Virus record (IMG/VR): IMGVR_UViG_3300046787_000172
Location: 1 to 58,102 of that record
DNA length: 58,102 nt
Direction: 5' to 3' (one strand)
Source: a virus
Shown here: positions 1-58,102 of the stretch, piece after piece
Numbering within the stretch: position 1 is the stretch's first letter
Layout: every line of letters begins with the position of its first letter
Made by a program: the position numbers and the translations under genes
The notes under the pieces: generated by a model
Databases searched by the model: none
The model's input: only the letters and a program-made list of their open reading frames with translations
Told to the model about the DNA's origin: nothing

Positions 1-127
1 GACCAAGTTGCAAAAGCTTTTGGTATTACTGCTGGCCGTGTGCGCCAGATCGGAAACCCAGAAAAACTCGCAGACATCGCTGTGTCCATGGGGTTTAACC
101 GCAACCAAGTGTTCACTGAGCTGGGCA
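1..127. repeat. Terminal direct repeat, left copy
   Basis: The first 127 bases are identical to the last 127 (57976-58102), and the reading frame of the giant gene is continuous when the copies are merged. This is the usual signature of a circular assembly graph. A length of exactly 127 matches a common assembler k-mer, so it is more likely an assembly overlap than a physical phage terminus. The unique genome is then 57,975 bp. Confidence 0.95.
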
Positions 128-3100
128 TTGAGTCGATCAATGAAGAGGCTGTTAACCTGACACAGGACAAAGAGTCTGTTGGCGGAGATGCTGATACCGA
201 GGGGGTGGTGGACGCTGCTGAGGTAGTGGTAGACGACACCGCTGAACGTGATGTTGAAGCTAACGCAGATGACTCTAGGTACTGGCAAAAGTCCAGTACT
301 GCTGGCAGTAAGTTGGCTGTGCAGATGGTACAAATTGCTGATGCCATTGATGCTTTGAGAGCTGCCGCCGCTGAGCTGAAGCAACTTGGCGTATCTGAAG
401 CTGCTGAATCTGTGCAGGCTCGTATTGACGAGCTGACAGCCAAGTCCGACACCCTGATAGCCACAGCGACTGAGAAGGCTGCGCCCAAAGCTGCCCCAGT
501 ATCCAAGGCCACAGCCACTGTCAAAGAAGCCCAGCAGCGTTGGAAAGACGCTGGCCGGGACATCACCAAGCTCTCGTCGGAGGACTTGGGCCTGCTGTTG
601 CCTTACGTGCGTGACACCATCAAAAACACAGAGCTCGCAGGCAAGATCACTGCTGAGCTGCAAAGCCGTGGAGAAGCCAATGCCGTTCAAGTCGAAAGCC
701 CAGCAGGGGTACCTGTTCAGCCAAAAGCCGAAACTGGCAAAGAAGTGGGCCGACAAGTACGGCGTGCCCCAAAGCCTGCCGCAGAAGGCAAAGCCCAAGT
801 CCCAGCCGTCATCCTCACCCAAGCAGAACAAGCCGCTCAAGCGTGGGATGTAGTCGCTGCTGACTTCCCAGAAGCTCCCAAGTTTGCGGACTTGACCAAG
901 GCCCAGCAGAACACCTTCATTGGCTTCGGCCCTGACAACTGGGAGCGCGGTGACGTTGAGCTTGAGTTGACCAAGCTGGCACGCGCTGCTGCGCCTACCC
1001 AGCGAGCCATACGATTGCGCCACGGTACAACCGCAGCCAACAAGGCCATGATAGAGAAGCTCGGACACATGGACCCGGAAGGTGGAGAGCGCCAGTACAC
1101 GTACTCAGAGTTTGGCCGTAAAGCTGTGTATCTAACCCGCCCTGAAGGCTGGTGGCTTGACAAAGAACAAGCCGCTGCTGGGCGTGCCGTTGTTTACGAC
1201 TCTTTTGTGGACGTTGAACTGCCAAGCGATGTAAACGTAGTCACAATAAATAACATGGCTGACTTTGAAGCGCTAGCTAAACGAGTCGGCGAACCAAGCG
1301 CACAGTCAATGGCTAACAAACTTGCCGTAGATGGGCTTGACTGGCTATCAACAGCCAAAGAATTGCGCTCTATCACATTAGACCAAGCAGTTCAAAAGTA
1401 CATTCGTGAGCAGAAACAGAGCGCCGCCAAGTATGGTGGGTTTGATACCGAGGGCGTTAACACCTTAGGCGAGCTGGCTGACTTTTTGAACGCCAATGTA
1501 AACAATCAGTACACTCAAACAACAGAAGCTGAACTGCGTACACGCATTCGCGACAACTGGCTTGACGCAAAGTCTTACGAGCTAAACACGTTTGGCGAAT
1601 CTGATGCAATGACGCAGAAGCTGATTGACGCTGGCGTGGACGTTATTGACATAGCCCCAGACGCAGACGTTGGAGTTGCTGCGGATCAGGTTGTGGTGTT
1701 GCGCCCTGAACTGGTCAAGCTTACCTCGACTGTAAAACAGCAAGAAGCTTTCTTACGTAAGTCGCGCCGCAGCGTCCGCACTGCTGACCAAAGCGGGACT
1801 GAGTTTGAGTCTGTTGAGGCTTCGCTGGACGACTTGTCCGGCTACTCTGAGGGTATCGCCGCTGGTATCCGTAGCCTGCGCAGCTCTGGCATGGGCAACG
1901 CTGTTGACGCCATTGACTCGTGGATGGTTACGTTCTCCCCAGTGTCGTGGGACGCCATCTACACCATGATCGACGGCAAGCGCACCATCATTTACAACGG
2001 TGTGATCCTCAAGGACAAGGTTCTGGCTACCACTGCCACGCTGCACGAAGTCGGCCATGGTATTGATGAGGTACAGGGCGGCGCTGGTAAGTTCTCCGGC
2101 GGTTCTGAGTTCAGAATGTCCCGCGTAAACGGCGAGCTGATGTCTATGCGTCCCGGCACGGTTGCAGACGAACTCTTGAACCACTGGGAAGACAGCAGTG
2201 AGACGTCTGCTTTGGGCGGCATGCTCAACTACCCACTGGACATGACAGACCCGGAAAACCGCTCGCTGACAATGCAAGAACTCCGTGAGGAAGTCTTCGC
2301 ACAGGTGTGGGCTTTTTCCAACATGAATGGCGGCATGGATTACCTCCGTGATAACCTGCCAACGACCTACGCTTTTATGGAGAAGGCACATGAACAAGTC
2401 AAAGCCACAAACTACCAACGCACCCAAGGTGCCCAGCAAGGTGCTCAGTCAGGACAAGTTCAAGCTGAACAGCAAAACGCGCAGCCTGCTGGAGCAATTC
2501 TTAGAGCCAGCCGCCAAGCCAAACAAGGACTGATCGACCGCAACATCGCTAAGCTGCCGAAGATGTCTCAGCAGCCGGTGAAGCGTGTAACCGAAGCCAT
2601 CGGTGATTTGGGTGGCAAGTACCTTGACTACGCCGTCTTTACCAGCGACTTGGTCAAGCGTGCTGTTGCTGCTGGCCTGCCTGCTGCTCAGACTTTCTCC
2701 GACCGCCTTGCTTCACGTAACGCCAAGGTCAGTGAAGAGGAACGCAAGATCGAAAAGATCGCCGACCGCTATGCGTCCATCGAAGATGAGAACAAGGGCT
2801 CCGGTCCCGGCTCGGTCAACGAGTTCTTATTTGAGTCCACCCGCACAGGCAAGTGGGGCTACGGAAAATACCGTGATGCCAAGATGGGCGCTGCGTTCGA
2901 TAAGCTGAAACCCAAGGCTCAGCAGTTCGTCAAAGACGTGTTTGCCCATGGTGATGCCACGCTGTCCAACAAGAAGAAGATTGTCTTGGAGGCAACCAAC
3001 TCCGAGTACGACGCCATGATTAAGGCAGCTCAGGACGCCGGTGACACCAAGACAGAGGCCACCCTCAAGGCTGAGAAAGCCGCCACGCTCAAGCGCTTCC

Positions 3101-5280
3101 AGACACTGTTCCGCATCCGCGATGGTGTACCCTACGCGCCCATCAAGCGCACTGGTTCGTACGTGGTAATTGGCGAGTCCGCTGAGTACCAAAAAGCCAA
3201 GGCCAACAACGACACTGCTACGCTCAAGAAGCTGGAGTCTGACCCAGACCACTACCATGTGTCGTTCACAGACACTAAGTGGCAAGCCCGTAGCCTGCGT
3301 GACAGACTGGCAGAGCAAGGCGTGTTCGCCGACCCGCAAGTTGTTTCGCGCTCTGAGTCGTTTGACGAGGCGTTCAGTGGCGAGGCCATGTTGCCAGCCC
3401 TGACAAAGATGCGTGCCGCTGTGGATCGTCGTGCTCAGGACTCTACTGGCAAGAAAGACCCAACTGCGGGCAAGCTGCTCAACATCATCAACCAGTTGTA
3501 CTTGGAGGCGTTGGCTGAGGGTAGTGCTCGCAAGTCTGAGATGCGTCGTCGTGGTGTGGCCGGTGAAGTGGACATGCTTCAGTCGTTTACCCAGCAGGGT
3601 CGTGCCGATGCCAACTTCTTGGCCAGCGTTGAGTTCGAGCCCAAGATTCAGGACGCCCTGCAGCAGATGCGCAACCAGTCACGCAAGGGTGACCGCGAAC
3701 GCAAGTCGGAAATCTTTGACGAGTTGACCCAACGCTACGCAGGTACGCTGGACCCACAGCCAAGCCCATTTATCAGTGGCTTGACCAACATGGCATCCAA
3801 GTTCTTCTTGGCCTCCAGCCCTGCGTACTACCTGCAGAACTTGACACAGCCGTTCATGATGTCGCTGCCTGCCATGGCAGGTCGCCATGACTACACCAAG
3901 GCCGCTGCAGAGCTGGCTAAAGCGTACGCTGAGCTTGGCCCACTGTTCAAGGATGTGAAGCTGTTTGACGAGCAGTTTGACTTCTCCGCAGTGCCTGCTG
4001 ATGTGCGTAAAGCCATCAACGAGTTGGTCAACCAAGGCAAGATCGACATCGGTCTGGCCACTGAGATCAACGAGTACAAGGTAGAAGCCGACAACAAACT
4101 CAGCAAGTTCGCGCAGCGCCTGAACAAGGGTATGCGTATGGCTGTCCAGAAGGTGGAAGCTACCAACCGCTTGTCTACAGCCATTGCAGCTTACCGACTG
4201 GAGTACGCCAAGACCAAGGACGCTGACAAAGCAACCCAGTACGCTGCTGACATCCTGACTGACACCCATGGCGACTACACCGCCTTTAACGCTCCTCGTG
4301 CGTTTAACACCCAGTGGGGTAAGGTGGCTTTGCAGTTCCGCAAGTTCCAGTTGATCCAGATCGCGTTCTACGCCAAGCTGATTCGTGATGCGTTCACTAA
4401 GCCGGACGAGCGTGCAGCCGCCATGAAGACACTGGCCTACTCGTTGGGTCACACTGGGGTGTTTGCTGGCCTCATGGGCTTGCCCGGCTACGCAGCTATC
4501 TCCGCCATCTTGGGTGCTTTTGGTGACGAGGACGAGCCGTACGATCTGACTGCTGAGATGCGCAAGGCGCTTGGCCCTGAGTGGGCTGACATGATTATGC
4601 GCGGCGCTCCGACCATTGTTGGTATGGACTTGTCCGGCAAGATCGGTGCAGGCAACATGCTGTCCATCATGCCATTCAGTGACGCTGACTTGAGCACCAA
4701 CGCAGGCCGCGCCGAAGCGTTTGGCACCTTGATGGGCGGTGCTGCTCTTGGCATGGCATCTCGCGTGGTAGACGGTCTTGGCTTGATCGCCAGTGGTGAC
4801 TACTACAAGGGTGTTGAGCGTGTGATGCCCAAGGGTGTGTCTGATGCGCTCAAAGCTGGTCGTCAAGCCACTGAGGGTATGACCCGCCGTAATGGTGATG
4901 TGGTCTTGCCTGAGAGCGAAATTGGCGCTATCTCGTCGGTGCTGACAGGTCTGGGCGTGCCATCTGTCCAACAGGCAGTGACTTACGAGCGTCAGAACCG
5001 CATGCGCGATATTACGCAGAACTTCCAAGACCGCACCACGCGTATCAAGAACGACTACGCCCAAGCAGTTCGCCAGAAGGACACTGCCGCCATGCAGCAA
5101 GCTCGTGAGGCATGGACTAAACTCCAGCAAGCACGTCAGCGTAACGGCTTGACACCACAACCAGTATCCAACCTGCTGAAAGCACCGCAGGAACAAGCGC
5201 AGCGTGAGAAGCGTACGATTGGTGGAGTACAGTATCGCGAAGGTCAGCGTAAACTGGCTGAAGATGTAGCAGCCAACTAA
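1..5280 (+). CDS. Giant polyvalent/internal virion protein, C-terminal 1,759 residues (partial; N-terminus at 55954-57975)
   Basis: This continues the gene that starts at 55954; joined at the circular junction it encodes 2,433 residues. Seen in order (joined numbering): a sigma-70 region-4-like helix-turn-helix around 674-695 (VAKAFGITAGRVRQI); an Ala/Lys/Glu-rich coiled or disordered stretch; a block with RLRHGTT near 1012-1018 and AVYLTRPEGWW near 1049-1059 that resembles ADP-ribosyltransferase motifs; an HEVGH zinc-protease motif with His1356, Glu1357 and His1360; a low-complexity Gln/Ala linker; and a long C-terminal part with NLTQP (about 1954) and ALQFRKFQL (about 2117), reminiscent of the PLxRFG/large polyvalent protein C-terminal region. 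Such proteins (DarB-like, polyvalent proteins) are thought to be carried in the virion and ejected with DNA. The position after two ejection-type genes supports this. Enzymatic activities are inference; HEVGH is the clearest. Two small genes are overprinted here. Confidence 0.85.
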   Translation, partial: DQVAKAFGITAGRVRQIGNPEKLADIAVSMGFNRNQVFTELGIESINEEAVNLTQDKESVGGDADTEGVVDAAEVVVDDTAERDVEANADDSRYWQKSSTAGSKLAVQMVQIADAIDALRAAAAELKQLGVSEAAESVQARIDELTAKSDTLIATATEKAAPKAAPVSKATATVKEAQQRWKDAGRDITKLSSEDLGLLLPYVRDTIKNTELAGKITAELQSRGEANAVQVESPAGVPVQPKAETGKEVGRQVRRAPKPAAEGKAQVPAVILTQAEQAAQAWDVVAADFPEAPKFADLTKAQQNTFIGFGPDNWERGDVELELTKLARAAAPTQRAIRLRHGTTAANKAMIEKLGHMDPEGGERQYTYSEFGRKAVYLTRPEGWWLDKEQAAAGRAVVYDSFVDVELPSDVNVVTINNMADFEALAKRVGEPSAQSMANKLAVDGLDWLSTAKELRSITLDQAVQKYIREQKQSAAKYGGFDTEGVNTLGELADFLNANVNNQYTQTTEAELRTRIRDNWLDAKSYELNTFGESDAMTQKLIDAGVDVIDIAPDADVGVAADQVVVLRPELVKLTSTVKQQEAFLRKSRRSVRTADQSGTEFESVEASLDDLSGYSEGIAAGIRSLRSSGMGNAVDAIDSWMVTFSPVSWDAIYTMIDGKRTIIYNGVILKDKVLATTATLHEVGHGIDEVQGGAGKFSGGSEFRMSRVNGELMSMRPGTVADELLNHWEDSSETSALGGMLNYPLDMTDPENRSLTMQELREEVFAQVWAFSNMNGGMDYLRDNLPTTYAFMEKAHEQVKATNYQRTQGAQQGAQSGQVQAEQQNAQPAGAILRASRQAKQGLIDRNIAKLPKMSQQPVKRVTEAIGDLGGKYLDYAVFTSDLVKRAVAAGLPAAQTFSDRLASRNAKVSEEERKIEKIADRYASIEDENKGSGPGSVNEFLFESTRTGKWGYGKYRDAKMGAAFDKLKPKAQQFVKDVFAHGDATLSNKKKIVLEATNSEYDAMIKAAQDAGDTKTEATLKAEKAATLKRFQTLFRIRDGVPYAPIKRTGSYVVIGESAEYQKAKANNDTATLKKLESDPDHYHVSFTDTKWQARSLRDRLAEQGVFADPQVVSRSESFDEAFSGEAMLPALTKMRAAVDRRAQDSTGKKDPTAGKLLNIINQLYLEALAEGSARKSEMRRRGVAGEVDMLQSFTQQGRADANFLASVEFEPKIQDALQQMRNQSRKGDRERKSEIFDELTQRYAGTLDPQPSPFISGLTNMASKFFLASSPAYYLQNLTQPFMMSLPAMAGRHDYTKAAAELAKAYAELGPLFKDVKLFDEQFDFSAVPADVRKAINELVNQGKIDIGLATEINEYKVEADNKLSKFAQRLNKGMRMAVQKVEATNRLSTAIAAYRLEYAKTKDADKATQYAADILTDTHGDYTAFNAPRAFNTQWGKVALQFRKFQLIQIAFYAKLIRDAFTKPDERAAAMKTLAYSLGHTGVFAGLMGLPGYAAISAILGAFGDEDEPYDLTAEMRKALGPEWADMIMRGAPTIVGMDLSGKIGAGNMLSIMPFSDADLSTNAGRAEAFGTLMGGAALGMASRVVDGLGLIASGDYYKGVERVMPKGVSDALKAGRQATEGMTRRNGDVVLPESEIGAISSVLTGLGVPSVQQAVTYERQNRMRDITQNFQDRTTRIKNDYAQAVRQKDTAAMQQAREAWTKLQQARQRNGLTPQPVSNLLKAPQEQAQREKRTIGGVQYREGQRKLAEDVAAN
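680..853 (+). CDS. Overprinted small protein (57 aa, PFKSKAQQ family) inside the giant gene
   Basis: The ATG at 680 has GGAG six bases upstream and opens a 57-codon frame, +1 relative to the giant gene. The product begins MPFKSKAQQGYLF and continues with KWADKYGVP. This looks like a small phage protein type I know as a free-standing gene (PFKSKAQxxYLF...KxWAxxYGVPxxLP, with a basic tail). In the giant gene's frame the same DNA encodes a low-complexity linker that could tolerate overprinting. A longer extension to 611 is open but adds unrelated residues and has no better start signal. Function unknown; the Lys-rich composition suggests nucleic-acid contact. Confidence 0.75.
   Translation: MPFKSKAQQGYLFSQKPKLAKKWADKYGVPQSLPQKAKPKSQPSSSPKQNKPLKRGM
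2390..2533 (+). CDS. Overprinted small basic protein (47 aa) inside the giant gene
   Basis: The ATG at 2390 follows GGAGAAGGCAC, a good Shine-Dalgarno. It opens 47 codons in the +1 frame of the giant gene. The product is hydrophilic and basic with a plausible C-terminal helix (KTRSLLEQFLEP). In the giant frame this DNA encodes a Gln/Ala-rich linker between the HEVGH domain and the next folded block. I do not recognise the family, so the support is the start signal, the linker location and the parallel with the genes at 680 and 57380. Confidence 0.5.
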   Translation: MNKSKPQTTNAPKVPSKVLSQDKFKLNSKTRSLLEQFLEPAAKPNKD

Positions 5281-5291
5281 GGAGAAACACC

Positions 5292-5552
5292 ATGGCCAAA
5301 ACACCTGCGTGGACACGCAAAGAAGGCAAAGACCCCAAAGGCGGGCTTAATGCCAAAGGGCGTGCCTCCTACAACAAGGCGAACCCCGGCAAGCCGGGGC
5401 TTAAGCCGCCAGCACCTAACCCCAAGAACGCCAAGGATGAGGCGCGTCGAGACAGTTTTTGCGCTCGGATGGGCGGTATGCCCGGCCATATGAAAGACGA
5501 CAAAGGACGCCCAACACGCAAGGCGCTGTCGCTCAAAGCATGGAACTGCTGA
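5292..5552 (+). CDS. DUF6321-like small basic protein (86 aa)
   Basis: It starts 11 bases after the giant gene with a strong site (AAGGAGAAACACC then ATG). The sequence AWTRKEGKDPKGGLNAKGR followed by RRDSFCARMGGMPG matches the pattern of the phage family DUF6321 as I remember it. Function unknown. The Lys/Arg/Gly/Pro composition suggests a disordered DNA- or RNA-binding peptide. First of five small basic genes that close the rightward operon. Confidence 0.75.
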   Translation: MAKTPAWTRKEGKDPKGGLNAKGRASYNKANPGKPGLKPPAPNPKNAKDEARRDSFCARMGGMPGHMKDDKGRPTRKALSLKAWNC

Positions 5553-5553
5553 C

Positions 5554-5742
5554 ATGGCTACCAAGTCCAAATCTACAGTCAATGCTGCTGGCAACTACAC
5601 TAAGCCTGAGCTGCGCAAGCGGATCGTCAGCCAAGTGAAAGCCGCAGCTACCCAAGGCACTGGTGCTGGCCAGTGGTCAGCTCGCAAGGCGCAACTCGTG
5701 GCCAAGAAGTACAAAGCCGCTGGCGGGGGGTACAGAAATTGA
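5554..5742 (+). CDS. Small basic phage protein with SARKAQLVAK motif (62 aa)
   Basis: It begins one base after the preceding stop (tgaC ATG). The C-terminal motif GQWSARKAQLVAKKYKAAGGG recurs in small phage proteins of unknown function. The N-terminus is Lys/Ser-rich and the rest predicts as a short basic helix. It overlaps the next gene by four bases, indicating translational coupling. Confidence 0.7.
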   Translation: MATKSKSTVNAAGNYTKPELRKRIVSQVKAAATQGTGAGQWSARKAQLVAKKYKAAGGGYRN

Positions 5743-5972
5743 AAGCCCCTCAGAAGTCCCTCAAAGAGTGGACAGACCAAAACTGGAAGACCAAAAGTGG
5801 AAAACGATCATCTGACACTGGCGAAAGGTATCTACCTGAGTCTGCAATTAAAAGTCTTAGCCCTGCTGAATATGCTGCAACAACGCGTGCGAAACGCGCT
5901 GGCAAAGCTGCGGGGAAACAGTTTGTAGCGCAACCCAAAAAGATCGCTGCGAAAACCGCGAAGTACCGTTAA
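5739..5972 (+). CDS. DUF5872-like protein (77 aa), TTG start
   Basis: The recognisable family sequence begins at the TTG at 5739, which overlaps the preceding TGA: KSLKEWTDQNWKTKSGKRSS, then GERYLPESAIKSLSPAEY, TTRAKRAGKAAGKQF and IAAKTAKYR. This is the DUF5872 pattern of small basic proteins in phages and bacteria. The frame stays open upstream to 5673, but those extra residues do not fit the family and a G-run sits about eight bases before the TTG. Function unknown. Confidence 0.75.
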   Translation: MKAPQKSLKEWTDQNWKTKSGKRSSDTGERYLPESAIKSLSPAEYAATTRAKRAGKAAGKQFVAQPKKIAAKTAKYR

Positions 5973-5990
5973 CCTCAACTGGAGAATCTC

Positions 5991-6173
5991 ATGAAGTCAA
6001 TGCCAATGCGCGGTCAACGCACCGCAACAAACAAAGCCAAGGCCAACCCATTTGGCAAGGGCGAGTCCAAGATGATGGAAGCCAAAGAGAAGAAGATGGC
6101 TGGTGGTGCCAAAGCCTACGCCGCCATGGAGAAGAAGTATGAAGGCAAGAAATCAACCTCGAAAATGAAGTGA
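5991..6173 (+). CDS. Hypothetical Lys-rich protein (60 aa)
   Basis: The ATG follows CTGGAGAATCTC. The product is almost entirely Lys, Ala, Met, Gly and Glu with no hydrophobic core, ending in a short helix and a basic tail. Unrecognised; possibly a disordered nucleic-acid-binding peptide like its neighbours. Confidence 0.6.
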   Translation: MKSMPMRGQRTATNKAKANPFGKGESKMMEAKEKKMAGGAKAYAAMEKKYEGKKSTSKMK

Positions 6174-6180
6174 GGCCATC

Positions 6181-6279
6181 ATGAAAAAGACCATTATGTT
6201 CAAGCCCTGCAAGGGCTGCCCTACCCCCGCCAAGTGCGCCAAGATGGGCGCTTGCATGATGAAGTCCAAAGCCAAGTGA
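6181..6279 (+). CDS. Cys-rich 32-residue peptide
   Basis: The ATG at 6181 has GAGG five bases upstream, overlapping the end of the preceding gene. The 32 residues contain four cysteines spaced C-x2-C-x5-C-x5-C (positions 10, 13, 19, 25) in a Lys-rich background, the spacing expected of a zinc knuckle. It is the last rightward gene before the convergent leftward arm. No family recognised. Confidence 0.55.
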   Translation: MKKTIMFKPCKGCPTPAKCAKMGACMMKSKAK

Positions 6280-6281
6280 CG

Positions 6282-6313
6282 AAAAAAAGCCCCCGGGCCT
6301 TTCAGCTCGGGGG
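6282..6313 (-). terminator. Intrinsic terminator of the leftward arm
   Basis: A 9-bp stem (6290-6298 with 6305-6313, one G-U pair) and a 6-base loop are followed, on the minus strand, by a run of seven T (complement of 6282-6288). It lies just beyond the stop of the primase-helicase gene. On the plus strand the tail after the stem is not U-rich, so it should stop mainly leftward transcripts. Confidence 0.8.
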
Positions 6314-6362
6314 TCAAAGTTTCTCAACACAACAGGAACCGACATGACAGTCGGCGGGCAAA

Positions 6363-9300
6363 TCATATATCGCTGGCAGCATCTCCGTCAAGTCTGTTGC
6401 TAACCAAGGTCAACACAGGTGCGGTTGACTCAGCGTTCAGGCGCTTGGTATCCACCACAATGCAGCGCTGCTGCTGCGACGTGCAGTCAGTCCCACGGGT
6501 GATGAGAAACTTCTCGCCATGGCTAACCAAGGCCTTAGCTTCCTTCAAGCTGGTCACTATGGACTGGTAGTCCATGCGGTTGGCCATACACCATTCCCGC
6601 ACCTCCTTCTGGCTCAAGATCAGGCGACCAGCAAACTCTTTGTGGTTCACGGTGCCGAGGATGTACCGTCCTGCGATTGGCCCATTGACTCGGTTGCGTG
6701 GGGTCTCAGGCCCACGGGCGTCACGCCCATCACGACACTCTGTGGTCACGATGATGCGGGGGCTTAGCTGGCCAACCATGCGCTGGAAGGCGTCTTCCGA
6801 TGTCACGGTGTTGTTCTCTTCCACGGACTCAGCCAGCTCGTGCAGCAGGCCAACGGTGAACTTGTACATCTCACGGATATCGAAATCCACAATGCCCAGC
6901 TTCTTGGCGATCTTGGCAATCACGATTGTGCATGCACTGTGTGCCCTGTAAAACCTGAACTTGGGGTTGGACAGCACGTCGGTGAACTTGGACAGCATGG
7001 TTTGCATGTCCTTGTGAACTTCAGCTTCGTTGGCCAAGATGTACTTGACCATGGCAGCACCTGCATGCCCGGAGTTGATCGTCATCTGCTTGATGTTCTC
7101 GGCAGCCACCATGGCAGAAGCTGACCTCCATGCGTCTTCGCCCTCTTCGGTGTTGGGGAACTCAGCCCGGTCCACGAGCATCAGCGGGTCGTAGCGATCC
7201 ACGTTGAGCTGAATCAGACGCACAGCCTCAGCCTGAGAGTTGGCTTGGTTGGCCGCAAGCAGTCCATAGAAGTCCCGGTTGCCAGTCACGTACACGTTCA
7301 GACGCCACTCGGATGACTTGGCGAATACCACAGTACCACCCTTGGATGTCATGCGGATACGGTCTTGGCCGTTGGATACGCCGTAGGCCACATCACTGAA
7401 CACTGGGGCTTCCATGTTGGTCAGCTCGTCCGCCAGCACAGGGATGTTGTTAAACACACCCAGCGTAGCCCACAGCGCGTTGGTGGTGAAGCCCTCCTTG
7501 GAGTTGAGGGTCATGCGCTCAGGGTTGCCGAACGCAGCCAGCGCAGCGTGACATGCAGTGGTCTTACCGCGACCGGACTTGCCGCCTTGCAGTGCCAGAA
7601 TCAAGCCCTTGTACAGGTCTTCGCAGTGATGTGACAGCAGTGAGCCCCATCCAGCGCACACGGTGTACTGCCAGTGGACAGCCTCGGGACGGTTGTACAT
7701 GAAGTTCAGGGCGTCGGCGTAGCCCTTGAGACTGCCGCGATTGTTACGGAACGTGGCCACACGCTCCTTGGCGTTGCCGCCCACCAGCACCGGGCGCTCA
7801 GAGCCGTCAGCAGAATGGAGGGTTTCGCCGAGCAGGAACGCCTTGTGGTCGTCCTTCCAGCCAAACGAGGTCAGGGTGTTGGTCTCAGAGATGTTGCGTT
7901 TGAGGGATTGGAGCTGGTCCAACAGGTATGCGGCCATGTGCTCTCCTGCATTTTTGTGGTTGCTCTTGGTAAGTTCGTACCGGGCCAAGGCCCGCAGCAT
8001 GTCGGTTGGGGACGCCACTGACTCGCCGGGGATTTCAAATTCACGGATGCGCTTGTCCGGCAGATGGAACCGGATGCCATAACGGAACGTGCCGTCTTCG
8101 CCGCGTATGCGTGTGATGGGGTAGAACAAGTTCTCACAGAAGGGGAAAACCTGCATGACGCCCTCTCTGTCGGGAATCAACCGGCTAAGCAAACTGCCAT
8201 CCCACTGGTAGCCCCTTGGCACAGCAGGAACCGTGGCTTGCTCGACAGTACCCGCCTCAGTCACGACCTCTTCGACAGTCTCCTCTGGCTCAGAGGCGAT
8301 GCGACCTAACACCAGCGGCGTCTTGATCTTGTCCTTGAACTGGCACCCGGTGCAGCCGTTGGGGTTGCACTTGCTGAAGAACTCGCATGTCGTTGGGCCA
8401 GCACCCCATGTGTCGTATCGGATGTCCCAGTCGATCTGGCCATGGCCAGTGGCCTCGCGCTCGGCGCTCCAGTCACGGGCAAACTCACGACCGCTCTCAC
8501 AGTGCGTCAGAAGGCCGATTACACCGCGCCAAGTCTCGTAGTCCACGTCACCCTTGCTGTCGCGCATAGCGCCCGCCTGAAGGCACTTGCTGGCCATGAG
8601 GTCGGCATCTACTGGCAGTTCGGCGTATTGGTGGAGGTGACCAGTCAGGTCGGAATTAAGGTCAGTCGGCTGATACTGTTTCTTAGGCGCTTCGCGGATC
8701 AACTTAACGTCATGCTCTTTGGCGTAGTCAAACAGCGGCGTAGCAAATTCTTTGGGGTCAATGGCCTCGCAGGTGGCCAGCACCTTGACGTTCTTGGCAT
8801 CACCGTTCTTGCGGTTGGTCGAACCCACGGGTCTGAGAATAGAGCTGAAGTCCGCCGTGCGTGTCGGGTCTGCGATTACCTTGCAGTGGGCCAACGTGGA
8901 CTTGAGGACGACGGCTATCTTGCGCCATAACTCCGGCCCGATGTCTTTGGTCAGTGGCCAGTAGGCATGGATGCCATTGCCAGAATCAACCATCAGCGGC
9001 CTTGGAACGCCCACATCCTTGGCGAACTTGGCCATGGCAACAACAGCGTCCTTCTTGGTCAGGTAGCCCTGCCCCTTGTCGAACTTCTCTTGGCCGCAGT
9101 CAACGTCCACCCAGAATGATTTGGCCTTGTCCCAGTTCTCCGGGACTCGGTACTTGCGTTTGTTGTTGCCGTTCTTGTCCAGCTCGTCCAACTCGATGAC
9201 GGCCTTCTGGTACGAAGCACACGCGTGGTACACCGACAGCTGCTTGCTGTCAGCCATACCTTCAATGGCATCAGCCATGGTCTCAAGGTCCGTGTAAACC

Positions 9301-9407
9301 TTGTGCGCAGGAAATTTGTAGCCCTCGTTGAACAGGGCCAAGTAATGAATGCCATGTTCGGGCAGGATTGCTTTGAGAAACTCAAGGGTGTTCACGGCAC
9401 ACCCCAC
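6363..9407 (-). CDS. Primase-helicase: PrimPol-type N-terminus and DUF927-like helicase C-terminus (1,014 aa)
   Basis: The N-terminal part has archaeo-eukaryotic primase signatures: the metal-binding pair in SFWVDVDCG (Asp101, Asp103), then DSGNGIHAYWPL (His148) and ILRPVGSTNRKNG. A middle Cys-containing segment (C-x5-C-x2-C) may bind zinc. The C-terminal half carries a Walker A, GGKSGRGKTT, near residue 608 and the LADELTN segment of DUF927/D5-like helicases. It would unwind DNA and lay primers for the family-A polymerase at 14.7-16.7 kb. The longest frame starts at a GTG (9407); an internal GTG at 9395 with GGGG before it may be the real start. Last gene of the leftward arm. Confidence 0.85.
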   Translation of the reverse strand: MGCAVNTLEFLKAILPEHGIHYLALFNEGYKFPAHKVYTDLETMADAIEGMADSKQLSVYHACASYQKAVIELDELDKNGNNKRKYRVPENWDKAKSFWVDVDCGQEKFDKGQGYLTKKDAVVAMAKFAKDVGVPRPLMVDSGNGIHAYWPLTKDIGPELWRKIAVVLKSTLAHCKVIADPTRTADFSSILRPVGSTNRKNGDAKNVKVLATCEAIDPKEFATPLFDYAKEHDVKLIREAPKKQYQPTDLNSDLTGHLHQYAELPVDADLMASKCLQAGAMRDSKGDVDYETWRGVIGLLTHCESGREFARDWSAEREATGHGQIDWDIRYDTWGAGPTTCEFFSKCNPNGCTGCQFKDKIKTPLVLGRIASEPEETVEEVVTEAGTVEQATVPAVPRGYQWDGSLLSRLIPDREGVMQVFPFCENLFYPITRIRGEDGTFRYGIRFHLPDKRIREFEIPGESVASPTDMLRALARYELTKSNHKNAGEHMAAYLLDQLQSLKRNISETNTLTSFGWKDDHKAFLLGETLHSADGSERPVLVGGNAKERVATFRNNRGSLKGYADALNFMYNRPEAVHWQYTVCAGWGSLLSHHCEDLYKGLILALQGGKSGRGKTTACHAALAAFGNPERMTLNSKEGFTTNALWATLGVFNNIPVLADELTNMEAPVFSDVAYGVSNGQDRIRMTSKGGTVVFAKSSEWRLNVYVTGNRDFYGLLAANQANSQAEAVRLIQLNVDRYDPLMLVDRAEFPNTEEGEDAWRSASAMVAAENIKQMTINSGHAGAAMVKYILANEAEVHKDMQTMLSKFTDVLSNPKFRFYRAHSACTIVIAKIAKKLGIVDFDIREMYKFTVGLLHELAESVEENNTVTSEDAFQRMVGQLSPRIIVTTECRDGRDARGPETPRNRVNGPIAGRYILGTVNHKEFAGRLILSQKEVREWCMANRMDYQSIVTSLKEAKALVSHGEKFLITRGTDCTSQQQRCIVVDTKRLNAESTAPVLTLVSNRLDGDAASDI

Positions 9408-9440
9408 TAACTGTTGTATTTATGCAACTCATGACGACTC

Positions 9441-9469
9441 CAAAAAAGGAAAAAGCCCGCAAGCGGGCT
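9441..9469 (-). terminator. Intrinsic terminator between 9490 gene and primase-helicase
   Basis: A perfect 7-bp stem (9454-9460 with 9463-9469) closes a 2-base loop. On the minus strand it is followed by TTTTT and a further T-run (complement of 9442-9453). It follows the stop of the 68-residue gene, so expression of the primase-helicase may be reduced by partial termination or need antitermination. Confidence 0.75.
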
Positions 9470-9489
9470 CCCTAGGGTAAACCCTCAGA

Positions 9490-9696
9490 TCAGTCTGTGA
9501 GTCCGGCTTCTGTGGTCTGCTCAGTAACTTCTGCTGGCTGTTCTGCTCGGGCAGCTTCTTCCTGCTCTTTGGCTTGTTGCAGGATGTTGTCGATGATTGG
9601 GCGAACAAAGTTGTGCGGGCCGCTGCCTAACGTACCCAACAAGGTGTTGAGGGAGTTGGCGTCCATGTTCATATCGAGTTTGATTTGGTATTGCAT
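9490..9696 (-). CDS. Hypothetical acidic protein (68 aa)
   Basis: A short protein with an N-terminal segment (MQYQIKLDMNMDANSLNTLL), a helix, and an acidic Glu/Ala/Thr tail. It lies between the SSB-like gene and a terminator. The start has only a weak site (GAAAGAAC). Not recognised. Confidence 0.6.
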   Translation of the reverse strand: MQYQIKLDMNMDANSLNTLLGTLGSGPHNFVRPIIDNILQQAKEQEEAARAEQPAEVTEQTTEAGLTD

Positions 9697-9717
9697 GATG
9701 TTCTTTCAGGTTTGTGC

Positions 9718-9733
9718 GGGGGCCGAAGCCCCC
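9718..9733 (-). other. Stable UUCG hairpin after the SSB-like gene
   Basis: Six G-C pairs (9718-9723 with 9728-9733) close a tetraloop that reads TTCG on the minus strand. It lies immediately after the SSB-like stop and has no U-tract, so it is more likely an mRNA 3'-end stabiliser or processing point than a terminator. Confidence 0.55.
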
Positions 9734-9741
9734 TAGTTTAA

Positions 9742-10686
9742 TCAGTCGTCGAAGCTAATGCCATCGAGGTCGAGGTCCATATCGTCAACCACTGGGGCTG
9801 GCTTGGCCTTGGGTTTGGCCGCTGGCTTGGGTGCCGGGGCTTCCTCTTCAGCTTCCTCAACTGCTGGCTTGGGTGTAGCTTTGGGCTTGGCAGCCGGTTT
9901 TGGCGCGGGGGCTTCCTCCTCAGTTTCTTCAGCGGGCGCAGCAGCTTCAGCGGCAACAGCAGCCATGATGGACGAGCCGAGGATGTTGGACACAACGTCG
10001 GATGCAGCGATCTCCTGCACCTCAGCGAAGCCTTCGTCATCCAACAGGCCGACAGCAGAGAACGTCAGCTTGGGAGATTCAGCTTGCAGGTCGAAGCCGA
10101 CCTTGGTCACGACCATGTTGTAGCCGACACCGCGCTTGGCCAGCATCTGACCATACTCACCCAGAGCCTTGATGGACGCAGGTGGTACACGCAGCAGCAT
10201 GGCGTCGTTGATCTGACCAGCAGGAGCCACGGCCATACGAACAGCGTCAGCGCAAGCCTTACCCTTGGTAGCGCCCTTCTCGGAGACACGTGAGCCCCAC
10301 TGGTTGTGAGGGCATGTGGCGCACTTCTTGGCCTGCTTGTTCTGTGCATCAGCCGCTGGCTCAACGCCATCGTTGGAGTAGCAGTCAGGCTTCTGGCCTT
10401 CGCTGGAATCTTTGTCGTAGCCCTTGATGTAGAACACCTTGCTGGTGCCTTTGTTGGCTTTTAGCAACACTACGTTCAGGCTGGTAGCTGCGCTGTCAGG
10501 GTCTTTGGGGTTCATCTGAATCTCGCGTTCGCCATCACGGACGACTGCGAAGACCTTGCCCTTGATCGAGATCACAGGGAAGCCACCGCCAGCGTGGGCG
10601 GTCAGGTCAGAGTTCAAAGCCGCGATGTCGACTTTTTTCAGGAATGCTGGCAGGTTGCTGCCGGAGTCAAATGGAATGATGTTCAT
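9742..10686 (-). CDS. Probable single-stranded DNA-binding protein (314 aa)
   Basis: The body (about residues 1-230) has a Cys cluster (DCYSNDG, then KKCATCPHNQWGSR and GKACADAV) that could bind zinc. After it come two near-identical Glu/Ala/Pro/Lys repeats (EEEAPAPKPAAKPKA) and a strongly acidic end, DDMDLDLDGISFDD. An acidic tail with a terminal aromatic is the hallmark of SSB and T7 gp2.5-type proteins, where it contacts replication partners. Position between helicase and primase genes agrees. The DNA-binding fold itself is not proven by motif, so SSB is an inference. Confidence 0.65.
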   Translation of the reverse strand: MNIIPFDSGSNLPAFLKKVDIAALNSDLTAHAGGGFPVISIKGKVFAVVRDGEREIQMNPKDPDSAATSLNVVLLKANKGTSKVFYIKGYDKDSSEGQKPDCYSNDGVEPAADAQNKQAKKCATCPHNQWGSRVSEKGATKGKACADAVRMAVAPAGQINDAMLLRVPPASIKALGEYGQMLAKRGVGYNMVVTKVGFDLQAESPKLTFSAVGLLDDEGFAEVQEIAASDVVSNILGSSIMAAVAAEAAAPAEETEEEAPAPKPAAKPKATPKPAVEEAEEEAPAPKPAAKPKAKPAPVVDDMDLDLDGISFDD

Positions 10687-10713
10687 GATCTTCGGTTGAT
10701 TGAGGTTGAGAGT

Positions 10714-11100
10714 TTATGCCGAGCGGCGGATGTTGACAACGCGTTCCGACCGAATATTTACACCCGGTGGTAGTTCGTCGTTGTTGGAGTCACGGAACTG
10801 CTCGATGGCGGTCTTTGAGGCACGCACTTCAAGCAAGCTCCATTCTTCGTTGGCCTTCACAAAATCCATGAAAGCCTCACGATCTGCAATGCTGGCGGTT
10901 GTACGCACAGCGGTATAAGCCGTACCGTTCTCAGTCTTGACTGAGTCCATGCCGGTCTTGTTGAACACGTCCAGAAGTTTGGCTTCCAGCTTGTCCATCT
11001 TTTCGTTCAAAGGTGCGATGGTGGCGTCGAACTCTGCCTTCATCTCTGCCTTCTTGTCACGGAGCTGTATATACAGACTCACTGCTTCTGATAATTTCAT
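10714..11100 (-). CDS. Conserved phage hypothetical with N-terminal coiled coil (128 aa)
   Basis: Residues 1-50 form a Lys/Glu coiled coil (LYIQLRDKKAEMKAEF...NEKMDKLEAKLLDVF), followed by a compact alpha/beta domain ending in NIRSERVVNIRR. The layout is like Gp157/Gam-type accessory proteins of phage recombination genes, but I cannot assign it. It overlaps the helicase stop by ATGA, so the two are coupled. Confidence 0.65.
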   Translation of the reverse strand: MKLSEAVSLYIQLRDKKAEMKAEFDATIAPLNEKMDKLEAKLLDVFNKTGMDSVKTENGTAYTAVRTTASIADREAFMDFVKANEEWSLLEVRASKTAIEQFRDSNNDELPPGVNIRSERVVNIRRSA

Positions 11101-12668
11101 TGGTCTATCCGTTCCTTCATCATGTCGAGTAACACACCCTGCATAGACTGCTTGTCCTGCAGTCTCTTGTACACACGCCGCTCAACATCCGTACCTGCGA
11201 TGTGAACGATCACTGTGGTCCTTGTCTGGCCCGGGCGTCTTACACGCGCACAAGCCTGTTCGTAAGTCTCATTCGAGTGAACCGGGGCGTACCACACGAT
11301 GGTGGTTGCTGCCGTCAGTGTCAGGCCATGGCTCATGGTTGAGGCGTTAGCCACCAAAACCCTTGGGTCCAGCCCTCGTTGAAACTCACCAAAAATACGA
11401 TCGCGGTCAGTCTTACTGGTGCCGCCATGCACCGTTTCTACCGTGAAATCCTTACGCAGTTCTGACGCTACGCTCTCAAGGGCTCCTGTCAGCGGCACGA
11501 ACACGATGACCTTGCCCTCAGATTCCTCGATGACTTCCTTGAGCACGTCCATGCGTGGCTTGGATGGGATGATGACGTGTTCACCATCTGTCCCGTAGGC
11601 GACACCACACGCAATTTGGATGAGCTTGTTGGCCTTCACAGCCTCATTGACAGCCAGAATCTGACCACCTGCATACTCGGTAGACAGCTTGTTGAGCATG
11701 TCCTTGTAGGCTTTGTTCTGCTCAGGTGTGAGCGCAACATCACGGGTGATGAACGTCTGCTCTGGCAAGTCCACACAGTCATCCAGCGAGAACCGGATAG
11801 CTGGCTGCATCATCTGATACACAGCTTCGTTGGCGTCCTGCCGCGCCGCCCATTTGAACGGAGTGATCTGACGCATCACGCGGTCACGGAACGCGCTGAA
11901 GTACTTGGGCATGGTCGGGTTGTCAGGAGTCACCAGTTTGCACTGAGCCCATGCGTCGGTAGGTGCGTTAGGTGTTGGCGATCCTGTCATGCCCCACACA
12001 CGGCGCGGAGCCTGCTTGTTGCAGATGGCATTGAGAATCTTCCAGCGGTCGGTGCCTGAGTTGCGTGCAAGTGCAAGCTCGTCGATGACGATCAGGTCGA
12101 TGTCAGGTCGCTTGGCCAGCGCGTCCTTGATGGTAGATAGCCCGTCGATGTTGATGACGTAGATGTCCACGTCTTGTGCAAGCAGTTTGTTACGGCGCTC
12201 TCGCGTGCCGTGCAGTACAACACAGTCCAGATGCGGGAACGTCTGAAATGCTGAGTCCGCCCATGTGCGCTCCATGGTAGACAGTGGGCACACCACAAGC
12301 ACCTTGTTCACGGTCTTGGTGCGGCGCAGATAGTCATACGCCCACAGTGCGCTGTTGGTCTTGCCAGTGCCCATACCGTTGAGACAGAACGCACGGCTGT
12401 TCATAGAGAGGAACGATGCTGTGTCGAGTTGTGCAGAGAATGGCGAATGCTTGCCGCTGACCTTGGGCCAGTCGTAGTGAATGGGCATGGGTTCAGGAAC
12501 CTCAAAGCCCAAGTTACGCAGCACCCGAGTTTCGTCGGGCCTGTGTGGTATCGCAACCAGTGTCGATCCTTTGTGTTCTACCAACTTCGCGGTTGGTATG
12601 ACTGTCGTTACTCGTGATGGGTTGCGGAGCTTGAGTACTACAGCCTTTTTTTCTTTGTGAATTAGCAT
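11097..12668 (-). CDS. SF2 (SNF2-type) DNA helicase (523 aa)
   Basis: Motif I is GMGTGKT (98-104); motif II is VIDELAL (about 194-200, a DExx box reading DELA); motif III is TGSP; motif VI is QACARVRRPGQT near 480. This is the SNF2-like SF2 pattern in phage replication/recombination modules, expected to translocate on duplex DNA with ATP and remodel forks. It sits next to VRR-NUC and PD-(D/E)XK nuclease genes, a common phage grouping. Complete length; the start has a weak ribosome site and overlaps the upstream gene by seven bases. Confidence 0.9.
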   Translation of the reverse strand: MLIHKEKKAVVLKLRNPSRVTTVIPTAKLVEHKGSTLVAIPHRPDETRVLRNLGFEVPEPMPIHYDWPKVSGKHSPFSAQLDTASFLSMNSRAFCLNGMGTGKTNSALWAYDYLRRTKTVNKVLVVCPLSTMERTWADSAFQTFPHLDCVVLHGTRERRNKLLAQDVDIYVINIDGLSTIKDALAKRPDIDLIVIDELALARNSGTDRWKILNAICNKQAPRRVWGMTGSPTPNAPTDAWAQCKLVTPDNPTMPKYFSAFRDRVMRQITPFKWAARQDANEAVYQMMQPAIRFSLDDCVDLPEQTFITRDVALTPEQNKAYKDMLNKLSTEYAGGQILAVNEAVKANKLIQIACGVAYGTDGEHVIIPSKPRMDVLKEVIEESEGKVIVFVPLTGALESVASELRKDFTVETVHGGTSKTDRDRIFGEFQRGLDPRVLVANASTMSHGLTLTAATTIVWYAPVHSNETYEQACARVRRPGQTRTTVIVHIAGTDVERRVYKRLQDKQSMQGVLLDMMKERIDQ

Positions 12669-12922
12669 GTGAGTTTCATTGCAACAAGTGCAGCCATGAC
12701 TCCTTCGTCGGTTTGTTCAAATGGCATCTCGTGGATGTCTTGGTCCCCCTTGATTCGCCAGCGAACCATCAGTTGGTCGTCGATGTAACCGCGCATCATG
12801 GAGATAGCAGTGACGCCATCCGGTACTTGCTGGCCAAACCACATCTCTGCGGGAACAATGGATCGCGGTGATGGCCTGCGCCAGTAGCCAGCGTCTTTAC
12901 TTATCTGGGTTGTAACTGCCAC
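12662..12922 (-). CDS. Hypothetical protein (86 aa), GTG start
   Basis: The GTG at 12922 has GGAGGAAGG a few bases before it; an ATG at 12940 is open but has no ribosome site. The C-terminus reads PFEQTDEGVMAALVAMKL, like the 'domain plus short helix' endings of the small proteins at 21-28 kb (for example AKAYVEA). The middle is beta-rich (GVTAISMMRGYIDDQLMVRW). Function unknown. Confidence 0.6.
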   Translation of the reverse strand: MAVTTQISKDAGYWRRPSPRSIVPAEMWFGQQVPDGVTAISMMRGYIDDQLMVRWRIKGDQDIHEMPFEQTDEGVMAALVAMKLTC

Positions 12923-13163
12923 TGCCCTTCCTCCATCCACGGTTGGTTGATCGGTCTTGAACTGCTACGTTGGCCTTGTGGTTGCCGCCGCCGTTCTCGA
13001 GTGACTTCTTGTGCGCTACGTCTTTGCCATCGCCGACCTTGGCCTTGCCATCTTTGATGGCTTCGCGCCGTGCAGCGTTGTTCTTCACACGCTTGGCCAC
13101 TTCTTCAGGGCGAGCGTTATAGGACTTCTGGTATTCCAGTTTGCGGGGGGTTGACTTGGTCAT
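12897..13163 (-). CDS. Small basic protein with a degenerate HNH-like segment (88 aa)
   Basis: The start follows GGAGAACGCAC, which is encoded by the LENA codons of the preceding gene. The N-terminal half is a basic helix (YNARPEEVAKRVKNNAARR). The C-terminal half, DVAHKKSLENGGGNHKANV followed by NRGW, resembles the D-x-H, N and NRG elements of HNH nucleases, with Ala where the first metal-site residue region usually has Asp/His. Similar proteins are common beside VRR-NUC genes. Activity uncertain. Confidence 0.65.
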   Translation of the reverse strand: MTKSTPRKLEYQKSYNARPEEVAKRVKNNAARREAIKDGKAKVGDGKDVAHKKSLENGGGNHKANVAVQDRSTNRGWRKGSGSYNPDK

Positions 13164-13479
13164 GTGCGTTCTCCAAAATTTGAAAGATTTTGATGGTGGT
13201 AATGAACTCTTTGAGCTGGTCTACATTGTCCACTACGATGGCCCACCCATCAGCGTTTTGAATCTCTTGTATCACTCGGTCTTGGTTGGGCGTGGTGTTC
13301 ATGCGTTTGCCCGGAGCCTTGGTCTCTACGGCCAAGAACATCCCGTTGTAGCAACAGATGATGTCAGGGATGCCGACCTGCCCCATGCCATTGGACACTG
13401 GCATAAAGAACCAAGCGCCGATGGACTTGAGGTATTTCTTGCAGTCGTCTTTGACCTTGCCCTCTGGTGTTTTAGCCAT
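13117..13479 (-). CDS. VRR-NUC domain nuclease (120 aa)
   Basis: It has the compact phage VRR-NUC pattern: GxxxxMPVSNGMGQVGIPDI with catalytic Asp39, then AVETKAPG with Glu52 and Lys54, then a conserved PNQ. These PD-(D/E)XK enzymes act as structure-specific or Holliday-junction nucleases in recombination and packaging preparation. The start has a strong site (GGAGGTGACAACAA), written by the last codons (LEVTTNG) of the HNH gene. The C-terminal 20 residues extend past the domain and overlap the next gene. Confidence 0.85.
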   Translation of the reverse strand: MAKTPEGKVKDDCKKYLKSIGAWFFMPVSNGMGQVGIPDIICCYNGMFLAVETKAPGKRMNTTPNQDRVIQEIQNADGWAIVVDNVDQLKEFITTIKIFQILENAHDQVNPPQTGIPEVL

Positions 13480-13978
13480 TTGTTGTCACCTCCAGTGTGC
13501 GGCCTTGCTTACCTATGCGAACAAGCGTTGTGTTAACCAATCCTGCGGAGCGGAGCTCTCGAATAAATTTCTTGGTTGGTTCTGGGTGCAGCCCAAGTGC
13601 GTCGGCAATTTGGGCGGTGGTTTTTGGTTTCTTGCACATCTTAAGAATTTTTTCCTTGTGCTTGACGCATGCAAAGACTTTGTTTTTTGCTTGTTCTTGC
13701 TTGGTAGCCCAGCGGCAATTCTTGGGTGTGTAGTTGCCGTCGTTGTTTTTGCGATCCAAGGTTGTGCCTTCAGGTCGTTCGCCCATGTCTGCCAAGAAGT
13801 TGTCAAAGGACATCCACCGTTTGCATACTGTTATGCCGCGACCACCGTATCGGTGGTAGTAGAAGCGTTTGGGGTTGGTACACCGCTGAATCATGGATGC
13901 CCACGAATGGTATGTTGGTGAAAATTTCCCAGTGGTGTGCCCGTGTGTGTATGCTGGGTTACTTGTTCCTGCAGACAT
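13472..13978 (-). CDS. HNH homing-type endonuclease with C-terminal winged helix (168 aa)
   Basis: The ATG at 13978 has GAAGGGA upstream and leaves one base after the previous stop; an earlier in-frame ATG would overlap that gene without benefit. Residues carry the phage HNH pattern: YHSWASMIQRCTNP, YYHRYGGRGITVCKRW, FDNFLADMGERPEGTTLDRK, NCRWATKQEQ. The last 55 residues (KTTAQIADALGLHPEPTKKF) read as a winged helix-turn-helix that could guide target choice. It is a paralogue of the gene at 25410-25982. It probably represents a mobile gene inserted between replication genes. Confidence 0.85.
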   Translation of the reverse strand: MSAGTSNPAYTHGHTTGKFSPTYHSWASMIQRCTNPKRFYYHRYGGRGITVCKRWMSFDNFLADMGERPEGTTLDRKNNDGNYTPKNCRWATKQEQAKNKVFACVKHKEKILKMCKKPKTTAQIADALGLHPEPTKKFIRELRSAGLVNTTLVRIGKQGRTLEVTTNG

Positions 13979-13979
13979 G

Positions 13980-14636
13980 CTAGCGTTCCCTTCGTCCGTT
14001 GAACTCACATGATAGCACGGCGCAATAATTTTTGCACAGCCCTGACGTTTTGGCTGGCCAGCGGTCACGTTCGTATGCAGACTCCAGCTTGTTTACACGT
14101 GGCACGAAGTTCTGCCAAATGACAGGAACCTCCGAGCGTTCGCGTGGCGTCCAGTCAATCTTCTTTTCCTTGAGCCAGATGAAGCCCGTGATAACTTTGT
14201 TGATCTCTGGGTGATGGGCAAACACGTAGTTGGCGTACAGGTCGAGCTGCTCTGTGGGCTTGCGCTTTCCGGTCTTGTAATCTGCAACGATGGCCTTGTC
14301 GCCATGGAGTACAACCAAGTCAGCGATGCCGCGAGTCCATGCGCCTTTCCATGCTGTCGGCTGGAAGTTCCGGTCGAGTGCGTATGCCTGTTCGCACAGC
14401 TTTGCACCGGGCAGTTTGGCCAGCTTGAACGCCAGCGTCTGCCACTGCTCCATACCTTCGGGCAGCATTACGCCGTCCTTGATGAAGTCCTCGAACGCGG
14501 TGTGAACCCGTGTACCCCACTCAGTGTGTACGGTAGGCGGCTCAACGATGTCGCGCTTGACCTTGAGGTGGAAGAATTTCCTCGGGCACGTCTCGAATGT
14601 GTCGAGCTGGCTGTACGTCCAAGCCGGGTTTGTCAT
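13980..14636 (-). CDS. PD-(D/E)XK nuclease, RecB/Cas4-like with probable Fe-S site (218 aa)
   Basis: N-terminal YSQLDTFETCPRKFF (Cys17), then GTRVHTAFE (His45), GIADLVV (Asp106) and IVADYKTG (Asp119, Lys121), then QLDLYA: the complete catalytic order of RecB-family nucleases. Near the C-terminus LCKNYCAVLSC supplies three Cys; with Cys17 this is the four-Cys arrangement that holds a 4Fe-4S cluster in Cas4 and AddB. It probably trims DNA ends as the 5'-to-3' exonuclease partner of the SF2 helicase. A promoter-like site lies upstream at 14702-14729. Confidence 0.85.
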   Translation of the reverse strand: MTNPAWTYSQLDTFETCPRKFFHLKVKRDIVEPPTVHTEWGTRVHTAFEDFIKDGVMLPEGMEQWQTLAFKLAKLPGAKLCEQAYALDRNFQPTAWKGAWTRGIADLVVLHGDKAIVADYKTGKRKPTEQLDLYANYVFAHHPEINKVITGFIWLKEKKIDWTPRERSEVPVIWQNFVPRVNKLESAYERDRWPAKTSGLCKNYCAVLSCEFNGRRER

Positions 14637-14655
14637 GTTGTTCCAATGCGGTTGT

Positions 14656-14689
14656 GCCCCAATGCGTCATTCGACGGTTGGGGCTTTTT
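14656..14689 (+). terminator. Rightward-pointing intrinsic terminator inside the leftward arm
   Basis: GCCCCAA (14656-14662) pairs with TTGGGGC (14678-14684), with an inner CGTC/GACG stem, followed on the plus strand by TTTTT (14685-14689). On the minus strand no U-tract follows. It would stop antisense transcription heading towards the polymerase gene, and forms a hairpin in the 5' leader of the nuclease mRNA. Confidence 0.65.
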
Positions 14690-14701
14690 GTTCGTGGCTC
14701 T

Positions 14702-14729
14702 ATGGTAGCAGCATGGTGAGTGCTGTCAA
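14702..14729 (-). promoter_or_regulatory. Sigma-70-type promoter before the RecB/Cas4-like nuclease
   Basis: On the minus strand TTGACA (complement of 14724-14729) is followed after 16 bases by TACCAT (complement of 14702-14707). The -35 is perfect and the -10 matches four of six. It lies between the polymerase stop and the nuclease start and would fire an internal leftward transcript for the recombination and primase genes. Confidence 0.6.
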
Positions 14730-14731
14730 CA

Positions 14732-16687
14732 TTATTTTACGGCTCCATACGTGTCGCCTACGTCACCCTCAGACCACGTCACAAGCTCTGGCCACCACGA
14801 CACGCCTTGGCGCATGATGCCCTGCAAATGATCGAGTTGTTGCTGCGCCTCTTTCTCTGGCACAACGTAAACCAGCTCGTCATGGACAGCCAGCGATGGG
14901 CGCAAGCCAGTGTCCTTGTAGAACCGCACAGCATGCTCAGCGATGACATCACGAGCCAGTGCCTGTACCAAATTCTCAACGCCCTTCCCGGCGTAGATGC
15001 GAGCCTTAGACCTGCCGTTGCCGTACCACCATTCGTGCTTACCGTTCTCGTTCTGTTTGACCAGTGACGGGTAGTAGATGCGACGGCCAGACGGCAAGCG
15101 CACAGCTTCGTGCTCCACTTGGCACATACCCCACGGGTCGATGGATGCCTCGATGCCTTGTCGGATGTTGGTCAGGTTGTTCTGGAACTGCTTCCAGCCG
15201 TTGACGATCTCGCCGTGAGCGTCGCGGTACTTGTTGACCACATCAGTGGCTTCTTCCAGCGACAGGTCGATGCCGCCCATCAGCTTGGCTACCTTCTGGA
15301 ACGTAGCGCCGCCAGCGCCAAAGCCTAGACCCAAGTGAGCCACCTTGCCCACCTGACGCTGGTTCTTCGTGACCTCGTCTTCGGTGATGTTGTACAGGTC
15401 ATGCGCTGCAAAGTATCGGTACAGGTCGGCCTTGTCAGGGCTCGACGCGAACAGCTCCATGGCGTACGGGACTTTCCACAGAAACATATTGACCCGCAAC
15501 TCAATACCAGAAAGGTCAGCCACGATGATCTTGTGTCCCTTGGGTGCCTTGAGCGACATACGCAGGGCGTCGGACGGCTTGGGGTTCTTGGGGTCAATGC
15601 GCGGTAGGTTCTGCATGTTGTACTGCTCACCAGACCAGCGACCTGTTGTATCCGCGCCACAGTATTTCAGCGGCACAGGCAGTCGGCCATCACAGGCGTC
15701 GGCGGCTCTCAGGAACGCTTGCAGTCGTGTCTCCAGCAACGTGGACTTGACCTCGAGTCTTGCACGGGCAGCAGCGGCCACCACAGGGTTCTCATGGTTC
15801 TGCAAGGCGATGAACGCATCGTCTGTTTTGGCCAGCGCAGGCACACGCTTCTCGGGGTTGGTCGGCGACTGCTTCATGGGCGCTTCAACACCAAGGCGCT
15901 CCAGCAGTGCGGAGAACTTGGCAGCCGAGGCCAACTCAGTACGAACCTGTTCTTCGATATCTGTGCCACTGTCAAGGCGCTCAGCCACGAACTGATCTAT
16001 GCCAAGGGTGTGAGCCAGCTCAAGCAGGGAGCGGCGCTTTTCTTCCTTCACATCTTCCAAGGCCTTATCCACCATGGAGTAGTTGAGCAAGAACTTGGGC
16101 TCGACCAGCATGCGGGTAGTCATGTCGATCTGCAGCAGCTCCTGCTTGGGGAAAGATGGGGCGAGCTTCTTGAAGATAGCTGCACACAAGTCGGTGTCCA
16201 CCTTGTTGTAGTCCTCCATCTGAGCCAGCTCATCTTCGCTGAAGTCACATAGGTGCTTGCCCTTGGTGTTAGTAGCCTCTAGGTCCAGCTTAAGGCCTAC
16301 ACCCAGCTCAACAGCCAGCTTCTTAAGCGATACACCAGTCAACGATTTGCCGTTTACGAACGCACTGGTCTTGGAATACTTGGGCCTTGCCATAGCAGCA
16401 GTGCAGCCGTACATCTTGGGGTTCACGCCCATGCGCCACGCGAGGATCATCGCATCGAAGCCGGACATGTTGTGGCCGATAGCCATAGCGTCTGACCAGT
16501 CAAGCGACTGCAGGTGCTCTCTGATCTTCTGCTCACCGAACAAAACGTAGGTCGGTGCGTTGCCCACCTTGATGGCCACAGAGATGATCTCAGTGTCTGG
16601 GTGCATCACGTACTCGGTTGGAGACATGCGGCTGAGCGTGTGCTCGGTGCTCCAGAACGACTCGAAGTCGATGTAGATGGGGGTCAT
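14732..16687 (-). CDS. Family-A DNA polymerase with 3'-5' exonuclease (651 aa)
   Basis: Exonuclease motifs: YIDFESF (Asp7, Glu9), GHNMSGFDAMIL and YNKVDTDLC. Polymerase motifs: A VADLSGIELR, B RQVGKVAHLGLGFG, C VHDELV. No 5'-nuclease domain is present, as in T7-type phage polymerases. In motif B the residue equivalent to E. coli Phe762 is Leu, and the Tyr766 position is Phe. It replicates the phage genome with the primase-helicase and SSB. The start at 16687 is five bases from YIDFE and overlaps the upstream stop (TAATG). Confidence 0.95.
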   Translation of the reverse strand: MTPIYIDFESFWSTEHTLSRMSPTEYVMHPDTEIISVAIKVGNAPTYVLFGEQKIREHLQSLDWSDAMAIGHNMSGFDAMILAWRMGVNPKMYGCTAAMARPKYSKTSAFVNGKSLTGVSLKKLAVELGVGLKLDLEATNTKGKHLCDFSEDELAQMEDYNKVDTDLCAAIFKKLAPSFPKQELLQIDMTTRMLVEPKFLLNYSMVDKALEDVKEEKRRSLLELAHTLGIDQFVAERLDSGTDIEEQVRTELASAAKFSALLERLGVEAPMKQSPTNPEKRVPALAKTDDAFIALQNHENPVVAAAARARLEVKSTLLETRLQAFLRAADACDGRLPVPLKYCGADTTGRWSGEQYNMQNLPRIDPKNPKPSDALRMSLKAPKGHKIIVADLSGIELRVNMFLWKVPYAMELFASSPDKADLYRYFAAHDLYNITEDEVTKNQRQVGKVAHLGLGFGAGGATFQKVAKLMGGIDLSLEEATDVVNKYRDAHGEIVNGWKQFQNNLTNIRQGIEASIDPWGMCQVEHEAVRLPSGRRIYYPSLVKQNENGKHEWWYGNGRSKARIYAGKGVENLVQALARDVIAEHAVRFYKDTGLRPSLAVHDELVYVVPEKEAQQQLDHLQGIMRQGVSWWPELVTWSEGDVGDTYGAVK

Positions 16688-17016
16688 TATTTTTCCAGTT
16701 TGTTTGCGACGTTGAATGCAGTCCAGAGCTCAGCGAACTTAGGGTCAGTGATGGTGTCAGCTATGTACGTCTCGTACTCGTAGCCCTCTTTGCGCCCGAT
16801 GTTGACGATGTAGCCATTGGCTACCTGCAACACTTCGACAGTGCCGTGAAATAGCTTTCTGGATTTGGGTGCTTGTTCGTGTTTCAAGATTTGATTGATT
16901 TGTGATGCGGATATCGAGCCTTGGTACATAGCGCCGGGCAGCGCTTGCGCAGCGTTGGCGATGTTGTTGGATACACCAGTGGTGCCAAACAGTGCGTGGG
17001 TTAAAGAGTCGAACAT
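16687..17016 (-). CDS. Hypothetical protein upstream of polymerase (109 aa)
   Basis: It is coupled to the polymerase gene by a TAATG overlap. The N-terminus is small-residue-rich (NNIANAAQALPGAM), followed by a possible short HTH (SASQINQIL) and a beta-rich half (HGTVEVLQVANGYIVNIGR). Not recognised; the location suggests a polymerase accessory role, which is only contextual. Confidence 0.55.
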   Translation of the reverse strand: MFDSLTHALFGTTGVSNNIANAAQALPGAMYQGSISASQINQILKHEQAPKSRKLFHGTVEVLQVANGYIVNIGRKEGYEYETYIADTITDPKFAELWTAFNVANKLEK

Positions 17017-17225
17017 GCGCGGCCCTCCAGTTCGATCAGCAACTCGATGTAGTGCTTGGCTTTCTCAAGGTCAGCCATGCCGTTCTTGTTGCGCCAGCGA
17101 CTGATGTACTTGATGACGTTGCCCTCCAAGTATGGGATGCCGTTGGCGTGGATGTACTCTACTGGCTGTATCTTCATGTGCTTGTAATGGTTGCCATCAA
17201 CTTGCACGTCTAACGGATTTGTCAT
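17001..17225 (-). CDS. DUF3310 protein (74 aa)
   Basis: The sequence has the full DUF3310 pattern: NHYKHMKIQPVEYIHANG, LEGNVIKYISRWRNKNG and DLEKAKHYIELLI. This helical family is widespread in phages near nucleotide and replication genes, with no settled function. It overlaps neighbours on both sides. Confidence 0.9.
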   Translation of the reverse strand: MTNPLDVQVDGNHYKHMKIQPVEYIHANGIPYLEGNVIKYISRWRNKNGMADLEKAKHYIELLIELEGRACSTL

Positions 17226-17410
17226 TCGATCTCCTCTATGCGTACTCTGACGCGGATTGGTTTGGCTTTGGTATTGCGAAATAGCTTGACTGTGGTCGAC
17301 GCCTCAAACGCAGGTGTTCTGACTTTCCACAGCAGTGGGATGCCGTCGTCACTGAGCATGAAGCTCCTGCCGCCTGTCTTGACGGCCCATGCTTTGATGT
17401 CGCGTTTCAC
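17222..17410 (-). CDS. Hypothetical protein (62 aa)
   Basis: A small beta-rich basic protein (KLFRNTKAKPIRVRVRIEEIE at the end). It overlaps DUF3310 and the preceding gene by four bases each, so it is part of the coupled set. Not recognised. Confidence 0.6.
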   Translation of the reverse strand: MKRDIKAWAVKTGGRSFMLSDDGIPLLWKVRTPAFEASTTVKLFRNTKAKPIRVRVRIEEIE

Positions 17411-17622
17411 TCTCTGCTCCTGTCAAACGTAGGCAGTGGTGCCCAGTGAGTCCATCTGTCACCGTCACGCCATGTACCAAGAACTGCAACGCCTAGCTTC
17501 TTGTCGATCATCAACATCTTTGCGCTCAGCGGCGGTGGGAATTCTTTGGCATCGCGCCAGTGGTTATTGACGTCGACCACAGCAAAGCGGTCGTGTGTGA
17601 GCTTATGCTCCGTTACTGCCAT
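17407..17622 (-). CDS. DUF551-like protein (71 aa)
   Basis: The core WRDAKEFPPP, a middle strand pair (MLMIDKKLGVAVLGTW) and THWAPLPTF follow the DUF551 pattern (W-x-S/P-LPP ... G-x-W ... THWMPLP). DUF551 proteins are frequent small phage accessory products of unknown function. Confidence 0.7.
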   Translation of the reverse strand: MAVTEHKLTHDRFAVVDVNNHWRDAKEFPPPLSAKMLMIDKKLGVAVLGTWRDGDRWTHWAPLPTFDRSRE

Positions 17623-17954
17623 AGTGATTTTCCTCCTACGAATGTGGTTCTTATGTTCGCTTGCTTTTGCGCTGCAACTTTGCGCACGTAGCTCCTGCGG
17701 CTACGCACTTGCTGCGGCTGTGAGCTCTTCGGCATTGCGTCTTCGCCTTGCCCAAGCGCATATATCTTGACGCGGTTGCGCCCATCAGTGTGGTTCGAGT
17801 AGTCAACAATGTAGATCAGCTCTTGAGCTTTCATCTCGACAAGCATCTTACCGACAGCCTTGGGGTTGCACTGTGCTTTTTGCGCCAACTCAAGCCTACT
17901 GTGGGGCCCTTGCAACAGTGCTTTGAATACTTGCACTGCTTCTTCGATCTTCAT
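17613..17954 (-). CDS. Winged-helix DNA-binding protein (113 aa)
   Basis: The ATG at 17954 follows a strong AAGGAGAACAC; the frame is open further upstream but without a site. Residues 1-70 read as a winged helix (EEAVQVFKALLQ, SRLELAQKAQCNPKAVGKML, then a wing with NRVKIYALG), followed by a basic tail with RSRRSYVRK. A transcription regulator or DNA-binding accessory protein is likely; target unknown. Confidence 0.65.
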   Translation of the reverse strand: MKIEEAVQVFKALLQGPHSRLELAQKAQCNPKAVGKMLVEMKAQELIYIVDYSNHTDGRNRVKIYALGQGEDAMPKSSQPQQVRSRRSYVRKVAAQKQANIRTTFVGGKSLWQ

Positions 17955-18076
17955 GTGTTCTCCTTGCATTGATGCTTCAGCATAGGGATGCGCAGCACTG
18001 TGAATAGCCAGCCAAGGTAGCCAACAACTTCCCCACAATGTTTGCAGGTGTAGCGCACTTCGTATTCGGGTTTCAT
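17951..18076 (-). CDS. Zinc-ribbon-like miniprotein (41 aa)
   Basis: The ATG at 18076 follows GAGGAGTTGTTT. The peptide has C-x2-C (YTCKHCGE) and a distal H-x-C, giving a four-ligand zinc site around a hydrophobic centre (GYLGWLFTVLRIPML). It overlaps both neighbours by four bases. Function unknown. Confidence 0.6.
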   Translation of the reverse strand: MKPEYEVRYTCKHCGEVVGYLGWLFTVLRIPMLKHQCKENT

Positions 18077-18258
18077 AAACAACTCCTCAATGTCAACAGG
18101 CCCAGCATCAACACGATGAAGGCCCACAGTGCCCAAGTTACCTGCTTGCTTGCAGGTGGTTTGCCGTCAAGCAACTCCTTGGCTTGGCGGATACGCTCTT
18201 TACGGATAGGGCAGTCACGCCCCTGATTGCAGTTACCGTACTCGTCACAGCAGTTCAT
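18073..18258 (-). CDS. Small membrane protein with Cys-rich N-terminus (61 aa)
   Basis: The site CTTGGAGAAGAC precedes the ATG. Residues 1-16 hold four Cys (NCCDEYGNCNQGRDC); a charged helix follows, then a C-terminal membrane segment (WALWAFIVLMLGLLTL). The product is probably a tail-anchored inner-membrane protein. Role unknown. Confidence 0.65.
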   Translation of the reverse strand: MNCCDEYGNCNQGRDCPIRKERIRQAKELLDGKPPASKQVTWALWAFIVLMLGLLTLRSCL

Positions 18259-18725
18259 GTCTTCTCCAAGATAGGTGTCATCTTCTTTAAGCGGAACTCT
18301 TCACGGACAAGCGCAATGGCAGCGTCCATGTCTTTGAGAGTCACCACCTCCATCTGTGCATCGTGCAGTTCCATGAACTCGTTGAGCGCAGTCATCTCAG
18401 CGGCCTTCAGGATGAACCGGCCAGACTCAACACCACGCGCACCCACAGCACGCAAAGCCAGCAGACCTTGCTTGACCACATCGCTGTAGTCCTTGCCGAA
18501 CCCCATACGTGCGAAGGCTTCGGTGATGTTGCCCATGGCGATGAGCGTGTCGATGTCAGTGCGTGTTGCCACGCCCTTGGTCAGTGAGTCTAGTGCTGCG
18601 TGGTTCTTGATCTTGAGGTCAACCATGAACGATGTGTGAGACCGCACAGGAGACAGGCTCTCCATGACATACCCCACTGGGTTAAGCAGTACATGCTTGG
18701 GTCTGTATTTGCTGCGTTTGCGCAT
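18255..18725 (-). CDS. Conserved phage hypothetical, RKRSKYRPK type (156 aa)
   Basis: The start has GGAAGTGAC. The opening RKRSKYRPKHVLLNPVGYV recurs in my memory in phages of Burkholderiales and relatives; the remainder is a helical domain (KIKNHAALDSLTKG, DIDTLIAMGNITEAFARMG). No enzyme motif. The basic arm could touch nucleic acid. Confidence 0.65.
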   Translation of the reverse strand: MRKRSKYRPKHVLLNPVGYVMESLSPVRSHTSFMVDLKIKNHAALDSLTKGVATRTDIDTLIAMGNITEAFARMGFGKDYSDVVKQGLLALRAVGARGVESGRFILKAAEMTALNEFMELHDAQMEVVTLKDMDAAIALVREEFRLKKMTPILEKT

Positions 18726-18726
18726 G

Positions 18727-18921
18727 TCACTTCCGGTTCAACATTTTCATCCAGCATCTAGCGCACACGAAGCGGCCATTGATTTCCACTCCAGAAAGCG
18801 GCTCTGCTGTTTGGTTGCTGCACTTGGTACACGTCCTAAGCTGCTGACTGCGGGACTGCGAACTCGCTTGGCTCTCTCGGAACGAGTTTGTCGAAGGCAT
18901 GCGCGGTGGTTTGGAATTCAT
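18727..18921 (-). CDS. Zinc-ribbon-like small protein (up to 64 aa; start uncertain)
   Basis: The C-terminal half has two CxxC knuckles 17 residues apart (RTCTKCSNQ and VCARCWMK), a classic zinc ribbon. The N-terminal 30 residues are Ser/Gln-rich and overlap the upstream gene by 86 bases; neither in-frame ATG (18921, 18900) has a good site, so the real start may be internal. Confidence 0.5.
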   Translation of the reverse strand: MNSKPPRMPSTNSFRESQASSQSRSQQLRTCTKCSNQTAEPLSGVEINGRFVCARCWMKMLNRK

Positions 18922-19147
18922 CGAGGACTTGCGGGTTGGTTACTGCGATCCAGTTGAGGAGCTGGACGAGTTGCTTGTTGATGTCGCGGGCTGCGTTAAG
19001 GCGAATCATTGTGCGGTCTAGCTCGGTATGCAATGACGAGAAGTTGGCGTTGGTTGCCATACAAAACTCTTGCAGTCTGCGGATGTTGAGCGTGTCGCCG
19101 CCGCCATAGCCTTGCTCGACGGGCATTGGCAGGTGTATCAAGTTCAT
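18836..19147 (-). CDS. Hypothetical helical protein (103 aa)
   Basis: GGAGCCTGAGC precedes the ATG. The product is mainly alpha-helical (LHTELDRTMIRLNAARDINK, then LLNWIAVTNPQVLDEF) and lacks recognisable motifs. It continues the closely packed set of small leftward genes. Confidence 0.6.
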   Translation of the reverse strand: MNLIHLPMPVEQGYGGGDTLNIRRLQEFCMATNANFSSLHTELDRTMIRLNAARDINKQLVQLLNWIAVTNPQVLDEFQTTAHAFDKLVPREPSEFAVPQSAA

Positions 19148-19149
19148 GC

Positions 19150-19629
19150 TCAGGCTCCAAAGATTTTCTTGAGTGCGTCGTACAGCTCTCGGGCTTGCAC
19201 GATAGACAGTGCGTTCAGAAGCTCTGGCACGGTACCTATGACACGTACAGGATTATCAGGCACTGGTGTTGGCTTCGGTGTCGCCTTTGCAACAGGCTTG
19301 GCCTTTTTAGGTTTGTCTTTGGGTATATATCCTTTTGTGTAGCTATTACCCACGGCTGTGTACGTCGACACACTGCCATTCTTTTGTGCTCTGACGATGC
19401 CGCGTCTGACGAACTGCACAACCAGCGATGACGATGAAGAGTCTTTGATACCTGCCTTGAGAGCTAACGCAACCAGCGCTGCTCTTGTACTGCCGGGGTT
19501 GTCTCGGATGATATTGAAGAACGTCTCTGATACGCCCAAGTTGGATGCTGTTGGTTCTGTCATGGTGTCTCCATCGTCGTCAAATTTAAGGTCTGCGAGT
19601 TTCTGCAGTTCTGATCTCAAGTCAGGCAT
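19150..19629 (-). CDS. Putative winged-helix protein with Lys/Pro linker (159 aa)
   Basis: The start at 19629 has CTGGAGAACGAAT, encoded by the last codons of the upstream gene. Residues about 33-95 resemble a winged helix (FFNIIRDNPGSTRAALVALA, VQFVRRGIVRAQKNGSVSTY); then a Lys/Pro-rich linker (KDKPKKAKPVAKATPKPT) and a C-terminal helix pair (ELLNALSIVQARELYDAL). Likely DNA-binding; partner unknown. Confidence 0.6.
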   Translation of the reverse strand: MPDLRSELQKLADLKFDDDGDTMTEPTASNLGVSETFFNIIRDNPGSTRAALVALALKAGIKDSSSSSLVVQFVRRGIVRAQKNGSVSTYTAVGNSYTKGYIPKDKPKKAKPVAKATPKPTPVPDNPVRVIGTVPELLNALSIVQARELYDALKKIFGA

Positions 19630-20269
19630 ATTCGTTCTCCAGTTCATCAATGATTTCGTCGAGCATGTCGTTGGCATGCAGGGCTTCTAGTACGGACTCA
19701 TCTGAGGTCAGCGAGTCGTACTCAACTTCGAGTCTGTTGTACAGGTCACGCATGTGGCTCTTGAACTCTTGCTCGAACTCTTCATGCAGTTTGTCGTAGT
19801 CGTACCCTTTGAGGATGGCCACGAACGCGGCGTTCTGAATGTCTGTCTTGTATGGGCTGTTCTCGTCAACGAAGTCACCCAGCACGTCGTCGGTGTAGTC
19901 GTCCGGGCTAACCATGTCAGAGGTGAATGACGTACAGTTCTCATGGTAGTAGTGGCCTCGATGTTCTACTCGAAACTTCCAAGACTCTACAGCCAGTGCA
20001 GTGAGTGCTGGGCACGTATATCCCACCGACTCGAGAAACTTGGGCCAGTCGTCGACACGCCCCTCGAAGCATGCACCGTCACCCTGCGAGTAGAAGCCGC
20101 TGAAGTACATCTTGTCTACGTCAATGCCAGTGGCGAGCATGTCAGCTTTGAAGTCGTCATAGACTGCGTCCCACCAGTCGAGGTGCTCTGTGTTGTAGTG
20201 GCGATGCTTGTCGAGTATCTCGTCTTGCTGACGCTTGGTCAGCGCCTCGAATCTTTCTATTGGTGTCAT
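19622..20269 (-). CDS. Conserved phage hypothetical, FSGFYSQGDGACFEG type (215 aa)
   Basis: The hallmark is VDKMYFSGFYSQGDGACFEG, seen in phage proteins that databases often label 'antitoxin of toxin-antitoxin stability system' without experimental basis that I know of. The rest is acidic, with a HYYHENC stretch and a C-terminal acidic helix. I would not assign antitoxin function. The start overlaps the 31-residue gene by ATGA. Confidence 0.65.
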   Translation of the reverse strand: MTPIERFEALTKRQQDEILDKHRHYNTEHLDWWDAVYDDFKADMLATGIDVDKMYFSGFYSQGDGACFEGRVDDWPKFLESVGYTCPALTALAVESWKFRVEHRGHYYHENCTSFTSDMVSPDDYTDDVLGDFVDENSPYKTDIQNAAFVAILKGYDYDKLHEEFEQEFKSHMRDLYNRLEVEYDSLTSDESVLEALHANDMLDEIIDELENEYA

Positions 20270-20361
20270 AGCGGTGCGTCCTCGTGGTTGTCTGGGTTGA
20301 ACTTAGGGACTCGATTGCCGGTGTCTTTGGGGTTTGGGAATGATGGGAAGGGCCATGTCAT
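20266..20361 (-). CDS. Miniprotein (31 aa) coupled to neighbours
   Basis: The ATG at 20361 overlaps the upstream stop by ATGA and has GGAGAGTCAA before it; the stop overlaps the next start by ATGA. The peptide is Pro/Asn/Asp-rich (MTWPFPSFPNPKDTGN...). The double ATGA junction and the ribosome site argue that it is translated; it may simply pass ribosomes along. Confidence 0.55.
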   Translation of the reverse strand: MTWPFPSFPNPKDTGNRVPKFNPDNHEDAPL

Positions 20362-20543
20362 TTGACTCTCCAATACTTACGTGTTTCTTGCACGACCTGC
20401 GGTTCCTTGGGTGGTATGGGCTCGTACTTGTTGCCGAACGGAGGTGTCCAGCCGAAACGTCTCCATGTAGTCTGCACATCAGCGCCACTCGTCCACTTGT
20501 AGTCGGGGTGGCCCACGGGGATGGTTGGTAATGTCTTCTTCAT
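20358..20543 (-). CDS. Hypothetical protein (61 aa)
   Basis: A Pro/Trp-rich small protein (IPVGHPDYKWTSGADVQTTW, RRFGWTPPF, KYEPIPPKEP). It is coupled by four-base overlaps to the genes on each side. The spacing of Trp, Arg and Pro suggests an extended, partner-dependent structure. Not recognised. Confidence 0.6.
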   Translation of the reverse strand: MKKTLPTIPVGHPDYKWTSGADVQTTWRRFGWTPPFGNKYEPIPPKEPQVVQETRKYWRVK

Positions 20544-20764
20544 GGTTTGTCTCCTTTAAGAATTTTTGCGGCTTCGTAGGCGGTGCGCAGCTCGGGGTGG
20601 GTGGCGTCGACGTACTCGATGAACTTGCCCATCTCCTCGCAGTCATACTCTAGGTCTGCGATCCTGTTGTCTGCTGCGTCGACAGCGTCGCTGAGTTCAC
20701 TGGCTTTGCGCTGGTAGTGATAGAGCTCTTCTTCGAGCTCCTCTATCTGGTCGGACAGGCTCAT
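20540..20764 (-). CDS. Small coiled-coil protein (74 aa)
   Basis: Residues 1-50 form an uninterrupted heptad-like helix (DQIEELEEELYHYQRKASEL). The end (HPELRTAYEAAKILKG) is a further helix. Four-base overlaps with both neighbours. Function unknown; probably an oligomerisation or adaptor protein. Confidence 0.6.
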   Translation of the reverse strand: MSLSDQIEELEEELYHYQRKASELSDAVDAADNRIADLEYDCEEMGKFIEYVDATHPELRTAYEAAKILKGDKP

Positions 20765-21429
20765 GATGCCGCTGCCAACTTAGCCGCAATTGCTGCAGCT
20801 GTAAGTCCCTCGGTGTCCATGTCTTCAACGATCTTGGCACGCTGTGTGGGGCGCTCGAGCTTGCGCTCAAGGCGCTGGATATCTTCGTAGTGGATGTACA
20901 TACGCACACCGGGGAACAGCTTAACTGCCTCGTTAAGTGTCTTGCACTTGTTGAGGAACTCGGTGATGTCGGTCTTGACCTTGTTCCATCGGGCGTCGAT
21001 GGCTTTCTCAATGACTGCGTCATCCCAGCGTTGCAGCAGCTCGGCGCGGCCCGGAGTCTCCTCGGGGAATGCACGCACCTGATCGAGCGTAAGCTCGCTG
21101 TCGGCTCGGTTGTAGTAGTTGTCCCTTGGGCGCTGGTACATGATCGTGCCGGTGAAGCGCACGCTGGTCTTGAGTTGTACGGCTTCGTCAGTCCAGCCGT
21201 GGATGGTGATGCTTGCGTCGGAAGACTTGGTCAGCCAATCCTTGGGGATGGACTCAACGAGGTGGACGTGGTCCGCGCCCCAGCAGCCGATGTTGTAGAG
21301 CTTGCTTGCGTCGATGCTGTAGCTCTTGTCGATGTCGGGCAGGTCGTTTGCGCGTTCGGCCTTGCGCATGCCGTTGATCTTGGTCTCGACGCGGTTGATA
21401 AGCTCTTTGGTAATACCAACTGTTGCCAT
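20761..21429 (-). CDS. Conserved phage protein, possibly Nmad5-like (222 aa)
   Basis: An N-terminal helix (ITKELINRVETKINGMRKAE) is followed by a beta-rich middle and a C-terminal helix with KVKTDITEFLNKCKTLNEAV and FPGVRMYI. That order (helix, beta part, 'xxFLxxxxTLxEAxxLxPxVxxYI') resembles proteins of the nucleotide-modification-associated family Nmad5, but similarity is from memory and weak. If correct it might act on modified nucleotides; otherwise unknown. Confidence 0.4.
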   Translation of the reverse strand: MATVGITKELINRVETKINGMRKAERANDLPDIDKSYSIDASKLYNIGCWGADHVHLVESIPKDWLTKSSDASITIHGWTDEAVQLKTSVRFTGTIMYQRPRDNYYNRADSELTLDQVRAFPEETPGRAELLQRWDDAVIEKAIDARWNKVKTDITEFLNKCKTLNEAVKLFPGVRMYIHYEDIQRLERKLERPTQRAKIVEDMDTEGLTAAAIAAKLAAAS

Positions 21430-21431
21430 GA

Positions 21432-21674
21432 TTAGATTCCTTCTTCAAGTTTGATTAGTGTTGAGACGTAGACCATTGCTTCTGTGAGCGTTATTGGTTC
21501 TTTGAAAGGGCCGTAGTGTGTATGCGGCACCTTGTTGATGGATACGTTGACGTGCCAGCCTTGCTGGTTGCGCACTACCTGCACGCCAACGGTGTTGCTC
21601 CGCTCTACGCGGATGCGCTCACTCTTCTGTATCGAATGTGTCGATGAACTCTTCGATGGCTGATCTGAGAGCAT
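21432..21674 (-). CDS. Small protein of the 'AKAYV' paralogue type (80 aa), overlapping its upstream gene
   Basis: The ATG at 21674 has AGGAGACACGCG upstream although it lies 56 bases inside the preceding gene in another frame. The N-terminal 27 residues are Ser/Arg-rich; then a beta domain (GVQVVRNQQGWHVNVSINKV) and the ending PITLTEAMVYVSTLIKLEEG, which resembles the helix endings of the genes at 24-28 kb. Confidence 0.6.
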   Translation of the reverse strand: MLSDQPSKSSSTHSIQKSERIRVERSNTVGVQVVRNQQGWHVNVSINKVPHTHYGPFKEPITLTEAMVYVSTLIKLEEGI

Positions 21675-21783
21675 CGCGTGTCTCCTGTGGTGCGTCAGCA
21701 GCTAGTGCGTCGTAGCACTGCTTGAGGACTTTGTCGTATGCAGCTTCGAGTGCATTGATCGAATCGTCGAGGGATTTAGCCAT
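21619..21783 (-). CDS. Small helical protein (54 aa)
   Basis: The ATG at 21783 follows GGAGCAATGAA, two bases after the VWA gene's stop. The protein is one helical hairpin (SINALEAAYDKVLKQCYDAL and TRDALRSAIEEFIDTF). Its 3' part overlaps the next gene in another frame. Unrecognised. Confidence 0.6.
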   Translation of the reverse strand: MAKSLDDSINALEAAYDKVLKQCYDALAADAPQETRDALRSAIEEFIDTFDTEE

Positions 21784-21784
21784 T

Positions 21785-22891
21785 TCATTGCTCCAAGGTA
21801 AAAGGGATATTGTCGCCGTACGGGGCACGAATGTCACTAGAGATGCACCACACGACTGGATAGTCAGGCGCATTGGACTCGTTGAAGTCTGTGTAACCGT
21901 CGGTCAGGCACACGAACACCTCGGGCTTGATGCCTTCCTTGGCGATGTAGTTGAAGCCCTCTTCCATGTCAGTGCCGCCGCCACAGTAGAACGTCAGAGC
22001 CACCTCCTCGCCCTGCTCGAACACCTCGTGCTTGGCTACCGCAGTGTCGACATACAAGACATGGACACGGGATGGGTTGCACTGCGACACGATGCGTTGC
22101 AAGTGGCCGTTGTAGTGGTCGAGCTCGAGCTTGCTGATGGAGCCGGACACGTCGACTTGGATGACAACCTCACCCATCTCGGCAGTCTTGCCTGTGCTTG
22201 GCAGGTAGCAGTCAGCGAAGCGGCGGTTAGGGCGTGACCATGTGTAGTCACCTCGAGTGAACGAGGTCATGTAACGCTCGAGGATATCGTGCCATGGAGT
22301 CTGCACGTCGATGAGGTCAGCAACGATCTTGGCCAGACCACCGGGCATCTTGCCCTGAGCCTTGGCTGCTTGGGCTGCTTGGGCGATCTCTACGCGAGTC
22401 TCAGCGTCGATGCGGTCAGCCTCCTCCTGAGTGAGTGGTGAGCCGCGCTCGATCAGGTCGTCACCAGTACCACCGGGGCCACCGCCATTGGGGTCGTCGG
22501 GCAGCTTGTTGTAAATGACGTCTACTGTCTCGTCCTTGGAGCCGGGCATATTGACACAGCCTTGAATCTGCTGGCCGATGCCTGCGTCCTTGAGCATGTC
22601 GTTAATCCATGCGTCACCTGCGATGTTCCAGCGTTTGGCTTGACGTGTGCCACGGCGCAGTGCATGCTGACCGATGACATGGCCGACCTCATGACACAGC
22701 AGGAACACAAGCTCGTCAACAGACAGCTTCTCGACGAACGACTTGTTGTAGTAAATCTGGCCGCGCTGATCGACAGCTGCGGTGGGGATGGTGTTGTCCT
22801 CGATGAGCTTGCGCTTCATGAGGATGGATGCAAAGAACGGATGCTGGGTAACGATTGATACCTTGGCCCGGTCGAGTGTGGTAACTGCCAT
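21785..22891 (-). CDS. Metallopeptidase-like / VWA-like protein (368 aa), partner of MoxR
   Basis: The N-terminal domain has the zinc-protease motif CHEVGHVIGQH (His67, Glu68, His71; His76 possible), as in DUF2201/VWA-like proteins. The C-terminal part has a von Willebrand A MIDAS: VDVSGSIS (Asp247, Ser249, Ser251), GGGTD (Thr307) and CLTDGYTD (Asp331). An acidic Gly-rich linker joins them. VWA proteins of this kind usually work with a MoxR AAA+ ATPase to remodel or mature a target; the MoxR gene is at 26029-27033 in the same leftward arm. Target unknown. The start has a good AGGAGTAATC site. Confidence 0.85.
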   Translation of the reverse strand: MAVTTLDRAKVSIVTQHPFFASILMKRKLIEDNTIPTAAVDQRGQIYYNKSFVEKLSVDELVFLLCHEVGHVIGQHALRRGTRQAKRWNIAGDAWINDMLKDAGIGQQIQGCVNMPGSKDETVDVIYNKLPDDPNGGGPGGTGDDLIERGSPLTQEEADRIDAETRVEIAQAAQAAKAQGKMPGGLAKIVADLIDVQTPWHDILERYMTSFTRGDYTWSRPNRRFADCYLPSTGKTAEMGEVVIQVDVSGSISKLELDHYNGHLQRIVSQCNPSRVHVLYVDTAVAKHEVFEQGEEVALTFYCGGGTDMEEGFNYIAKEGIKPEVFVCLTDGYTDFNESNAPDYPVVWCISSDIRAPYGDNIPFTLEQ

Positions 22892-22893
22892 GA

Positions 22894-22944
22894 TTACTCC
22901 TTGCTGTGAATGGGTTGTGTGCTGTCTAGCGTAGCGTCTGCCAT
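22894..22944 (-). CDS. Possible 16-codon minigene before the VWA gene
   Basis: The ATG at 22944 follows AGGAGTAATC, and the stop lies two bases from the VWA start. The last three codons (AAG GAG TAA) form the VWA gene's own ribosome site. A 17-bp stretch covering site and start is duplicated (22885-22901 and 22938-22954). It could be a coupling leader peptide or the remnant of a duplicated start; the peptide itself has no features. Confidence 0.35.
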   Translation of the reverse strand: MADATLDSTQPIHSKE

Positions 22945-22946
22945 GA

Positions 22947-23489
22947 TTACTCCTGAAAAGTGATGATCTCTATTGGCTCAGTGCCTCTGAGCAGATTGGC
23001 TACTTGCATTGATTTGTCTCTGAGCTCCTGTGAAGTATGGTCTGTCAAGATTGCTATAACCTTACGGATTGACTCTTTGTCGTGCATGGTGATGTAGAAG
23101 TTCTGGTCGTTTGCATCGAGGCTTGCCATCGCATTGACATACCGCTCCTTGTAGTAACCCTGACGGTACGTCGGCTCCTCCAGCGTCCACGCTGTCCAGT
23201 CTGCATGGACGATTTCCTTTATCGGCGGTGCTGCTTGTGGAGTTAGACCCAGTACACGCAAGCCGTTCCAGTTGTTGCTGCCAACCTGAAGCCCGTACTT
23301 GACAGCCAGTGCTTGCGCTATCTTCCTTGAGTTGGACGACCACCCGCCTTCTAGGACACGGTTCTCAAGCATGCGGATGATGCTGTTACGCATCCTCACA
23401 CCTAGTCGTTGTGGGTATAGTGTCACTCTTGTTTCTGTACCGGGCATGCCAGTGATACGCCCTCGTTCGTTGTTGTTCATATTGCTCAT
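22947..23489 (-). CDS. Hypothetical protein in the MoxR/VWA module (180 aa)
   Basis: GGAGTCCAA precedes the ATG. After a short polar N-terminus comes a helix with RLGVRMRNSIIRMLENRVLE, and a helical domain (SRKIAQALAVKYGL), then a basic/aromatic middle (TYRQGYYKERY) and the C-terminal SIRKVIAILTDHTSQELRDK. No motif recognised. Lying between the DUF3150-like and VWA genes, it may belong to their complex. Confidence 0.55.
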   Translation of the reverse strand: MSNMNNNERGRITGMPGTETRVTLYPQRLGVRMRNSIIRMLENRVLEGGWSSNSRKIAQALAVKYGLQVGSNNWNGLRVLGLTPQAAPPIKEIVHADWTAWTLEEPTYRQGYYKERYVNAMASLDANDQNFYITMHDKESIRKVIAILTDHTSQELRDKSMQVANLLRGTEPIEIITFQE

Positions 23490-23683
23490 TTGGACTCCTC
23501 GAAAAAGTATCCATCATCTCGTTGCACAATCTTTCCTTTCTTCTCATACACATCAACTAACCAGTTGGCGTACTTGTTGGCTCTGCGTTCTTCGTGCTCT
23601 GCCCACCGTCTGGTGTCTGCGCAACGCCACAGCAGCACAGCTACTGCGACCATCAGGATGTACTCGAGGTCAGTAAAGCTCAT
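23486..23683 (-). CDS. Small membrane protein (65 aa)
   Basis: One N-terminal membrane segment (LEYILMVAVAVLLW) is followed by a charged cytoplasmic helix (RRWAEHEERRANKYANWLVD). Four-base overlaps tie it to both neighbours. Its place inside the MoxR/VWA set raises the possibility that the module acts at the membrane; this is inference. Confidence 0.65.
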   Translation of the reverse strand: MSFTDLEYILMVAVAVLLWRCADTRRWAEHEERRANKYANWLVDVYEKKGKIVQRDDGYFFEESK

Positions 23684-24552
23684 GAGAACATCGCCATCTT
23701 TGACGCCACGTCTTGCAACTTCTTCTTAGCCTCGACACGCTTGTTGGCTGAGCCCTTAATCATCTCCACATCTTTGAGGTAACCCTGCGCTGCTTCTTCC
23801 AACTCAGTGATATCTGCGAGCAGCTCAGGTGTCGGGCTGATTGCCAGCTTGCGAGCCAGTGTGCATCCATCGATGACGTTCTCGACAAGGCTGTTGTGGA
23901 AGCGTTCACCCTTGAGGCCTTGGTACTCGCCCAGCTTAGTCACCAGTGCTTGTATGGGCTTGAGCATGCGCTGCACAGTGTCAGCGTTGGCAGCTTGCGC
24001 GGCTTCTTCCTCGGCACGTTTGAACGATGCAACGTCGTCTTCACTGAGGTCGAACAGAAAGTGCGAGGCGTCAGGCATGGGCTGGAAGCGCAACTCAGCA
24101 GACATGGACATGCGGAAGTCATCTGCACTGGGGTACTCGGACACGTTGGCGCGTCCTGCTGCATGGCCGCTGTTGCGGTACATCACATCATCCAACACTA
24201 GCTGGTCATACATGGGCATGTAAGTGTCGAGCAGGTTGTCCACCTGAGCGATGCGGTGCTTCATCTCTTGCGTGTACTCCATGTACATATCGTTGGGGAG
24301 AATGCGTGGGCCAGCGTCCATGTAAGGCAGCGTGTGCTTCTTGTGGTACTGGTAGACCTCACCGTACTTGGCCATGATCTGGTTGATGGCTGAGTCCTTG
24401 TCCTTGAACAGCTTGGTGAGCACAGTGAGGCTGTTGTCTTTCTCCTGCGCTTGTAAGTTAGCCGTAAGCACAGCGTCACGCTTGGTCAGTGCTGCGCGAC
24501 GAATAGTCAGCTTGACGAGGACTACCTTGTCCGAGAGTTTTGTAGGTGTCAT
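23680..24552 (-). CDS. Helical protein, DUF3150-like (290 aa)
   Basis: CTGGAGAACTAAC precedes the ATG. The protein is mainly helical: LVKLTIRRAALTKRDAVLTA, a central part with YMDAGPRILPNDMY and MYDQLVLDDVMY, and a long C-terminal helix region. Length, helicity and linkage to MoxR and VWA genes suggest DUF3150, which in phages and plasmids often lies in such loci; the sequence match is from memory only. It could bridge ATPase and VWA protein. Confidence 0.5.
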   Translation of the reverse strand: MTPTKLSDKVVLVKLTIRRAALTKRDAVLTANLQAQEKDNSLTVLTKLFKDKDSAINQIMAKYGEVYQYHKKHTLPYMDAGPRILPNDMYMEYTQEMKHRIAQVDNLLDTYMPMYDQLVLDDVMYRNSGHAAGRANVSEYPSADDFRMSMSAELRFQPMPDASHFLFDLSEDDVASFKRAEEEAAQAANADTVQRMLKPIQALVTKLGEYQGLKGERFHNSLVENVIDGCTLARKLAISPTPELLADITELEEAAQGYLKDVEMIKGSANKRVEAKKKLQDVASKMAMFS

Positions 24553-24553
24553 G

Positions 24554-24832
24554 TTAGTTCTCCAGTGTGATGATTGCCACGGCGTATGCCTTGGCTGCTT
24601 TCAGAGAGCGGAACGTCCGGCTCTCGTTGTGATTGACGAATTGGCAGTCCCACTTGCGGTCGCCGATCTTGGTGACGTAGGCCACGGTGGCTTTCCATTG
24701 GCCGAGCATTGGTTTGTCGAAACGATTCTCGAGCGGGTCTTTGTCCCAGACCTTCTTGAGGTGGTGCTGTATCCGCCAAACCGTGGGCACGCCGTTGTTG
24801 GACATCAACTCTTCTTCCCAGACGTATCTCAT
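24554..24832 (-). CDS. 'AKAYV'-type small protein (92 aa)
   Basis: A beta-rich core (GQWKATVAYVTKIGDRKWDC) ends in the motif RSLKAAKAYAVAIITLEN. The last codons LEN carry the GGAG used by the next gene. The start has only a weak site; an internal ATG at residue 10 is possible. One of several similar genes at 24-28 kb. Confidence 0.55.
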   Translation of the reverse strand: MRYVWEEELMSNNGVPTVWRIQHHLKKVWDKDPLENRFDKPMLGQWKATVAYVTKIGDRKWDCQFVNHNESRTFRSLKAAKAYAVAIITLEN

Positions 24833-25104
24833 GGGTCTAACCTAACTACAGCCTCTACCCAAGCCTTGGCCTCATGGACGTGCTTGAACTCGGGTATGTC
24901 CGCTGGGGCGTCAACCCAGTAGCGGCGGTCGTAGACCTTCCACCGTTCGTGTCCACCACCGAAGGCGACTCTCGTGCGCCCAAGGTATTGGAGTTCAAAC
25001 AGCCTGCGGAGAGCCCTTGTCCGTTCTGTCGTGGTGACGTACCCGCTCAGGCTCCACGTCGCACCGTCGTCGCGGGTGTGCCATTTAAGGTCAGTGACTT
25101 TCAT
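24829..25104 (-). CDS. 'AKAYV'-type small protein (91 aa)
   Basis: The start is the ATG at 25104, which overlaps the upstream stop by ATGA. The core is basic and aromatic (LKWHTRDDGATWSLSGYVTT, GGHERWKVYDRRYW), ending KHVHEAKAWVEAVVRLDP. Paralogue-like relation to the genes at 24554, 25101 and 27156 rests on the shared end motif and size. Confidence 0.55.
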   Translation of the reverse strand: MKVTDLKWHTRDDGATWSLSGYVTTTERTRALRRLFELQYLGRTRVAFGGGHERWKVYDRRYWVDAPADIPEFKHVHEAKAWVEAVVRLDP

Positions 25105-25406
25105 ATGCTTAGCCTTATCATTGCTGTTGCCCACGCCATCGCGTCGTTCTTGTTGGTGAACTTGGGTATGTCCGACATGCGCAGTGCGAAGAGCTCAGGT
25201 GTCTGCGCACCGATGGTGACGTGCCACTTGCCCCAGTGCGGTGACTTGGCGTCTGCGTCGTAGGTGACGGTAGCTACTACTTGCTCTTCAGGTTTGCGTG
25301 ACTGCATTCCGGGGAATACATACAACATGTCGCGCTTGTAGTAGTACCGATCACCCTTGCGGACGTTCGATGGCACCCATCTGTAGTTGGTATAGGTGCG
25401 AGCCAT
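25101..25406 (-). CDS. 'AKAYV'-type small protein (101 aa)
   Basis: It starts three bases after the HNH gene's stop, without a clear ribosome site. Core: RWVPSNVRKGDRYYYKRDML and VVATVTYDADAKSPHWGKWH; end: FTNKNDAMAWATAMIRLSI. It belongs with the neighbours that share a beta core and a terminal 'DAxAW/AYxxA' helix. Confidence 0.55.
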   Translation of the reverse strand: MARTYTNYRWVPSNVRKGDRYYYKRDMLYVFPGMQSRKPEEQVVATVTYDADAKSPHWGKWHVTIGAQTPELFALRMSDIPKFTNKNDAMAWATAMIRLSI

Positions 25407-25409
25407 GGG

Positions 25410-25982
25410 TTACGGAAGAAATACCGAGCCGTGTTTCCGCAGTCGGTAGCTAAGCGTGTCGTACTTGATGCCAAGCTCTTCAGACCATTCGGTCAGGGTC
25501 TTGCCCTCGAACTTGACTGATCGTGTGGTGTTGTTCATCTGTTCTTTCTGTGTGGCCCAACGACAGTTGGATGGTTCGTAATCCCCCTTGGGGTCTTTGC
25601 GGTCGAGGGTCATACCCTCAGGGCGTTCGCCCATGTCGGCCAAGAAGTTCTCGAAGCTGTCTTGCCAGCGTTCGCACACCTTGATACCCGCACCACCGTA
25701 ATACTTGTACTGATCGTGTGTTGGTTCGTTGCAGCGTCGCCGCATTGAAATCCACGAGCGATGGGTTGGCGTCTTGGTCATGCCGTGCTTGGTCATGCGC
25801 TTGCTAGTCTCAGCGGCTCGAAGGCACCCACACGATTGGGTGTGGCCGTTCCTCAAGTCGAGCGATGCAACCACTGCTGTGTTGCCGCAGTCACAAGAGC
25901 ACTGCCACCGTATACCTTTGACGTGTGAGACAACAGTAAGCAAGCCGAAGCACTGGCCGGATATGTCGATGCGTTGTGTCAT
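25410..25982 (-). CDS. HNH homing-type endonuclease with N-terminal Cys-rich domain (190 aa)
   Basis: The N-terminal 55 residues hold a zinc-ribbon-like WQCSCDCGNTAVV and SCGCLR. Then the HNH part: HRSWISMRRRCNEPTHDQYK, YYGGAGIKVCERW, FENFLADMGERPEGMTLDRK and NCRWATQKEQ. The tail (LTEWSEELGIKYDTLSYRLR) is a DNA-binding HTH. It is a paralogue of 13472-13978 with a different N-terminus. AAAGGACCATC precedes the ATG and a promoter with a perfect TATAAT lies just upstream, as expected for an inserted mobile gene. Confidence 0.85.
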   Translation of the reverse strand: MTQRIDISGQCFGLLTVVSHVKGIRWQCSCDCGNTAVVASLDLRNGHTQSCGCLRAAETSKRMTKHGMTKTPTHRSWISMRRRCNEPTHDQYKYYGGAGIKVCERWQDSFENFLADMGERPEGMTLDRKDPKGDYEPSNCRWATQKEQMNNTTRSVKFEGKTLTEWSEELGIKYDTLSYRLRKHGSVFLP

Positions 25983-26008
25983 GATGGTCCTTTCAAATAC
26001 GCAGCATC

Positions 26009-26037
26009 ATTATACCCTAAAGTACTTCTTACATTAA
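26009..26037 (-). promoter_or_regulatory. Promoter for the HNH gene
   Basis: On the minus strand a perfect TATAAT (complement of 26009-26014) lies 17 bases after TTAATG (complement of 26032-26037), which matches the -35 consensus at three positions and overlaps the end of the MoxR gene. It would start transcripts about 25 bases before the HNH start codon. Confidence 0.55.
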
Positions 26038-27033
26038 AACTTCCGCGTTGCGGGAGGCCCACTCTACGAAGCTGCGTGTGTGTTTGATGGTAGGTTGCAG
26101 CTTGATCGCGTCCTTGGTAGCCATGACGTTGAACTCAGGAGACAGGCGGGACAGGTACTTGGACACACGATCGAAGTTATCTTTCGTTGACTTACGAGCC
26201 AGCGCACCAGTCAAGGCGTACAGAGTCGCAGGGTCTTGAGGTACGTCAGCGTCGGATGGAGACAGAAGTATTGAGTCGATATCAGGAAGTGACTCGTAGA
26301 TACGCTTGAAGCCAGTGTACTCAGCAGCAGCGCCATCGCCTACCTCACCAGCGCAGTTGTCGAAGAACAGGCCAGAGTCGAGCGATGATGGGATGAGGTT
26401 GACACGCTCCCACGAACGAGGCGTTGGATTGGCGAAGCGGTTGGCATCGAAGTCAGACAGCAAGCCGGGACGGAAGCGCAGGAACTGAATCAACACAGGG
26501 TCGATATCGTTCTCAAGCGCCCATGCAGTCCAGTCCTCGATGGTCTCTTGGAAGTCGAAGCGGCGTGTACGGTTGGCCAGCTTGGATGTGATGCGATTGG
26601 CACCAGACTTGTCTTCGGTACGGTTGCCAGTGGCGATGATGAACAGCTCGTCAGACAGCATGAGGTTGCCAGCACGACGGTCGTAGATAACACCGCACAG
26701 TGCGTTCTGCATGGGGACAGGCGCATCGGACAGCTCCTCCAGAATGAGTGCTGCGCGACCGACACCTTGGCGCAGGTTGTAGAACTCTTGGGGTGGAACC
26801 CAGCGTGTGTACTCGCCAGTGTTGTCAGGTACGCCGAGCACGTCAACAGGGTCACGCAGGGATGCAGTGAACTCCACGATCTTGTCGGACTCGATGCCAA
26901 GCTCAGAGATAACCTCACGAGCACAGGCTGACTTGCCACCACCGGGAGCGCCGAGGATGAATGGGACAACGGCATTGCCGCCATCGACACGGAACTGCTC
27001 GAGAACGGATGTTTTGATATTGCTGTAACGCAT
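26029..27033 (-). CDS. MoxR-type AAA+ ATPase (334 aa)
   Basis: Walker A is GAPGGGKS (28-35), Walker B ALILEEL (95-101), sensor 1 IIATGNRTE, followed by LANRTRRFDF; this is the MoxR/RavA branch of AAA+ proteins. The FTASLRDPVDVLGVPD segment after Walker A is also typical. MoxR ATPases act as chaperones with VWA proteins; here the likely partner is the VWA/metallopeptidase protein at 21785-22891, with an HNH gene and several small genes between. CAAGGAATCATC precedes the start. What the pair remodels is not visible. Confidence 0.9.
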   Translation of the reverse strand: MRYSNIKTSVLEQFRVDGGNAVVPFILGAPGGGKSACAREVISELGIESDKIVEFTASLRDPVDVLGVPDNTGEYTRWVPPQEFYNLRQGVGRAALILEELSDAPVPMQNALCGVIYDRRAGNLMLSDELFIIATGNRTEDKSGANRITSKLANRTRRFDFQETIEDWTAWALENDIDPVLIQFLRFRPGLLSDFDANRFANPTPRSWERVNLIPSSLDSGLFFDNCAGEVGDGAAAEYTGFKRIYESLPDIDSILLSPSDADVPQDPATLYALTGALARKSTKDNFDRVSKYLSRLSPEFNVMATKDAIKLQPTIKHTRSFVEWASRNAEVLM

Positions 27034-27083
27034 GATGATTCCTTGTGTGTTGAGAGATAGTTATGGAGCGTCTGGATGCCTGC

Positions 27084-27111
27084 CCCCATGCGTGACGCTT
27101 GAACGATGGGG
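27084..27111 (-). other. Leader hairpin before MoxR
   Basis: CCCCAT (27084-27089) and ATGGGG (27106-27111) form a 6-bp stem with an inner GCGT/ACGC stem. It lies in the 122-base gap before the MoxR gene and lacks a U-tract. It may be a regulatory leader structure. I see no gene in this gap. Confidence 0.35.
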
Positions 27112-27155
27112 TAGCCCGAATTCTGAGTTGTTCGTCTTACACAAACCTTACACAG

Positions 27156-27452
27156 TCACACATCAACGTGTAACTTCTTGAGCACCAGCCCTGTGGTGGC
27201 ATGGGCTTCTACGTATGCCTTGGCCTCGTCCAATGATGTGAACGATGCTGGTGGTTGTTTGGATATGCTGCCATACACGTTTGCATGGAAGGTGCCATGT
27301 TCTGTGACTTTGATGTAGCCCACTTGGTTGACTACTACGGACTGCTTGCTGCCATTCCAGCCCTTCATGTGGACTCGTGTGGATTTGGTCAGGTGGCATC
27401 GGTAGTAACCACTGTGTGGCGTACTCGCACCGTCCTCCCATATGAAGTTCAT
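27156..27452 (-). CDS. 'AKAYV'-type small protein (98 aa)
   Basis: CTGGAGGGCAC, the LEG codons of the preceding gene, precedes the ATG. Core: FIWEDGASTPHSGYYRCHLT, NQVGYIKVTEHGTFHANVYG; end: FTSLDEAKAYVEAHATTG. This is the clearest member of the small-protein type with a beta core and a terminal DEAKAYV helix. Function unknown. Confidence 0.65.
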   Translation of the reverse strand: MNFIWEDGASTPHSGYYRCHLTKSTRVHMKGWNGSKQSVVVNQVGYIKVTEHGTFHANVYGSISKQPPASFTSLDEAKAYVEAHATTGLVLKKLHVDV

Positions 27453-27688
27453 GTGCCCTCCAGCTTCTGTGTCACGTAGTAGGTGACGATGTGTGCCTTG
27501 GCGTCTTCGAGGTTGTCGAACTTCGCAGTGGGCTGGAGCCTGTCGTTGATGATCGCCATGAACTCGCCGTTGTCTAGGGTGTGTCTTATGTATCCAAGCA
27601 GCTCATCGGTCTCAGTGCCCTCACCAGCCAGCAGGTCGTACCATTCGTAGCACCCTCTTGAGCCTTTGAATGCGTCGTCCCATTTCAT
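27449..27688 (-). CDS. 'AKAYV'-type small protein (79 aa)
   Basis: Core: YEWYDLLAGEGTETDELLGY and EFMAIINDRLQPTAKF; end: DNLEDAKAHIVTYYVTQKLEG. The terminal Leu-Glu-Gly codons are the ribosome site for the next gene, whose ATG overlaps its stop. Unknown function. Confidence 0.6.
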   Translation of the reverse strand: MKWDDAFKGSRGCYEWYDLLAGEGTETDELLGYIRHTLDNGEFMAIINDRLQPTAKFDNLEDAKAHIVTYYVTQKLEGT

Positions 27689-27900
27689 GTGCCCTCCAGT
27701 TTCTTGGCCGCGTACTCGGCCAGTGCCTCCGGCGTGTCTCGGATGAAGATGACGTCGCCGCCGACGTTACATGCAACGTCTGTGTCGTCAGATGTGTGTG
27801 GGCATTCGTTGGGCCCATCGAACAGGCAGCCCGTGCATCGACCTCCTTGGATCGGCGGCACGATGAGGCAGTCGATGCCCCTCCATGTGTACTTGGTCAT
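27685..27900 (-). CDS. Cys-rich small protein (71 aa), family with 28101 and 28337
   Basis: The ATG at 27900 follows GGAGACCGGG. The sequence WRGIDCLIVPPIQGGRCTGC, NECPH and VACNVGGDVIFI gives five Cys in a C-x2-C...C...C layout, probably a zinc site, and ends AAKKLEG. It resembles the genes at 28101 and 28337 in Cys spacing and ending, indicating tandem duplication. Confidence 0.65.
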   Translation of the reverse strand: MTKYTWRGIDCLIVPPIQGGRCTGCLFDGPNECPHTSDDTDVACNVGGDVIFIRDTPEALAEYAAKKLEGT

Positions 27901-27986
27901 CCCGGTCTCCACCAAAGCAGGTCCATGAGTAGGACGCCAATGAGGAATACCAGTACGGCTATGCGTACTGCTCGATGTGTAATCAT
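27897..27986 (-). CDS. Single-pass membrane miniprotein (29 aa)
   Basis: The ATG follows GGAGGGAACT, one of the strongest sites here. The peptide is one membrane helix (RIAVLVFLIGVLLMDLLWW) with a basic N-terminus. The start overlaps the upstream stop by ATGA and the stop overlaps the next start by ATGA. Function unknown; it may alter the host membrane early. Confidence 0.6.
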   Translation of the reverse strand: MITHRAVRIAVLVFLIGVLLMDLLWWRPG

Positions 27987-28108
27987 AGTTCCCTCCAACC
28001 CGATTCGATACGGGCAATCAGTTGTTGAAATGTGATGCGGTGCAGTTGCCCGAACCCATCGTCCTGCCATACGGATGGGATACTGCCATGTTGGGTGTGT
28101 CTAGTCAT
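27983..28108 (-). CDS. Miniprotein (41 aa)
   Basis: The ATG at 28108 lies inside the last codons of the upstream gene. The product, with VWQDDGFGQLHRITFQQLIA, ends RIESGWREL, whose codons contain the strong GGAGGG of the following membrane miniprotein. Not recognised. Confidence 0.5.
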   Translation of the reverse strand: MTRHTQHGSIPSVWQDDGFGQLHRITFQQLIARIESGWREL

Positions 28109-28340
28109 AGATGGTCTTGCCTTCCAGTTTGAGTGTGACGACCATGAGGCATGCCGTGTCGTTGAGTGGGGCCCATATGATCTCGTCTTCGTTGCACCCG
28201 CCGGGCAGGGCGTCGCATATGTCGGTGTGGAGTTTGCCTATGCAGTGATCGCACCCGTTGTCGTTGTCATGCCGGGCCACGACCTCGTACGCATCCCATC
28301 GGAAGGTGTCGCCGGGTTTGTACTCGAGGCGCTCGGTCAT
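28101..28340 (-). CDS. Cys-rich small protein (79 aa)
   Basis: Second member of the Cys-rich type: WDAYEVVARHDNDNGCDHCI, DICD, GGCNEDEIIWAP, and ...LKLEGK near the end. Five Cys including C-x2-C suggest zinc binding. Its ATG overlaps the stop of the 28337 gene, and GGAGGGTAAGAC of that gene is its ribosome site. Confidence 0.65.
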   Translation of the reverse strand: MTERLEYKPGDTFRWDAYEVVARHDNDNGCDHCIGKLHTDICDALPGGCNEDEIIWAPLNDTACLMVVTLKLEGKTIYD

Positions 28341-28663
28341 GTCTTACCCTCCAGCTTCTCAGCCACGAGGTGTGCTCGGTACTCAGGGAACTTGGACGGT
28401 GCGACGAAGATGGTGTTGGTGTCCCCGCAGTCATGGCGCTTGAACTCTGGCGATCCAAACCCGTTGCCTAGGCGTTTGTATGCTTCAGACATGAGCTTGC
28501 AATGCTCGAAGTCGTTATCGTTCATCTCGGGACGGTAGAACGCGCACCCGTGGTGCGGACTGTCAACCCCCTCCATCTCAGGCACGATCATGTACCAGCG
28601 CCCACGCAGCTTTATCTGTGGGTAGTAGTCGGGGTCCAGCTTGGTCGGCTCGGGCGTCTTCAT
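28337..28663 (-). CDS. Cys-rich small protein (108 aa)
   Basis: Third and longest of the type: LRGRWYMIVPEMEG, HHGCAFYRPEMND, FEHCKL, KRHDCGDTNTIFVAP, then AEKLEGK. Its middle has a 30-residue insertion compared with the relatives. Function unknown; expression is coupled through four-base overlaps. Confidence 0.65.
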   Translation of the reverse strand: MKTPEPTKLDPDYYPQIKLRGRWYMIVPEMEGVDSPHHGCAFYRPEMNDNDFEHCKLMSEAYKRLGNGFGSPEFKRHDCGDTNTIFVAPSKFPEYRAHLVAEKLEGKT

Positions 28664-28881
28664 ATCGCAGTCCCCAGTCTGTTGCGGATGTACTCGTACA
28701 TGCGTTTGTATGCCTCCTTGGATTTGTGGTTGAGCACGAGCTGGCGTATGGCCATGAGCTCCTCACGGTCTTCTGACTTGGTGGGCTGGTCGCCAAGCCC
28801 TCGCTCGTTGTACTCAGCCTCTATGTCGCTGTCGTTGAACTCGGACAGGTCGACGTCTACCTCAACGGATATCCATGTCAT
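28660..28881 (-). CDS. Hypothetical protein (73 aa)
   Basis: An acidic N-terminus (SVEVDVDLSEFNDSDIEAEY) is followed by a helical C-terminus (REELMAIRQLVLNHKSKEAY, YEYIRNRLG). GCGGAGGGTAAGCC precedes the ATG and is encoded by the end of the gene before. This two-part pattern recurs in small phage proteins; no function assigned. Confidence 0.6.
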   Translation of the reverse strand: MTWISVEVDVDLSEFNDSDIEAEYNERGLGDQPTKSEDREELMAIRQLVLNHKSKEAYKRMYEYIRNRLGTAI

Positions 28882-29045
28882 GGCTTACCCTCCGCATGCA
28901 GTTGGGCGATGTACCCATCGAGGGCTTTGCGTCCATGCTTCTTGAGCATGTACAGGACTGATCGTACGTAGTCCGGGTTCGTAATTGCTTGGGTTCGGGT
29001 TGACGCCTTCAGTAGGCGCAGGATGATCCAATCTTCTTTGGTCAT
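28878..29045 (-). CDS. Small helical protein (55 aa)
   Basis: The ATG at 29045 overlaps the upstream stop and follows GAGGGAGCTGAA. The sequence (DWIILRLLKAS, YVRSVLYMLKKHGRKALDGY) is mostly helical and basic with a possible tri-helical fold. Its end (AEGKP) carries the next ribosome site. Confidence 0.6.
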   Translation of the reverse strand: MTKEDWIILRLLKASTRTQAITNPDYVRSVLYMLKKHGRKALDGYIAQLHAEGKP

Positions 29046-29239
29046 TTCAGCTCCCTCGGTTTAATCACCATGGTGTACCCCAATGAGTTGATACGCATCA
29101 GGGCGAGGTCAGTCAGGGTCTTGCAGCCGGTGAGTGCTGCGAATGTGTGTGCCGTGTCGCACACTGGGTATATGGTTTGCTTGCCATACACGTCACGGAT
29201 TTCCACCGTATATGTTTTGTCTGGTGTGGTGTCTGTCAT
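29042..29239 (-). CDS. Hypothetical protein (65 aa)
   Basis: AAAGGGCACATC precedes the ATG. The sequence VEIRDVYGKQTIYPVCDTAH, then LTGCKTLTDLALMRINSLGY, is a small alpha/beta protein. An operator-like inverted repeat lies 19 bases upstream of its start. Function unknown. Confidence 0.6.
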   Translation of the reverse strand: MTDTTPDKTYTVEIRDVYGKQTIYPVCDTAHTFAALTGCKTLTDLALMRINSLGYTMVIKPRELK

Positions 29240-29257
29240 GATGTGCCCTTTCTTTGC

Positions 29258-29278
29258 GTATACACAACGTGTGTATGT
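29258..29278. promoter_or_regulatory. GTATACACA operator-like inverted repeat (imperfect)
   Basis: The arms GTATACACA (29258-29266) and TGTGTATGT (29270-29278) match at 7 of 9 positions around a 3-base spacer. This is the same design as the perfect repeat at 29456-29476. It lies between two early genes, just before the start at 29239. Confidence 0.5.
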
Positions 29279-29283
29279 TGATG

Positions 29284-29442
29284 TTATCGGCTGAATCGCT
29301 CAGCCAAGTATTCCCGATATGCTGTCTCGGGGTCATCCATGTCCAAGGGGTTTGTGCCCATGTCAGCCTCGAAGATGAACGGCTCGCACTCTTCTTGGTC
29401 TTCGTTGATGTATACATACATTAGCTGTTGACGTTGGGACAT
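29284..29442 (-). CDS. Acidic small protein (52 aa), first gene of the early leftward run
   Basis: CAGGAGTCATC precedes the ATG at 29442. The product is acidic (YINEDQEECEPFIFEADMGT, MDDPETAYREYLAERF). A GTATAC palindrome (29408-29417) falls in codons 8-12. The nearest upstream feature is the perfect operator palindrome at 29456-29476, so this gene is probably directly controlled. Function unknown; small acidic first-early proteins often target host enzymes, but that is speculation. Confidence 0.65.
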   Translation of the reverse strand: MSQRQQLMYVYINEDQEECEPFIFEADMGTNPLDMDDPETAYREYLAERFSR

Positions 29443-29455
29443 GATGACTCCTGAT

Positions 29456-29476
29456 GTATACACACGTTGTGTATAC
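29456..29476. promoter_or_regulatory. Perfect GTATACACA/TGTGTATAC operator
   Basis: A perfect 9-bp inverted repeat with a 3-base spacer lies 14 bases upstream of the early leftward start. Each arm contains GTATAC, the core also found at 29258, 29410, 29843, 31073 and 31152. It is the best candidate for the binding site of the RHH protein encoded at 31176. Confidence 0.65.
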
Positions 29477-29491
29477 GTACGTTGATGGGGT

Positions 29492-29833
29492 AATTATCCA
29501 AGGTGATATCCAAGGTTTGATGGGCTTGGATAGTCGATGTTAGTGGGTACTGATGCTGGAACCCGCATGGATATTGGGCTGCGAGAGGGCATAAGGGTTT
29601 ACCCGGGGGTAATTATCCAATTATCCAAAAAAGCTGGAGGGTCAGCGAGGATTTTAGGGTCGTTGTGATTGTGTGCGCTTTGCGCACCTTCACGTAAAAA
29701 CACACACGCATCGTCTGTGTGTACCTAAATACTTGGATAATTGTCTAATTGTCTAATTGCACGTCTAACCCCTTGATTTTAAAGGGAAACCTAATTATCC
29801 AAGGTAAAACACCCCTTGGATAATTGGATAATT
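29492..29833. repeat. 8-bp AATTATCC/GGATAATT iterons; candidate replication origin or control region
   Basis: Copies of AATTATCC lie at 29492-29499, 29611-29618, 29619-29626 and 29793-29800; GGATAATT at 29735-29742, 29818-29825 and 29826-29833. Two related GTCTAATT units follow at 29743-29758. Several are in tandem with exact 8-bp period. A perfect 12-bp inverted repeat (29793-29804 with 29814-29825, 9-base spacer) is built from them. No gene is visible in 29443-29853. Iteron arrays beside an AT-rich stretch suit an origin or a multi-site regulator. Confidence 0.6.
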
Positions 29834-29853
29834 AGATGTGATGTATACACACG

Positions 29854-30348
29854 TCAGGCAGTGATGGCACTGCGTGCGGCCTTGGCTTCTGCGGTGAACG
29901 CCTCAGCATGGGCGATCATGTCAACTGCGACTGCCTTGAGTTCCATGAGCTTGGCCAGTGTTGCACCAGCCTTGAGTGCGCCGGTCTTCTTGTCTGTGAC
30001 ATAGCCGCCAGTCTTGGACATTTTGGCCTTCATGATACGTGCCTCGAATTGGTCAGGCAGTGACTCGAAGCCGGCACGATTGGAGATAACGATTGGCTCA
30101 CCCAATTGGGCGGCAAAGTACTCGCCAGCGGGTTTGTAGTTGCATGATGGGAATGCGGCTTGCTTGGCAATGGCTTGAACACCGCCGTTGGCGATACCAT
30201 TGCGGGCGGCTTGGCCCACTTTGCCCTTGGCATTGGCGAGCGCCATCTTGGTGTATGGGCTGGCGTCTTGCACGACAGACAGTTGACGTTCAGTCTTGGT
30301 TTTGCCGTAGACGTTGACCATTGCGGGAGTGAATTGTGCGAGTTCCAT
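29854..30348 (-). CDS. Hypothetical protein at the head of the leftward arm (164 aa)
   Basis: The ATG at 30348 follows AAGGAATCATC; the frame is open further up without a site. Sequence: VNVYGKTKTERQLSVVQDAS, a helical basic middle, EARIMKAKMSKTGGYVTDKK, and an Ala-rich C-terminal helix. No family recognised. It stands alone between the iteron region and the hairpin-rich non-coding region and a half operator (29843-29851) touches its stop, so it could be an initiator or regulator; this is context only. Confidence 0.6.
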   Translation of the reverse strand: MELAQFTPAMVNVYGKTKTERQLSVVQDASPYTKMALANAKGKVGQAARNGIANGGVQAIAKQAAFPSCNYKPAGEYFAAQLGEPIVISNRAGFESLPDQFEARIMKAKMSKTGGYVTDKKTGALKAGATLAKLMELKAVAVDMIAHAEAFTAEAKAARSAITA

Positions 30349-31066
30349 GATGATTCCTTGTGTTGAATGGTTGATCGGTGCAATGCACCACATAGCCCAC
30401 TGGTAACAATGAGCTATAGGTTGAATTGGTTTTGTGGCTTTCTGTTCTTGGTGCCACCCGTGACCTCAATGACCCTCGTGCATAGGTGGCCATTACCTGC
30501 GACCGTGATTCAACGGTGCGTCTAACTCCGGGGTTCTTGCCCGGTCCGTCCTGCAGATGCTCAGATACTCGATTTTGTGGGTGGCCTAGTGATTCGATCA
30601 CGGGTTGTCTCGCGACAATGCGTTCGCCCTGTGTGTTGCCCGCCAATGGACAGCGCACACTCAAGCGTTATCGGGTTTACTCGCCCCTTACCACAAACTC
30701 ACTGAAGTGAGATGCAATTGCGTGCCTTCGACTATTCACACGCACCTTGTCGCGCCACTGACAAGGGAGTCCAATATAAATTTTTAATGATCGGTTTCTC
30801 ATCAAAAGCCCCCTACCATGTGACCGCGTCAACCCGTAGGTATCCACACGCACCATTCCCGTAGGTCCGGCACTAGTCGGTAAAGAACAATCTCACATGA
30901 GGCGAACGGTGCGATCACCGTCCTACTGTAGGCAACCTTGATAACCCAAGGCCCCTACACTCTAGGCAGGCTTGATAGTCGGCCACCCCCTACAGGCCCC
31001 CCACGCCCCCACCCCGCCCCGCCCTCTGCTTACGACGCAGTCTTACAGCACATCAAACCCACGACA
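30349..31066. other. Non-coding intergenic region rich in small hairpins
   Basis: I find no supported gene in about 720 bases. It holds several short perfect inverted repeats: 30377-30389, 30528-30544, 30589-30601, 30605-30618, 30698-30711 and 30746-30765, and others near 30925-30950. The region separates the leftward and rightward arms, so it should contain their promoters, but I cannot point to a convincing -35/-10 pair. No tRNA cloverleaf could be drawn. Confidence 0.6.
30997..31024 (-). other. G-quadruplex-capable tract
   Basis: On the minus strand there are five G-runs of 3 to 6 in 28 bases, separated by one to three bases (plus strand: C6, AC G, C5, A, C4, G, C4, G, C3). Four runs with single-base loops is the strongest quadruplex pattern. 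It lies between the hairpin region and the RHH operators. Confidence 0.6.
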
Positions 31067-31082
31067 TGTATGTATACATACA
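31067..31082. promoter_or_regulatory. Perfect 16-bp palindromic operator upstream of the RHH gene
   Basis: TGTATGTATACATACA is fully self-complementary and centred on GTATAC. It lies about 95 bases before the RHH start and shares its core with the leftward operators. Confidence 0.65.
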
Positions 31083-31132
31083 CCCCTAAAAACACCCTGC
31101 CCCCTTGTAAAAAAGCCCCAAAAAATTAAAAA

Positions 31133-31162
31133 ACGTATGTACAATACGTGTGTATACATACA
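31133..31162 (+). promoter_or_regulatory. Operator pair overlapping a -10-like site before the RHH gene
   Basis: ACGTAT (31133-31138) and ATACGT (31144-31149) form an inverted repeat around GTACA; a second near-palindrome, TGTGTATACATACA, covers 31149-31162. A -10-like TACAAT (31140-31145) lies inside the first. There is no good -35, only an A-rich upstream stretch. Binding here would block the promoter, fitting autoregulation of the RHH gene. Confidence 0.5.
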
Positions 31163-31175
31163 TTTGGAGCTCAAA

Positions 31176-31346
31176 ATGAAGCGTTGGAACCTGTATTTGC
31201 CTGAAGAATTGATCGAAAAATACCGTGTTTTGGCCACCCAAAAGGGCGTTTCTTCGGCTGAAATGGCCAGAATTGCCATGGAAAAGTACTACCAAGCCCT
31301 CGAAAAAGCCAAAAAACAGGCGTCGGAGACCGAAAATGCTGCCTGA
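31176..31346 (+). CDS. Ribbon-helix-helix regulator (56 aa)
   Basis: GGAG lies seven bases before the ATG. MKRWNLYLPEELIEKYRVLA provides the beta strand and first helix, and KGVSSAEMARIAMEKYYQAL the turn and second helix of a CopG/Arc-type fold; a Lys/Glu tail follows. RHH dimers bind short palindromes through the strand. Three GTATAC-type palindromes lie directly upstream and others before the leftward arm, so it probably represses its own gene and early transcription. It overlaps the next gene by 11 bases. Confidence 0.8.
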   Translation: MKRWNLYLPEELIEKYRVLATQKGVSSAEMARIAMEKYYQALEKAKKQASETENAA

Positions 31347-31854
31347 AGACACCCCCATGGACGATTCGCCTCTGGAATACAAGCCAAAAACGGTGTCTTT
31401 TCCCCAAATCAGCGAAGAAATGGTCGCTTCCATTGCCTTGGGCATGGAGGATGAGCTGATTGTGGCCAGTCGCCACGGCATGTCAGTAGAGGAGTACACG
31501 GACTTGGCTGCGCAGCCGTGGTTTCAGTTGCAAGTTCAGGTAAAACGGTCCGAGTACGAGAAAAACGGCGTTACGTTCAAGGCAAAGGCCGCATGGATGG
31601 CCGGGGAGTTGCTCGATCAGGTATACGTCACTGCGGCGTCCGGCGATGCCAGCCTAAGTCAGAAGCACGAAGTCCTTAAGACGCTCATCAAAGCCGCAGG
31701 TCTGGAGCCAAAAGAGGAGAAAGTCAAAGATGTCGGCCCGGGGTTCAGCATTTCCATCGACTTGGGCGGTGGCCAGTCCGTCAGCCTGACAAACCAGCAG
31801 AGCTTCACACCCGTTACACTGGACGCTGAGGTCAAGGAGATCAAGAATGCCTAA
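31336..31854 (+). CDS. Terminase small subunit-like protein (172 aa)
   Basis: GGAG lies nine bases before the ATG at 31336. A mainly helical protein: SEEMVASIALGMEDELIVAS, RHGMSVEEYTDLAAQPWFQL (HTH-like), then KAAWMAGELLDQVY and KHEVLKTLIKAAGLE, with a beta-rich C-terminus. The HTH-plus-coil arrangement just ahead of the large terminase gene is typical of TerS, which recognises phage DNA for packaging. Assigned by position and fold impression, not by a unique motif. Confidence 0.6.
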   Translation: MLPEDTPMDDSPLEYKPKTVSFPQISEEMVASIALGMEDELIVASRHGMSVEEYTDLAAQPWFQLQVQVKRSEYEKNGVTFKAKAAWMAGELLDQVYVTAASGDASLSQKHEVLKTLIKAAGLEPKEEKVKDVGPGFSISIDLGGGQSVSLTNQQSFTPVTLDAEVKEIKNA

Positions 31855-32113
31855 ATCAAAGCTCGAGACGAGACTGACACGCCAGATCGCCGCACGCGGG
31901 GAAGATAACGCTAGTGGCATCGCTCACGGGCTGCTAGTTAAACGTGGGCACATCAAGCCTGATGGCAGCCTGACCGCTGAAGGTAAGAAGCGCCAAGACT
32001 TGGGTAACGCTGGCAGAGCCAAGGACCGTGAATCGAAGTACTCGGGCGGTAAGAACAAGCCGAGCGACTACAAGTACAACGCCAAAACCAACGCGGCGAC
32101 GCTGAAAAAATGA
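31847..32113 (+). CDS. Small basic protein between TerS and TerL (88 aa)
   Basis: AAGGAGATCAAGA precedes the ATG. A basic protein (KLETRLTRQIAARGEDNASG) ending KYSGGKNKPSDYKYNAKTNA then a Lys tail. Such 'KPSxYKYNxKTN' proteins are frequent in phage packaging regions; function unknown. The stop overlaps the TerL start. Confidence 0.7.
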   Translation: MPKSKLETRLTRQIAARGEDNASGIAHGLLVKRGHIKPDGSLTAEGKKRQDLGNAGRAKDRESKYSGGKNKPSDYKYNAKTNAATLKK

Positions 32114-33585
32114 GCAGCACCTACAAACCGACCGAGACACAACGCAACTTCATGCTTGACGAGGCGTACGTCCGCGTGCTGGCGGGGCCAGTCGGCGGTG
32201 GCAAGTCTGTCACGTGTGTGCACGAGCTGGTGCGTATGGCCTGTGGGCAGGCACCGAACGCCAAGAAAATACGCAAGACACGTGCTGTGATCGTGCGTAA
32301 CACGGCGGACCAGTTGGCCCTGACGACCCGAAAGACTGTATTTGACTGGCTGCCCCCGGGCGAGGCTGGTATCTGGAAGGCCGTGGAGAAGACGTTCATC
32401 CTCATGGCGAACATGCCGGACGGCACGAAGGTAGAGTCGGAGTGGCTGTTCATCGCGCTGGATACGCCGGACGACGTGCGGAAGGCGCTGTCGCTGGAGA
32501 CCACGTTCCTGTGGGGTAACGAGAGCCGAGAGCTGCACCCTGACGTTGTGGACGGTCTGCTGGGTCGTCTGAACCGATATCCGTCGATGAAGGACGGTGG
32601 GCCCACCCGGTCGTGTGCGCTGTTTGATACCAACATGCCAGACGAGGACACGTGGTGGCACAACAAGATGGAAGAGCCGCCATCGAACTGGGCGGTGTAC
32701 AAGCAGCCAGCTGCGATAATCAAGCCAGAGGTGTATCTTGAGAAGTTCGGTGAAGAGGCCGAAGAGGTGCTGCTGGATAAGGATGGCGCTGAGTGGGTCG
32801 TGAACCCGGAGTGCGACAACTACAACAACCTGCCCAAGCAGTACTACCCGAACATCATCCCGGGCAAGACTGAGGACTGGCTGCGTGTGTATCTGCGCTC
32901 GGAGTATGGCCGCAGCCTGTCAGGCACGCCGGTGTACGAGAAGACGTTCACATACGACTTCCACGTCGCCAAAGAGAAAATTAAAGCGATCCGCAGCGAA
33001 GACTACCCGGTCATTATCGGTCTGGACTTCGGGCGCACGCCAGCAGCAGTGTTTAAGCAGCGCGACCCACGCGGGCGCGTCGTGACGCTGGCCGAGCTGA
33101 CCTCGGAGAACATGGGCATCGAGACGTTCTTGCGGACGAAACTCAATCCGTTCATTGCGAACAACATGCAGGGCTGCTCTTTCGTCGTGGCCCCGGACCC
33201 AGCAGGGTACGCCAAACAGCAACAAGGCGAGGTGTCGCTGGTGGATATCGTTAAACAGGCCGGGTTCAAGTGCCAGCGGCCACCGACAAACGACCCGGAG
33301 AAACGGATTCAAGCCGTTGAGCGCTTGCTTGTACAACAGTTGGAAGGTAAAGCGCTCTACCTGATCGACCCGGGGTGCACCACGCTGATTAAGGGATTCC
33401 GGTATGGATACCGGTACAAAATCAAGAAGTCCGGTGAGATGGAGGACAAGCCAGACAAGAACGGCTTCTCGCACGTCCATGACGCCAACCAGTACGCAGA
33501 TTCCGTGATCGACATGAACATCCGGGGCGCTGCGTTGAGCACTGGCAGACGCGAGGTGAAGAAGTCCACATATGCCTACACTTGA
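32110..33585 (+). CDS. terL: Terminase large subunit (491 aa)
   Basis: The ATPase half starts with Walker A GPVGGGKS (26-33). The nuclease half has the first metal-binding Asp in IIGLDFGRTPA, APDPAG, and the closing HVHDANQYADSV. Length is normal for TerL. It cuts concatemers and pumps DNA through the portal. The ATG overlaps the upstream stop (AAAATGA) and has only a weak site, so translation probably depends on the gene before it. Confidence 0.95.
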   Translation: MSSTYKPTETQRNFMLDEAYVRVLAGPVGGGKSVTCVHELVRMACGQAPNAKKIRKTRAVIVRNTADQLALTTRKTVFDWLPPGEAGIWKAVEKTFILMANMPDGTKVESEWLFIALDTPDDVRKALSLETTFLWGNESRELHPDVVDGLLGRLNRYPSMKDGGPTRSCALFDTNMPDEDTWWHNKMEEPPSNWAVYKQPAAIIKPEVYLEKFGEEAEEVLLDKDGAEWVVNPECDNYNNLPKQYYPNIIPGKTEDWLRVYLRSEYGRSLSGTPVYEKTFTYDFHVAKEKIKAIRSEDYPVIIGLDFGRTPAAVFKQRDPRGRVVTLAELTSENMGIETFLRTKLNPFIANNMQGCSFVVAPDPAGYAKQQQGEVSLVDIVKQAGFKCQRPPTNDPEKRIQAVERLLVQQLEGKALYLIDPGCTTLIKGFRYGYRYKIKKSGEMEDKPDKNGFSHVHDANQYADSVIDMNIRGAALSTGRREVKKSTYAYT

Positions 33586-33609
33586 CCCCTTGACATGTCG
33601 GCGTACAAT
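33582..33609 (+). promoter_or_regulatory. Sigma-70-type promoter after terL
   Basis: TTGACC (33582-33587) and TACAAT (33604-33609) are separated by 16 bases; the -35 contains the terL stop codon. It lies 32 bases before the next start and should drive the structural genes independently of terminase. Confidence 0.65.
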
Positions 33610-33641
33610 CGGGTAATCGCCCTCACAGACAGGATCACCCC

Positions 33642-34205
33642 ATGAGTCAAATGACTACGAACGCGCTCAACGCCAAGACAGGTTGGTTTGAGCAGATTCA
33701 CAGCTCGTCGGGTCGGCTGTTTGTCGAAGACGGCAACTCAGCGTTCTACGAAGGCCGTCAGTATTTCACGTTCCACGAGTTCAGCATAGCTCAGGCTGCG
33801 ACAGGTGTGTATAAAGTGGTGATCACGGAAGACGTGATCATGCGCGATTTCTTCGTTGTGCTGGATGTGTCTGCTGCACGAGTACAGATCGTATCGGGTG
33901 GCACTGAGGGCGGGTCGTTTAGCACAGCGCTTCCAATCAGCAGAACTAACAACATGCTGCGCACCCCGGCACGAGCTACCACATCAACAATGTCCTACGG
34001 CGGCACGCACACAGGCGGCACGGTGCTTGACATGTTCATCCTGAACTCAGGTAATAATCTGAATCAAGCCGTTGGAGCACAGGGTGGTGAGCAGTTTCCG
34101 ACAGGATTTCCGCCCGGTACGTACTACGTACGTATTACTAACACCGGCAACAGCACGGCGACAGGCATCTTCAAAGCCCGCTGGACAGAAAACCCGAACT
34201 TCTAA
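33642..34205 (+). CDS. Virion structural protein, beta-rich (187 aa)
   Basis: A beta-sandwich-like protein: SSGRLFVEDGNSAFYEGRQY, GVYKVVITEDVIMRDFFVVL, then Gly/Thr-rich strands and GTYYVRITNTGNSTATGIFK. It lies between terminase and portal with its own promoter. Similar proteins in phages are minor capsid or fibre components; exact role unknown. Confidence 0.65.
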   Translation: MSQMTTNALNAKTGWFEQIHSSSGRLFVEDGNSAFYEGRQYFTFHEFSIAQAATGVYKVVITEDVIMRDFFVVLDVSAARVQIVSGGTEGGSFSTALPISRTNNMLRTPARATTSTMSYGGTHTGGTVLDMFILNSGNNLNQAVGAQGGEQFPTGFPPGTYYVRITNTGNSTATGIFKARWTENPNF

Positions 34206-34214
34206 GGCAGACTC

Positions 34215-36296
34215 ATGGCCACAGGTATCGCACTCATCCCCGTAGCTCGCAGCTCCGATCTGGAGCGGGAGTCGCAAAAACGCAACACGGACATGCAGGC
34301 TCAGCCTGTGATCCAAGGGCTGGCCGCTCACGCACGCAAGCGCTGGGAGTCTGCTCGTGAAGCCAAACGGACCATCGAAGAGCGCATGCTGCAGTGTCTG
34401 CGCCAGCGCAACGGTGAGTATGACCCAGACAAACTGGCCGACATCAAGCGCCAAGGCGGCTCTGAGATTTACATCCAGCTGACATCGGTCAAGTGCCGCG
34501 CCGCCACGAGCTGGTTGCGTGATACCTTGCTGGGCACAGGCACAGACAAGCCGTGGAGCCTTGAGGCTACACCCGAGCCGACACTCCCTCCAGAGCTCAT
34601 CCAAGAGCTGATGGCCAGTATGCAGCAGCAGTTGCAGGTCATGATGGAGCAGGGCTTGGCCATGCCGGACCCCACACAGTTGCGCGAAGCCGCCAGTCAG
34701 ATGAAAGACGCAGCGATGCGCAAGCTGCGGGAAGAGGCCAACGAGCGCGTTGACCGCATGGAACTGAAGATGGAAGACCAGCTCATCGAGGGTGGCTGGA
34801 CCGACGCGCTCAACGCGTTCCTCGACGACGTGGTGACATTCCCCTACGCCGTGCTCAAGGGCCCGGTCAAGCGCAAGCGCAAGACCATGATGTGGCAAAA
34901 CGGCGAGCTGGTGCCGTCAGAAGAGATTCGCAACGAGTGGGAGCGGGTTGATCCGTTCATGCTGTACTGGGCCCCATGGTCCTCGGACATCCAAGACGGC
35001 TTCATCGTCGAGCGCCACCGCATGACTCGTGAAGACCTGCAGGCCTTGATCGGCGTGCCCGGGTACAACGACGACGCCATCCGCTCAGTGCTCAACTCAT
35101 TCGAGGCGGGCAACCTCAACGAGTGGCTGTGGACCGACAGCGCTCAGGCGACAGCCGAGGGCAAGGACACCACCCAGACCATCTTCACGACTGACCTGAT
35201 CGACGCGCTCCAGATGTGGGACAGCGTGCAGGGTAAGGACTTGCTGACTTGGGGCCTGTCCGCCAAGGAGATTCCTGACCCAGACCTGAACTACCCCTGC
35301 GAAGTGTGGTTGGTGGGCTCCACGGTGATCCGTGCTGTGCTGAACTACGACCCGCTGGGCCGCAAGCCGTACTACGTGACGTCTTACGAGAAAGTCCCCG
35401 GCGCTGTGGCCGGTAAGGGTGTGGCCGACTTGTGCCGCGACTCTCAGAACATGGTGAACGCCGCTGCCCGCAGCTTGGCCAACAACATGGGCATCAGCTC
35501 TGGCCCGCAGGTGGGTGTGAACGTGTCGCGCCTGCCCCCGGGCGAGGACATCACCGAGATGTACCCTTGGAAAATCTGGCAGTTCCAGAGCTCTGAGTTT
35601 AACGACGGCTCGCAGCCTCTGCAGTTCTTCCAGCCAAACAGCAACGCCAATGAGCTGATGGCCGTGTTCGAGAAGTTCAGCGCCCGCGCTGACGAAGACA
35701 CCATGATCCCGCGCTACATGACTGGCGAGAGCTCACCCGGCGCTGGCCGTACGTCGTCAGGCCTGTCCATGCTCATCAGCAACGCTGGCAAGGGTATCAA
35801 GCAGGTGATCAGCAACATTGACCGCGCTGTCATCGTGCCGTCGATCGAGCGCCTGTACCAAGACAACCTGCGATACAGCAAAGACCCAGACCTCATCGGT
35901 GACGTCAAGGCTGTGGCCAAGGGCGCAACCAGCTTGGTGGTCAAAGAAGCTGAGGCAGTCCGCCGCAACGAGTTCCTCCAGATCGTGCTCAACAGCCCAG
36001 TGGCCCAGCAGATCGTGGGTATGGACGGCGCGGCGGAGCTCCTGCGCGAGCAGGCCCGCAACCTGAGCGGCAACGTCAACCGGATTGTCCCAGACCGTCC
36101 GACACTGACAGCCATGCAGAATCTGCAGCAGCAAAACGCACAGCTCCAAGAGCAGTTGGCCATGATCGCTGGCGAGCTCCAAGGCGGCGCTCCGGGCATG
36201 ACTCAGGGACCGGCTCCAAAGAATATGCTGCCTGACGGCAGCCAAGTCGGTGGTCGTGAGGGAAATATGATTTCCGCTCGACCCAACGGAGTTTGA
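34215..36296 (+). CDS. Portal protein (693 aa)
   Basis: Length, position after terminase, and content fit a podovirus portal: N-terminal helices (AHARKRWESAREAKRTIEER), SEIYIQLTSVKCRAATSWLR, DPFMLYWAPWSSDIQDGFIV, then a long region with NNMGISSGPQVGVNVSRLPP and a Gln-rich C-terminal coil (AMQNLQQQNAQLQEQLAMIA) that probably forms the barrel. It makes the dodecameric vertex through which DNA passes. The stop forms part of a promoter -35. Confidence 0.85.
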   Translation: MATGIALIPVARSSDLERESQKRNTDMQAQPVIQGLAAHARKRWESAREAKRTIEERMLQCLRQRNGEYDPDKLADIKRQGGSEIYIQLTSVKCRAATSWLRDTLLGTGTDKPWSLEATPEPTLPPELIQELMASMQQQLQVMMEQGLAMPDPTQLREAASQMKDAAMRKLREEANERVDRMELKMEDQLIEGGWTDALNAFLDDVVTFPYAVLKGPVKRKRKTMMWQNGELVPSEEIRNEWERVDPFMLYWAPWSSDIQDGFIVERHRMTREDLQALIGVPGYNDDAIRSVLNSFEAGNLNEWLWTDSAQATAEGKDTTQTIFTTDLIDALQMWDSVQGKDLLTWGLSAKEIPDPDLNYPCEVWLVGSTVIRAVLNYDPLGRKPYYVTSYEKVPGAVAGKGVADLCRDSQNMVNAAARSLANNMGISSGPQVGVNVSRLPPGEDITEMYPWKIWQFQSSEFNDGSQPLQFFQPNSNANELMAVFEKFSARADEDTMIPRYMTGESSPGAGRTSSGLSMLISNAGKGIKQVISNIDRAVIVPSIERLYQDNLRYSKDPDLIGDVKAVAKGATSLVVKEAEAVRRNEFLQIVLNSPVAQQIVGMDGAAELLREQARNLSGNVNRIVPDRPTLTAMQNLQQQNAQLQEQLAMIAGELQGGAPGMTQGPAPKNMLPDGSQVGGREGNMISARPNGV

Positions 36297-36320
36297 CTTT
36301 TTCTGAATTTGTTGTATAGA
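36293..36320 (+). promoter_or_regulatory. Strong sigma-70-type promoter before the capsid genes
   Basis: TTGACT (36293-36298) and TATAGA (36315-36320) are 16 bases apart with a TG-like extension. The -35 overlaps the portal stop. The next ATG is at 36329, only 8 bases after the -10, so the transcript would be almost leaderless. Confidence 0.65.
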
Positions 36321-36328
36321 ATCCACAC

Positions 36329-36571
36329 ATGAAGATTTTTGTAGGCCAAAAGCCTGATCGGCAGCACATGCAAGCGTTGATTCGCTGCAAGCTGCAAGAA
36401 AACGAAGCGCTACTGGCGCTGTTCCGAACCAAGCTAGAGGAGACCAAGGTCTCCTTGATGCAGGCAGAAGAACCGCACCGCTTGTACCGCCTCCAAGGTC
36501 AGGCTCAGGTCTTATCAGATTTCCTCGAAGCGGTTGAAAAATCGTCCGAGGTCTTCGACCGGATCAAGTGA
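36329..36571 (+). CDS. Hypothetical helical protein (80 aa)
   Basis: Opening MKIFVGQKPDRQHMQALIRC then a continuous helix (LQENEALLALFRTKLEETKV) and a C-terminal amphipathic helix. It lies between portal and scaffold, where several podoviruses encode a small helical protein. The start at 36329 would be nearly leaderless given the promoter; an internal ATG at residue 14 has no ribosome site. Confidence 0.6.
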   Translation: MKIFVGQKPDRQHMQALIRCKLQENEALLALFRTKLEETKVSLMQAEEPHRLYRLQGQAQVLSDFLEAVEKSSEVFDRIK

Positions 36572-36660
36572 TCCGAATTTTGTAAATCCGAGCAAACCAT
36601 TATGTGAACGGCAGACCGCAGTAGGAGCCTGAAGCAGAGTTGGAGCCCAAGGAGAATTGA

Positions 36661-37620
36661 ATGGCATTGCCAAGACAAGTAGAAGCGCAGTTACGAGAAC
36701 TGGAAGCACTGGAAAAGCAGCTCGCAGAGGGTAACAATCCTGCACCCGCAGACCCCAACCCACAGCCAGCAGAGCCTCCCCAAGACCCACAGCCTCAGCC
36801 AGCTGAGCCCAAACCTGTTGAGCCAACGCCGACGCCGACCGAGCCAGTAGTCGCGGAAGAGAAATGGGAGCAAAAGTACAAAACCCTCAAGGGCATGTAC
36901 GACGCCGAAGTTCCTCGCTTACATGCAGACTTGCGTGAGCTCAAGGCCCAAGTGGATAGCCTCCGCAAAGCCTCTGAGACCAAGCCAGTTGAGCCTGCTA
37001 AGCCCGCAGCTCCGACAAAGTTGGTGACTGATGCTGATGTTGAAGCATTTGGTCAGGACTTGATTGAAGTCCAACGCAAAGTTGCCCGCGAAGTGGCAGC
37101 AGAGTTTCGAGGCGAGCTGGACGCCATGAGAGCCGAGAATGAGAAGTTGCGCGAGCAGCTGACCAGCACCGGCACCCAAGTGTCTGAAGCAAGTTTTGAG
37201 CAGCGCCTGTACCGTATGGTGCCGGACTTTGAAGCAGTCAATGCTGATCCCAAGTGGATCGCTTGGCTCAACGAAGTGGACCCGCTGCTGCGAGCCCCCC
37301 GTTCTTCTGTTGCACAACAAGCGTTCAACCGAGGCGATGCTGAAGGTGTTGCACACTACGTGGCGATGTTCAAACAGACCATCACGCCCGTGGAGCAAAA
37401 AGCCGACAAGACCGAAGAGCTTGAGCGTCAACTTCAGCCAAATCGTGGTGCTCCCAGCACCCCCACTGCCTCTCCAAAAGGCAAGGTCTACACCAACGCG
37501 GACATCGAAAAAATGTTCCGTAAGGCAGCAGACTTGGGGACCAAAGGGCAAACCGACGCGGCAAAGAAACTTGAAGCTGAAATTGATGCTGCGTTCATGG
37601 AAGGTCGCGTAACCGCGTGA
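36661..37620 (+). CDS. Scaffolding protein (319 aa)
   Basis: An N-terminal coil, a long Pro/Gln/Glu-rich disordered stretch (about 25-65), a coiled coil (KYKTLKGMYDAEVPRLHADL), and C-terminal helices (FRKAADLGTKGQTDAAKKLE). Composition, size and place just before the coat gene are those of a phage scaffold, which guides coat assembly and leaves the head. AAGGAGAATTGA precedes the ATG. Confidence 0.8.
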   Translation: MALPRQVEAQLRELEALEKQLAEGNNPAPADPNPQPAEPPQDPQPQPAEPKPVEPTPTPTEPVVAEEKWEQKYKTLKGMYDAEVPRLHADLRELKAQVDSLRKASETKPVEPAKPAAPTKLVTDADVEAFGQDLIEVQRKVAREVAAEFRGELDAMRAENEKLREQLTSTGTQVSEASFEQRLYRMVPDFEAVNADPKWIAWLNEVDPLLRAPRSSVAQQAFNRGDAEGVAHYVAMFKQTITPVEQKADKTEELERQLQPNRGAPSTPTASPKGKVYTNADIEKMFRKAADLGTKGQTDAAKKLEAEIDAAFMEGRVTA

Positions 37621-37668
37621 CCAGTGACACAGCGTTGAACCCCAACCTGTACTTTTTAGGAGACCATC

Positions 37669-38670
37669 ATGTCTGCTGTTTACCCTGTCCAATCGCCGTT
37701 CAACACGAACCCTTCGTACTCCGGCGCTTTCATCCCCACCCTGTGGTCCGGCAAATTGCTGGCCAAGTTCTACCAGAACACCATGTTGTCGGAAATCGCC
37801 AACACTGACTATGAAGGTGAACTGAAGAACCAAGGCGATACCATCCGTATCCGTTTGGCTCCTTCCATCAGCATCTCTGACTACACCGTTGGCCAGAACC
37901 TGTCGTACGAAGTCCCCACTCCTATCTTCCAAGATATGCAAGTGAACAAGGGCAAGTACTTCGGCGTGCAAGTCAACGACGTGCTGGCCTATCAGTCCGA
38001 CATGAACTTGATGAACATGTTCACCGAAGACGCCGCCAAGCAGTTGAAGATCGCTATCGAAAACGAAGTGTTCTTCAACAACATGGTCACTGAAGGCCCT
38101 GCCGCTGCCAACGAAGGCGCTACCGCTGGTGCTATCTCTGCTGCCTACAACTTGGGCACAGACACAGCTCCTATCGACCAAGCCACTCCTGAGAACGTGT
38201 TGAAGGGTATCCTGCGCATGTCCACAGTGCTGGACGAGCAGAACGTGCCTGAAGATGGTCGCTGGTTGGTGATCAGCCCCTTCGACCGTCACCTGTTGAT
38301 GCAATCCAACATCGCTCAAGCCTACTTCACTGGCGACGCTCAGTCGACCATCCGTAGCGGCAAGATCGGTATGTTGGACCGCTTCACTGTGTACGTGTCC
38401 AACTTGCTGCCAAAAGGCGCTGCTGGCAAGGCACTGGTTGCTGGTTTGACTGACCCTGCCACTGGTGGTTCTGTGTCCAACGCCAAGGCCCGTCGTGTGA
38501 TGGTTGCTGGTACAAAGGCCGCAATGTCTTTCGCCATGACCGTGAACAAGACTGAGCCCCTGCGTAACCAGACTGACTTCGGCGACATCGTCCGTGGTTT
38601 GGCTGTGTATGGTCGCAAGACTGTCAAGCCAGAAGCTCTGGTCGTGGCTCAAGTCGGCTCCGCCAGCTGA
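37669..38670 (+). CDS. Major capsid protein, HK97-type (333 aa)
   Basis: It has the coat layout of podophages: N-terminal arm (NPSYSGAFIPTLWSGKLLAK), NTDYEGELKNQGDTIRIRLA, a spine helix (MFTEDAAKQLKIAIENEVFF), EDGRWLVISPFDRHLLMQ and a C-terminal beta part. The site (TTTAGGAGACCATC) is strong and a terminator follows immediately, both typical of the most expressed gene. No fusion or insertion seen. Confidence 0.9.
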   Translation: MSAVYPVQSPFNTNPSYSGAFIPTLWSGKLLAKFYQNTMLSEIANTDYEGELKNQGDTIRIRLAPSISISDYTVGQNLSYEVPTPIFQDMQVNKGKYFGVQVNDVLAYQSDMNLMNMFTEDAAKQLKIAIENEVFFNNMVTEGPAAANEGATAGAISAAYNLGTDTAPIDQATPENVLKGILRMSTVLDEQNVPEDGRWLVISPFDRHLLMQSNIAQAYFTGDAQSTIRSGKIGMLDRFTVYVSNLLPKGAAGKALVAGLTDPATGGSVSNAKARRVMVAGTKAAMSFAMTVNKTEPLRNQTDFGDIVRGLAVYGRKTVKPEALVVAQVGSAS

Positions 38671-38676
38671 TGAACT

Positions 38677-38702
38677 GGGCCCCTTCGGGGGCCCTTTCTT
38701 TT
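38677..38702 (+). terminator. Intrinsic terminator after the coat gene
   Basis: A perfect 7-bp GC stem (38677-38683 with 38688-38694) closes a TTCG loop and is followed by TTTCTTTT. It starts just after the coat stop, so partial termination would make coat mRNA exceed downstream mRNA. Confidence 0.9.
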
Positions 38703-38724
38703 CCCTCATTCTTTGGAGATTCTC

Positions 38725-39057
38725 ATGTCTACTCAATTTGCTCGCAGCATCGGCGGCTACCAAACAGCCACCGCTGGCACAACCCAAACTCAAGCCGGTG
38801 CTACTGCACTGACCGGCGCTGTTAACGTGGTCACCACTGGCAACGCCAGCGACGGCGTGAAGCTGCCCGCTGAGCGTCCTGTCGGCGACATCGTTCACAT
38901 CGTGAACATTTCTGCTGCTGCCCTGAACGTGTACCCAGCTACTGGTGGCGCTATCAACGGCGGTTCTGCCAACGCAGCCAAGGCTTTGGCCGCTAACATG
39001 TCTGGTGCTTACATCAGCTTGGGCAGCGAAAACTGGGGTGCTGTTCTCAGCGCCTAA
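38725..39057 (+). CDS. Probable head decoration protein (110 aa)
   Basis: TTTGGAGATTCTC precedes the ATG at 38725. The protein is small, Ala/Gly/Thr-rich and beta-type (IGGYQTATAGTTQTQAGATA, VGDIVHIVNISAAALNVYPA). Lying alone between two terminators right after the coat gene implies high, separately set expression, as for decoration proteins. Confidence 0.6.
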   Translation: MSTQFARSIGGYQTATAGTTQTQAGATALTGAVNVVTTGNASDGVKLPAERPVGDIVHIVNISAAALNVYPATGGAINGGSANAAKALAANMSGAYISLGSENWGAVLSA

Positions 39058-39071
39058 TTGCTGGCACAATA

Positions 39072-39096
39072 AAGGGGCTCTTCGGAGCCCCTTTTT
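39072..39096 (+). terminator. Intrinsic terminator after the decoration gene
   Basis: AAGGGGCTC (39072-39080) pairs with GAGCCCCTT (39085-39093) around a TTCG loop, ending in TTTTT. Same design as the terminator 400 bases upstream. Confidence 0.9.
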
Positions 39097-39113
39097 ACTT
39101 TATGGAGCATTGA

Positions 39114-39401
39114 ATGAACGTACTCGACCTTCTGGCCCGCCTCGGCGGCGAAATTCTGTCCAACAAAGCCCGTGCTGTTGTAGACGGCAAAATCGTGATC
39201 CTTGCCCGCATGAATGGCAACGACTGGGAGTACACCCCCGAAGGTCAAGCGTTGGCTGACGCGCACTCCAACGCCGCTGTAGAAGAAGCTGCAGCCAAAC
39301 CAAAACGCGCCAAGAAGCCAGCAGAGCCTGTTGCTGAAGTCGAAACTACCCCTGAAGCCCCTGCTGCGGTAGAATTGGCTGATGTAGAGCCTGAACTGTG
39401 A
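39114..39401 (+). CDS. Hypothetical protein with acidic tail (95 aa)
   Basis: TGGAGCATTGA precedes the ATG. Residues 1-45 form a small folded part (LDLLARLGGEILSNKARAVV), then an Ala/Lys/Pro stretch and an acidic Glu/Pro/Ala tail. In the head region, role unknown. Confidence 0.6.
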   Translation: MNVLDLLARLGGEILSNKARAVVDGKIVILARMNGNDWEYTPEGQALADAHSNAAVEEAAAKPKRAKKPAEPVAEVETTPEAPAAVELADVEPEL

Positions 39402-39409
39402 GGTAGACC

Positions 39410-40087
39410 ATGGCCACCGTGAAAGTTGTTGACCTGATTACTCGGGCCAGAACAATTCTTCAAGACACCACGTCTGTACGGTGGGCATTGTCTGAATTGC
39501 AGCTGTGGCTCAATGACAGCTATCGCGAAACGCTGATAGCTCGTCCAGACTCCAACACATTGACCGGGGAGTTTGTCTGCGTGGCAGGCCCCCGTCAGGT
39601 GCTCACAAGCACCTTTGCCAACGCATCGCGATTGATCTCTGTGGTGCGCAACACTGCCACCACGTCCAACAAATACGCAGTGCGTTTGGTAGACCGACGC
39701 TCTTTGGACGACCAGCGCAAAGGCTGGTATGGCGAGACTCAGACAGTCAACATCGAAGAATACATGTTCGATGCCCGCCAGCCACGCGACTTTTTTGTCT
39801 ACCCTCCAGCAACGACAGCAGCTCGCCTCGAAGTAACCTACGCGCAGGTGCCGTCACCTCACACGCTGACAGACGAGCAGCTTGGCAACGCCGCCACAAC
39901 TGAAGTGATTCGCATCGACGACATGTTCGCCAATGCACTGCTGGACTACGTGTTGTATCGTGCATACACCAAAGACGCAGAGCAGCCAGCAAATGCTCAA
40001 CGAGCTGTAGCTCACTTCCAAGCGTTCCAAAATAGCCTTGGCGTATCTGCTCAAACCAATGCTGCGTCGCAGCCGGGAGTTGCCTAA
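39410..40087 (+). CDS. Head-tail adaptor-like protein, DUF6682 type (225 aa)
   Basis: N-terminal DLITRARTILQDTTSVRWAL, WLNDSYRETLIARPDSNT, a beta middle (RDFFVYPPATTAARLEVTYA) and a C-terminal helix with ANALLDYVLYRAYTKDAEQP. This follows the DUF6682/adaptor pattern of podophages, where twelve copies dock under the portal. It overlaps the next gene by one base. Confidence 0.75.
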   Translation: MATVKVVDLITRARTILQDTTSVRWALSELQLWLNDSYRETLIARPDSNTLTGEFVCVAGPRQVLTSTFANASRLISVVRNTATTSNKYAVRLVDRRSLDDQRKGWYGETQTVNIEEYMFDARQPRDFFVYPPATTAARLEVTYAQVPSPHTLTDEQLGNAATTEVIRIDDMFANALLDYVLYRAYTKDAEQPANAQRAVAHFQAFQNSLGVSAQTNAASQPGVA

Positions 40088-40695
40088 TGGCCAAAATCTG
40101 GGACGATTTCCTCCCCCTCATTTCCCCACATCTGCCGTCGTGCCCAAACGCGTCTATCCGCACGTACCTCGGCATTGTCGCTTCGGACTTTTTCGCCCGC
40201 ACATACCTGTGGCGCGACCAGATTGACACCATCTACGCTACCACGGGCACTGTGGAGTACGACCTTGACGGTGAGGCCGTTATCGAGGACGTGATCTCTG
40301 TGGTGCTCAACGAGTCTACGCTGGACCGCACTGACTTGCGCCTTGTGGCGACGCAGAACCTCGGTCAGGTGGGTGAGCCACGCGAGTTCTGGGTAAAAGC
40401 TGATCGCAGCATTGTGATCTTCCCCACGCCAGAGGCAAACGTGCAGCTCAAGGTGTACGCCGTGCTCAAGCCCAGCCGCACCGCAACGGGCGTCGAAGAC
40501 TGGATTTACGAGACGTGGGCTGACACACTGGTTAGCGGTGCTATTGCGCACTTGGCGGCCATCCCCGGCAAAGAGTGGTCTGACGCCGCCATGGCTATGA
40601 CCCACAAAATGCAGTACGAGCGAGCCATCACCAACGCACGCATCCGTGATTTCAGAGGCATCAACTTGCAGGTGCGTCAGCGCCCAGCAGCGTAA
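40087..40695 (+). CDS. Head-tail connector/adaptor protein (202 aa)
   Basis: Features: WDDFLPLISPHLPSCPNASI, a beta middle (LKVYAVLKPSRTA) and a C-terminal helix (DTLVSGAIAHLAAIPGKEWS, ALA-type packing) ending RGINLQVRQRP. The arrangement parallels the previous gene and is found in tandem adaptors between head and nozzle. Confidence 0.7.
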   Translation: MAKIWDDFLPLISPHLPSCPNASIRTYLGIVASDFFARTYLWRDQIDTIYATTGTVEYDLDGEAVIEDVISVVLNESTLDRTDLRLVATQNLGQVGEPREFWVKADRSIVIFPTPEANVQLKVYAVLKPSRTATGVEDWIYETWADTLVSGAIAHLAAIPGKEWSDAAMAMTHKMQYERAITNARIRDFRGINLQVRQRPAA

Positions 40696-40705
40696 GGAGT
40701 TTGGC

Positions 40706-41038
40706 ATGGCCGAAAAGATTCGACTGGTTCAGGGCGACACCCGCCCAAGCCTCGTTACCACCCTCACGGACTCTACGACTGGTTCTGCGATCAACATCAC
40801 TGGGGCTACGGTTCGTCTGAAGTTTCGGGCTGCTGGAGCTACCACGCTGCAGGCTACGATTGTCGGTACAGTGACTGATGGTGCTGGTGGTGTTGTGGTG
40901 TTTGACTGGGCCGATGAGCCCACATCGCTTGATGGAGCCCCCGGTGACTACGAAGGTGAGATTGAAATCACGTTCGCGGACAGCACCATCCAGACTGTGT
41001 ACGACTTGCTCAAGTTCAAACTGCGTCAGGACTTCTGA
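40706..41038 (+). CDS. BppU-like N-terminal domain protein (110 aa)
   Basis: AAGGAGTTTGGC precedes the ATG. The sequence QGDTRPSLVTTLTDSTTGSA, GATVRLKFR and GDYEGEIEITFADSTIQTVY is the Ig-like fold used at the base of phage receptor-binding assemblies (BppU N-terminal type). It likely anchors fibre proteins encoded next. Confidence 0.75.
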   Translation: MAEKIRLVQGDTRPSLVTTLTDSTTGSAINITGATVRLKFRAAGATTLQATIVGTVTDGAGGVVVFDWADEPTSLDGAPGDYEGEIEITFADSTIQTVYDLLKFKLRQDF

Positions 41039-42003
41039 TGACCAGCGCTAATATCAGCGTAAGTCTGGTTGGCGCTTCTACTTCTTTGGTGGAGGCCGCA
41101 TCTGGCATATCCGCCGTCTCTGTATCAGCCGCAGTAGCCTACGACGCGCTGGCAGCCTCTACAACGTCCGCAGTAGCTCAGGCCAGTGTCTCGGCCTCGG
41201 TAGCTGGATTTACGCTGTCCTACGTGGCTCTGGCGGCTTCTGCTACCCTTGACGAGCTTGGGTTCAACAAGAAAGTCAGGGACGTTGTATCTGCGGCGGA
41301 CGCCAAAGCAATTACATTGAGCAGCCCCAAGGCTGATGCTGTAGCGACATCCGATAGCGTTCGGTCAGACGTAACGAAGCGTTTGGCTCATTCGGTGACT
41401 GTGGTGGATGTCATCAGCATCGTCAAGACAACGCTGCGAACTGTGAATGACACAGTAGCCGTGGCTTCTGCCGCAGCAAAACACGTTTCCAAGAACCTGC
41501 AGCATGAAGTAGTGTCGTCTGATGCAGCCTCTTTGGCTGTCAGCAAGTTGATAGCTGACGTTTTTGCCATGAACGACGGGGCGGATGTCGGTGACGGGTC
41601 CACATATTCATTCCAAAAGTACGTCAACAACGTAGCATCCATCGAAGACGCCCGGTTCTTTGACATCGCCAAGACCCTCACTGACGAGCTCGGGGTGGCA
41701 GATGACATAGCCCTTGAGGCTGTAAAAGCCCTTGCCGACGCGTTTGGCGCAAGCTCTGCCACATTCACTAGCTTTAGTAAGGCACTTGCGGATACACTAA
41801 CGGCTGCAGACGTTGCGGCTGTAGCGTCCACCAAAATTCTCTCCGACACGGCAGGTACAGCGGATTCAGCGGTACGGTCCACTACCAAAGCGGTCGCAGA
41901 TTCATTTGGGTTCACAGAGTCGGGTTCGGTAATCTCACAGGGGTACTGTGACCTGACATATTTTGAAGCTGATTACGTCGGTGAGTACCGCACGTTTGCA
42001 TAG
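41038..42003 (+). CDS. Repetitive fibre-like protein (321 aa)
   Basis: After an Ala/Ser/Val N-terminus, residues from about 75 onward carry repeats of roughly 17-20 residues of the form K-x-L-x-D-x(5)-D followed by Ala/Ser (AKTLTDELGVADD, VKALADAFGASSA, SKALADTLTAADV, TKILSDTAGTADS). The end has DLTYFEADYVGEY. The repeats suggest a rigid shaft. The ATG overlaps the upstream stop. Probably part of the adsorption apparatus. Confidence 0.6.
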   Translation: MTSANISVSLVGASTSLVEAASGISAVSVSAAVAYDALAASTTSAVAQASVSASVAGFTLSYVALAASATLDELGFNKKVRDVVSAADAKAITLSSPKADAVATSDSVRSDVTKRLAHSVTVVDVISIVKTTLRTVNDTVAVASAAAKHVSKNLQHEVVSSDAASLAVSKLIADVFAMNDGADVGDGSTYSFQKYVNNVASIEDARFFDIAKTLTDELGVADDIALEAVKALADAFGASSATFTSFSKALADTLTAADVAAVASTKILSDTAGTADSAVRSTTKAVADSFGFTESGSVISQGYCDLTYFEADYVGEYRTFA

Positions 42004-42012
42004 GAGATTGTC

Positions 42013-42450
42013 ATGATCCAAGAAACCATCAAAGCCAAAGGCGAGTTGAGCATCAAACTGTTCGGCCCAGACGGCAAACTCAAGGCTGAGCAAAACGTCC
42101 CCAACTTGGTCGTGACGACTGGTAAGACGTTTATCGCAGCTCGCATGGTGGGCACCCCCACAGCTATGAGCCACATGGCCATTGGCTCTGGCACCACTGA
42201 TCCCGCTGTCGGCGACACCGCACTGCAGACTGAACTGGGCCGTGTGGCTTTGACCTCCAGCGCGTCTTCGGGTGCAGTGGTGACATACGTTGCCTCTTTT
42301 GGCGCAGGTACCGGCACTGGCGCGGTTACAGAAGCTGGCATTTTGAACGCTTCCAGCGGCGGAACCTTGCTGTGCCGCACAGAATTTGCGGTCTTGAACA
42401 AAGGCGCAGATGATTCGCTTAGCATTACGTGGACCATCACAGTTTCGTGA
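42013..42450 (+). CDS. Tail-associated beta-rich protein (145 aa)
   Basis: Sequence: GELSIKLFGPDGKLKAEQNV, PNLVVTTGKTFIAARM, AMSHMAIGSGTTDPAVGDTA, then Gly/Thr strands and DDSLSITWTITVS. Proteins with 'N-LVVxxGK-xIAxRM...xMAIGSGTT' accompany tail fibres in many phages. The exact role is not settled. Confidence 0.75.
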   Translation: MIQETIKAKGELSIKLFGPDGKLKAEQNVPNLVVTTGKTFIAARMVGTPTAMSHMAIGSGTTDPAVGDTALQTELGRVALTSSASSGAVVTYVASFGAGTGTGAVTEAGILNASSGGTLLCRTEFAVLNKGADDSLSITWTITVS

Positions 42451-42485
42451 TTTGACGCCCTGAGCCGAGTACCAGAGAGGAATAT

Positions 42486-44291
42486 ATGAGCACCATCGTT
42501 TTGCGCAGCGTCAAGGGCTCGCCCTTAAGTAATACGGAAGTTGACGCGAACTTCACAAATCTGAACAACGACAAGACTCAGCTCGGCGGTACTTACTCGT
42601 CCGGGACGGCAAATGGTGTGTTATTTCTCTCTTCTTCCAAAGTACTGACCACTAGTAGTGCGCTGACGTTTGATGGGACTACGTTTGCAGCAAGAACTTC
42701 TACTGGTGGCAATGTGCTTCTTGATAGCACAACAACAGGTACTAGTAACTTAATTACCAGCACTTTAAATAACGGCAACTCTTATGCCGATTTGAAATAT
42801 AACGCCCTCACGCATCAATGGCTGATTGGCTCCGAACAAATGCGCCTGACCAGCACAGGGTTGGGTATTGGGACGAGTTCGCCTACACGGAAGCTCTCGA
42901 TTGGCGGTGCATCTAGCGCCATCATGGACTTTTATGCCACGTCCTATCGCCGTTACGCCGTTGGCTCTGAGGCTCGCGGCTTCGTTGTGTACGATGACAC
43001 AGCGTCTGCATACCGTATGGAAATTGACTCCTCCGGCAACCTCGGCTTGGGGGTTACTCCGAGTGCTTGGGCATCTTCTTACAGGGCGTTTGACGTTAGC
43101 AGCACCGCCTCGTTGACCGGGAATACTGGCGGCTCTGCGTTCTTGGTAAACAACGCCTATAACGATGGTTCTTGGAAATACAAGACCAGCACAGCAAGTA
43201 TTGGCACTCAGTTGTTTGGCGCAAACCCGAACGGCTCGGGCGGCTTTGCGTGGTTTCAAGCAGCCTCCGGCACAGCAGGTAACGCTATTAGCTTTACTCA
43301 GGCGATGACGCTGGATGCGAGTGGGAATTTGGGGGTGGGGACGACTTCGCCTGTAAGCAAGCTGCACATTGAGTCAACAAGTGCCGAATCGTTCCAGATT
43401 GGTTATTCGTCCACCAAGCGTGCACGATTTGGCACGACAAGCTCTGGCGATCTCCAAATATACGCTTACGATAGTGCTGGCGTTTACAGAAACATCCTGT
43501 TAGCAATTGACGTTGGCACTTCTGGCGGCAACGTGGGGATTGGGACGAATTCGCCTACTGCAAAACTTACGGTGGCCGGGAACATTGCATCGACCGCAGC
43601 CATCCAAATAAACGCCCCTTCTGGAAATGACTTTCTAAACAGCAGTTCTTCTGGAAACGTCCGCTTAGGCTGGGGAACTTATGGTTTGTCTGGAGGCCCT
43701 ATCTTGGGCACGGACGGCGCTTACCCGCTGATTTTCGCGCCAAACCAAACTGAACGCGCCCGTATCGACTCCAGCGGTAACTTGCTGGTGGGGACTACGA
43801 GCGGTTCGGGGCGGGCAACCATCACCGCAGGTTCAACGCAAAACGGACTTGCTGTTATTGTTCCAACTGTCGATTATTTTGGCGCAGTAATCCATAACCA
43901 AGCCACCAGCGGGACCAACTGCTTTATAGCGTTTGGTACCGAAGCCTCGTTTAGCACTCGTGGGACAATCACGTACAACCGTGGCGCAGGTCTGACGGCC
44001 TACAACACAACCTCTGACTACCGGGCAAAAGACATCATTGGCCCCGTGGTTGACAGCGGTGCGCTGATTGACTCTGTGCCTGTTTACATGGGCAAAATGA
44101 AAGGCGCTACGCAAGAGCGACCAATGTTTATCGCTCACGAAACACCTGACTACGCCCACACTGGTGAGAAAGACGCTGTTGATGCTGATGGCAACCCTGT
44201 GTATCAGCAGATGGATGCAAGCGCCCTTATCCCTGTGATGTGGGCTGAAATCCAATCCCTCCGTGCTCGACTTGCAGCCGCAAACATTTAA
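42486..44291 (+). CDS. Tail fibre/spike with C-terminal S74-type intramolecular chaperone (601 aa)
   Basis: GAGGAATAT precedes the ATG. Three GIGT-x-SP-x-x-KL units (GIGTSSPTRKLSIGG, GVGTTSPVSKLHIES, GIGTNSPTAKLTVAG) mark a trimeric beta shaft. The C-terminus has SDYRAKDII and an ending SALIPVMWAEIQSLRARLAA, the peptidase S74/endosialidase chaperone pattern, which cleaves itself off after trimer folding (Ser before Asp-Tyr-Arg). Recognises the host surface. Confidence 0.85.
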   Translation: MSTIVLRSVKGSPLSNTEVDANFTNLNNDKTQLGGTYSSGTANGVLFLSSSKVLTTSSALTFDGTTFAARTSTGGNVLLDSTTTGTSNLITSTLNNGNSYADLKYNALTHQWLIGSEQMRLTSTGLGIGTSSPTRKLSIGGASSAIMDFYATSYRRYAVGSEARGFVVYDDTASAYRMEIDSSGNLGLGVTPSAWASSYRAFDVSSTASLTGNTGGSAFLVNNAYNDGSWKYKTSTASIGTQLFGANPNGSGGFAWFQAASGTAGNAISFTQAMTLDASGNLGVGTTSPVSKLHIESTSAESFQIGYSSTKRARFGTTSSGDLQIYAYDSAGVYRNILLAIDVGTSGGNVGIGTNSPTAKLTVAGNIASTAAIQINAPSGNDFLNSSSSGNVRLGWGTYGLSGGPILGTDGAYPLIFAPNQTERARIDSSGNLLVGTTSGSGRATITAGSTQNGLAVIVPTVDYFGAVIHNQATSGTNCFIAFGTEASFSTRGTITYNRGAGLTAYNTTSDYRAKDIIGPVVDSGALIDSVPVYMGKMKGATQERPMFIAHETPDYAHTGEKDAVDADGNPVYQQMDASALIPVMWAEIQSLRARLAAANI

Positions 44292-44309
44292 CCCCCGAAA
44301 GGACTCATC

Positions 44310-44615
44310 ATGACAAACTGGACAATCACCAACATGGACCGCCTGACCGCTGATGGCTTTGTGGTCACCGTTCACTGGACCGCATCACAGACCGATGGCG
44401 ACTACAGCGCCTCGACTTACTCCACAGTGGGCTTCACAGAGCAACCCGGAGAGAGCTACGTCCCCTACGACCAACTGACAGAGGCTCAAGTGGTTGAGTG
44501 GGTCAAAGCCTCCTTGGGCGAGGAAGGTGTGGCTGCTGTTGATGCTGCTTTGGCCGCAAACATTGCCGAACAGAAAGCCCCTAAAAATGCTACCGGCACA
44601 CCTTGGTCAGCATAA
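44310..44615 (+). CDS. Fibre-associated small protein, DUF7936-like (101 aa)
   Basis: MDRLTADGFVVTVHWTASQT then a beta stretch, PYDQLTEAQVVEWVKASLG and the Ala-rich end. This is a common small partner gene after fibres; from memory the pattern fits DUF7936. It probably assists fibre assembly or decorates it. Confidence 0.65.
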   Translation: MTNWTITNMDRLTADGFVVTVHWTASQTDGDYSASTYSTVGFTEQPGESYVPYDQLTEAQVVEWVKASLGEEGVAAVDAALAANIAEQKAPKNATGTPWSA

Positions 44616-44646
44616 AATAAACCACCTTTTCTAGCCGAGTTTTGAC

Positions 44647-44871
44647 ATGGACAATCAACAGCTTTTCAACTTAGTCGTATCAGTTGCAGGGGGCTTGGCG
44701 GTCTATGTCATCAACAACTTGACCCGCACAATTCAAAAGCTAGAAGACAAGGTTAGCGACTTGCCGCATGTTTATGTTGCCAAGGATGACTATCGATCAG
44801 ACATTGCAGAGGTCAAATCAATCCTCAAGCAAATCTTTGACAAGCTAGACGGTAAAGCCGACAAGACATGA
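44647..44871 (+). CDS. Small membrane protein with coiled coil, holin-type candidate (74 aa)
   Basis: One membrane segment (FNLVVSVAGGLAVYVINNL) is followed by a coiled coil (IQKLEDKVSDL, IAEVKSILKQIFDKL). N-terminal membrane anchor plus cytoplasmic coil is seen in class III holins and in small lysis proteins. First gene of the lysis cassette. Confidence 0.6.
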   Translation: MDNQQLFNLVVSVAGGLAVYVINNLTRTIQKLEDKVSDLPHVYVAKDDYRSDIAEVKSILKQIFDKLDGKADKT

Positions 44872-44969
44872 AAGATTGGGCCGTTAGCTTTGTTGCAGCG
44901 GCCCTTCTTGTTGGCCTTATCGTTTGGTGTGCCAAAGTATTTATTGAGGTTTTGCGTGGAGTATTCTGA
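44868..44969 (+). CDS. Membrane miniprotein (33 aa)
   Basis: The ATG at 44868 overlaps the upstream stop (ATGA) and its stop overlaps the next start (TGATG). The peptide is a single membrane helix (AVSFVAAALLVGLIVW) flanked by Lys/Asp and Lys/Arg. Its place among lysis genes suggests a holin or antiholin partner. Confidence 0.55.
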   Translation: MKDWAVSFVAAALLVGLIVWCAKVFIEVLRGVF

Positions 44970-45451
44970 TGGAACCGATCACAATGGCCCTGACAGCAAT
45001 GGCCGCTGTCCAGAAAACGGTTTCTCTGATAAAGCAAGCCTCTAAAACAGCGGACGATGTTCGCAGCCTTGGCCCACTACTCGGCAAGTACTTTGAGCAA
45101 AAGCATGAAGTCACCAAAGCCCTGAAGGTCGCCAAGAAAAAGGGTGGCTCTAACATGGGCCAAGCTGTTCAAATCGAGCTTGACCTGAAGGCGCAGCGAG
45201 ACTTTGAAGAGCAAGTTAAGGGATTGTTCTTCCCGAACAACATGGATGTTTGGAACTCCATCATGGTCCGAGTGGCTGAGATGGACAAGCAAGACAAGAT
45301 TGACGCACAGCTTGCCCGTGACCGTGCTTTACGAGCCAAGCAAGATCGTGAAGAGCTTGTTGAAATCCTGATTGTTGTTGGTGGCATTGTTGTCATCTTT
45401 GTGCTTGTTGGCTTTGGTGTCTACCTCGTCATGTATGGGATGAAGCAATGA
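44969..45451 (+). CDS. C-terminally anchored membrane protein in the lysis cassette (160 aa)
   Basis: Residues 1-130 form helices (SLIKQASKTADDVRSLGPLL, KALKVAKKKGGSN, KAQRDFEEQVKGLF, QLARDRALRAKQDREELVEI), and the end is a strongly hydrophobic anchor (ILIVVGGIVVIFVLVGFGVY). Similar proteins next to a small lipoprotein occur in other aquatic phages as I recall. Lysis control is likely, mechanism unknown. Confidence 0.6.
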   Translation: MEPITMALTAMAAVQKTVSLIKQASKTADDVRSLGPLLGKYFEQKHEVTKALKVAKKKGGSNMGQAVQIELDLKAQRDFEEQVKGLFFPNNMDVWNSIMVRVAEMDKQDKIDAQLARDRALRAKQDREELVEILIVVGGIVVIFVLVGFGVYLVMYGMKQ

Positions 45452-45663
45452 AATACCTTGCCGCAGCCGCCCTTCTACTTCTTGCTGGATGCGAGGAGCA
45501 GTACCGCTACTTCTGCCAAAACCCAGATAATTTTCATGCTGAACGCTGCCAAAAACCTCGTTGCCAGTTCACGCAGACTTGTCCCGAGTACCTTGTTGCC
45601 CCCATACTGGAGAAGCAAATTGAGCAAACCAAACCAGCCGCCGAGCCCACCCCGGTCCGTTGA
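45448..45663 (+). CDS. Cys-rich lipoprotein (71 aa)
   Basis: Signal peptide MKYLAAAALLLLAGC with lipobox LAGC and modified Cys15; the mature part has four more Cys (FCQNPDNFHAERCQKPRCQF, QTCPEYLV). Outer-membrane or inner-membrane lipoprotein. It is separate from the o-spanin at 46370, so the phage makes two lipoproteins. Role unknown; superinfection exclusion or lysis are possible. Confidence 0.75.
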   Translation: MKYLAAAALLLLAGCEEQYRYFCQNPDNFHAERCQKPRCQFTQTCPEYLVAPILEKQIEQTKPAAEPTPVR

Positions 45664-46162
45664 GGAAGAAACAGCACTGCTGGAGGTCCGCATCTGGGCT
45701 TTTGTTGTCGTGGCAGTGACGATCATCTTGTTTGGCATCGTGACGGCTTTGCTGTATTCGGTGACGTTCGTGACGCAGCCGATCAAGTCGATGGCACCCA
45801 TTGACCAAGCCTACACCAAGATGCTCAACGACATCGTGCTGCTGATTGTTGGCGGCATTGGCGGTGTCATTGGTAAGCGGGCGGTATCAACAGCAGCCAA
45901 GGCGTTTACGCCGCAGCCCCCACAGCAGCCGCAGCAGCCGACATGCCAGCCTATGGCGGGCGGGTACAACCACAACAGCTACGCTCCCCCGCAGTCCGCG
46001 TATGGCCTGCCAAGCCAGCCCTTTGGCGCTATGCCAGTGTGGAAGAACCCAGAGCTGGATGAGAGCTGGACACCCGGCCCACCCCCTACGACGCCACCAG
46101 AGCACCTTGAAGACGACGAGGACCGCGCTGAGATCGCTGCAGCTCGCAAGGAAACAGAATGA
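45620..46162 (+). CDS. Probable holin (180 aa), TTG start
   Basis: The best start is TTG at 45620, preceded by GGAGAAGCAAA and overlapping the lipoprotein gene in another frame. Two membrane segments (WAFVVVAVTIILFGIVTALL and NDIVLLIVGGIGGVIG) are joined by a short loop; a long Pro/Gln-rich, then acidic cytoplasmic tail follows (PQPPQQPQQPTCQP; HLEDDEDRAEIAA). Two segments and position before spanin and endolysin genes suit a class II holin. Confidence 0.65.
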   Translation: MSKPNQPPSPPRSVEEETALLEVRIWAFVVVAVTIILFGIVTALLYSVTFVTQPIKSMAPIDQAYTKMLNDIVLLIVGGIGGVIGKRAVSTAAKAFTPQPPQQPQQPTCQPMAGGYNHNSYAPPQSAYGLPSQPFGAMPVWKNPELDESWTPGPPPTTPPEHLEDDEDRAEIAAARKETE

Positions 46163-46671
46163 ACCCGATGACCCTATACCCCACGCTGGCGCTCGTAGCT
46201 TTGCTGGCCATGGGCGGGTTCTACAAGTACGGGTACAGCAACGGCTGGGATGACCGTGACGCAGAAATGCAAATCGAGATTGCCAGAAAGAACGAAGAGG
46301 CGCGAGCCAAAGAGCAGGAGATGGCCAAGGCTGTCGCTGACAAAGAAACCGAACTCAGAAAGGCCAACGATGTCATCAGCAAAAAGCAAATGGACCTTAA
46401 TTCTGCCATTCGTGCTGGCAGGGTGCGCTTCCCCACCGCCAGTTGTCCACAAGCCCCCGCAAGTGCCCCCGTTGCCGCAGGAGATAGCAATCAAGCGCGA
46501 AGCCAACCTGACCCAACGCCTGACGCAGATACTGGTCCCAGCGAATCCGAGCGCCAAACCCTCGAACTGATCGCGCAGATTGCGGCTGACGGGGACAGGG
46601 CGATCAACCAATTGAACGCGTGCATCGACGCGTATGACAACATGAGGAACATCATCAATGCTCAACGCTGA
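46159..46671 (+). CDS. i-spanin, Rz-like (170 aa)
   Basis: An N-terminal inner-membrane anchor (LYPTLALVALLAMGGFY), then a long charged periplasmic coil (KNEEARAKEQEMAKAVADKE, LRKANDVISKKQMDLNSAIR) and RAGRVRFPTASC. These features and the embedded o-spanin identify an Rz-type inner spanin, which joins inner and outer membranes in the last step of Gram-negative lysis. It overlaps the holin and endolysin genes. Confidence 0.85.
   Translation: MNPMTLYPTLALVALLAMGGFYKYGYSNGWDDRDAEMQIEIARKNEEARAKEQEMAKAVADKETELRKANDVISKKQMDLNSAIRAGRVRFPTASCPQAPASAPVAAGDSNQARSQPDPTPDADTGPSESERQTLELIAQIAADGDRAINQLNACIDAYDNMRNIINAQR
46370..46570 (+). CDS. o-spanin, Rz1-like lipoprotein nested in the Rz gene (66 aa)
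   Basis: The ATG at 46370 (AGAAAGG upstream) opens a frame +1 to the i-spanin gene and wholly inside it. The product has a signal peptide ending VLAGC (lipobox), then a Pro-rich mature part (ASPPPVVHKPPQVPPLPQEI). This is the classic Rz1 design: a small Pro-rich outer-membrane lipoprotein encoded within Rz. The frame is open back to 46250 but the signal peptide starts here. Confidence 0.85.
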   Translation: MSSAKSKWTLILPFVLAGCASPPPVVHKPPQVPPLPQEIAIKREANLTQRLTQILVPANPSAKPSN

Positions 46672-47290
46672 CCAACTCAAAAAGCTGCACATCGGCCCCC
46701 AGTGGGTCGATGCACTGAATGCCACATTCGAGCGGTTCAACATCTTGACACCCCGACAGCAGGCTGCCTTCATAGGTCAATGTGGCCACGAGAGCGGAAA
46801 CTTCCGTGTGCTGGAGGAGAACCTCAACTACAGAGCGGCGACGCTGCTCAAGCTGTTTCCGCGCACGCCTAAGCGCTCGTGGGGCTTTACGCCTGAAGAG
46901 GCCGCTGCCTACGAGAAGCAGCCTAAACGCATCGCCAATCGCATTTACGGCAACCGCATGGGCAATCGGGACGAGGCTTCTGGTGATGGGTATCGTTTTC
47001 GCGGTCGTGGTTGCATCCAGCTGACGGGCTCTGCAAATTATTTTCACGCTGGCAAGGCGCTGGGCGTGGACTTCATCATGGAGCCGGACCTTGTGGCAAC
47101 ACCTCAGTACGCTGCCATGACTGCTGGGTGGTTCTGGGACACTCAGAAACTGAACGCCTTGGCTGAGTCTGGCAACACTTTGGCCCTTACCAAGAAGATC
47201 AACGGCGGCACCATCGGGTTGGATGACCGCATCGCCCACACAAATCACGCCTTGGCGGTGCTGGGTGATCCCAATTACAATCTGGCCTAG
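46658..47290 (+). CDS. Endolysin, GH19 chitinase-like (210 aa)
   Basis: The GH19 lysozyme motif set is present: AAFIGQCGHESGNFRVLEEN with catalytic Glu45 and a second acid near 53-54, RIANRIYGNRMGN, and GDGYRFRGRGCIQLTGSANY. It cuts the glycan strands of peptidoglycan. No signal peptide or membrane anchor, so release needs the holin. Starts inside the i-spanin gene. Confidence 0.92.
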   Translation: MLNADQLKKLHIGPQWVDALNATFERFNILTPRQQAAFIGQCGHESGNFRVLEENLNYRAATLLKLFPRTPKRSWGFTPEEAAAYEKQPKRIANRIYGNRMGNRDEASGDGYRFRGRGCIQLTGSANYFHAGKALGVDFIMEPDLVATPQYAAMTAGWFWDTQKLNALAESGNTLALTKKINGGTIGLDDRIAHTNHALAVLGDPNYNLA

Positions 47291-47303
47291 TGAGGAAATC
47301 ATC

Positions 47304-48923
47304 ATGGCCGTTATCCCGATCAAGTCTTTTGGTGGCATCGCGCCCAAGGTGCCCCCGCGCTTTCTCCCTGACACTTCTGCTCAGGTGGCAAGCAACTGTG
47401 TGGTGTTTAACGGCTCCTTGCAACCTCTGACTGGCGTCGGTAGTGCAGTTGCCACGTTGACCAAGTCAGGTACACCCCTGACTATTTATCGCTTCGGTCA
47501 AGACATCATCTCGAACTCTGAGTACTGGTTCCACTGGACCACCGATGTGGATGTGTGCCGAAGTCAGATCGCCGGGGACACCTCCGAGTGGACTTTCTAC
47601 ACAGACGGCACGCTGCCCAAGGCCACGTACTCCACACTGGCGCTGTCTGGCTCCAACTACCCCACGGTATCTCGCCCGCTGGGTATCCCAGCGCCGACAA
47701 CTGCGCTCACCCTTACGCTCGGCGGCACGCCGACTGATGCTACGGCCATACCTGAGACACGTGTGTACACATACACGCTGGTCAACAAAGAGTCTGGGTA
47801 TGACTTCGAGTCCGCACCTGCTCCTGCTTCACTGAGCATTGATGTGAAGGTTGGTGAAACCGTCGCAGTGTCCAACTTCGACGCCGTACCTTCTGGGTAC
47901 ACGGCCACCCACAGACGCATCTACCGCTCGGTGTCGGGCACGTACCTGTTCGTTGCTGAAGTCACTGCGGCTACCACCAGCTACACGGACTCCGTGTTGG
48001 CCGAAGACCTTGGCGAAGAACTCCCAAGCCTGACATGGCTGCCACCCCCAGCAACGATGCGCGGTCTGATCAACTTGCCAAACGGCATCATGGCTGGTTT
48101 CGTGGGCCGGGACATCTACTTCTGTGACCCCTACCACCCGCACGCGTGGCCCATCGCGTACAACCAGACTGTGGACTACCCAGTGGTCGGCCTTGGCCGC
48201 ATGGACACCACGCTCGCAGTACTGACAACCGGCACGCCGTACTTCCTGCAGGGCAGCCACCCAGACTCCATGGTGGTGGTCAAGTCCGATTTGGACCAAG
48301 CCTGCGCCTCCAAGCGCAGCATCGTGAGCGCCAACGGCGTGGTGATGTATGCCAGCCCTGACGGCCTTGTGATGTTGTCCCCGGGCGGCTCCAAGCTCGT
48401 GTCTGAGGCGGCGTTCACGTACGCCCAATGGCAAGCGTTCTTCAACCCGTCGTCGATCCATGCCTACATGCACGACCGCAAATACGTGGCGTTCTATGAC
48501 AACGGTGTCACGACAGGCGGGTTTATCTACGACCTGTTGTCAGGCCAGTTCACACTGCACGGTGTCTATGCCACTGCGGGCTACACGGACCTTGTCAACG
48601 ACAAGCTGTTCTTGGCCTTCTCTGATCGCTCAGTCAAAATCTGGCAAGCTGGCTCTGCGCTCAGCTACATCTGGACTTCCAAGAAGTTCACCATGCCCTA
48701 CGAGATGTCTTACTCGTGCTCACAGGTCGAAGCCGAGGCGTACCCTGTCACTGCCAAGTATTACGTGGATGGCACGCTGGTGCACACTCAGACCGTCGCA
48801 AACCGCAGGCCGTTCAAATTGCCGGTGGCCGTTGGCCGCGATTGGGAGTTCCGCATTGAGGGCAATACTGAGGTATTCTCGGTAGCTACAGCGCAATCCG
48901 TGCAGGAGCTTGTCGGTGTCTAA
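47304..48923 (+). CDS. Tail nozzle-like beta protein (539 aa)
   Basis: TGAGGAAATCATC precedes the ATG at 47304. It opens IPIKSFGGIAPKVPPRFLPD, a beginning I associate with podophage tail tube/nozzle proteins, then beta-propeller-like repeats with an inserted fibronectin-like part (RVYTYTLVNKESGYDFESAP) and PNGIMAGFVGRDIYFCDPYH. Probably functions like T7 gp12, forming the tail tip channel. Confidence 0.65.
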   Translation: MAVIPIKSFGGIAPKVPPRFLPDTSAQVASNCVVFNGSLQPLTGVGSAVATLTKSGTPLTIYRFGQDIISNSEYWFHWTTDVDVCRSQIAGDTSEWTFYTDGTLPKATYSTLALSGSNYPTVSRPLGIPAPTTALTLTLGGTPTDATAIPETRVYTYTLVNKESGYDFESAPAPASLSIDVKVGETVAVSNFDAVPSGYTATHRRIYRSVSGTYLFVAEVTAATTSYTDSVLAEDLGEELPSLTWLPPPATMRGLINLPNGIMAGFVGRDIYFCDPYHPHAWPIAYNQTVDYPVVGLGRMDTTLAVLTTGTPYFLQGSHPDSMVVVKSDLDQACASKRSIVSANGVVMYASPDGLVMLSPGGSKLVSEAAFTYAQWQAFFNPSSIHAYMHDRKYVAFYDNGVTTGGFIYDLLSGQFTLHGVYATAGYTDLVNDKLFLAFSDRSVKIWQAGSALSYIWTSKKFTMPYEMSYSCSQVEAEAYPVTAKYYVDGTLVHTQTVANRRPFKLPVAVGRDWEFRIEGNTEVFSVATAQSVQELVGV

Positions 48924-51909
48924 AAAACTGCCCTTCGTTACGTCTGACATTCCCCGCGACCTGCGGTCGTTCCTCGACCGTTTGCGTGAGCTCGTGGCTG
49001 GCTCTGGCGGTGATCGTTTGCTGTCTGCCAATGACTTAGTTGGCTCTGGGCTGGCCACAGTGGATGCGAACGGGAACATCAAAGGCCCATCTAATTTTGT
49101 CGCTACGCCACCAGCGCCTACGAACGTAGAAGCCACTGCAGCCATCCGCAACATCATCGTCACATGGGATAACCCAGCGTACGTAGGCCACGCCCACGCA
49201 GAGGTGTGGGGCTCAAGCACCAGCTCGCAGTCCGCGTCGGTTCTTCTGGGCATGTCGCCCGGAGCCATCTACGTCGATGAGGTTGGGCCCAGCGTCACTC
49301 GGTACTACTGGGTGCGGTTCGTCAACACCAACAACACTCCGGGCCCATACAACGCACTGGTGGGCACATCTGCCACGACAGGTTCTGACGTTGCCTACAC
49401 ACTCGGTCTTCTGGCTGGGCAGATCACTGAGACTGAGCTGGCCACAGAACTCAACAGCCGCATCGACCTGATTGACGGCCCAGCTACAACAACCGGCACC
49501 ATCCCCAACCAGCTGGCGTTGATTCAAGGGCAGCTTGACGCGATCAACGCGTACCCTGACTACGACAACGGCACCACATACGCCGCAGACGACATCGTCA
49601 AGTATGACGGCGGGCTGTACAAAGCGCTGAGTTCTACGACTGGCAACCTGCCAACAAACGCTACGTACTGGCTGAAGATCGGCGACTACTCGTCGCTGGC
49701 TGACATTGTGGCTGCGCACTCCGAGGACATCAGCACGCTCAACACTGGCCTTGCTGGCGAGGTCACTGCACGCGAGACTCTGGCTACCCAGATGCGTGGC
49801 TCGTATGGCGGCACGGACATCACGTCTGTCACCTCGGGGTTGATCTACTCTGAGCGCACAGCGCGTGCAGCTGCTGATACAAGCCTTGCAGGGTCGATTG
49901 ATGTTGTCGCTGCCACAGCTGCAAGCAAGAACAGGATTTTTCGTCAGATCGACGCACCGTCGAGCCCAGAGACCAACGATGTGTGGGTTGACCTGAAGTC
50001 GAGCTATGACCCAGATTACTTCAGCGAAGACTATTCTGCGCCACGTTACAAGCAGTACCAATGGACTGGCACTGAATGGGTGGACATCACAAACACAGAA
50101 ATCACAGACAACTTCGCGTTGATTACCGTCGAGCAGCTTGCTCGTGCGTCTGCGGATGAAGCGTTTGCGCAGCAGATCACTACGCTTGAGACCTCGGTCA
50201 ACGATCCGACTACGGGCTTGGCGGCTACACGTGCCACGCTGATTAACGACTACTCCACAACGTCGACTGTCAACAGTGCCATTGCCAGCAGCAAGACTGC
50301 TTTGCGGGCATACACAGACGTGTCGGCTTCCCGCACGTTTAGGCAAGTCTCAGCCCCCACAAAGCGCGGCGTTGATGCAGATACTTCACTGGACATCCCG
50401 CTGCAGACTGGCGACGTTTGGATTGACTTAGACGACCATAACAAGCTGTACCAGTGGTCCGGCTCTGCTTGGGTGTACTCACCGGATGGAGCCATCACAG
50501 GCGCGGTGTCTGCACTGTCTGCCACGCTCACCAACGACTATCTGACTGAGACGGATACTGAGAACGCCATTGCCCAAAGCGCTACGTTTTTGCGTGCGTA
50601 TGCTGACATCCAGTCCAAGGTGTTCCGCACAGCTGATACACCGACAAAGCGTGGCGTTGACCCAGAGACTGCAGCGGACATACCGCTTGAAGTCGGCGAC
50701 GTTTGGTACGACACGAATGATAGTAACAAGCTGTACCTCTGGTCTGGCTCGGCTTGGGTGTACTCGCCTGACGCTGTTATCACAGGTTCTGTGACGGCTG
50801 TGGATGCCCGTGTAACGTCGGTCGAGAACACTCGAATTGGCTACTGCACCATTGGCGGCGTCGCCTCAGACAACACGACCAAGGCAGCTTGCGAAGCCGC
50901 AGGCGGCACGTGGAACGTCGGTATCCCCATAGCCACAGCGGTCAAGCAAGTCACTGTCAGCGACGGCGCAGACTCTGCAACTTTGGAGCAGCGGTTCACA
51001 GCCCAGAAGACGCTCAACGACGGCCTGAAGGCTCAGTACACCATCAAGCTCGACGTCAATGGGTATTACTCAGGTTTCGGCGTGTATGCAGACGCCACTG
51101 GCACCTCAGAGTTCATTGCGAACGTGAACCGCTTCGCGGTGACGACACCGCAGACGTCCATCGCTCTCAGGGCTACAAGCACCACGTACAGCCAAGGGGC
51201 TATCGTTCGCGTGTCTGGCCAAGACAGCAAAACTCTGGTGTGCAAGATCGGCGGCTCGACAGGCTCTGGTAGCATCACGGTAGGCAACATCGGCACGCTG
51301 ATCGTTGATGGCTCTGTCACATGGCAGGTAGCCAGTCGTGTCCCATTCGCTGTGCAGGCAGTACCCACGCAGATCAATGGCCAAGACGTCCCAGCTGGTG
51401 TGTACATTGACGCGGCTTACGTTTTGAATGCCACGATCCAGAATGCACAGATTGCTGACTTGGCTGTGGACGACCAGAAGATCGCAAGCCTCAACGTGGG
51501 TAAGCTCACTGCCGGGTCACTGCAGACGGACTCGCACGTCCAGTCTTCCAACTACGTAGCGGGTGCGCAGGGCTTTCGCATCAGCGCCAACGGCAATGCT
51601 GAGTTTCAGAACGCTGTGGTTCGCGGGGCTGTGTTTGCTACGTCCGGCACGTTTGCCGGTTCACTGTCTGCGGCTACCGGTACGTTCTCTGGCGCGTTGT
51701 CTGCGGCTACCGGTACGTTCTCTGGCGCGTTGTCTGCGGCTACAGGTACGTTCTCAGGTGATCTGTCTGCTGCTACAGGCACGTTCACTGGCGGGCTCGA
51801 CGTCAAAAGCGCTTCCTCCGGCGCTCGCATGGAAATCAAGAACAACGTCATCAAGGTGTTTGACGCCAGCGGCACACTTCGCGTGCAGATTGGAGACCTG
51901 TCAGCATGA
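48916..51909 (+). CDS. Large tail-tip / host-specificity protein (997 aa), GTG start
   Basis: AGGAG at 48904-48908 best fits the GTG at 48916 (seven bases); a TTG at 48910 is too close. N-terminal helix, then a fibronectin III-like domain (PAPTNVEATAAIRNIIVTWD), repeated helical/beta units with RTFRQVSAPTKRGVDAD and VFRTADTPTKRGVDPE (two copies of a 'PTKRGVD...GDVW' domain), a DUF1983-like region (FAVTTPQTSIALR...AAYVLNATIQNAQIADLAVD) and a tandem shaft repeat near the end. This resembles the C-terminal part of phage J-type tail-tip proteins; it probably binds the host. Confidence 0.75.
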   Translation: MSKKLPFVTSDIPRDLRSFLDRLRELVAGSGGDRLLSANDLVGSGLATVDANGNIKGPSNFVATPPAPTNVEATAAIRNIIVTWDNPAYVGHAHAEVWGSSTSSQSASVLLGMSPGAIYVDEVGPSVTRYYWVRFVNTNNTPGPYNALVGTSATTGSDVAYTLGLLAGQITETELATELNSRIDLIDGPATTTGTIPNQLALIQGQLDAINAYPDYDNGTTYAADDIVKYDGGLYKALSSTTGNLPTNATYWLKIGDYSSLADIVAAHSEDISTLNTGLAGEVTARETLATQMRGSYGGTDITSVTSGLIYSERTARAAADTSLAGSIDVVAATAASKNRIFRQIDAPSSPETNDVWVDLKSSYDPDYFSEDYSAPRYKQYQWTGTEWVDITNTEITDNFALITVEQLARASADEAFAQQITTLETSVNDPTTGLAATRATLINDYSTTSTVNSAIASSKTALRAYTDVSASRTFRQVSAPTKRGVDADTSLDIPLQTGDVWIDLDDHNKLYQWSGSAWVYSPDGAITGAVSALSATLTNDYLTETDTENAIAQSATFLRAYADIQSKVFRTADTPTKRGVDPETAADIPLEVGDVWYDTNDSNKLYLWSGSAWVYSPDAVITGSVTAVDARVTSVENTRIGYCTIGGVASDNTTKAACEAAGGTWNVGIPIATAVKQVTVSDGADSATLEQRFTAQKTLNDGLKAQYTIKLDVNGYYSGFGVYADATGTSEFIANVNRFAVTTPQTSIALRATSTTYSQGAIVRVSGQDSKTLVCKIGGSTGSGSITVGNIGTLIVDGSVTWQVASRVPFAVQAVPTQINGQDVPAGVYIDAAYVLNATIQNAQIADLAVDDQKIASLNVGKLTAGSLQTDSHVQSSNYVAGAQGFRISANGNAEFQNAVVRGAVFATSGTFAGSLSAATGTFSGALSAATGTFSGALSAATGTFSGDLSAATGTFTGGLDVKSASSGARMEIKNNVIKVFDASGTLRVQIGDLSA
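51665..51796 (+). repeat. Four tandem 33-bp repeats in the tail-tip gene
   Basis: Units start at 51665, 51698, 51731 and 51764. The first two are identical, the third and fourth diverge. Each encodes 11 residues (LSAATGTFSGA type); a degenerate unit (ATSGTFAGS) precedes them. In-frame gain or loss of units would lengthen or shorten the fibre shaft. Confidence 0.9.
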
Positions 51910-52199
51910 GCTTCGGCGCTAGAATCGTACTCAACAACGGAAGAGTAATCGACTCTAGCAAGTTGACTGGTTTAGTGCATGACGTTTTTGTGGTTGGTGG
52001 TGCAACTTCTGGCACAAAGGGATACCCAGAACTTGCTGGCTATGTAATTTACGCTGCGGTTCAAAAGTTTATCGCCTCGCCAGCCGGAGTCATTACTGCC
52101 AGTGTTTCTTACGCTGCTGGATACCCCGCTGTTAATTGGTCTCCTACCGGAAGCGGGGATGGGGTCGCAGATGCAACTATTTTGGTTTTTGTAAAATGA
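51906..52199 (+). CDS. Small tail-associated protein (97 aa)
   Basis: The ATG overlaps the preceding stop. Beta-rich: GARIVLNNGRVIDSSKLTGL, VHDVFVVGG, ELAGYVIYAAVQKF, ADATILVFVK. It lies between the tail-tip gene and a likely adhesin; possibly an adaptor or chaperone for it. Base composition shifts to more A+T from here to 53023. Confidence 0.6.
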   Translation: MSFGARIVLNNGRVIDSSKLTGLVHDVFVVGGATSGTKGYPELAGYVIYAAVQKFIASPAGVITASVSYAAGYPAVNWSPTGSGDGVADATILVFVK

Positions 52200-53023
52200 G
52201 CGATGGATTATTTTTGTCGGGGGACAACTCTAGCTTGTTGGTGACGACAGAGTCGGAGTCCTTGGTATTTATTGGGAAAGCAACTTTTGTAAGCCGACAA
52301 GGTATAACTGGGGCTGGGTTTGGTCCGCTGTACAACAGCACTACGGGTATCACTTTATACAACTGGCCGCAAGCATCTATATACAATTTTACGTTTGCTT
52401 CCGCAGGCAAAGACGCGGTGTATTTTGTATACGCCCCATATCCATACAAAGCCTCTATAAGTGGGGTGGAGCGAGTTAGCGGTACAGACACCATATATGT
52501 AACATCTCAGCCTGCAGGCTCGACCACGTTTGTTCCCACAGTCTACGCTTTTGCAGCTGCCAGTGTCGCGCAAACTTCAGGTTACGGCGTTAACGTATTT
52601 AAGTCTGACGGTACGCCTGCGTTTACGACGGCAGATAACATCATGTTTGCAAATAAAATATACAGTTCTACTGCACAAGCTAGCAACATCCAACCTTTAT
52701 ACGCGCCTAACGGGATAACGTATGTAGGCAATGGTCCTAATTACAATTCAGCAACGATAAGTTATATCGCGCCGACAGCTTCGGATGGCGCGGCAATCGC
52801 TAAGCCAATTATCTATTTCCCAGCTCCACAAACTGCTGTTGCTAGAAACTTTGGTAGCCAAAGATATTTTTATGAGTTGGCCGCAGCATACAACCCAACG
52901 TCTTCAGACTTGGAGCTGGAGTGGGTAAACAGTTTTTTTGGGTTTTCGTCATCTACGGCTACGTTTAACGTACCAAGTCTGCCGTTTTTTGCAATGGTGG
53001 CTGATGGTGCGCTGTACGACTAG
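52196..53023 (+). CDS. Putative adhesin/receptor-binding protein (275 aa)
   Basis: The ATG overlaps the previous stop (ATGA). A Gly/Ser/Tyr/Asn-rich beta protein (LFLSGDNSSLLVTTESESLV, FGPLYNSTTGITLYNW, VGNGPNYNSATISYIAPTAS). More A+T-rich codons (ata, tat, gta) than its neighbours suggest recent acquisition. Location after the tail tip implies host recognition. No family recognised. Confidence 0.55.
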   Translation: MSDGLFLSGDNSSLLVTTESESLVFIGKATFVSRQGITGAGFGPLYNSTTGITLYNWPQASIYNFTFASAGKDAVYFVYAPYPYKASISGVERVSGTDTIYVTSQPAGSTTFVPTVYAFAAASVAQTSGYGVNVFKSDGTPAFTTADNIMFANKIYSSTAQASNIQPLYAPNGITYVGNGPNYNSATISYIAPTASDGAAIAKPIIYFPAPQTAVARNFGSQRYFYELAAAYNPTSSDLELEWVNSFFGFSSSTATFNVPSLPFFAMVADGALYD

Positions 53024-53070
53024 CCGTAACCACACTACCCAACTCCACCGCAGTGAGCCATAATCCACCC

Positions 53071-53484
53071 ATGCCACACCTTGTATACGACCAAAAAGAA
53101 CGCATCGGTGCGTGGGTTGCCGAGCGGGTCGGGCAGGGTGCTGACTGGGGCAGCTTCTACGCCATTGGCGTTGTGAGTGGTGACGAAGTGCTGGCTGGTG
53201 TGGTCATCAACAACTACAACGGCTCCAATGCCACGTGCCACATTGCCATCGCTCGGCAGACCAAACAGATCGTCCCGCTGTTCCGTGCAGTGTGCGACTA
53301 TGCGTTCAGGCACTGCGGCCTGAAAAGATTGACTGGCATGGTTCCGTCAAATGAGCCTAAAATACTGGCATTCGACAAACACCTCGGGTTCGAGGAAGAG
53401 TTTGTGATGAAGGACGGCGCACCGGGTGCCGACATGCACGTTTTGGTAATGTGGCCCGACACCTGTCGCTGGCTGAAGGAGTAA
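53071..53484 (+). CDS. GNAT-family acetyltransferase (137 aa)
   Basis: The frame has the GNAT core: GSFYAIGVVSGDEVLAGVVI, TCHIAIARQTKQIVPLFRAV and the C-terminal LKRLTGMVPSNEPKILAFDK then HLGFEEEFVMKDG. It would transfer an acetyl group from acetyl-CoA. The ATG at 53071 has no clear ribosome site, nor does the GTG at 53053. Being among virion genes it may modify a tail component or be carried cargo; substrate unknown. Confidence 0.8.
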   Translation: MPHLVYDQKERIGAWVAERVGQGADWGSFYAIGVVSGDEVLAGVVINNYNGSNATCHIAIARQTKQIVPLFRAVCDYAFRHCGLKRLTGMVPSNEPKILAFDKHLGFEEEFVMKDGAPGADMHVLVMWPDTCRWLKE

Positions 53485-53487
53485 ATC

Positions 53488-54249
53488 ATGGGCGGTAAAT
53501 CTAGTCCTCCACCACCAGACTATTCTGGCATGGAAGCTCTCGGCAGGGAGCAGTTGGCGTTTTCCAAGCAGCAGTATGCTGAGATGATGCCTCTAGCCCG
53601 TCAGGTCTATGGCCAGCAGATGGACGCACAGCGTCAGCAGATGCAGCAGGCTCAGGACTACTACGACTACCAGCAAAAGACGTTCCGCCCAGTGGAGCAA
53701 GGCCTTGTCCGAGACGCTGAGCGTTTCAGCACTGAGGGGTACCGTGAGCAGTTGGCTGGCCAAGCCGCCGCTGCAGCCGGTCGCGCCTTTGGTGTTCAAC
53801 AAGAGATGGGTCAGCGGGCCATGGCCGCTCGTGGCGTGAATCCTAACTCCGGTGCAGCTATGGCGCTGCAGGCTCAGGGCAATCTGGGACTGGCCGCACA
53901 ACGCGCCAACGCCATGACAGGCGCACGCACACAGGCTGAACAGCTTGGCTTCGCTCGCCGGATGGACGTCACAGGCCTTGGCCGTGGCCTCGCAGGCGCT
54001 TCGACCGCTGCGTATCAGGGCGCTAATACCGCCGGTAGTTCGAGCATGAACACAGCCATGGCCCCGGGCGGTCAGTACATGCAAGGTTTGCAGCAGGCTG
54101 GCGGTACTATGGGCAGCGTTTTGAATTCACAGACCAGCGCATATAACGCAGGTATGGCACAGGCCGATCCATTCGCAACCATTGTTGGTACAGGCCTTGG
54201 CATTTATGCTGGCGGCGGCTTTGGTGGCGCAGGTAAAAAAGGACCCTAA
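53488..54249 (+). CDS. Internal virion protein, gp14-like (253 aa)
   Basis: It starts MGGKSSPPPPDYSGMEALGR, a beginning common to podophage inner core proteins, then an Ala/Gln-rich helical stretch (QMDAQRQQMQQAQDYYDYQQ), GQRAMAARGVNPNSGAAMAL and a Gly-rich end. It resembles T7 gp14-type ejection proteins that form a channel in the outer membrane. Confidence 0.7.
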   Translation: MGGKSSPPPPDYSGMEALGREQLAFSKQQYAEMMPLARQVYGQQMDAQRQQMQQAQDYYDYQQKTFRPVEQGLVRDAERFSTEGYREQLAGQAAAAAGRAFGVQQEMGQRAMAARGVNPNSGAAMALQAQGNLGLAAQRANAMTGARTQAEQLGFARRMDVTGLGRGLAGASTAAYQGANTAGSSSMNTAMAPGGQYMQGLQQAGGTMGSVLNSQTSAYNAGMAQADPFATIVGTGLGIYAGGGFGGAGKKGP

Positions 54250-54251
54250 TC

Positions 54252-55922
54252 ATGGCAGATTTCTTCAGAGGCCTCGCCGGTGGCATGCAAACCGGCCTTC
54301 AGTTTGGGCGAGCCATGCAAGAGCGTCAAGAGCGCGAACGTCTGCGTGAAGCCATGGGGCTTACCCCACAAGAGATGCAGCAGCGTCAGGCATCGCCAGA
54401 AGAACTGGGCCGCGCACAGGCGGAGACCCAAGCACTTGCTGCTGAAGACGCAAGAATGTTTGGACTTGGCCCACAAGAGCAGGCTGCATACGCCCCCCAG
54501 ATGCCCGTCGAAGGCCAGCGTGTCGGACTGCCACGATACCAGCTTGCCGGTCAGACATACGACCGCGCACCCACACAGCAGGAAATCCAGCAAGCTCGAT
54601 ACGGAGCCATGGCCGATGTGATCGCTGAGCGTGATCCTGCGCGTGCAATGGAAATGCGCCAGCGTCTGGAAGATCAGTTGTATCAAGCTAAAGAGCGCCC
54701 GCTTCGGTTGCAACAACTGGAAGGTCAAATCGCTGGACAGAAAACACAGCAGCGGCTTGCTGACGTTGGCTTAACCAAAGCTGAACGCGACCTTCAACAA
54801 ACACTGAGTTTCGATAGCGCGTTCGCAAAGATTAACGAAACCAAGTACGAAAAGCCAGAAGACCGAGACGCTGCTGTTTTAGCTGCTGTTGAGCAATTTA
54901 AAGGTCCAGAAGCCAAAGCAGCGTTGCAAAAAGATTACAGCGCCCTAGAACGTGACAAAATTGCGAAAGATGGTTTGAAGTTTGACCAAACTATCAAGCA
55001 GGCCCGCCTCAAAGGGCCAGCCGCAGCGCTCAAAGCCATTGACGACCTGAACGACAGTTTTAAGCTGGAGATTGACGGCTTTAACGTAACGCAGGTCAAC
55101 AACGATGGTACTCGGGTTCCGTTTCTGTCAGCAAAAACAGCTGACGAGTTTGCACTTAGCGTGGACTCGAGGATCAAAGAAGGTGGCGCTTTTGAGTTGG
55201 CCAAGTTCCGTCAAGATGAGCAGACAAAAGCTGCACAGATTGGCTACTACAACGCATTGGCAAAGAAGGCTGCTTCCGAAGGTGGGGCTGCTGCCAACCA
55301 ACTGTCTGGCGTACAAGTGGGTTATGCACGAGACCCAAAGACAGGTCAGCCAGTTCAAATTATGAGCGCCCTTCGTTTTAACAAGCGAACAGGTGATCTG
55401 GAGAGCGTGCAGGTTCCGCTTGAGCAGAACGTCGTCCCCGCAGCTGCGCTGGACCCAAAAAAGATTTCTGAAGCTGCTGAGCTGATGGTTGGCACACCAG
55501 TAGACCCGACAAACAAAAAGGGTCCGCAACACACTTTCCAAACAGCGCGGCAAGCTGTTACGGATCAGATTTTCAACCAATACTTGGGCACTGGAGATAC
55601 TGCGGCTGACCTCGATCCAAAAGGATTGGCGGCAAAGATTCTGGCTGGGCAACAACCAGCTGCTGCAACGCCTGCACAAAAACCCGCAAGAACTCCAGCC
55701 GCTGTTGGCATTGATCCAAACAGACCGCAGGCAGCGATAAACCCCGTTACGGGTCTTCCACGTGAAACGCCTGTAGGCGCACCAAACTTGGTTGCTGCTG
55801 TGGGTCAGGGGCTAGATGCAGGTCAGGCTCGCTACAAAGCCTATTTAGAGTCTAAAATAGCCAACAGACAACCGCTGACGGCAGACGAAAAAATTCGAGC
55901 GCAGAGGTTTGGCTTACAGTAA
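54252..55922 (+). CDS. Internal virion/ejection protein (556 aa)
   Basis: N-terminus MADFFRGLAGGMQTGLQFGR, then Gln/Glu/Arg-rich coils for 200 residues, a mixed middle (KLEIDGFNVTQVNNDGTRVP) and a Pro/Ala linker (QQPAAATPAQKPARTP). Its size, coiled character and position between the gp14-like gene and the giant gene match gp15-type ejection proteins. It starts two bases after the previous stop. Confidence 0.65.
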   Translation: MADFFRGLAGGMQTGLQFGRAMQERQERERLREAMGLTPQEMQQRQASPEELGRAQAETQALAAEDARMFGLGPQEQAAYAPQMPVEGQRVGLPRYQLAGQTYDRAPTQQEIQQARYGAMADVIAERDPARAMEMRQRLEDQLYQAKERPLRLQQLEGQIAGQKTQQRLADVGLTKAERDLQQTLSFDSAFAKINETKYEKPEDRDAAVLAAVEQFKGPEAKAALQKDYSALERDKIAKDGLKFDQTIKQARLKGPAAALKAIDDLNDSFKLEIDGFNVTQVNNDGTRVPFLSAKTADEFALSVDSRIKEGGAFELAKFRQDEQTKAAQIGYYNALAKKAASEGGAAANQLSGVQVGYARDPKTGQPVQIMSALRFNKRTGDLESVQVPLEQNVVPAAALDPKKISEAAELMVGTPVDPTNKKGPQHTFQTARQAVTDQIFNQYLGTGDTAADLDPKGLAAKILAGQQPAAATPAQKPARTPAAVGIDPNRPQAAINPVTGLPRETPVGAPNLVAAVGQGLDAGQARYKAYLESKIANRQPLTADEKIRAQRFGLQ

Positions 55923-55953
55923 CGTGTAGTTCAAGCGAAGTAAAGGTGCCCCC

Positions 55954-58102
55954 ATGCCGTCTATTGCAGACCTGCGATCCGCCCTTGGGGCGTTTGCCAA
56001 CGACAAAAGCGATGAGCAGCTTCTGCAACTAGCTTCCACTGCGGCGGGGGTTTCCCCGGGCCGTATTGCTTCTGAGTATGGCTACAAGCCAACGGAATCC
56101 GGCGTTGCAGGGCTTCGCACTGGCGCTGCCATTGACCGCTATCAGGCAGGTCTGTATGGGCTGGGCGAGGCTGTTACCGGCGCTGACTTCTTTCGTCGCG
56201 GTCGCGAAGCCAATGAGTTTGAAGCCAACGTAGCATCTGAACGTGCTCGCGCTCAAGGCGCAATTGAGAGCTTTGAAGACGTCCAAGGTATTTCTGACCT
56301 GCCAAGCTATGTTGGTGGTTTGGCCATTGGCTCTGCCCCTTACATGGTTGAAGCCCTTGGCGGCGGTTTGGCTGCTCGCGGGTTGATGTCTGGCACTCGT
56401 GCCGCTCTGGGTACTGCCCGGGCTGCCGGTGACGTTGGTGCTGCTGCACAAGCCACTCGAGCGTTGCGTGCTGGCCAAACTGTTGGCGGTGTAGCTGCTG
56501 GTTATCCATCAGCAGTTGGTGACATTTTGCAATCGCAACGAGAGCAAGCCGACGGTCAGATTGACTTGGGTGCTGCGGCAGCGCTCGGCGTGCCGTACTC
56601 GGCGCTCAACGCTTTGGGCATTGAAGGTGCGCTGGCACGGCAGCAAGGTATTCGCTCGGGCATTGCCGCTTTGGATAGTATTCAAGGTCTGCGTGGCGGT
56701 CTTGCACGTGCTGGGGCTTCTGGTGTACGTACCGCTGGTATAGAAGGCGGCACCGAGACTCTGCAGGAGATGACCAGCCAGCTTGGTCGCATGGCCGTTG
56801 ACCCAAATGAAGCGTTTTTGTCCGATGCTGCGCTGGGTCGTTACAAAGAATCCGCCATCGGTGGCGCATTGCTCGGCGGTACTATTGGTGGCGCTACAGG
56901 CTTTGGCCGCAGTGAAGGTTACCGAGCTCCCATGCAGGAGCGCGACCTGACTCAGGAAGACACAAGTACCGAGCAAAAACCAGTTCTTGGTTTGCAGTAC
57001 AACCCACTTGCAGGCACTCCAATTGTTTTCCCGGATGGCACTGTTGCCTTGGGTAGTGAGCAGGAAATGCTGGCCCGCACTGGTATCAAAATGCCTGCCG
57101 CTGGCGAAACAGACCTGACTGCGCCTGCAGCTACAACTGCTGCACCTGCCGGTGAAACTAAACCGACAGTGCCGTCCATCTTCAGCGAAACAGATACTGC
57201 ACTGAACAAACTTGGTGTCAAGCCTACAAAGAATTCTCGCGGCATCTACGACTACTTGGTGGCCGAGGGCATCGACCCTGCTTCACCAGAAGCTGAACCA
57301 GTACTGAACGCTTTGGCCAGTAGCAAACTTGGCGAAGCCCGCAAGGCCGTTGGCGAAATCATTCGAGCAAGGAGTCCCCGTGGCACAGGAGTTTCTACTG
57401 TACAGCAGCCTGCAGGAGGCGTGGGAGTCGGGGGCGCTGTCGTTCAAGGAAGCGTGGGAAATGCAAGACCAGCTACTCCTGTCGCGGGAGCAGTGGTCGG
57501 AGGTACCCCAGTCACTGGAGCCCCACTTCAACAAGCTGGCATTCTTCCAGTCGCCAGCGGCCAACCATCTACCACTGTAACTACCGGAGCACCAAGTGGC
57601 ACTCAAGCCCCTCAAACCATCCAAGCAGCGCCGCAAGGACAAACAACCACCAGAGGTGCCGCTGGTACCACTACGGTAAAGCCAAACACGACCCTGCGTC
57701 TGACTAAGCAAGAAGACATTAAAGACCCAGACGCCGCGCTGGCTGACTTCGTTGAGATCGCTCGTGAGACCGGCAACACCGCTGGCATTGACGCAGCCTT
57801 GGCCGATGCTGCCAACAAGCGTCAGGATCAAAGGGATTTCACGAAGGCTGACCTCGACGAGATCATTGAGGCCCAACTTGGCAAGGGCAAAAACAAAGAG
57901 CGAGACCGCCAAATCTTGCGTGCCTACGTGCTTGCGCGTAAATCCGTTCCAGACAAGGATAAGGGCAGAGTTGTTGACCAAGTTGCAAAAGCTTTTGGTA
58001 TTACTGCTGGCCGTGTGCGCCAGATCGGAAACCCAGAAAAACTCGCAGACATCGCTGTGTCCATGGGGTTTAACCGCAACCAAGTGTTCACTGAGCTGGG
58101 CA
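55954..58102 (+). CDS. Giant polyvalent/internal virion protein, N-terminal part (continues at 1-5280)
   Basis: The ATG follows AAAGGTGCCCCC. The frame is open through the end of the window and rejoins at base 1; unique coding up to 57975 gives 674 residues of 2,433. Seen: SIADLRSALGAFANDKSDEQ; a helical hydrophobic Gly/Ala-rich region (about 115-325) that could enter membranes (SYVGGLAIGSAPYMVEALGG; AAIGG-type repeats); a Pro/Ala/Gly/Thr low-complexity linker (about 470-580); a helical part (EDIKDPDAALADFVEIARET); then the HTH that spans the junction. A membrane-active N-terminus suits an ejected internal protein such as T7 gp16, but similarity is only of style. A small gene is overprinted in the linker. 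Confidence 0.85.
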   Translation, partial: MPSIADLRSALGAFANDKSDEQLLQLASTAAGVSPGRIASEYGYKPTESGVAGLRTGAAIDRYQAGLYGLGEAVTGADFFRRGREANEFEANVASERARAQGAIESFEDVQGISDLPSYVGGLAIGSAPYMVEALGGGLAARGLMSGTRAALGTARAAGDVGAAAQATRALRAGQTVGGVAAGYPSAVGDILQSQREQADGQIDLGAAAALGVPYSALNALGIEGALARQQGIRSGIAALDSIQGLRGGLARAGASGVRTAGIEGGTETLQEMTSQLGRMAVDPNEAFLSDAALGRYKESAIGGALLGGTIGGATGFGRSEGYRAPMQERDLTQEDTSTEQKPVLGLQYNPLAGTPIVFPDGTVALGSEQEMLARTGIKMPAAGETDLTAPAATTAAPAGETKPTVPSIFSETDTALNKLGVKPTKNSRGIYDYLVAEGIDPASPEAEPVLNALASSKLGEARKAVGEIIRARSPRGTGVSTVQQPAGGVGVGGAVVQGSVGNARPATPVAGAVVGGTPVTGAPLQQAGILPVASGQPSTTVTTGAPSGTQAPQTIQAAPQGQTTTRGAAGTTTVKPNTTLRLTKQEDIKDPDAALADFVEIARETGNTAGIDAALADAANKRQDQRDFTKADLDEIIEAQLGKGKNKERDRQILRAYVLARKSVPDKDKGRVVDQVAKAFGITAGRVRQIGNPEKLADIAVSMGFNRNQVFTELG
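57380..57580 (+). CDS. Overprinted small protein (66 aa) in the giant gene's linker, GTG start
   Basis: AAGGAG at 57369-57374 lies five bases before the GTG at 57380. The frame is +1 to the giant gene. The product looks globular and helical, with normal amino-acid use (QEFLLYSSLQEAWESGALSF, KEAWEMQDQLLLSREQWSEV, PHFNKLAFF), while the giant frame here is low-complexity Gly/Val/Thr/Pro. That contrast suggests the small protein is the constrained one. Family not identified. Confidence 0.65.
   Translation: MAQEFLLYSSLQEAWESGALSFKEAWEMQDQLLLSREQWSEVPQSLEPHFNKLAFFQSPAANHLPL
57976..58102. repeat. Terminal direct repeat, right copy
   Basis: Exact copy of bases 1-127. Both copies encode the same part of the giant gene (the HTH and following residues), in the same frame. 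Confidence 0.95.

Follow-up and report, generated by a model that had tools for sequence, protein, structure and literature searches.

The window analysed here is the whole of an IMG/VR virus record, 58,102 nucleotides in length, whose two ends carry an exact repeat of 127 bp (positions 1-127 are identical to 57976-58102), which means that the contig closes as a circle. The giant gene of this podovirus-like phage, its largest, crosses the circular junction and has a joined length of 2433 aa. Nested within it are a small gene of 66 codons and further ORFs in the +1 frame (Table 1). The host ORF begins at 55954, and the small gene is offset from it by 1 (mod 3), as are the ORFs at 680 and 2387; the original prediction that the three share a frame was therefore correct, except that the ATG of the third is at 2387 and not at 2390. 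Five bases (TCCCC) separate AAGGAG from the GTG, and the TAA stop occupies 57578-57580, so that the predicted start signal, spacing and length of the small gene are all confirmed (57369-57374 for AAGGAG and 57380 for the GTG). A scan of 55700-58000 found no sigma-70 promoter-like site for the nested gene, and a separate promoter is therefore unsupported by that scan.

Table 1. Positions of the giant gene, of the ORFs nested within it and of a nested gene from the sister clade.
Feature	Position	Strand	Remarks
Giant host gene, 5' part, DarB-like	55954..58102	+	continues at window 128-5280
Giant host gene, 3' part	1..5280	+	first 127 bases are the repeat of the window end
Shine-Dalgarno AAGGAG of nested gene	57369..57374	+	from sequence; GGAG element before the start kept in homologous loci
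Nested gene, 66 aa, GTG start, TAA stop	57380..57580	+	+1 frame of giant gene; conservation and dN/dS
Second nested gene, MPFKSKAQQ..., 57 aa	680..853	+	+1 frame of same giant gene; same inverted selection signature
Third +1 ORF, MNKSKPQ..., about 48 codons	2387..2533	+	weaker case
Sister-clade nested gene, MENCNCK...	L172:8001-8258 (example of L172-L189)		+1 frame; conservation and dN/dS

The C-terminal region of the giant protein, encoded by the 3' part, matches the DarB-like antirestriction family phrog_10089 of PHROG (E 2e-63). A methylase-helicase dyad is a feature of P1 DarB. Since the giant protein gave no match to a Pfam methylase or helicase, it is DarB-like by its C-terminal region only and is not DarB proper. 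In tblastn searches its 3' part was 23-29% identical to the giants of phages of about 60 kb from Serratia, Erwinia, Klebsiella, Pseudomonas and Rhizobium, and the terminase relatives had identities of 39% or less. For the 5' part of this giant the phage collection held no match, and bacterial genomes searched with both the 66-aa and the giant protein yielded no relative of either.

The 66-aa protein is acidic, with a pI of 4.5 and a charge of about -6. It had been described as globular-looking, and AlphaFold2 does predict three helices (residues 2-17, 22-37 and 44-57), but with a mean pLDDT of only 67.6, so that confidence in the fold is modest. A Foldseek search with the predicted structure returned nothing significant, and the protein matched no PHROG, Pfam, NCBIfam or PADLOC family. 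The best phage match, to a portal profile, was rejected as not credible (12 of 24 members, E 0.04-0.11, best 0.043). The window encodes the protein only once, the phage collection held no credible match to it, and no stand-alone relative was found by the IMG/VR profile scan or in bacterial genomes.

Scanning IMG/VR with the protein itself recovered 28 contigs at 68-91% identity, and with a profile of it 31 contigs. In all 31 the small ORF sits in the +1 frame within a long ORF of the same giant gene, the relation of the two frames being constant. At the homologous loci a GGAG element precedes a GTG, TTG or ATG start codon, and this element is kept despite several types of surrounding upstream sequence. 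The +1 frame and the Shine-Dalgarno/start pair, on whose conservation in relatives the original prediction had been staked, are thus both conserved in 31 contigs. Relatives were also fetched by the host C-terminus alone, in order to avoid choosing them via the small gene. Eighteen of the loci found in this way contain the small gene according to the profile, and in a nineteenth contig (L089) it is placed near the other end; three loci (L037, L042 and L047) have sequence that stops short of the site. The gene is absent from L052 and L053, with 66% and 56% host identity, respectively, and from the remote L054-L060 (24-31% host identity).

Selection in the two frames was estimated with our own implementation, which reconstructs changes by parsimony, classes each by its consequence for either protein and sets them against the neutral expectation. 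It follows the spirit of OLGenie, a frame-specific dN/dS method (PMC7531306), and is not that program itself. For 30 distinct sequences of the small gene, w_alt (small frame) was 0.32 (95% 0.20-0.46) and w_host 1.13 (95% 0.79-1.70). The calculation was repeated on the 20 sequences, the window included, that were also found by the host search, as a check for any bias caused by having used the small protein as query, and gave w_alt 0.35 and w_host 1.11. The dN/dS comparison over relatives that had been proposed as a check of the gene therefore indicates purifying selection on the +1 frame. The +2 frame was rejected as an alternative coding frame (w 3.3). The pattern is opposite in 14 control segments of 66 codons from the same giant gene, where w_alt was 0.78-1.24 and w_host 0.22-0.39. 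Parsimony events at small-gene codon positions 1, 2 and 3 numbered 84, 69 and 211, so that the wobble position of the small frame, which is position 1 of the host frame, is the most variable. When 241 sliding windows were placed along the giant gene, variability at host position 1 exceeded that at position 3 in two islands only, the 57380 and 680 genes.

It could be argued that the small ORF arose by chance within a stretch conserved for the giant protein, particularly as long chance ORFs are common in the window, which holds 330 ORFs of 60 aa or more. This explanation, which we consider to have almost no probability, is refuted by the near neutrality of the host frame exactly here and the opposite behaviour of the control segments; furthermore, only in the 57380 and 680 islands do all full-length homologues keep the +1 frame free of stops. 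The small protein is therefore the constrained product, and the giant protein at this place is a near-neutral passenger linker. Its residues across the nested gene are rich in G, V, A, P, T, Q and S, which bears out the earlier description of a host frame reduced to Gly/Val/Pro/Thr. About 16 host-frame stops would be expected across the small gene in an unconstrained frame and none was seen, which means that both frames are in use, the small one being kept for its sequence and the host one mainly for its openness. The synonymous codon usage score was 0.06 for the small frame and -0.17 for the host frame, compared with 0.16 +/- 0.11 for 66-codon pieces of true genes, placing the small frame within the range of the genome and the host frame well below it. 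Codon usage and the near-neutral host dN/dS together suggest that the dominant frame is that of the small gene, across which the giant ORF reads, and that the small gene is less a squatter in a pre-existing linker.

The surroundings of the small gene are variable. The giant proteins fall into seven N-terminal clusters (50% identity cut) that are mutually distant, and the start of the small gene corresponds to host codon 418-523. Several types of sequence are found on each side of the gene, in combinations that violate the four-gamete rule, and in L068 and L075 the gene and its upstream sequence are 99-100% identical and the downstream sequence 29%, the switch lying near the stop codon. These shuffled flanks and the position of the switch make the small gene a conserved island amid exchangeable modules, and from the sequences compared it is likely to be a place of crossover. 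A separate observation from window positions 55954-57360 and L061-L091 is that the N-terminal part of the giant gene has been swapped among at least seven divergent module types.

Such an island, set between shuffled upstream and downstream modules whose flank types break the four-gamete rule, would also be expected if the conserved entity were the DNA or RNA itself, either as a recombination hinge between exchangeable modules or as an RNA element, with no protein involved. We consider this very unlikely. The variation is concentrated at third positions of the +1 frame, where it is synonymous; the start codon remains a start and the Shine-Dalgarno sequence is kept while bases change; a deletion of 39 nt in L027 preserves the frame; and the codon usage fits the +1 frame. 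Judged from the sequence evidence, it is highly probable that the ORF starting at 57380 is a functional protein-coding gene, contained entirely within a linker of the giant DarB-like gene and read in the +1 frame relative to it. Ribosomes initiating independently at the internal AAGGAG/GTG would probably produce the acidic, mostly helical protein of 66 aa, and other ribosomes would read through in the host frame to produce a flexible Gly/Val/Pro/Thr/Ala linker. We infer the translation, timing and role of the small protein; initiation at a GTG or TTG within another gene might keep its expression low.

The 680 gene passes the same selection test in the clade of the window. Its protein is widespread, with 347 confirmed stretches of which 80 were kept (L092-L171), and the gene stands alone in some phages (e.g. 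L108 and L136) and is nested in giant ORFs elsewhere (e.g. L166 and L169). In many phages (L103, L105, L106, L107, L110, L112, L114 and others) the 680-type protein was seen to overlap, in the +1 frame, an open frame of about 405 codons. The 2387 ORF was found in 9 of the 25 sequences of the host set, with a w of about 0.5 over eight of them, and is probably, though not proven to be, a functional nested gene.

In the sister clade, L052 carries an unrelated +1 ORF of 86 aa (MENCNCK...) with AAAGGAG ahead of its ATG. This gene, of 72-86 aa, was found in 18 contigs, in each case nested in the +1 frame within a long ORF, and w_alt of 0.35-0.57 and w_host of 1.3-1.8 indicate purifying selection on the nested frame. 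The host proteins of the window and of L172 (the same contig as L052) are 51% identical at the N-terminus, 51% identical in the C-terminal half and hardly alignable in between. The 57380 and MENCNCK genes both lie in this poorly aligned interval, followed in each case by the 680-type gene about 430 codons later, and where we speak of the same slot in the window and the sister clade a shared interval is meant, not aligned sequence. The proposal that disordered linkers serve as space for small genes is accordingly supported for the 57380 and 680 genes, is weaker for the 2387 ORF, and gains strength from the sister clade, whose corresponding linker holds a nested gene of unrelated sequence. Two other features of +1 frames were noted: a candidate nested ORF of 54 aa with AAGGAG/GTG in a giant gene linker of a single contig (L100:3038-3199), and, in a remote giant gene, a tandem repeat of the KPKLNQ type (L059:7362-7679).

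One possible history is that the small frame is older than the host frame here: a gene once standing alone would have been captured when giant-gene modules joined across it, its alternative open frame turning into the linker. The atypical host codon usage over the gene and the normal usage of the small frame favour this, as does the 680-type gene, which occurs both alone and nested; on the other hand, codon usage mirrors present selection as well as age, and the stand-alone form has been found for the 680 type and not for the 66-aa gene. The chances of this history seem to us almost even.

For the function of the protein, two possibilities appear about as likely as each other. In the Bcep22-like podovirus JC1, mass spectrometry placed the DarB-like giant among the virion proteins, and the same work notes that the P1 Dar system requires additional proteins (PMC9144972). 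Together these lead to the guess, a tentative one by analogy, that the 66-aa protein might be a small late partner of the surrounding giant virion protein, acting as a cofactor of assembly, packaging or ejection. It is also possible, at a similarly guarded level, that it is an independent factor, for example in counter-defence or host takeover, using the linker merely as coding space. A small acidic protein confined to one clade would fit this, and the unrelated gene in the corresponding place of the sister clade is what accessory factors would show; however, the protein has no similarity to PADLOC, Pfam or PHROG families, and the gene is kept in the close relatives that can be checked, beyond what is seen for most accessory genes.

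The usual picture is inverted at this locus, with the giant frame as passenger and the hidden, unannotated frame under selection, and the nested gene accounts for a conserved island in an otherwise module-shuffled giant gene. Gene callers normally suppress fully nested ORFs, and such genes would therefore be missing from phage annotation and protein databases. The two unrelated genes in the linkers of sister clades, together with the 680 gene, lead to a testable general idea, that in giant phage proteins the disordered linkers serve as coding space. In an extended form, to which we would give somewhat less than an even chance, the linkers of modular giant virion genes would be standing +1 slots in which small genes are captured, exchanged and lost, supplying homology for the shuffling of neighbouring modules while their alternative frame doubles as a flexible linker.

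The host gene resembles the DarB-like or polyvalent giants (PMC5512222), including that of the Bcep22-like JC1 (PMC9144972), in its C-terminal region. The polyvalent-protein paper (PMC5512222) nowhere uses the term "overlapping", and in our literature search we came across no account of nested +1 genes in giants of this kind. Overlapping phage genes as such are already known; the novelty here lies in the inverted constraint and in the fact that sister clades carry unrelated nested genes in the corresponding linker. Fully nested phage overlaps include Rz1 within Rz of lambda and E within D of phiX174. Like these, the present gene is small and complete, is read in a different frame from the larger gene around it and has a start signal of its own; it differs from them in that the host is a giant modular gene whose frame is near neutral and merely open, the constraint lying on the small frame. 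A review of overprinted viral genes (PMC8227390) regards overprinting as the emergence of a new frame within an older gene. The overprinted viral genes share with this locus the coding of two proteins by one stretch of DNA and their recognition by selection in each frame, whereas here the codon usage suggests a small frame that may be no younger than the linker reading across it.
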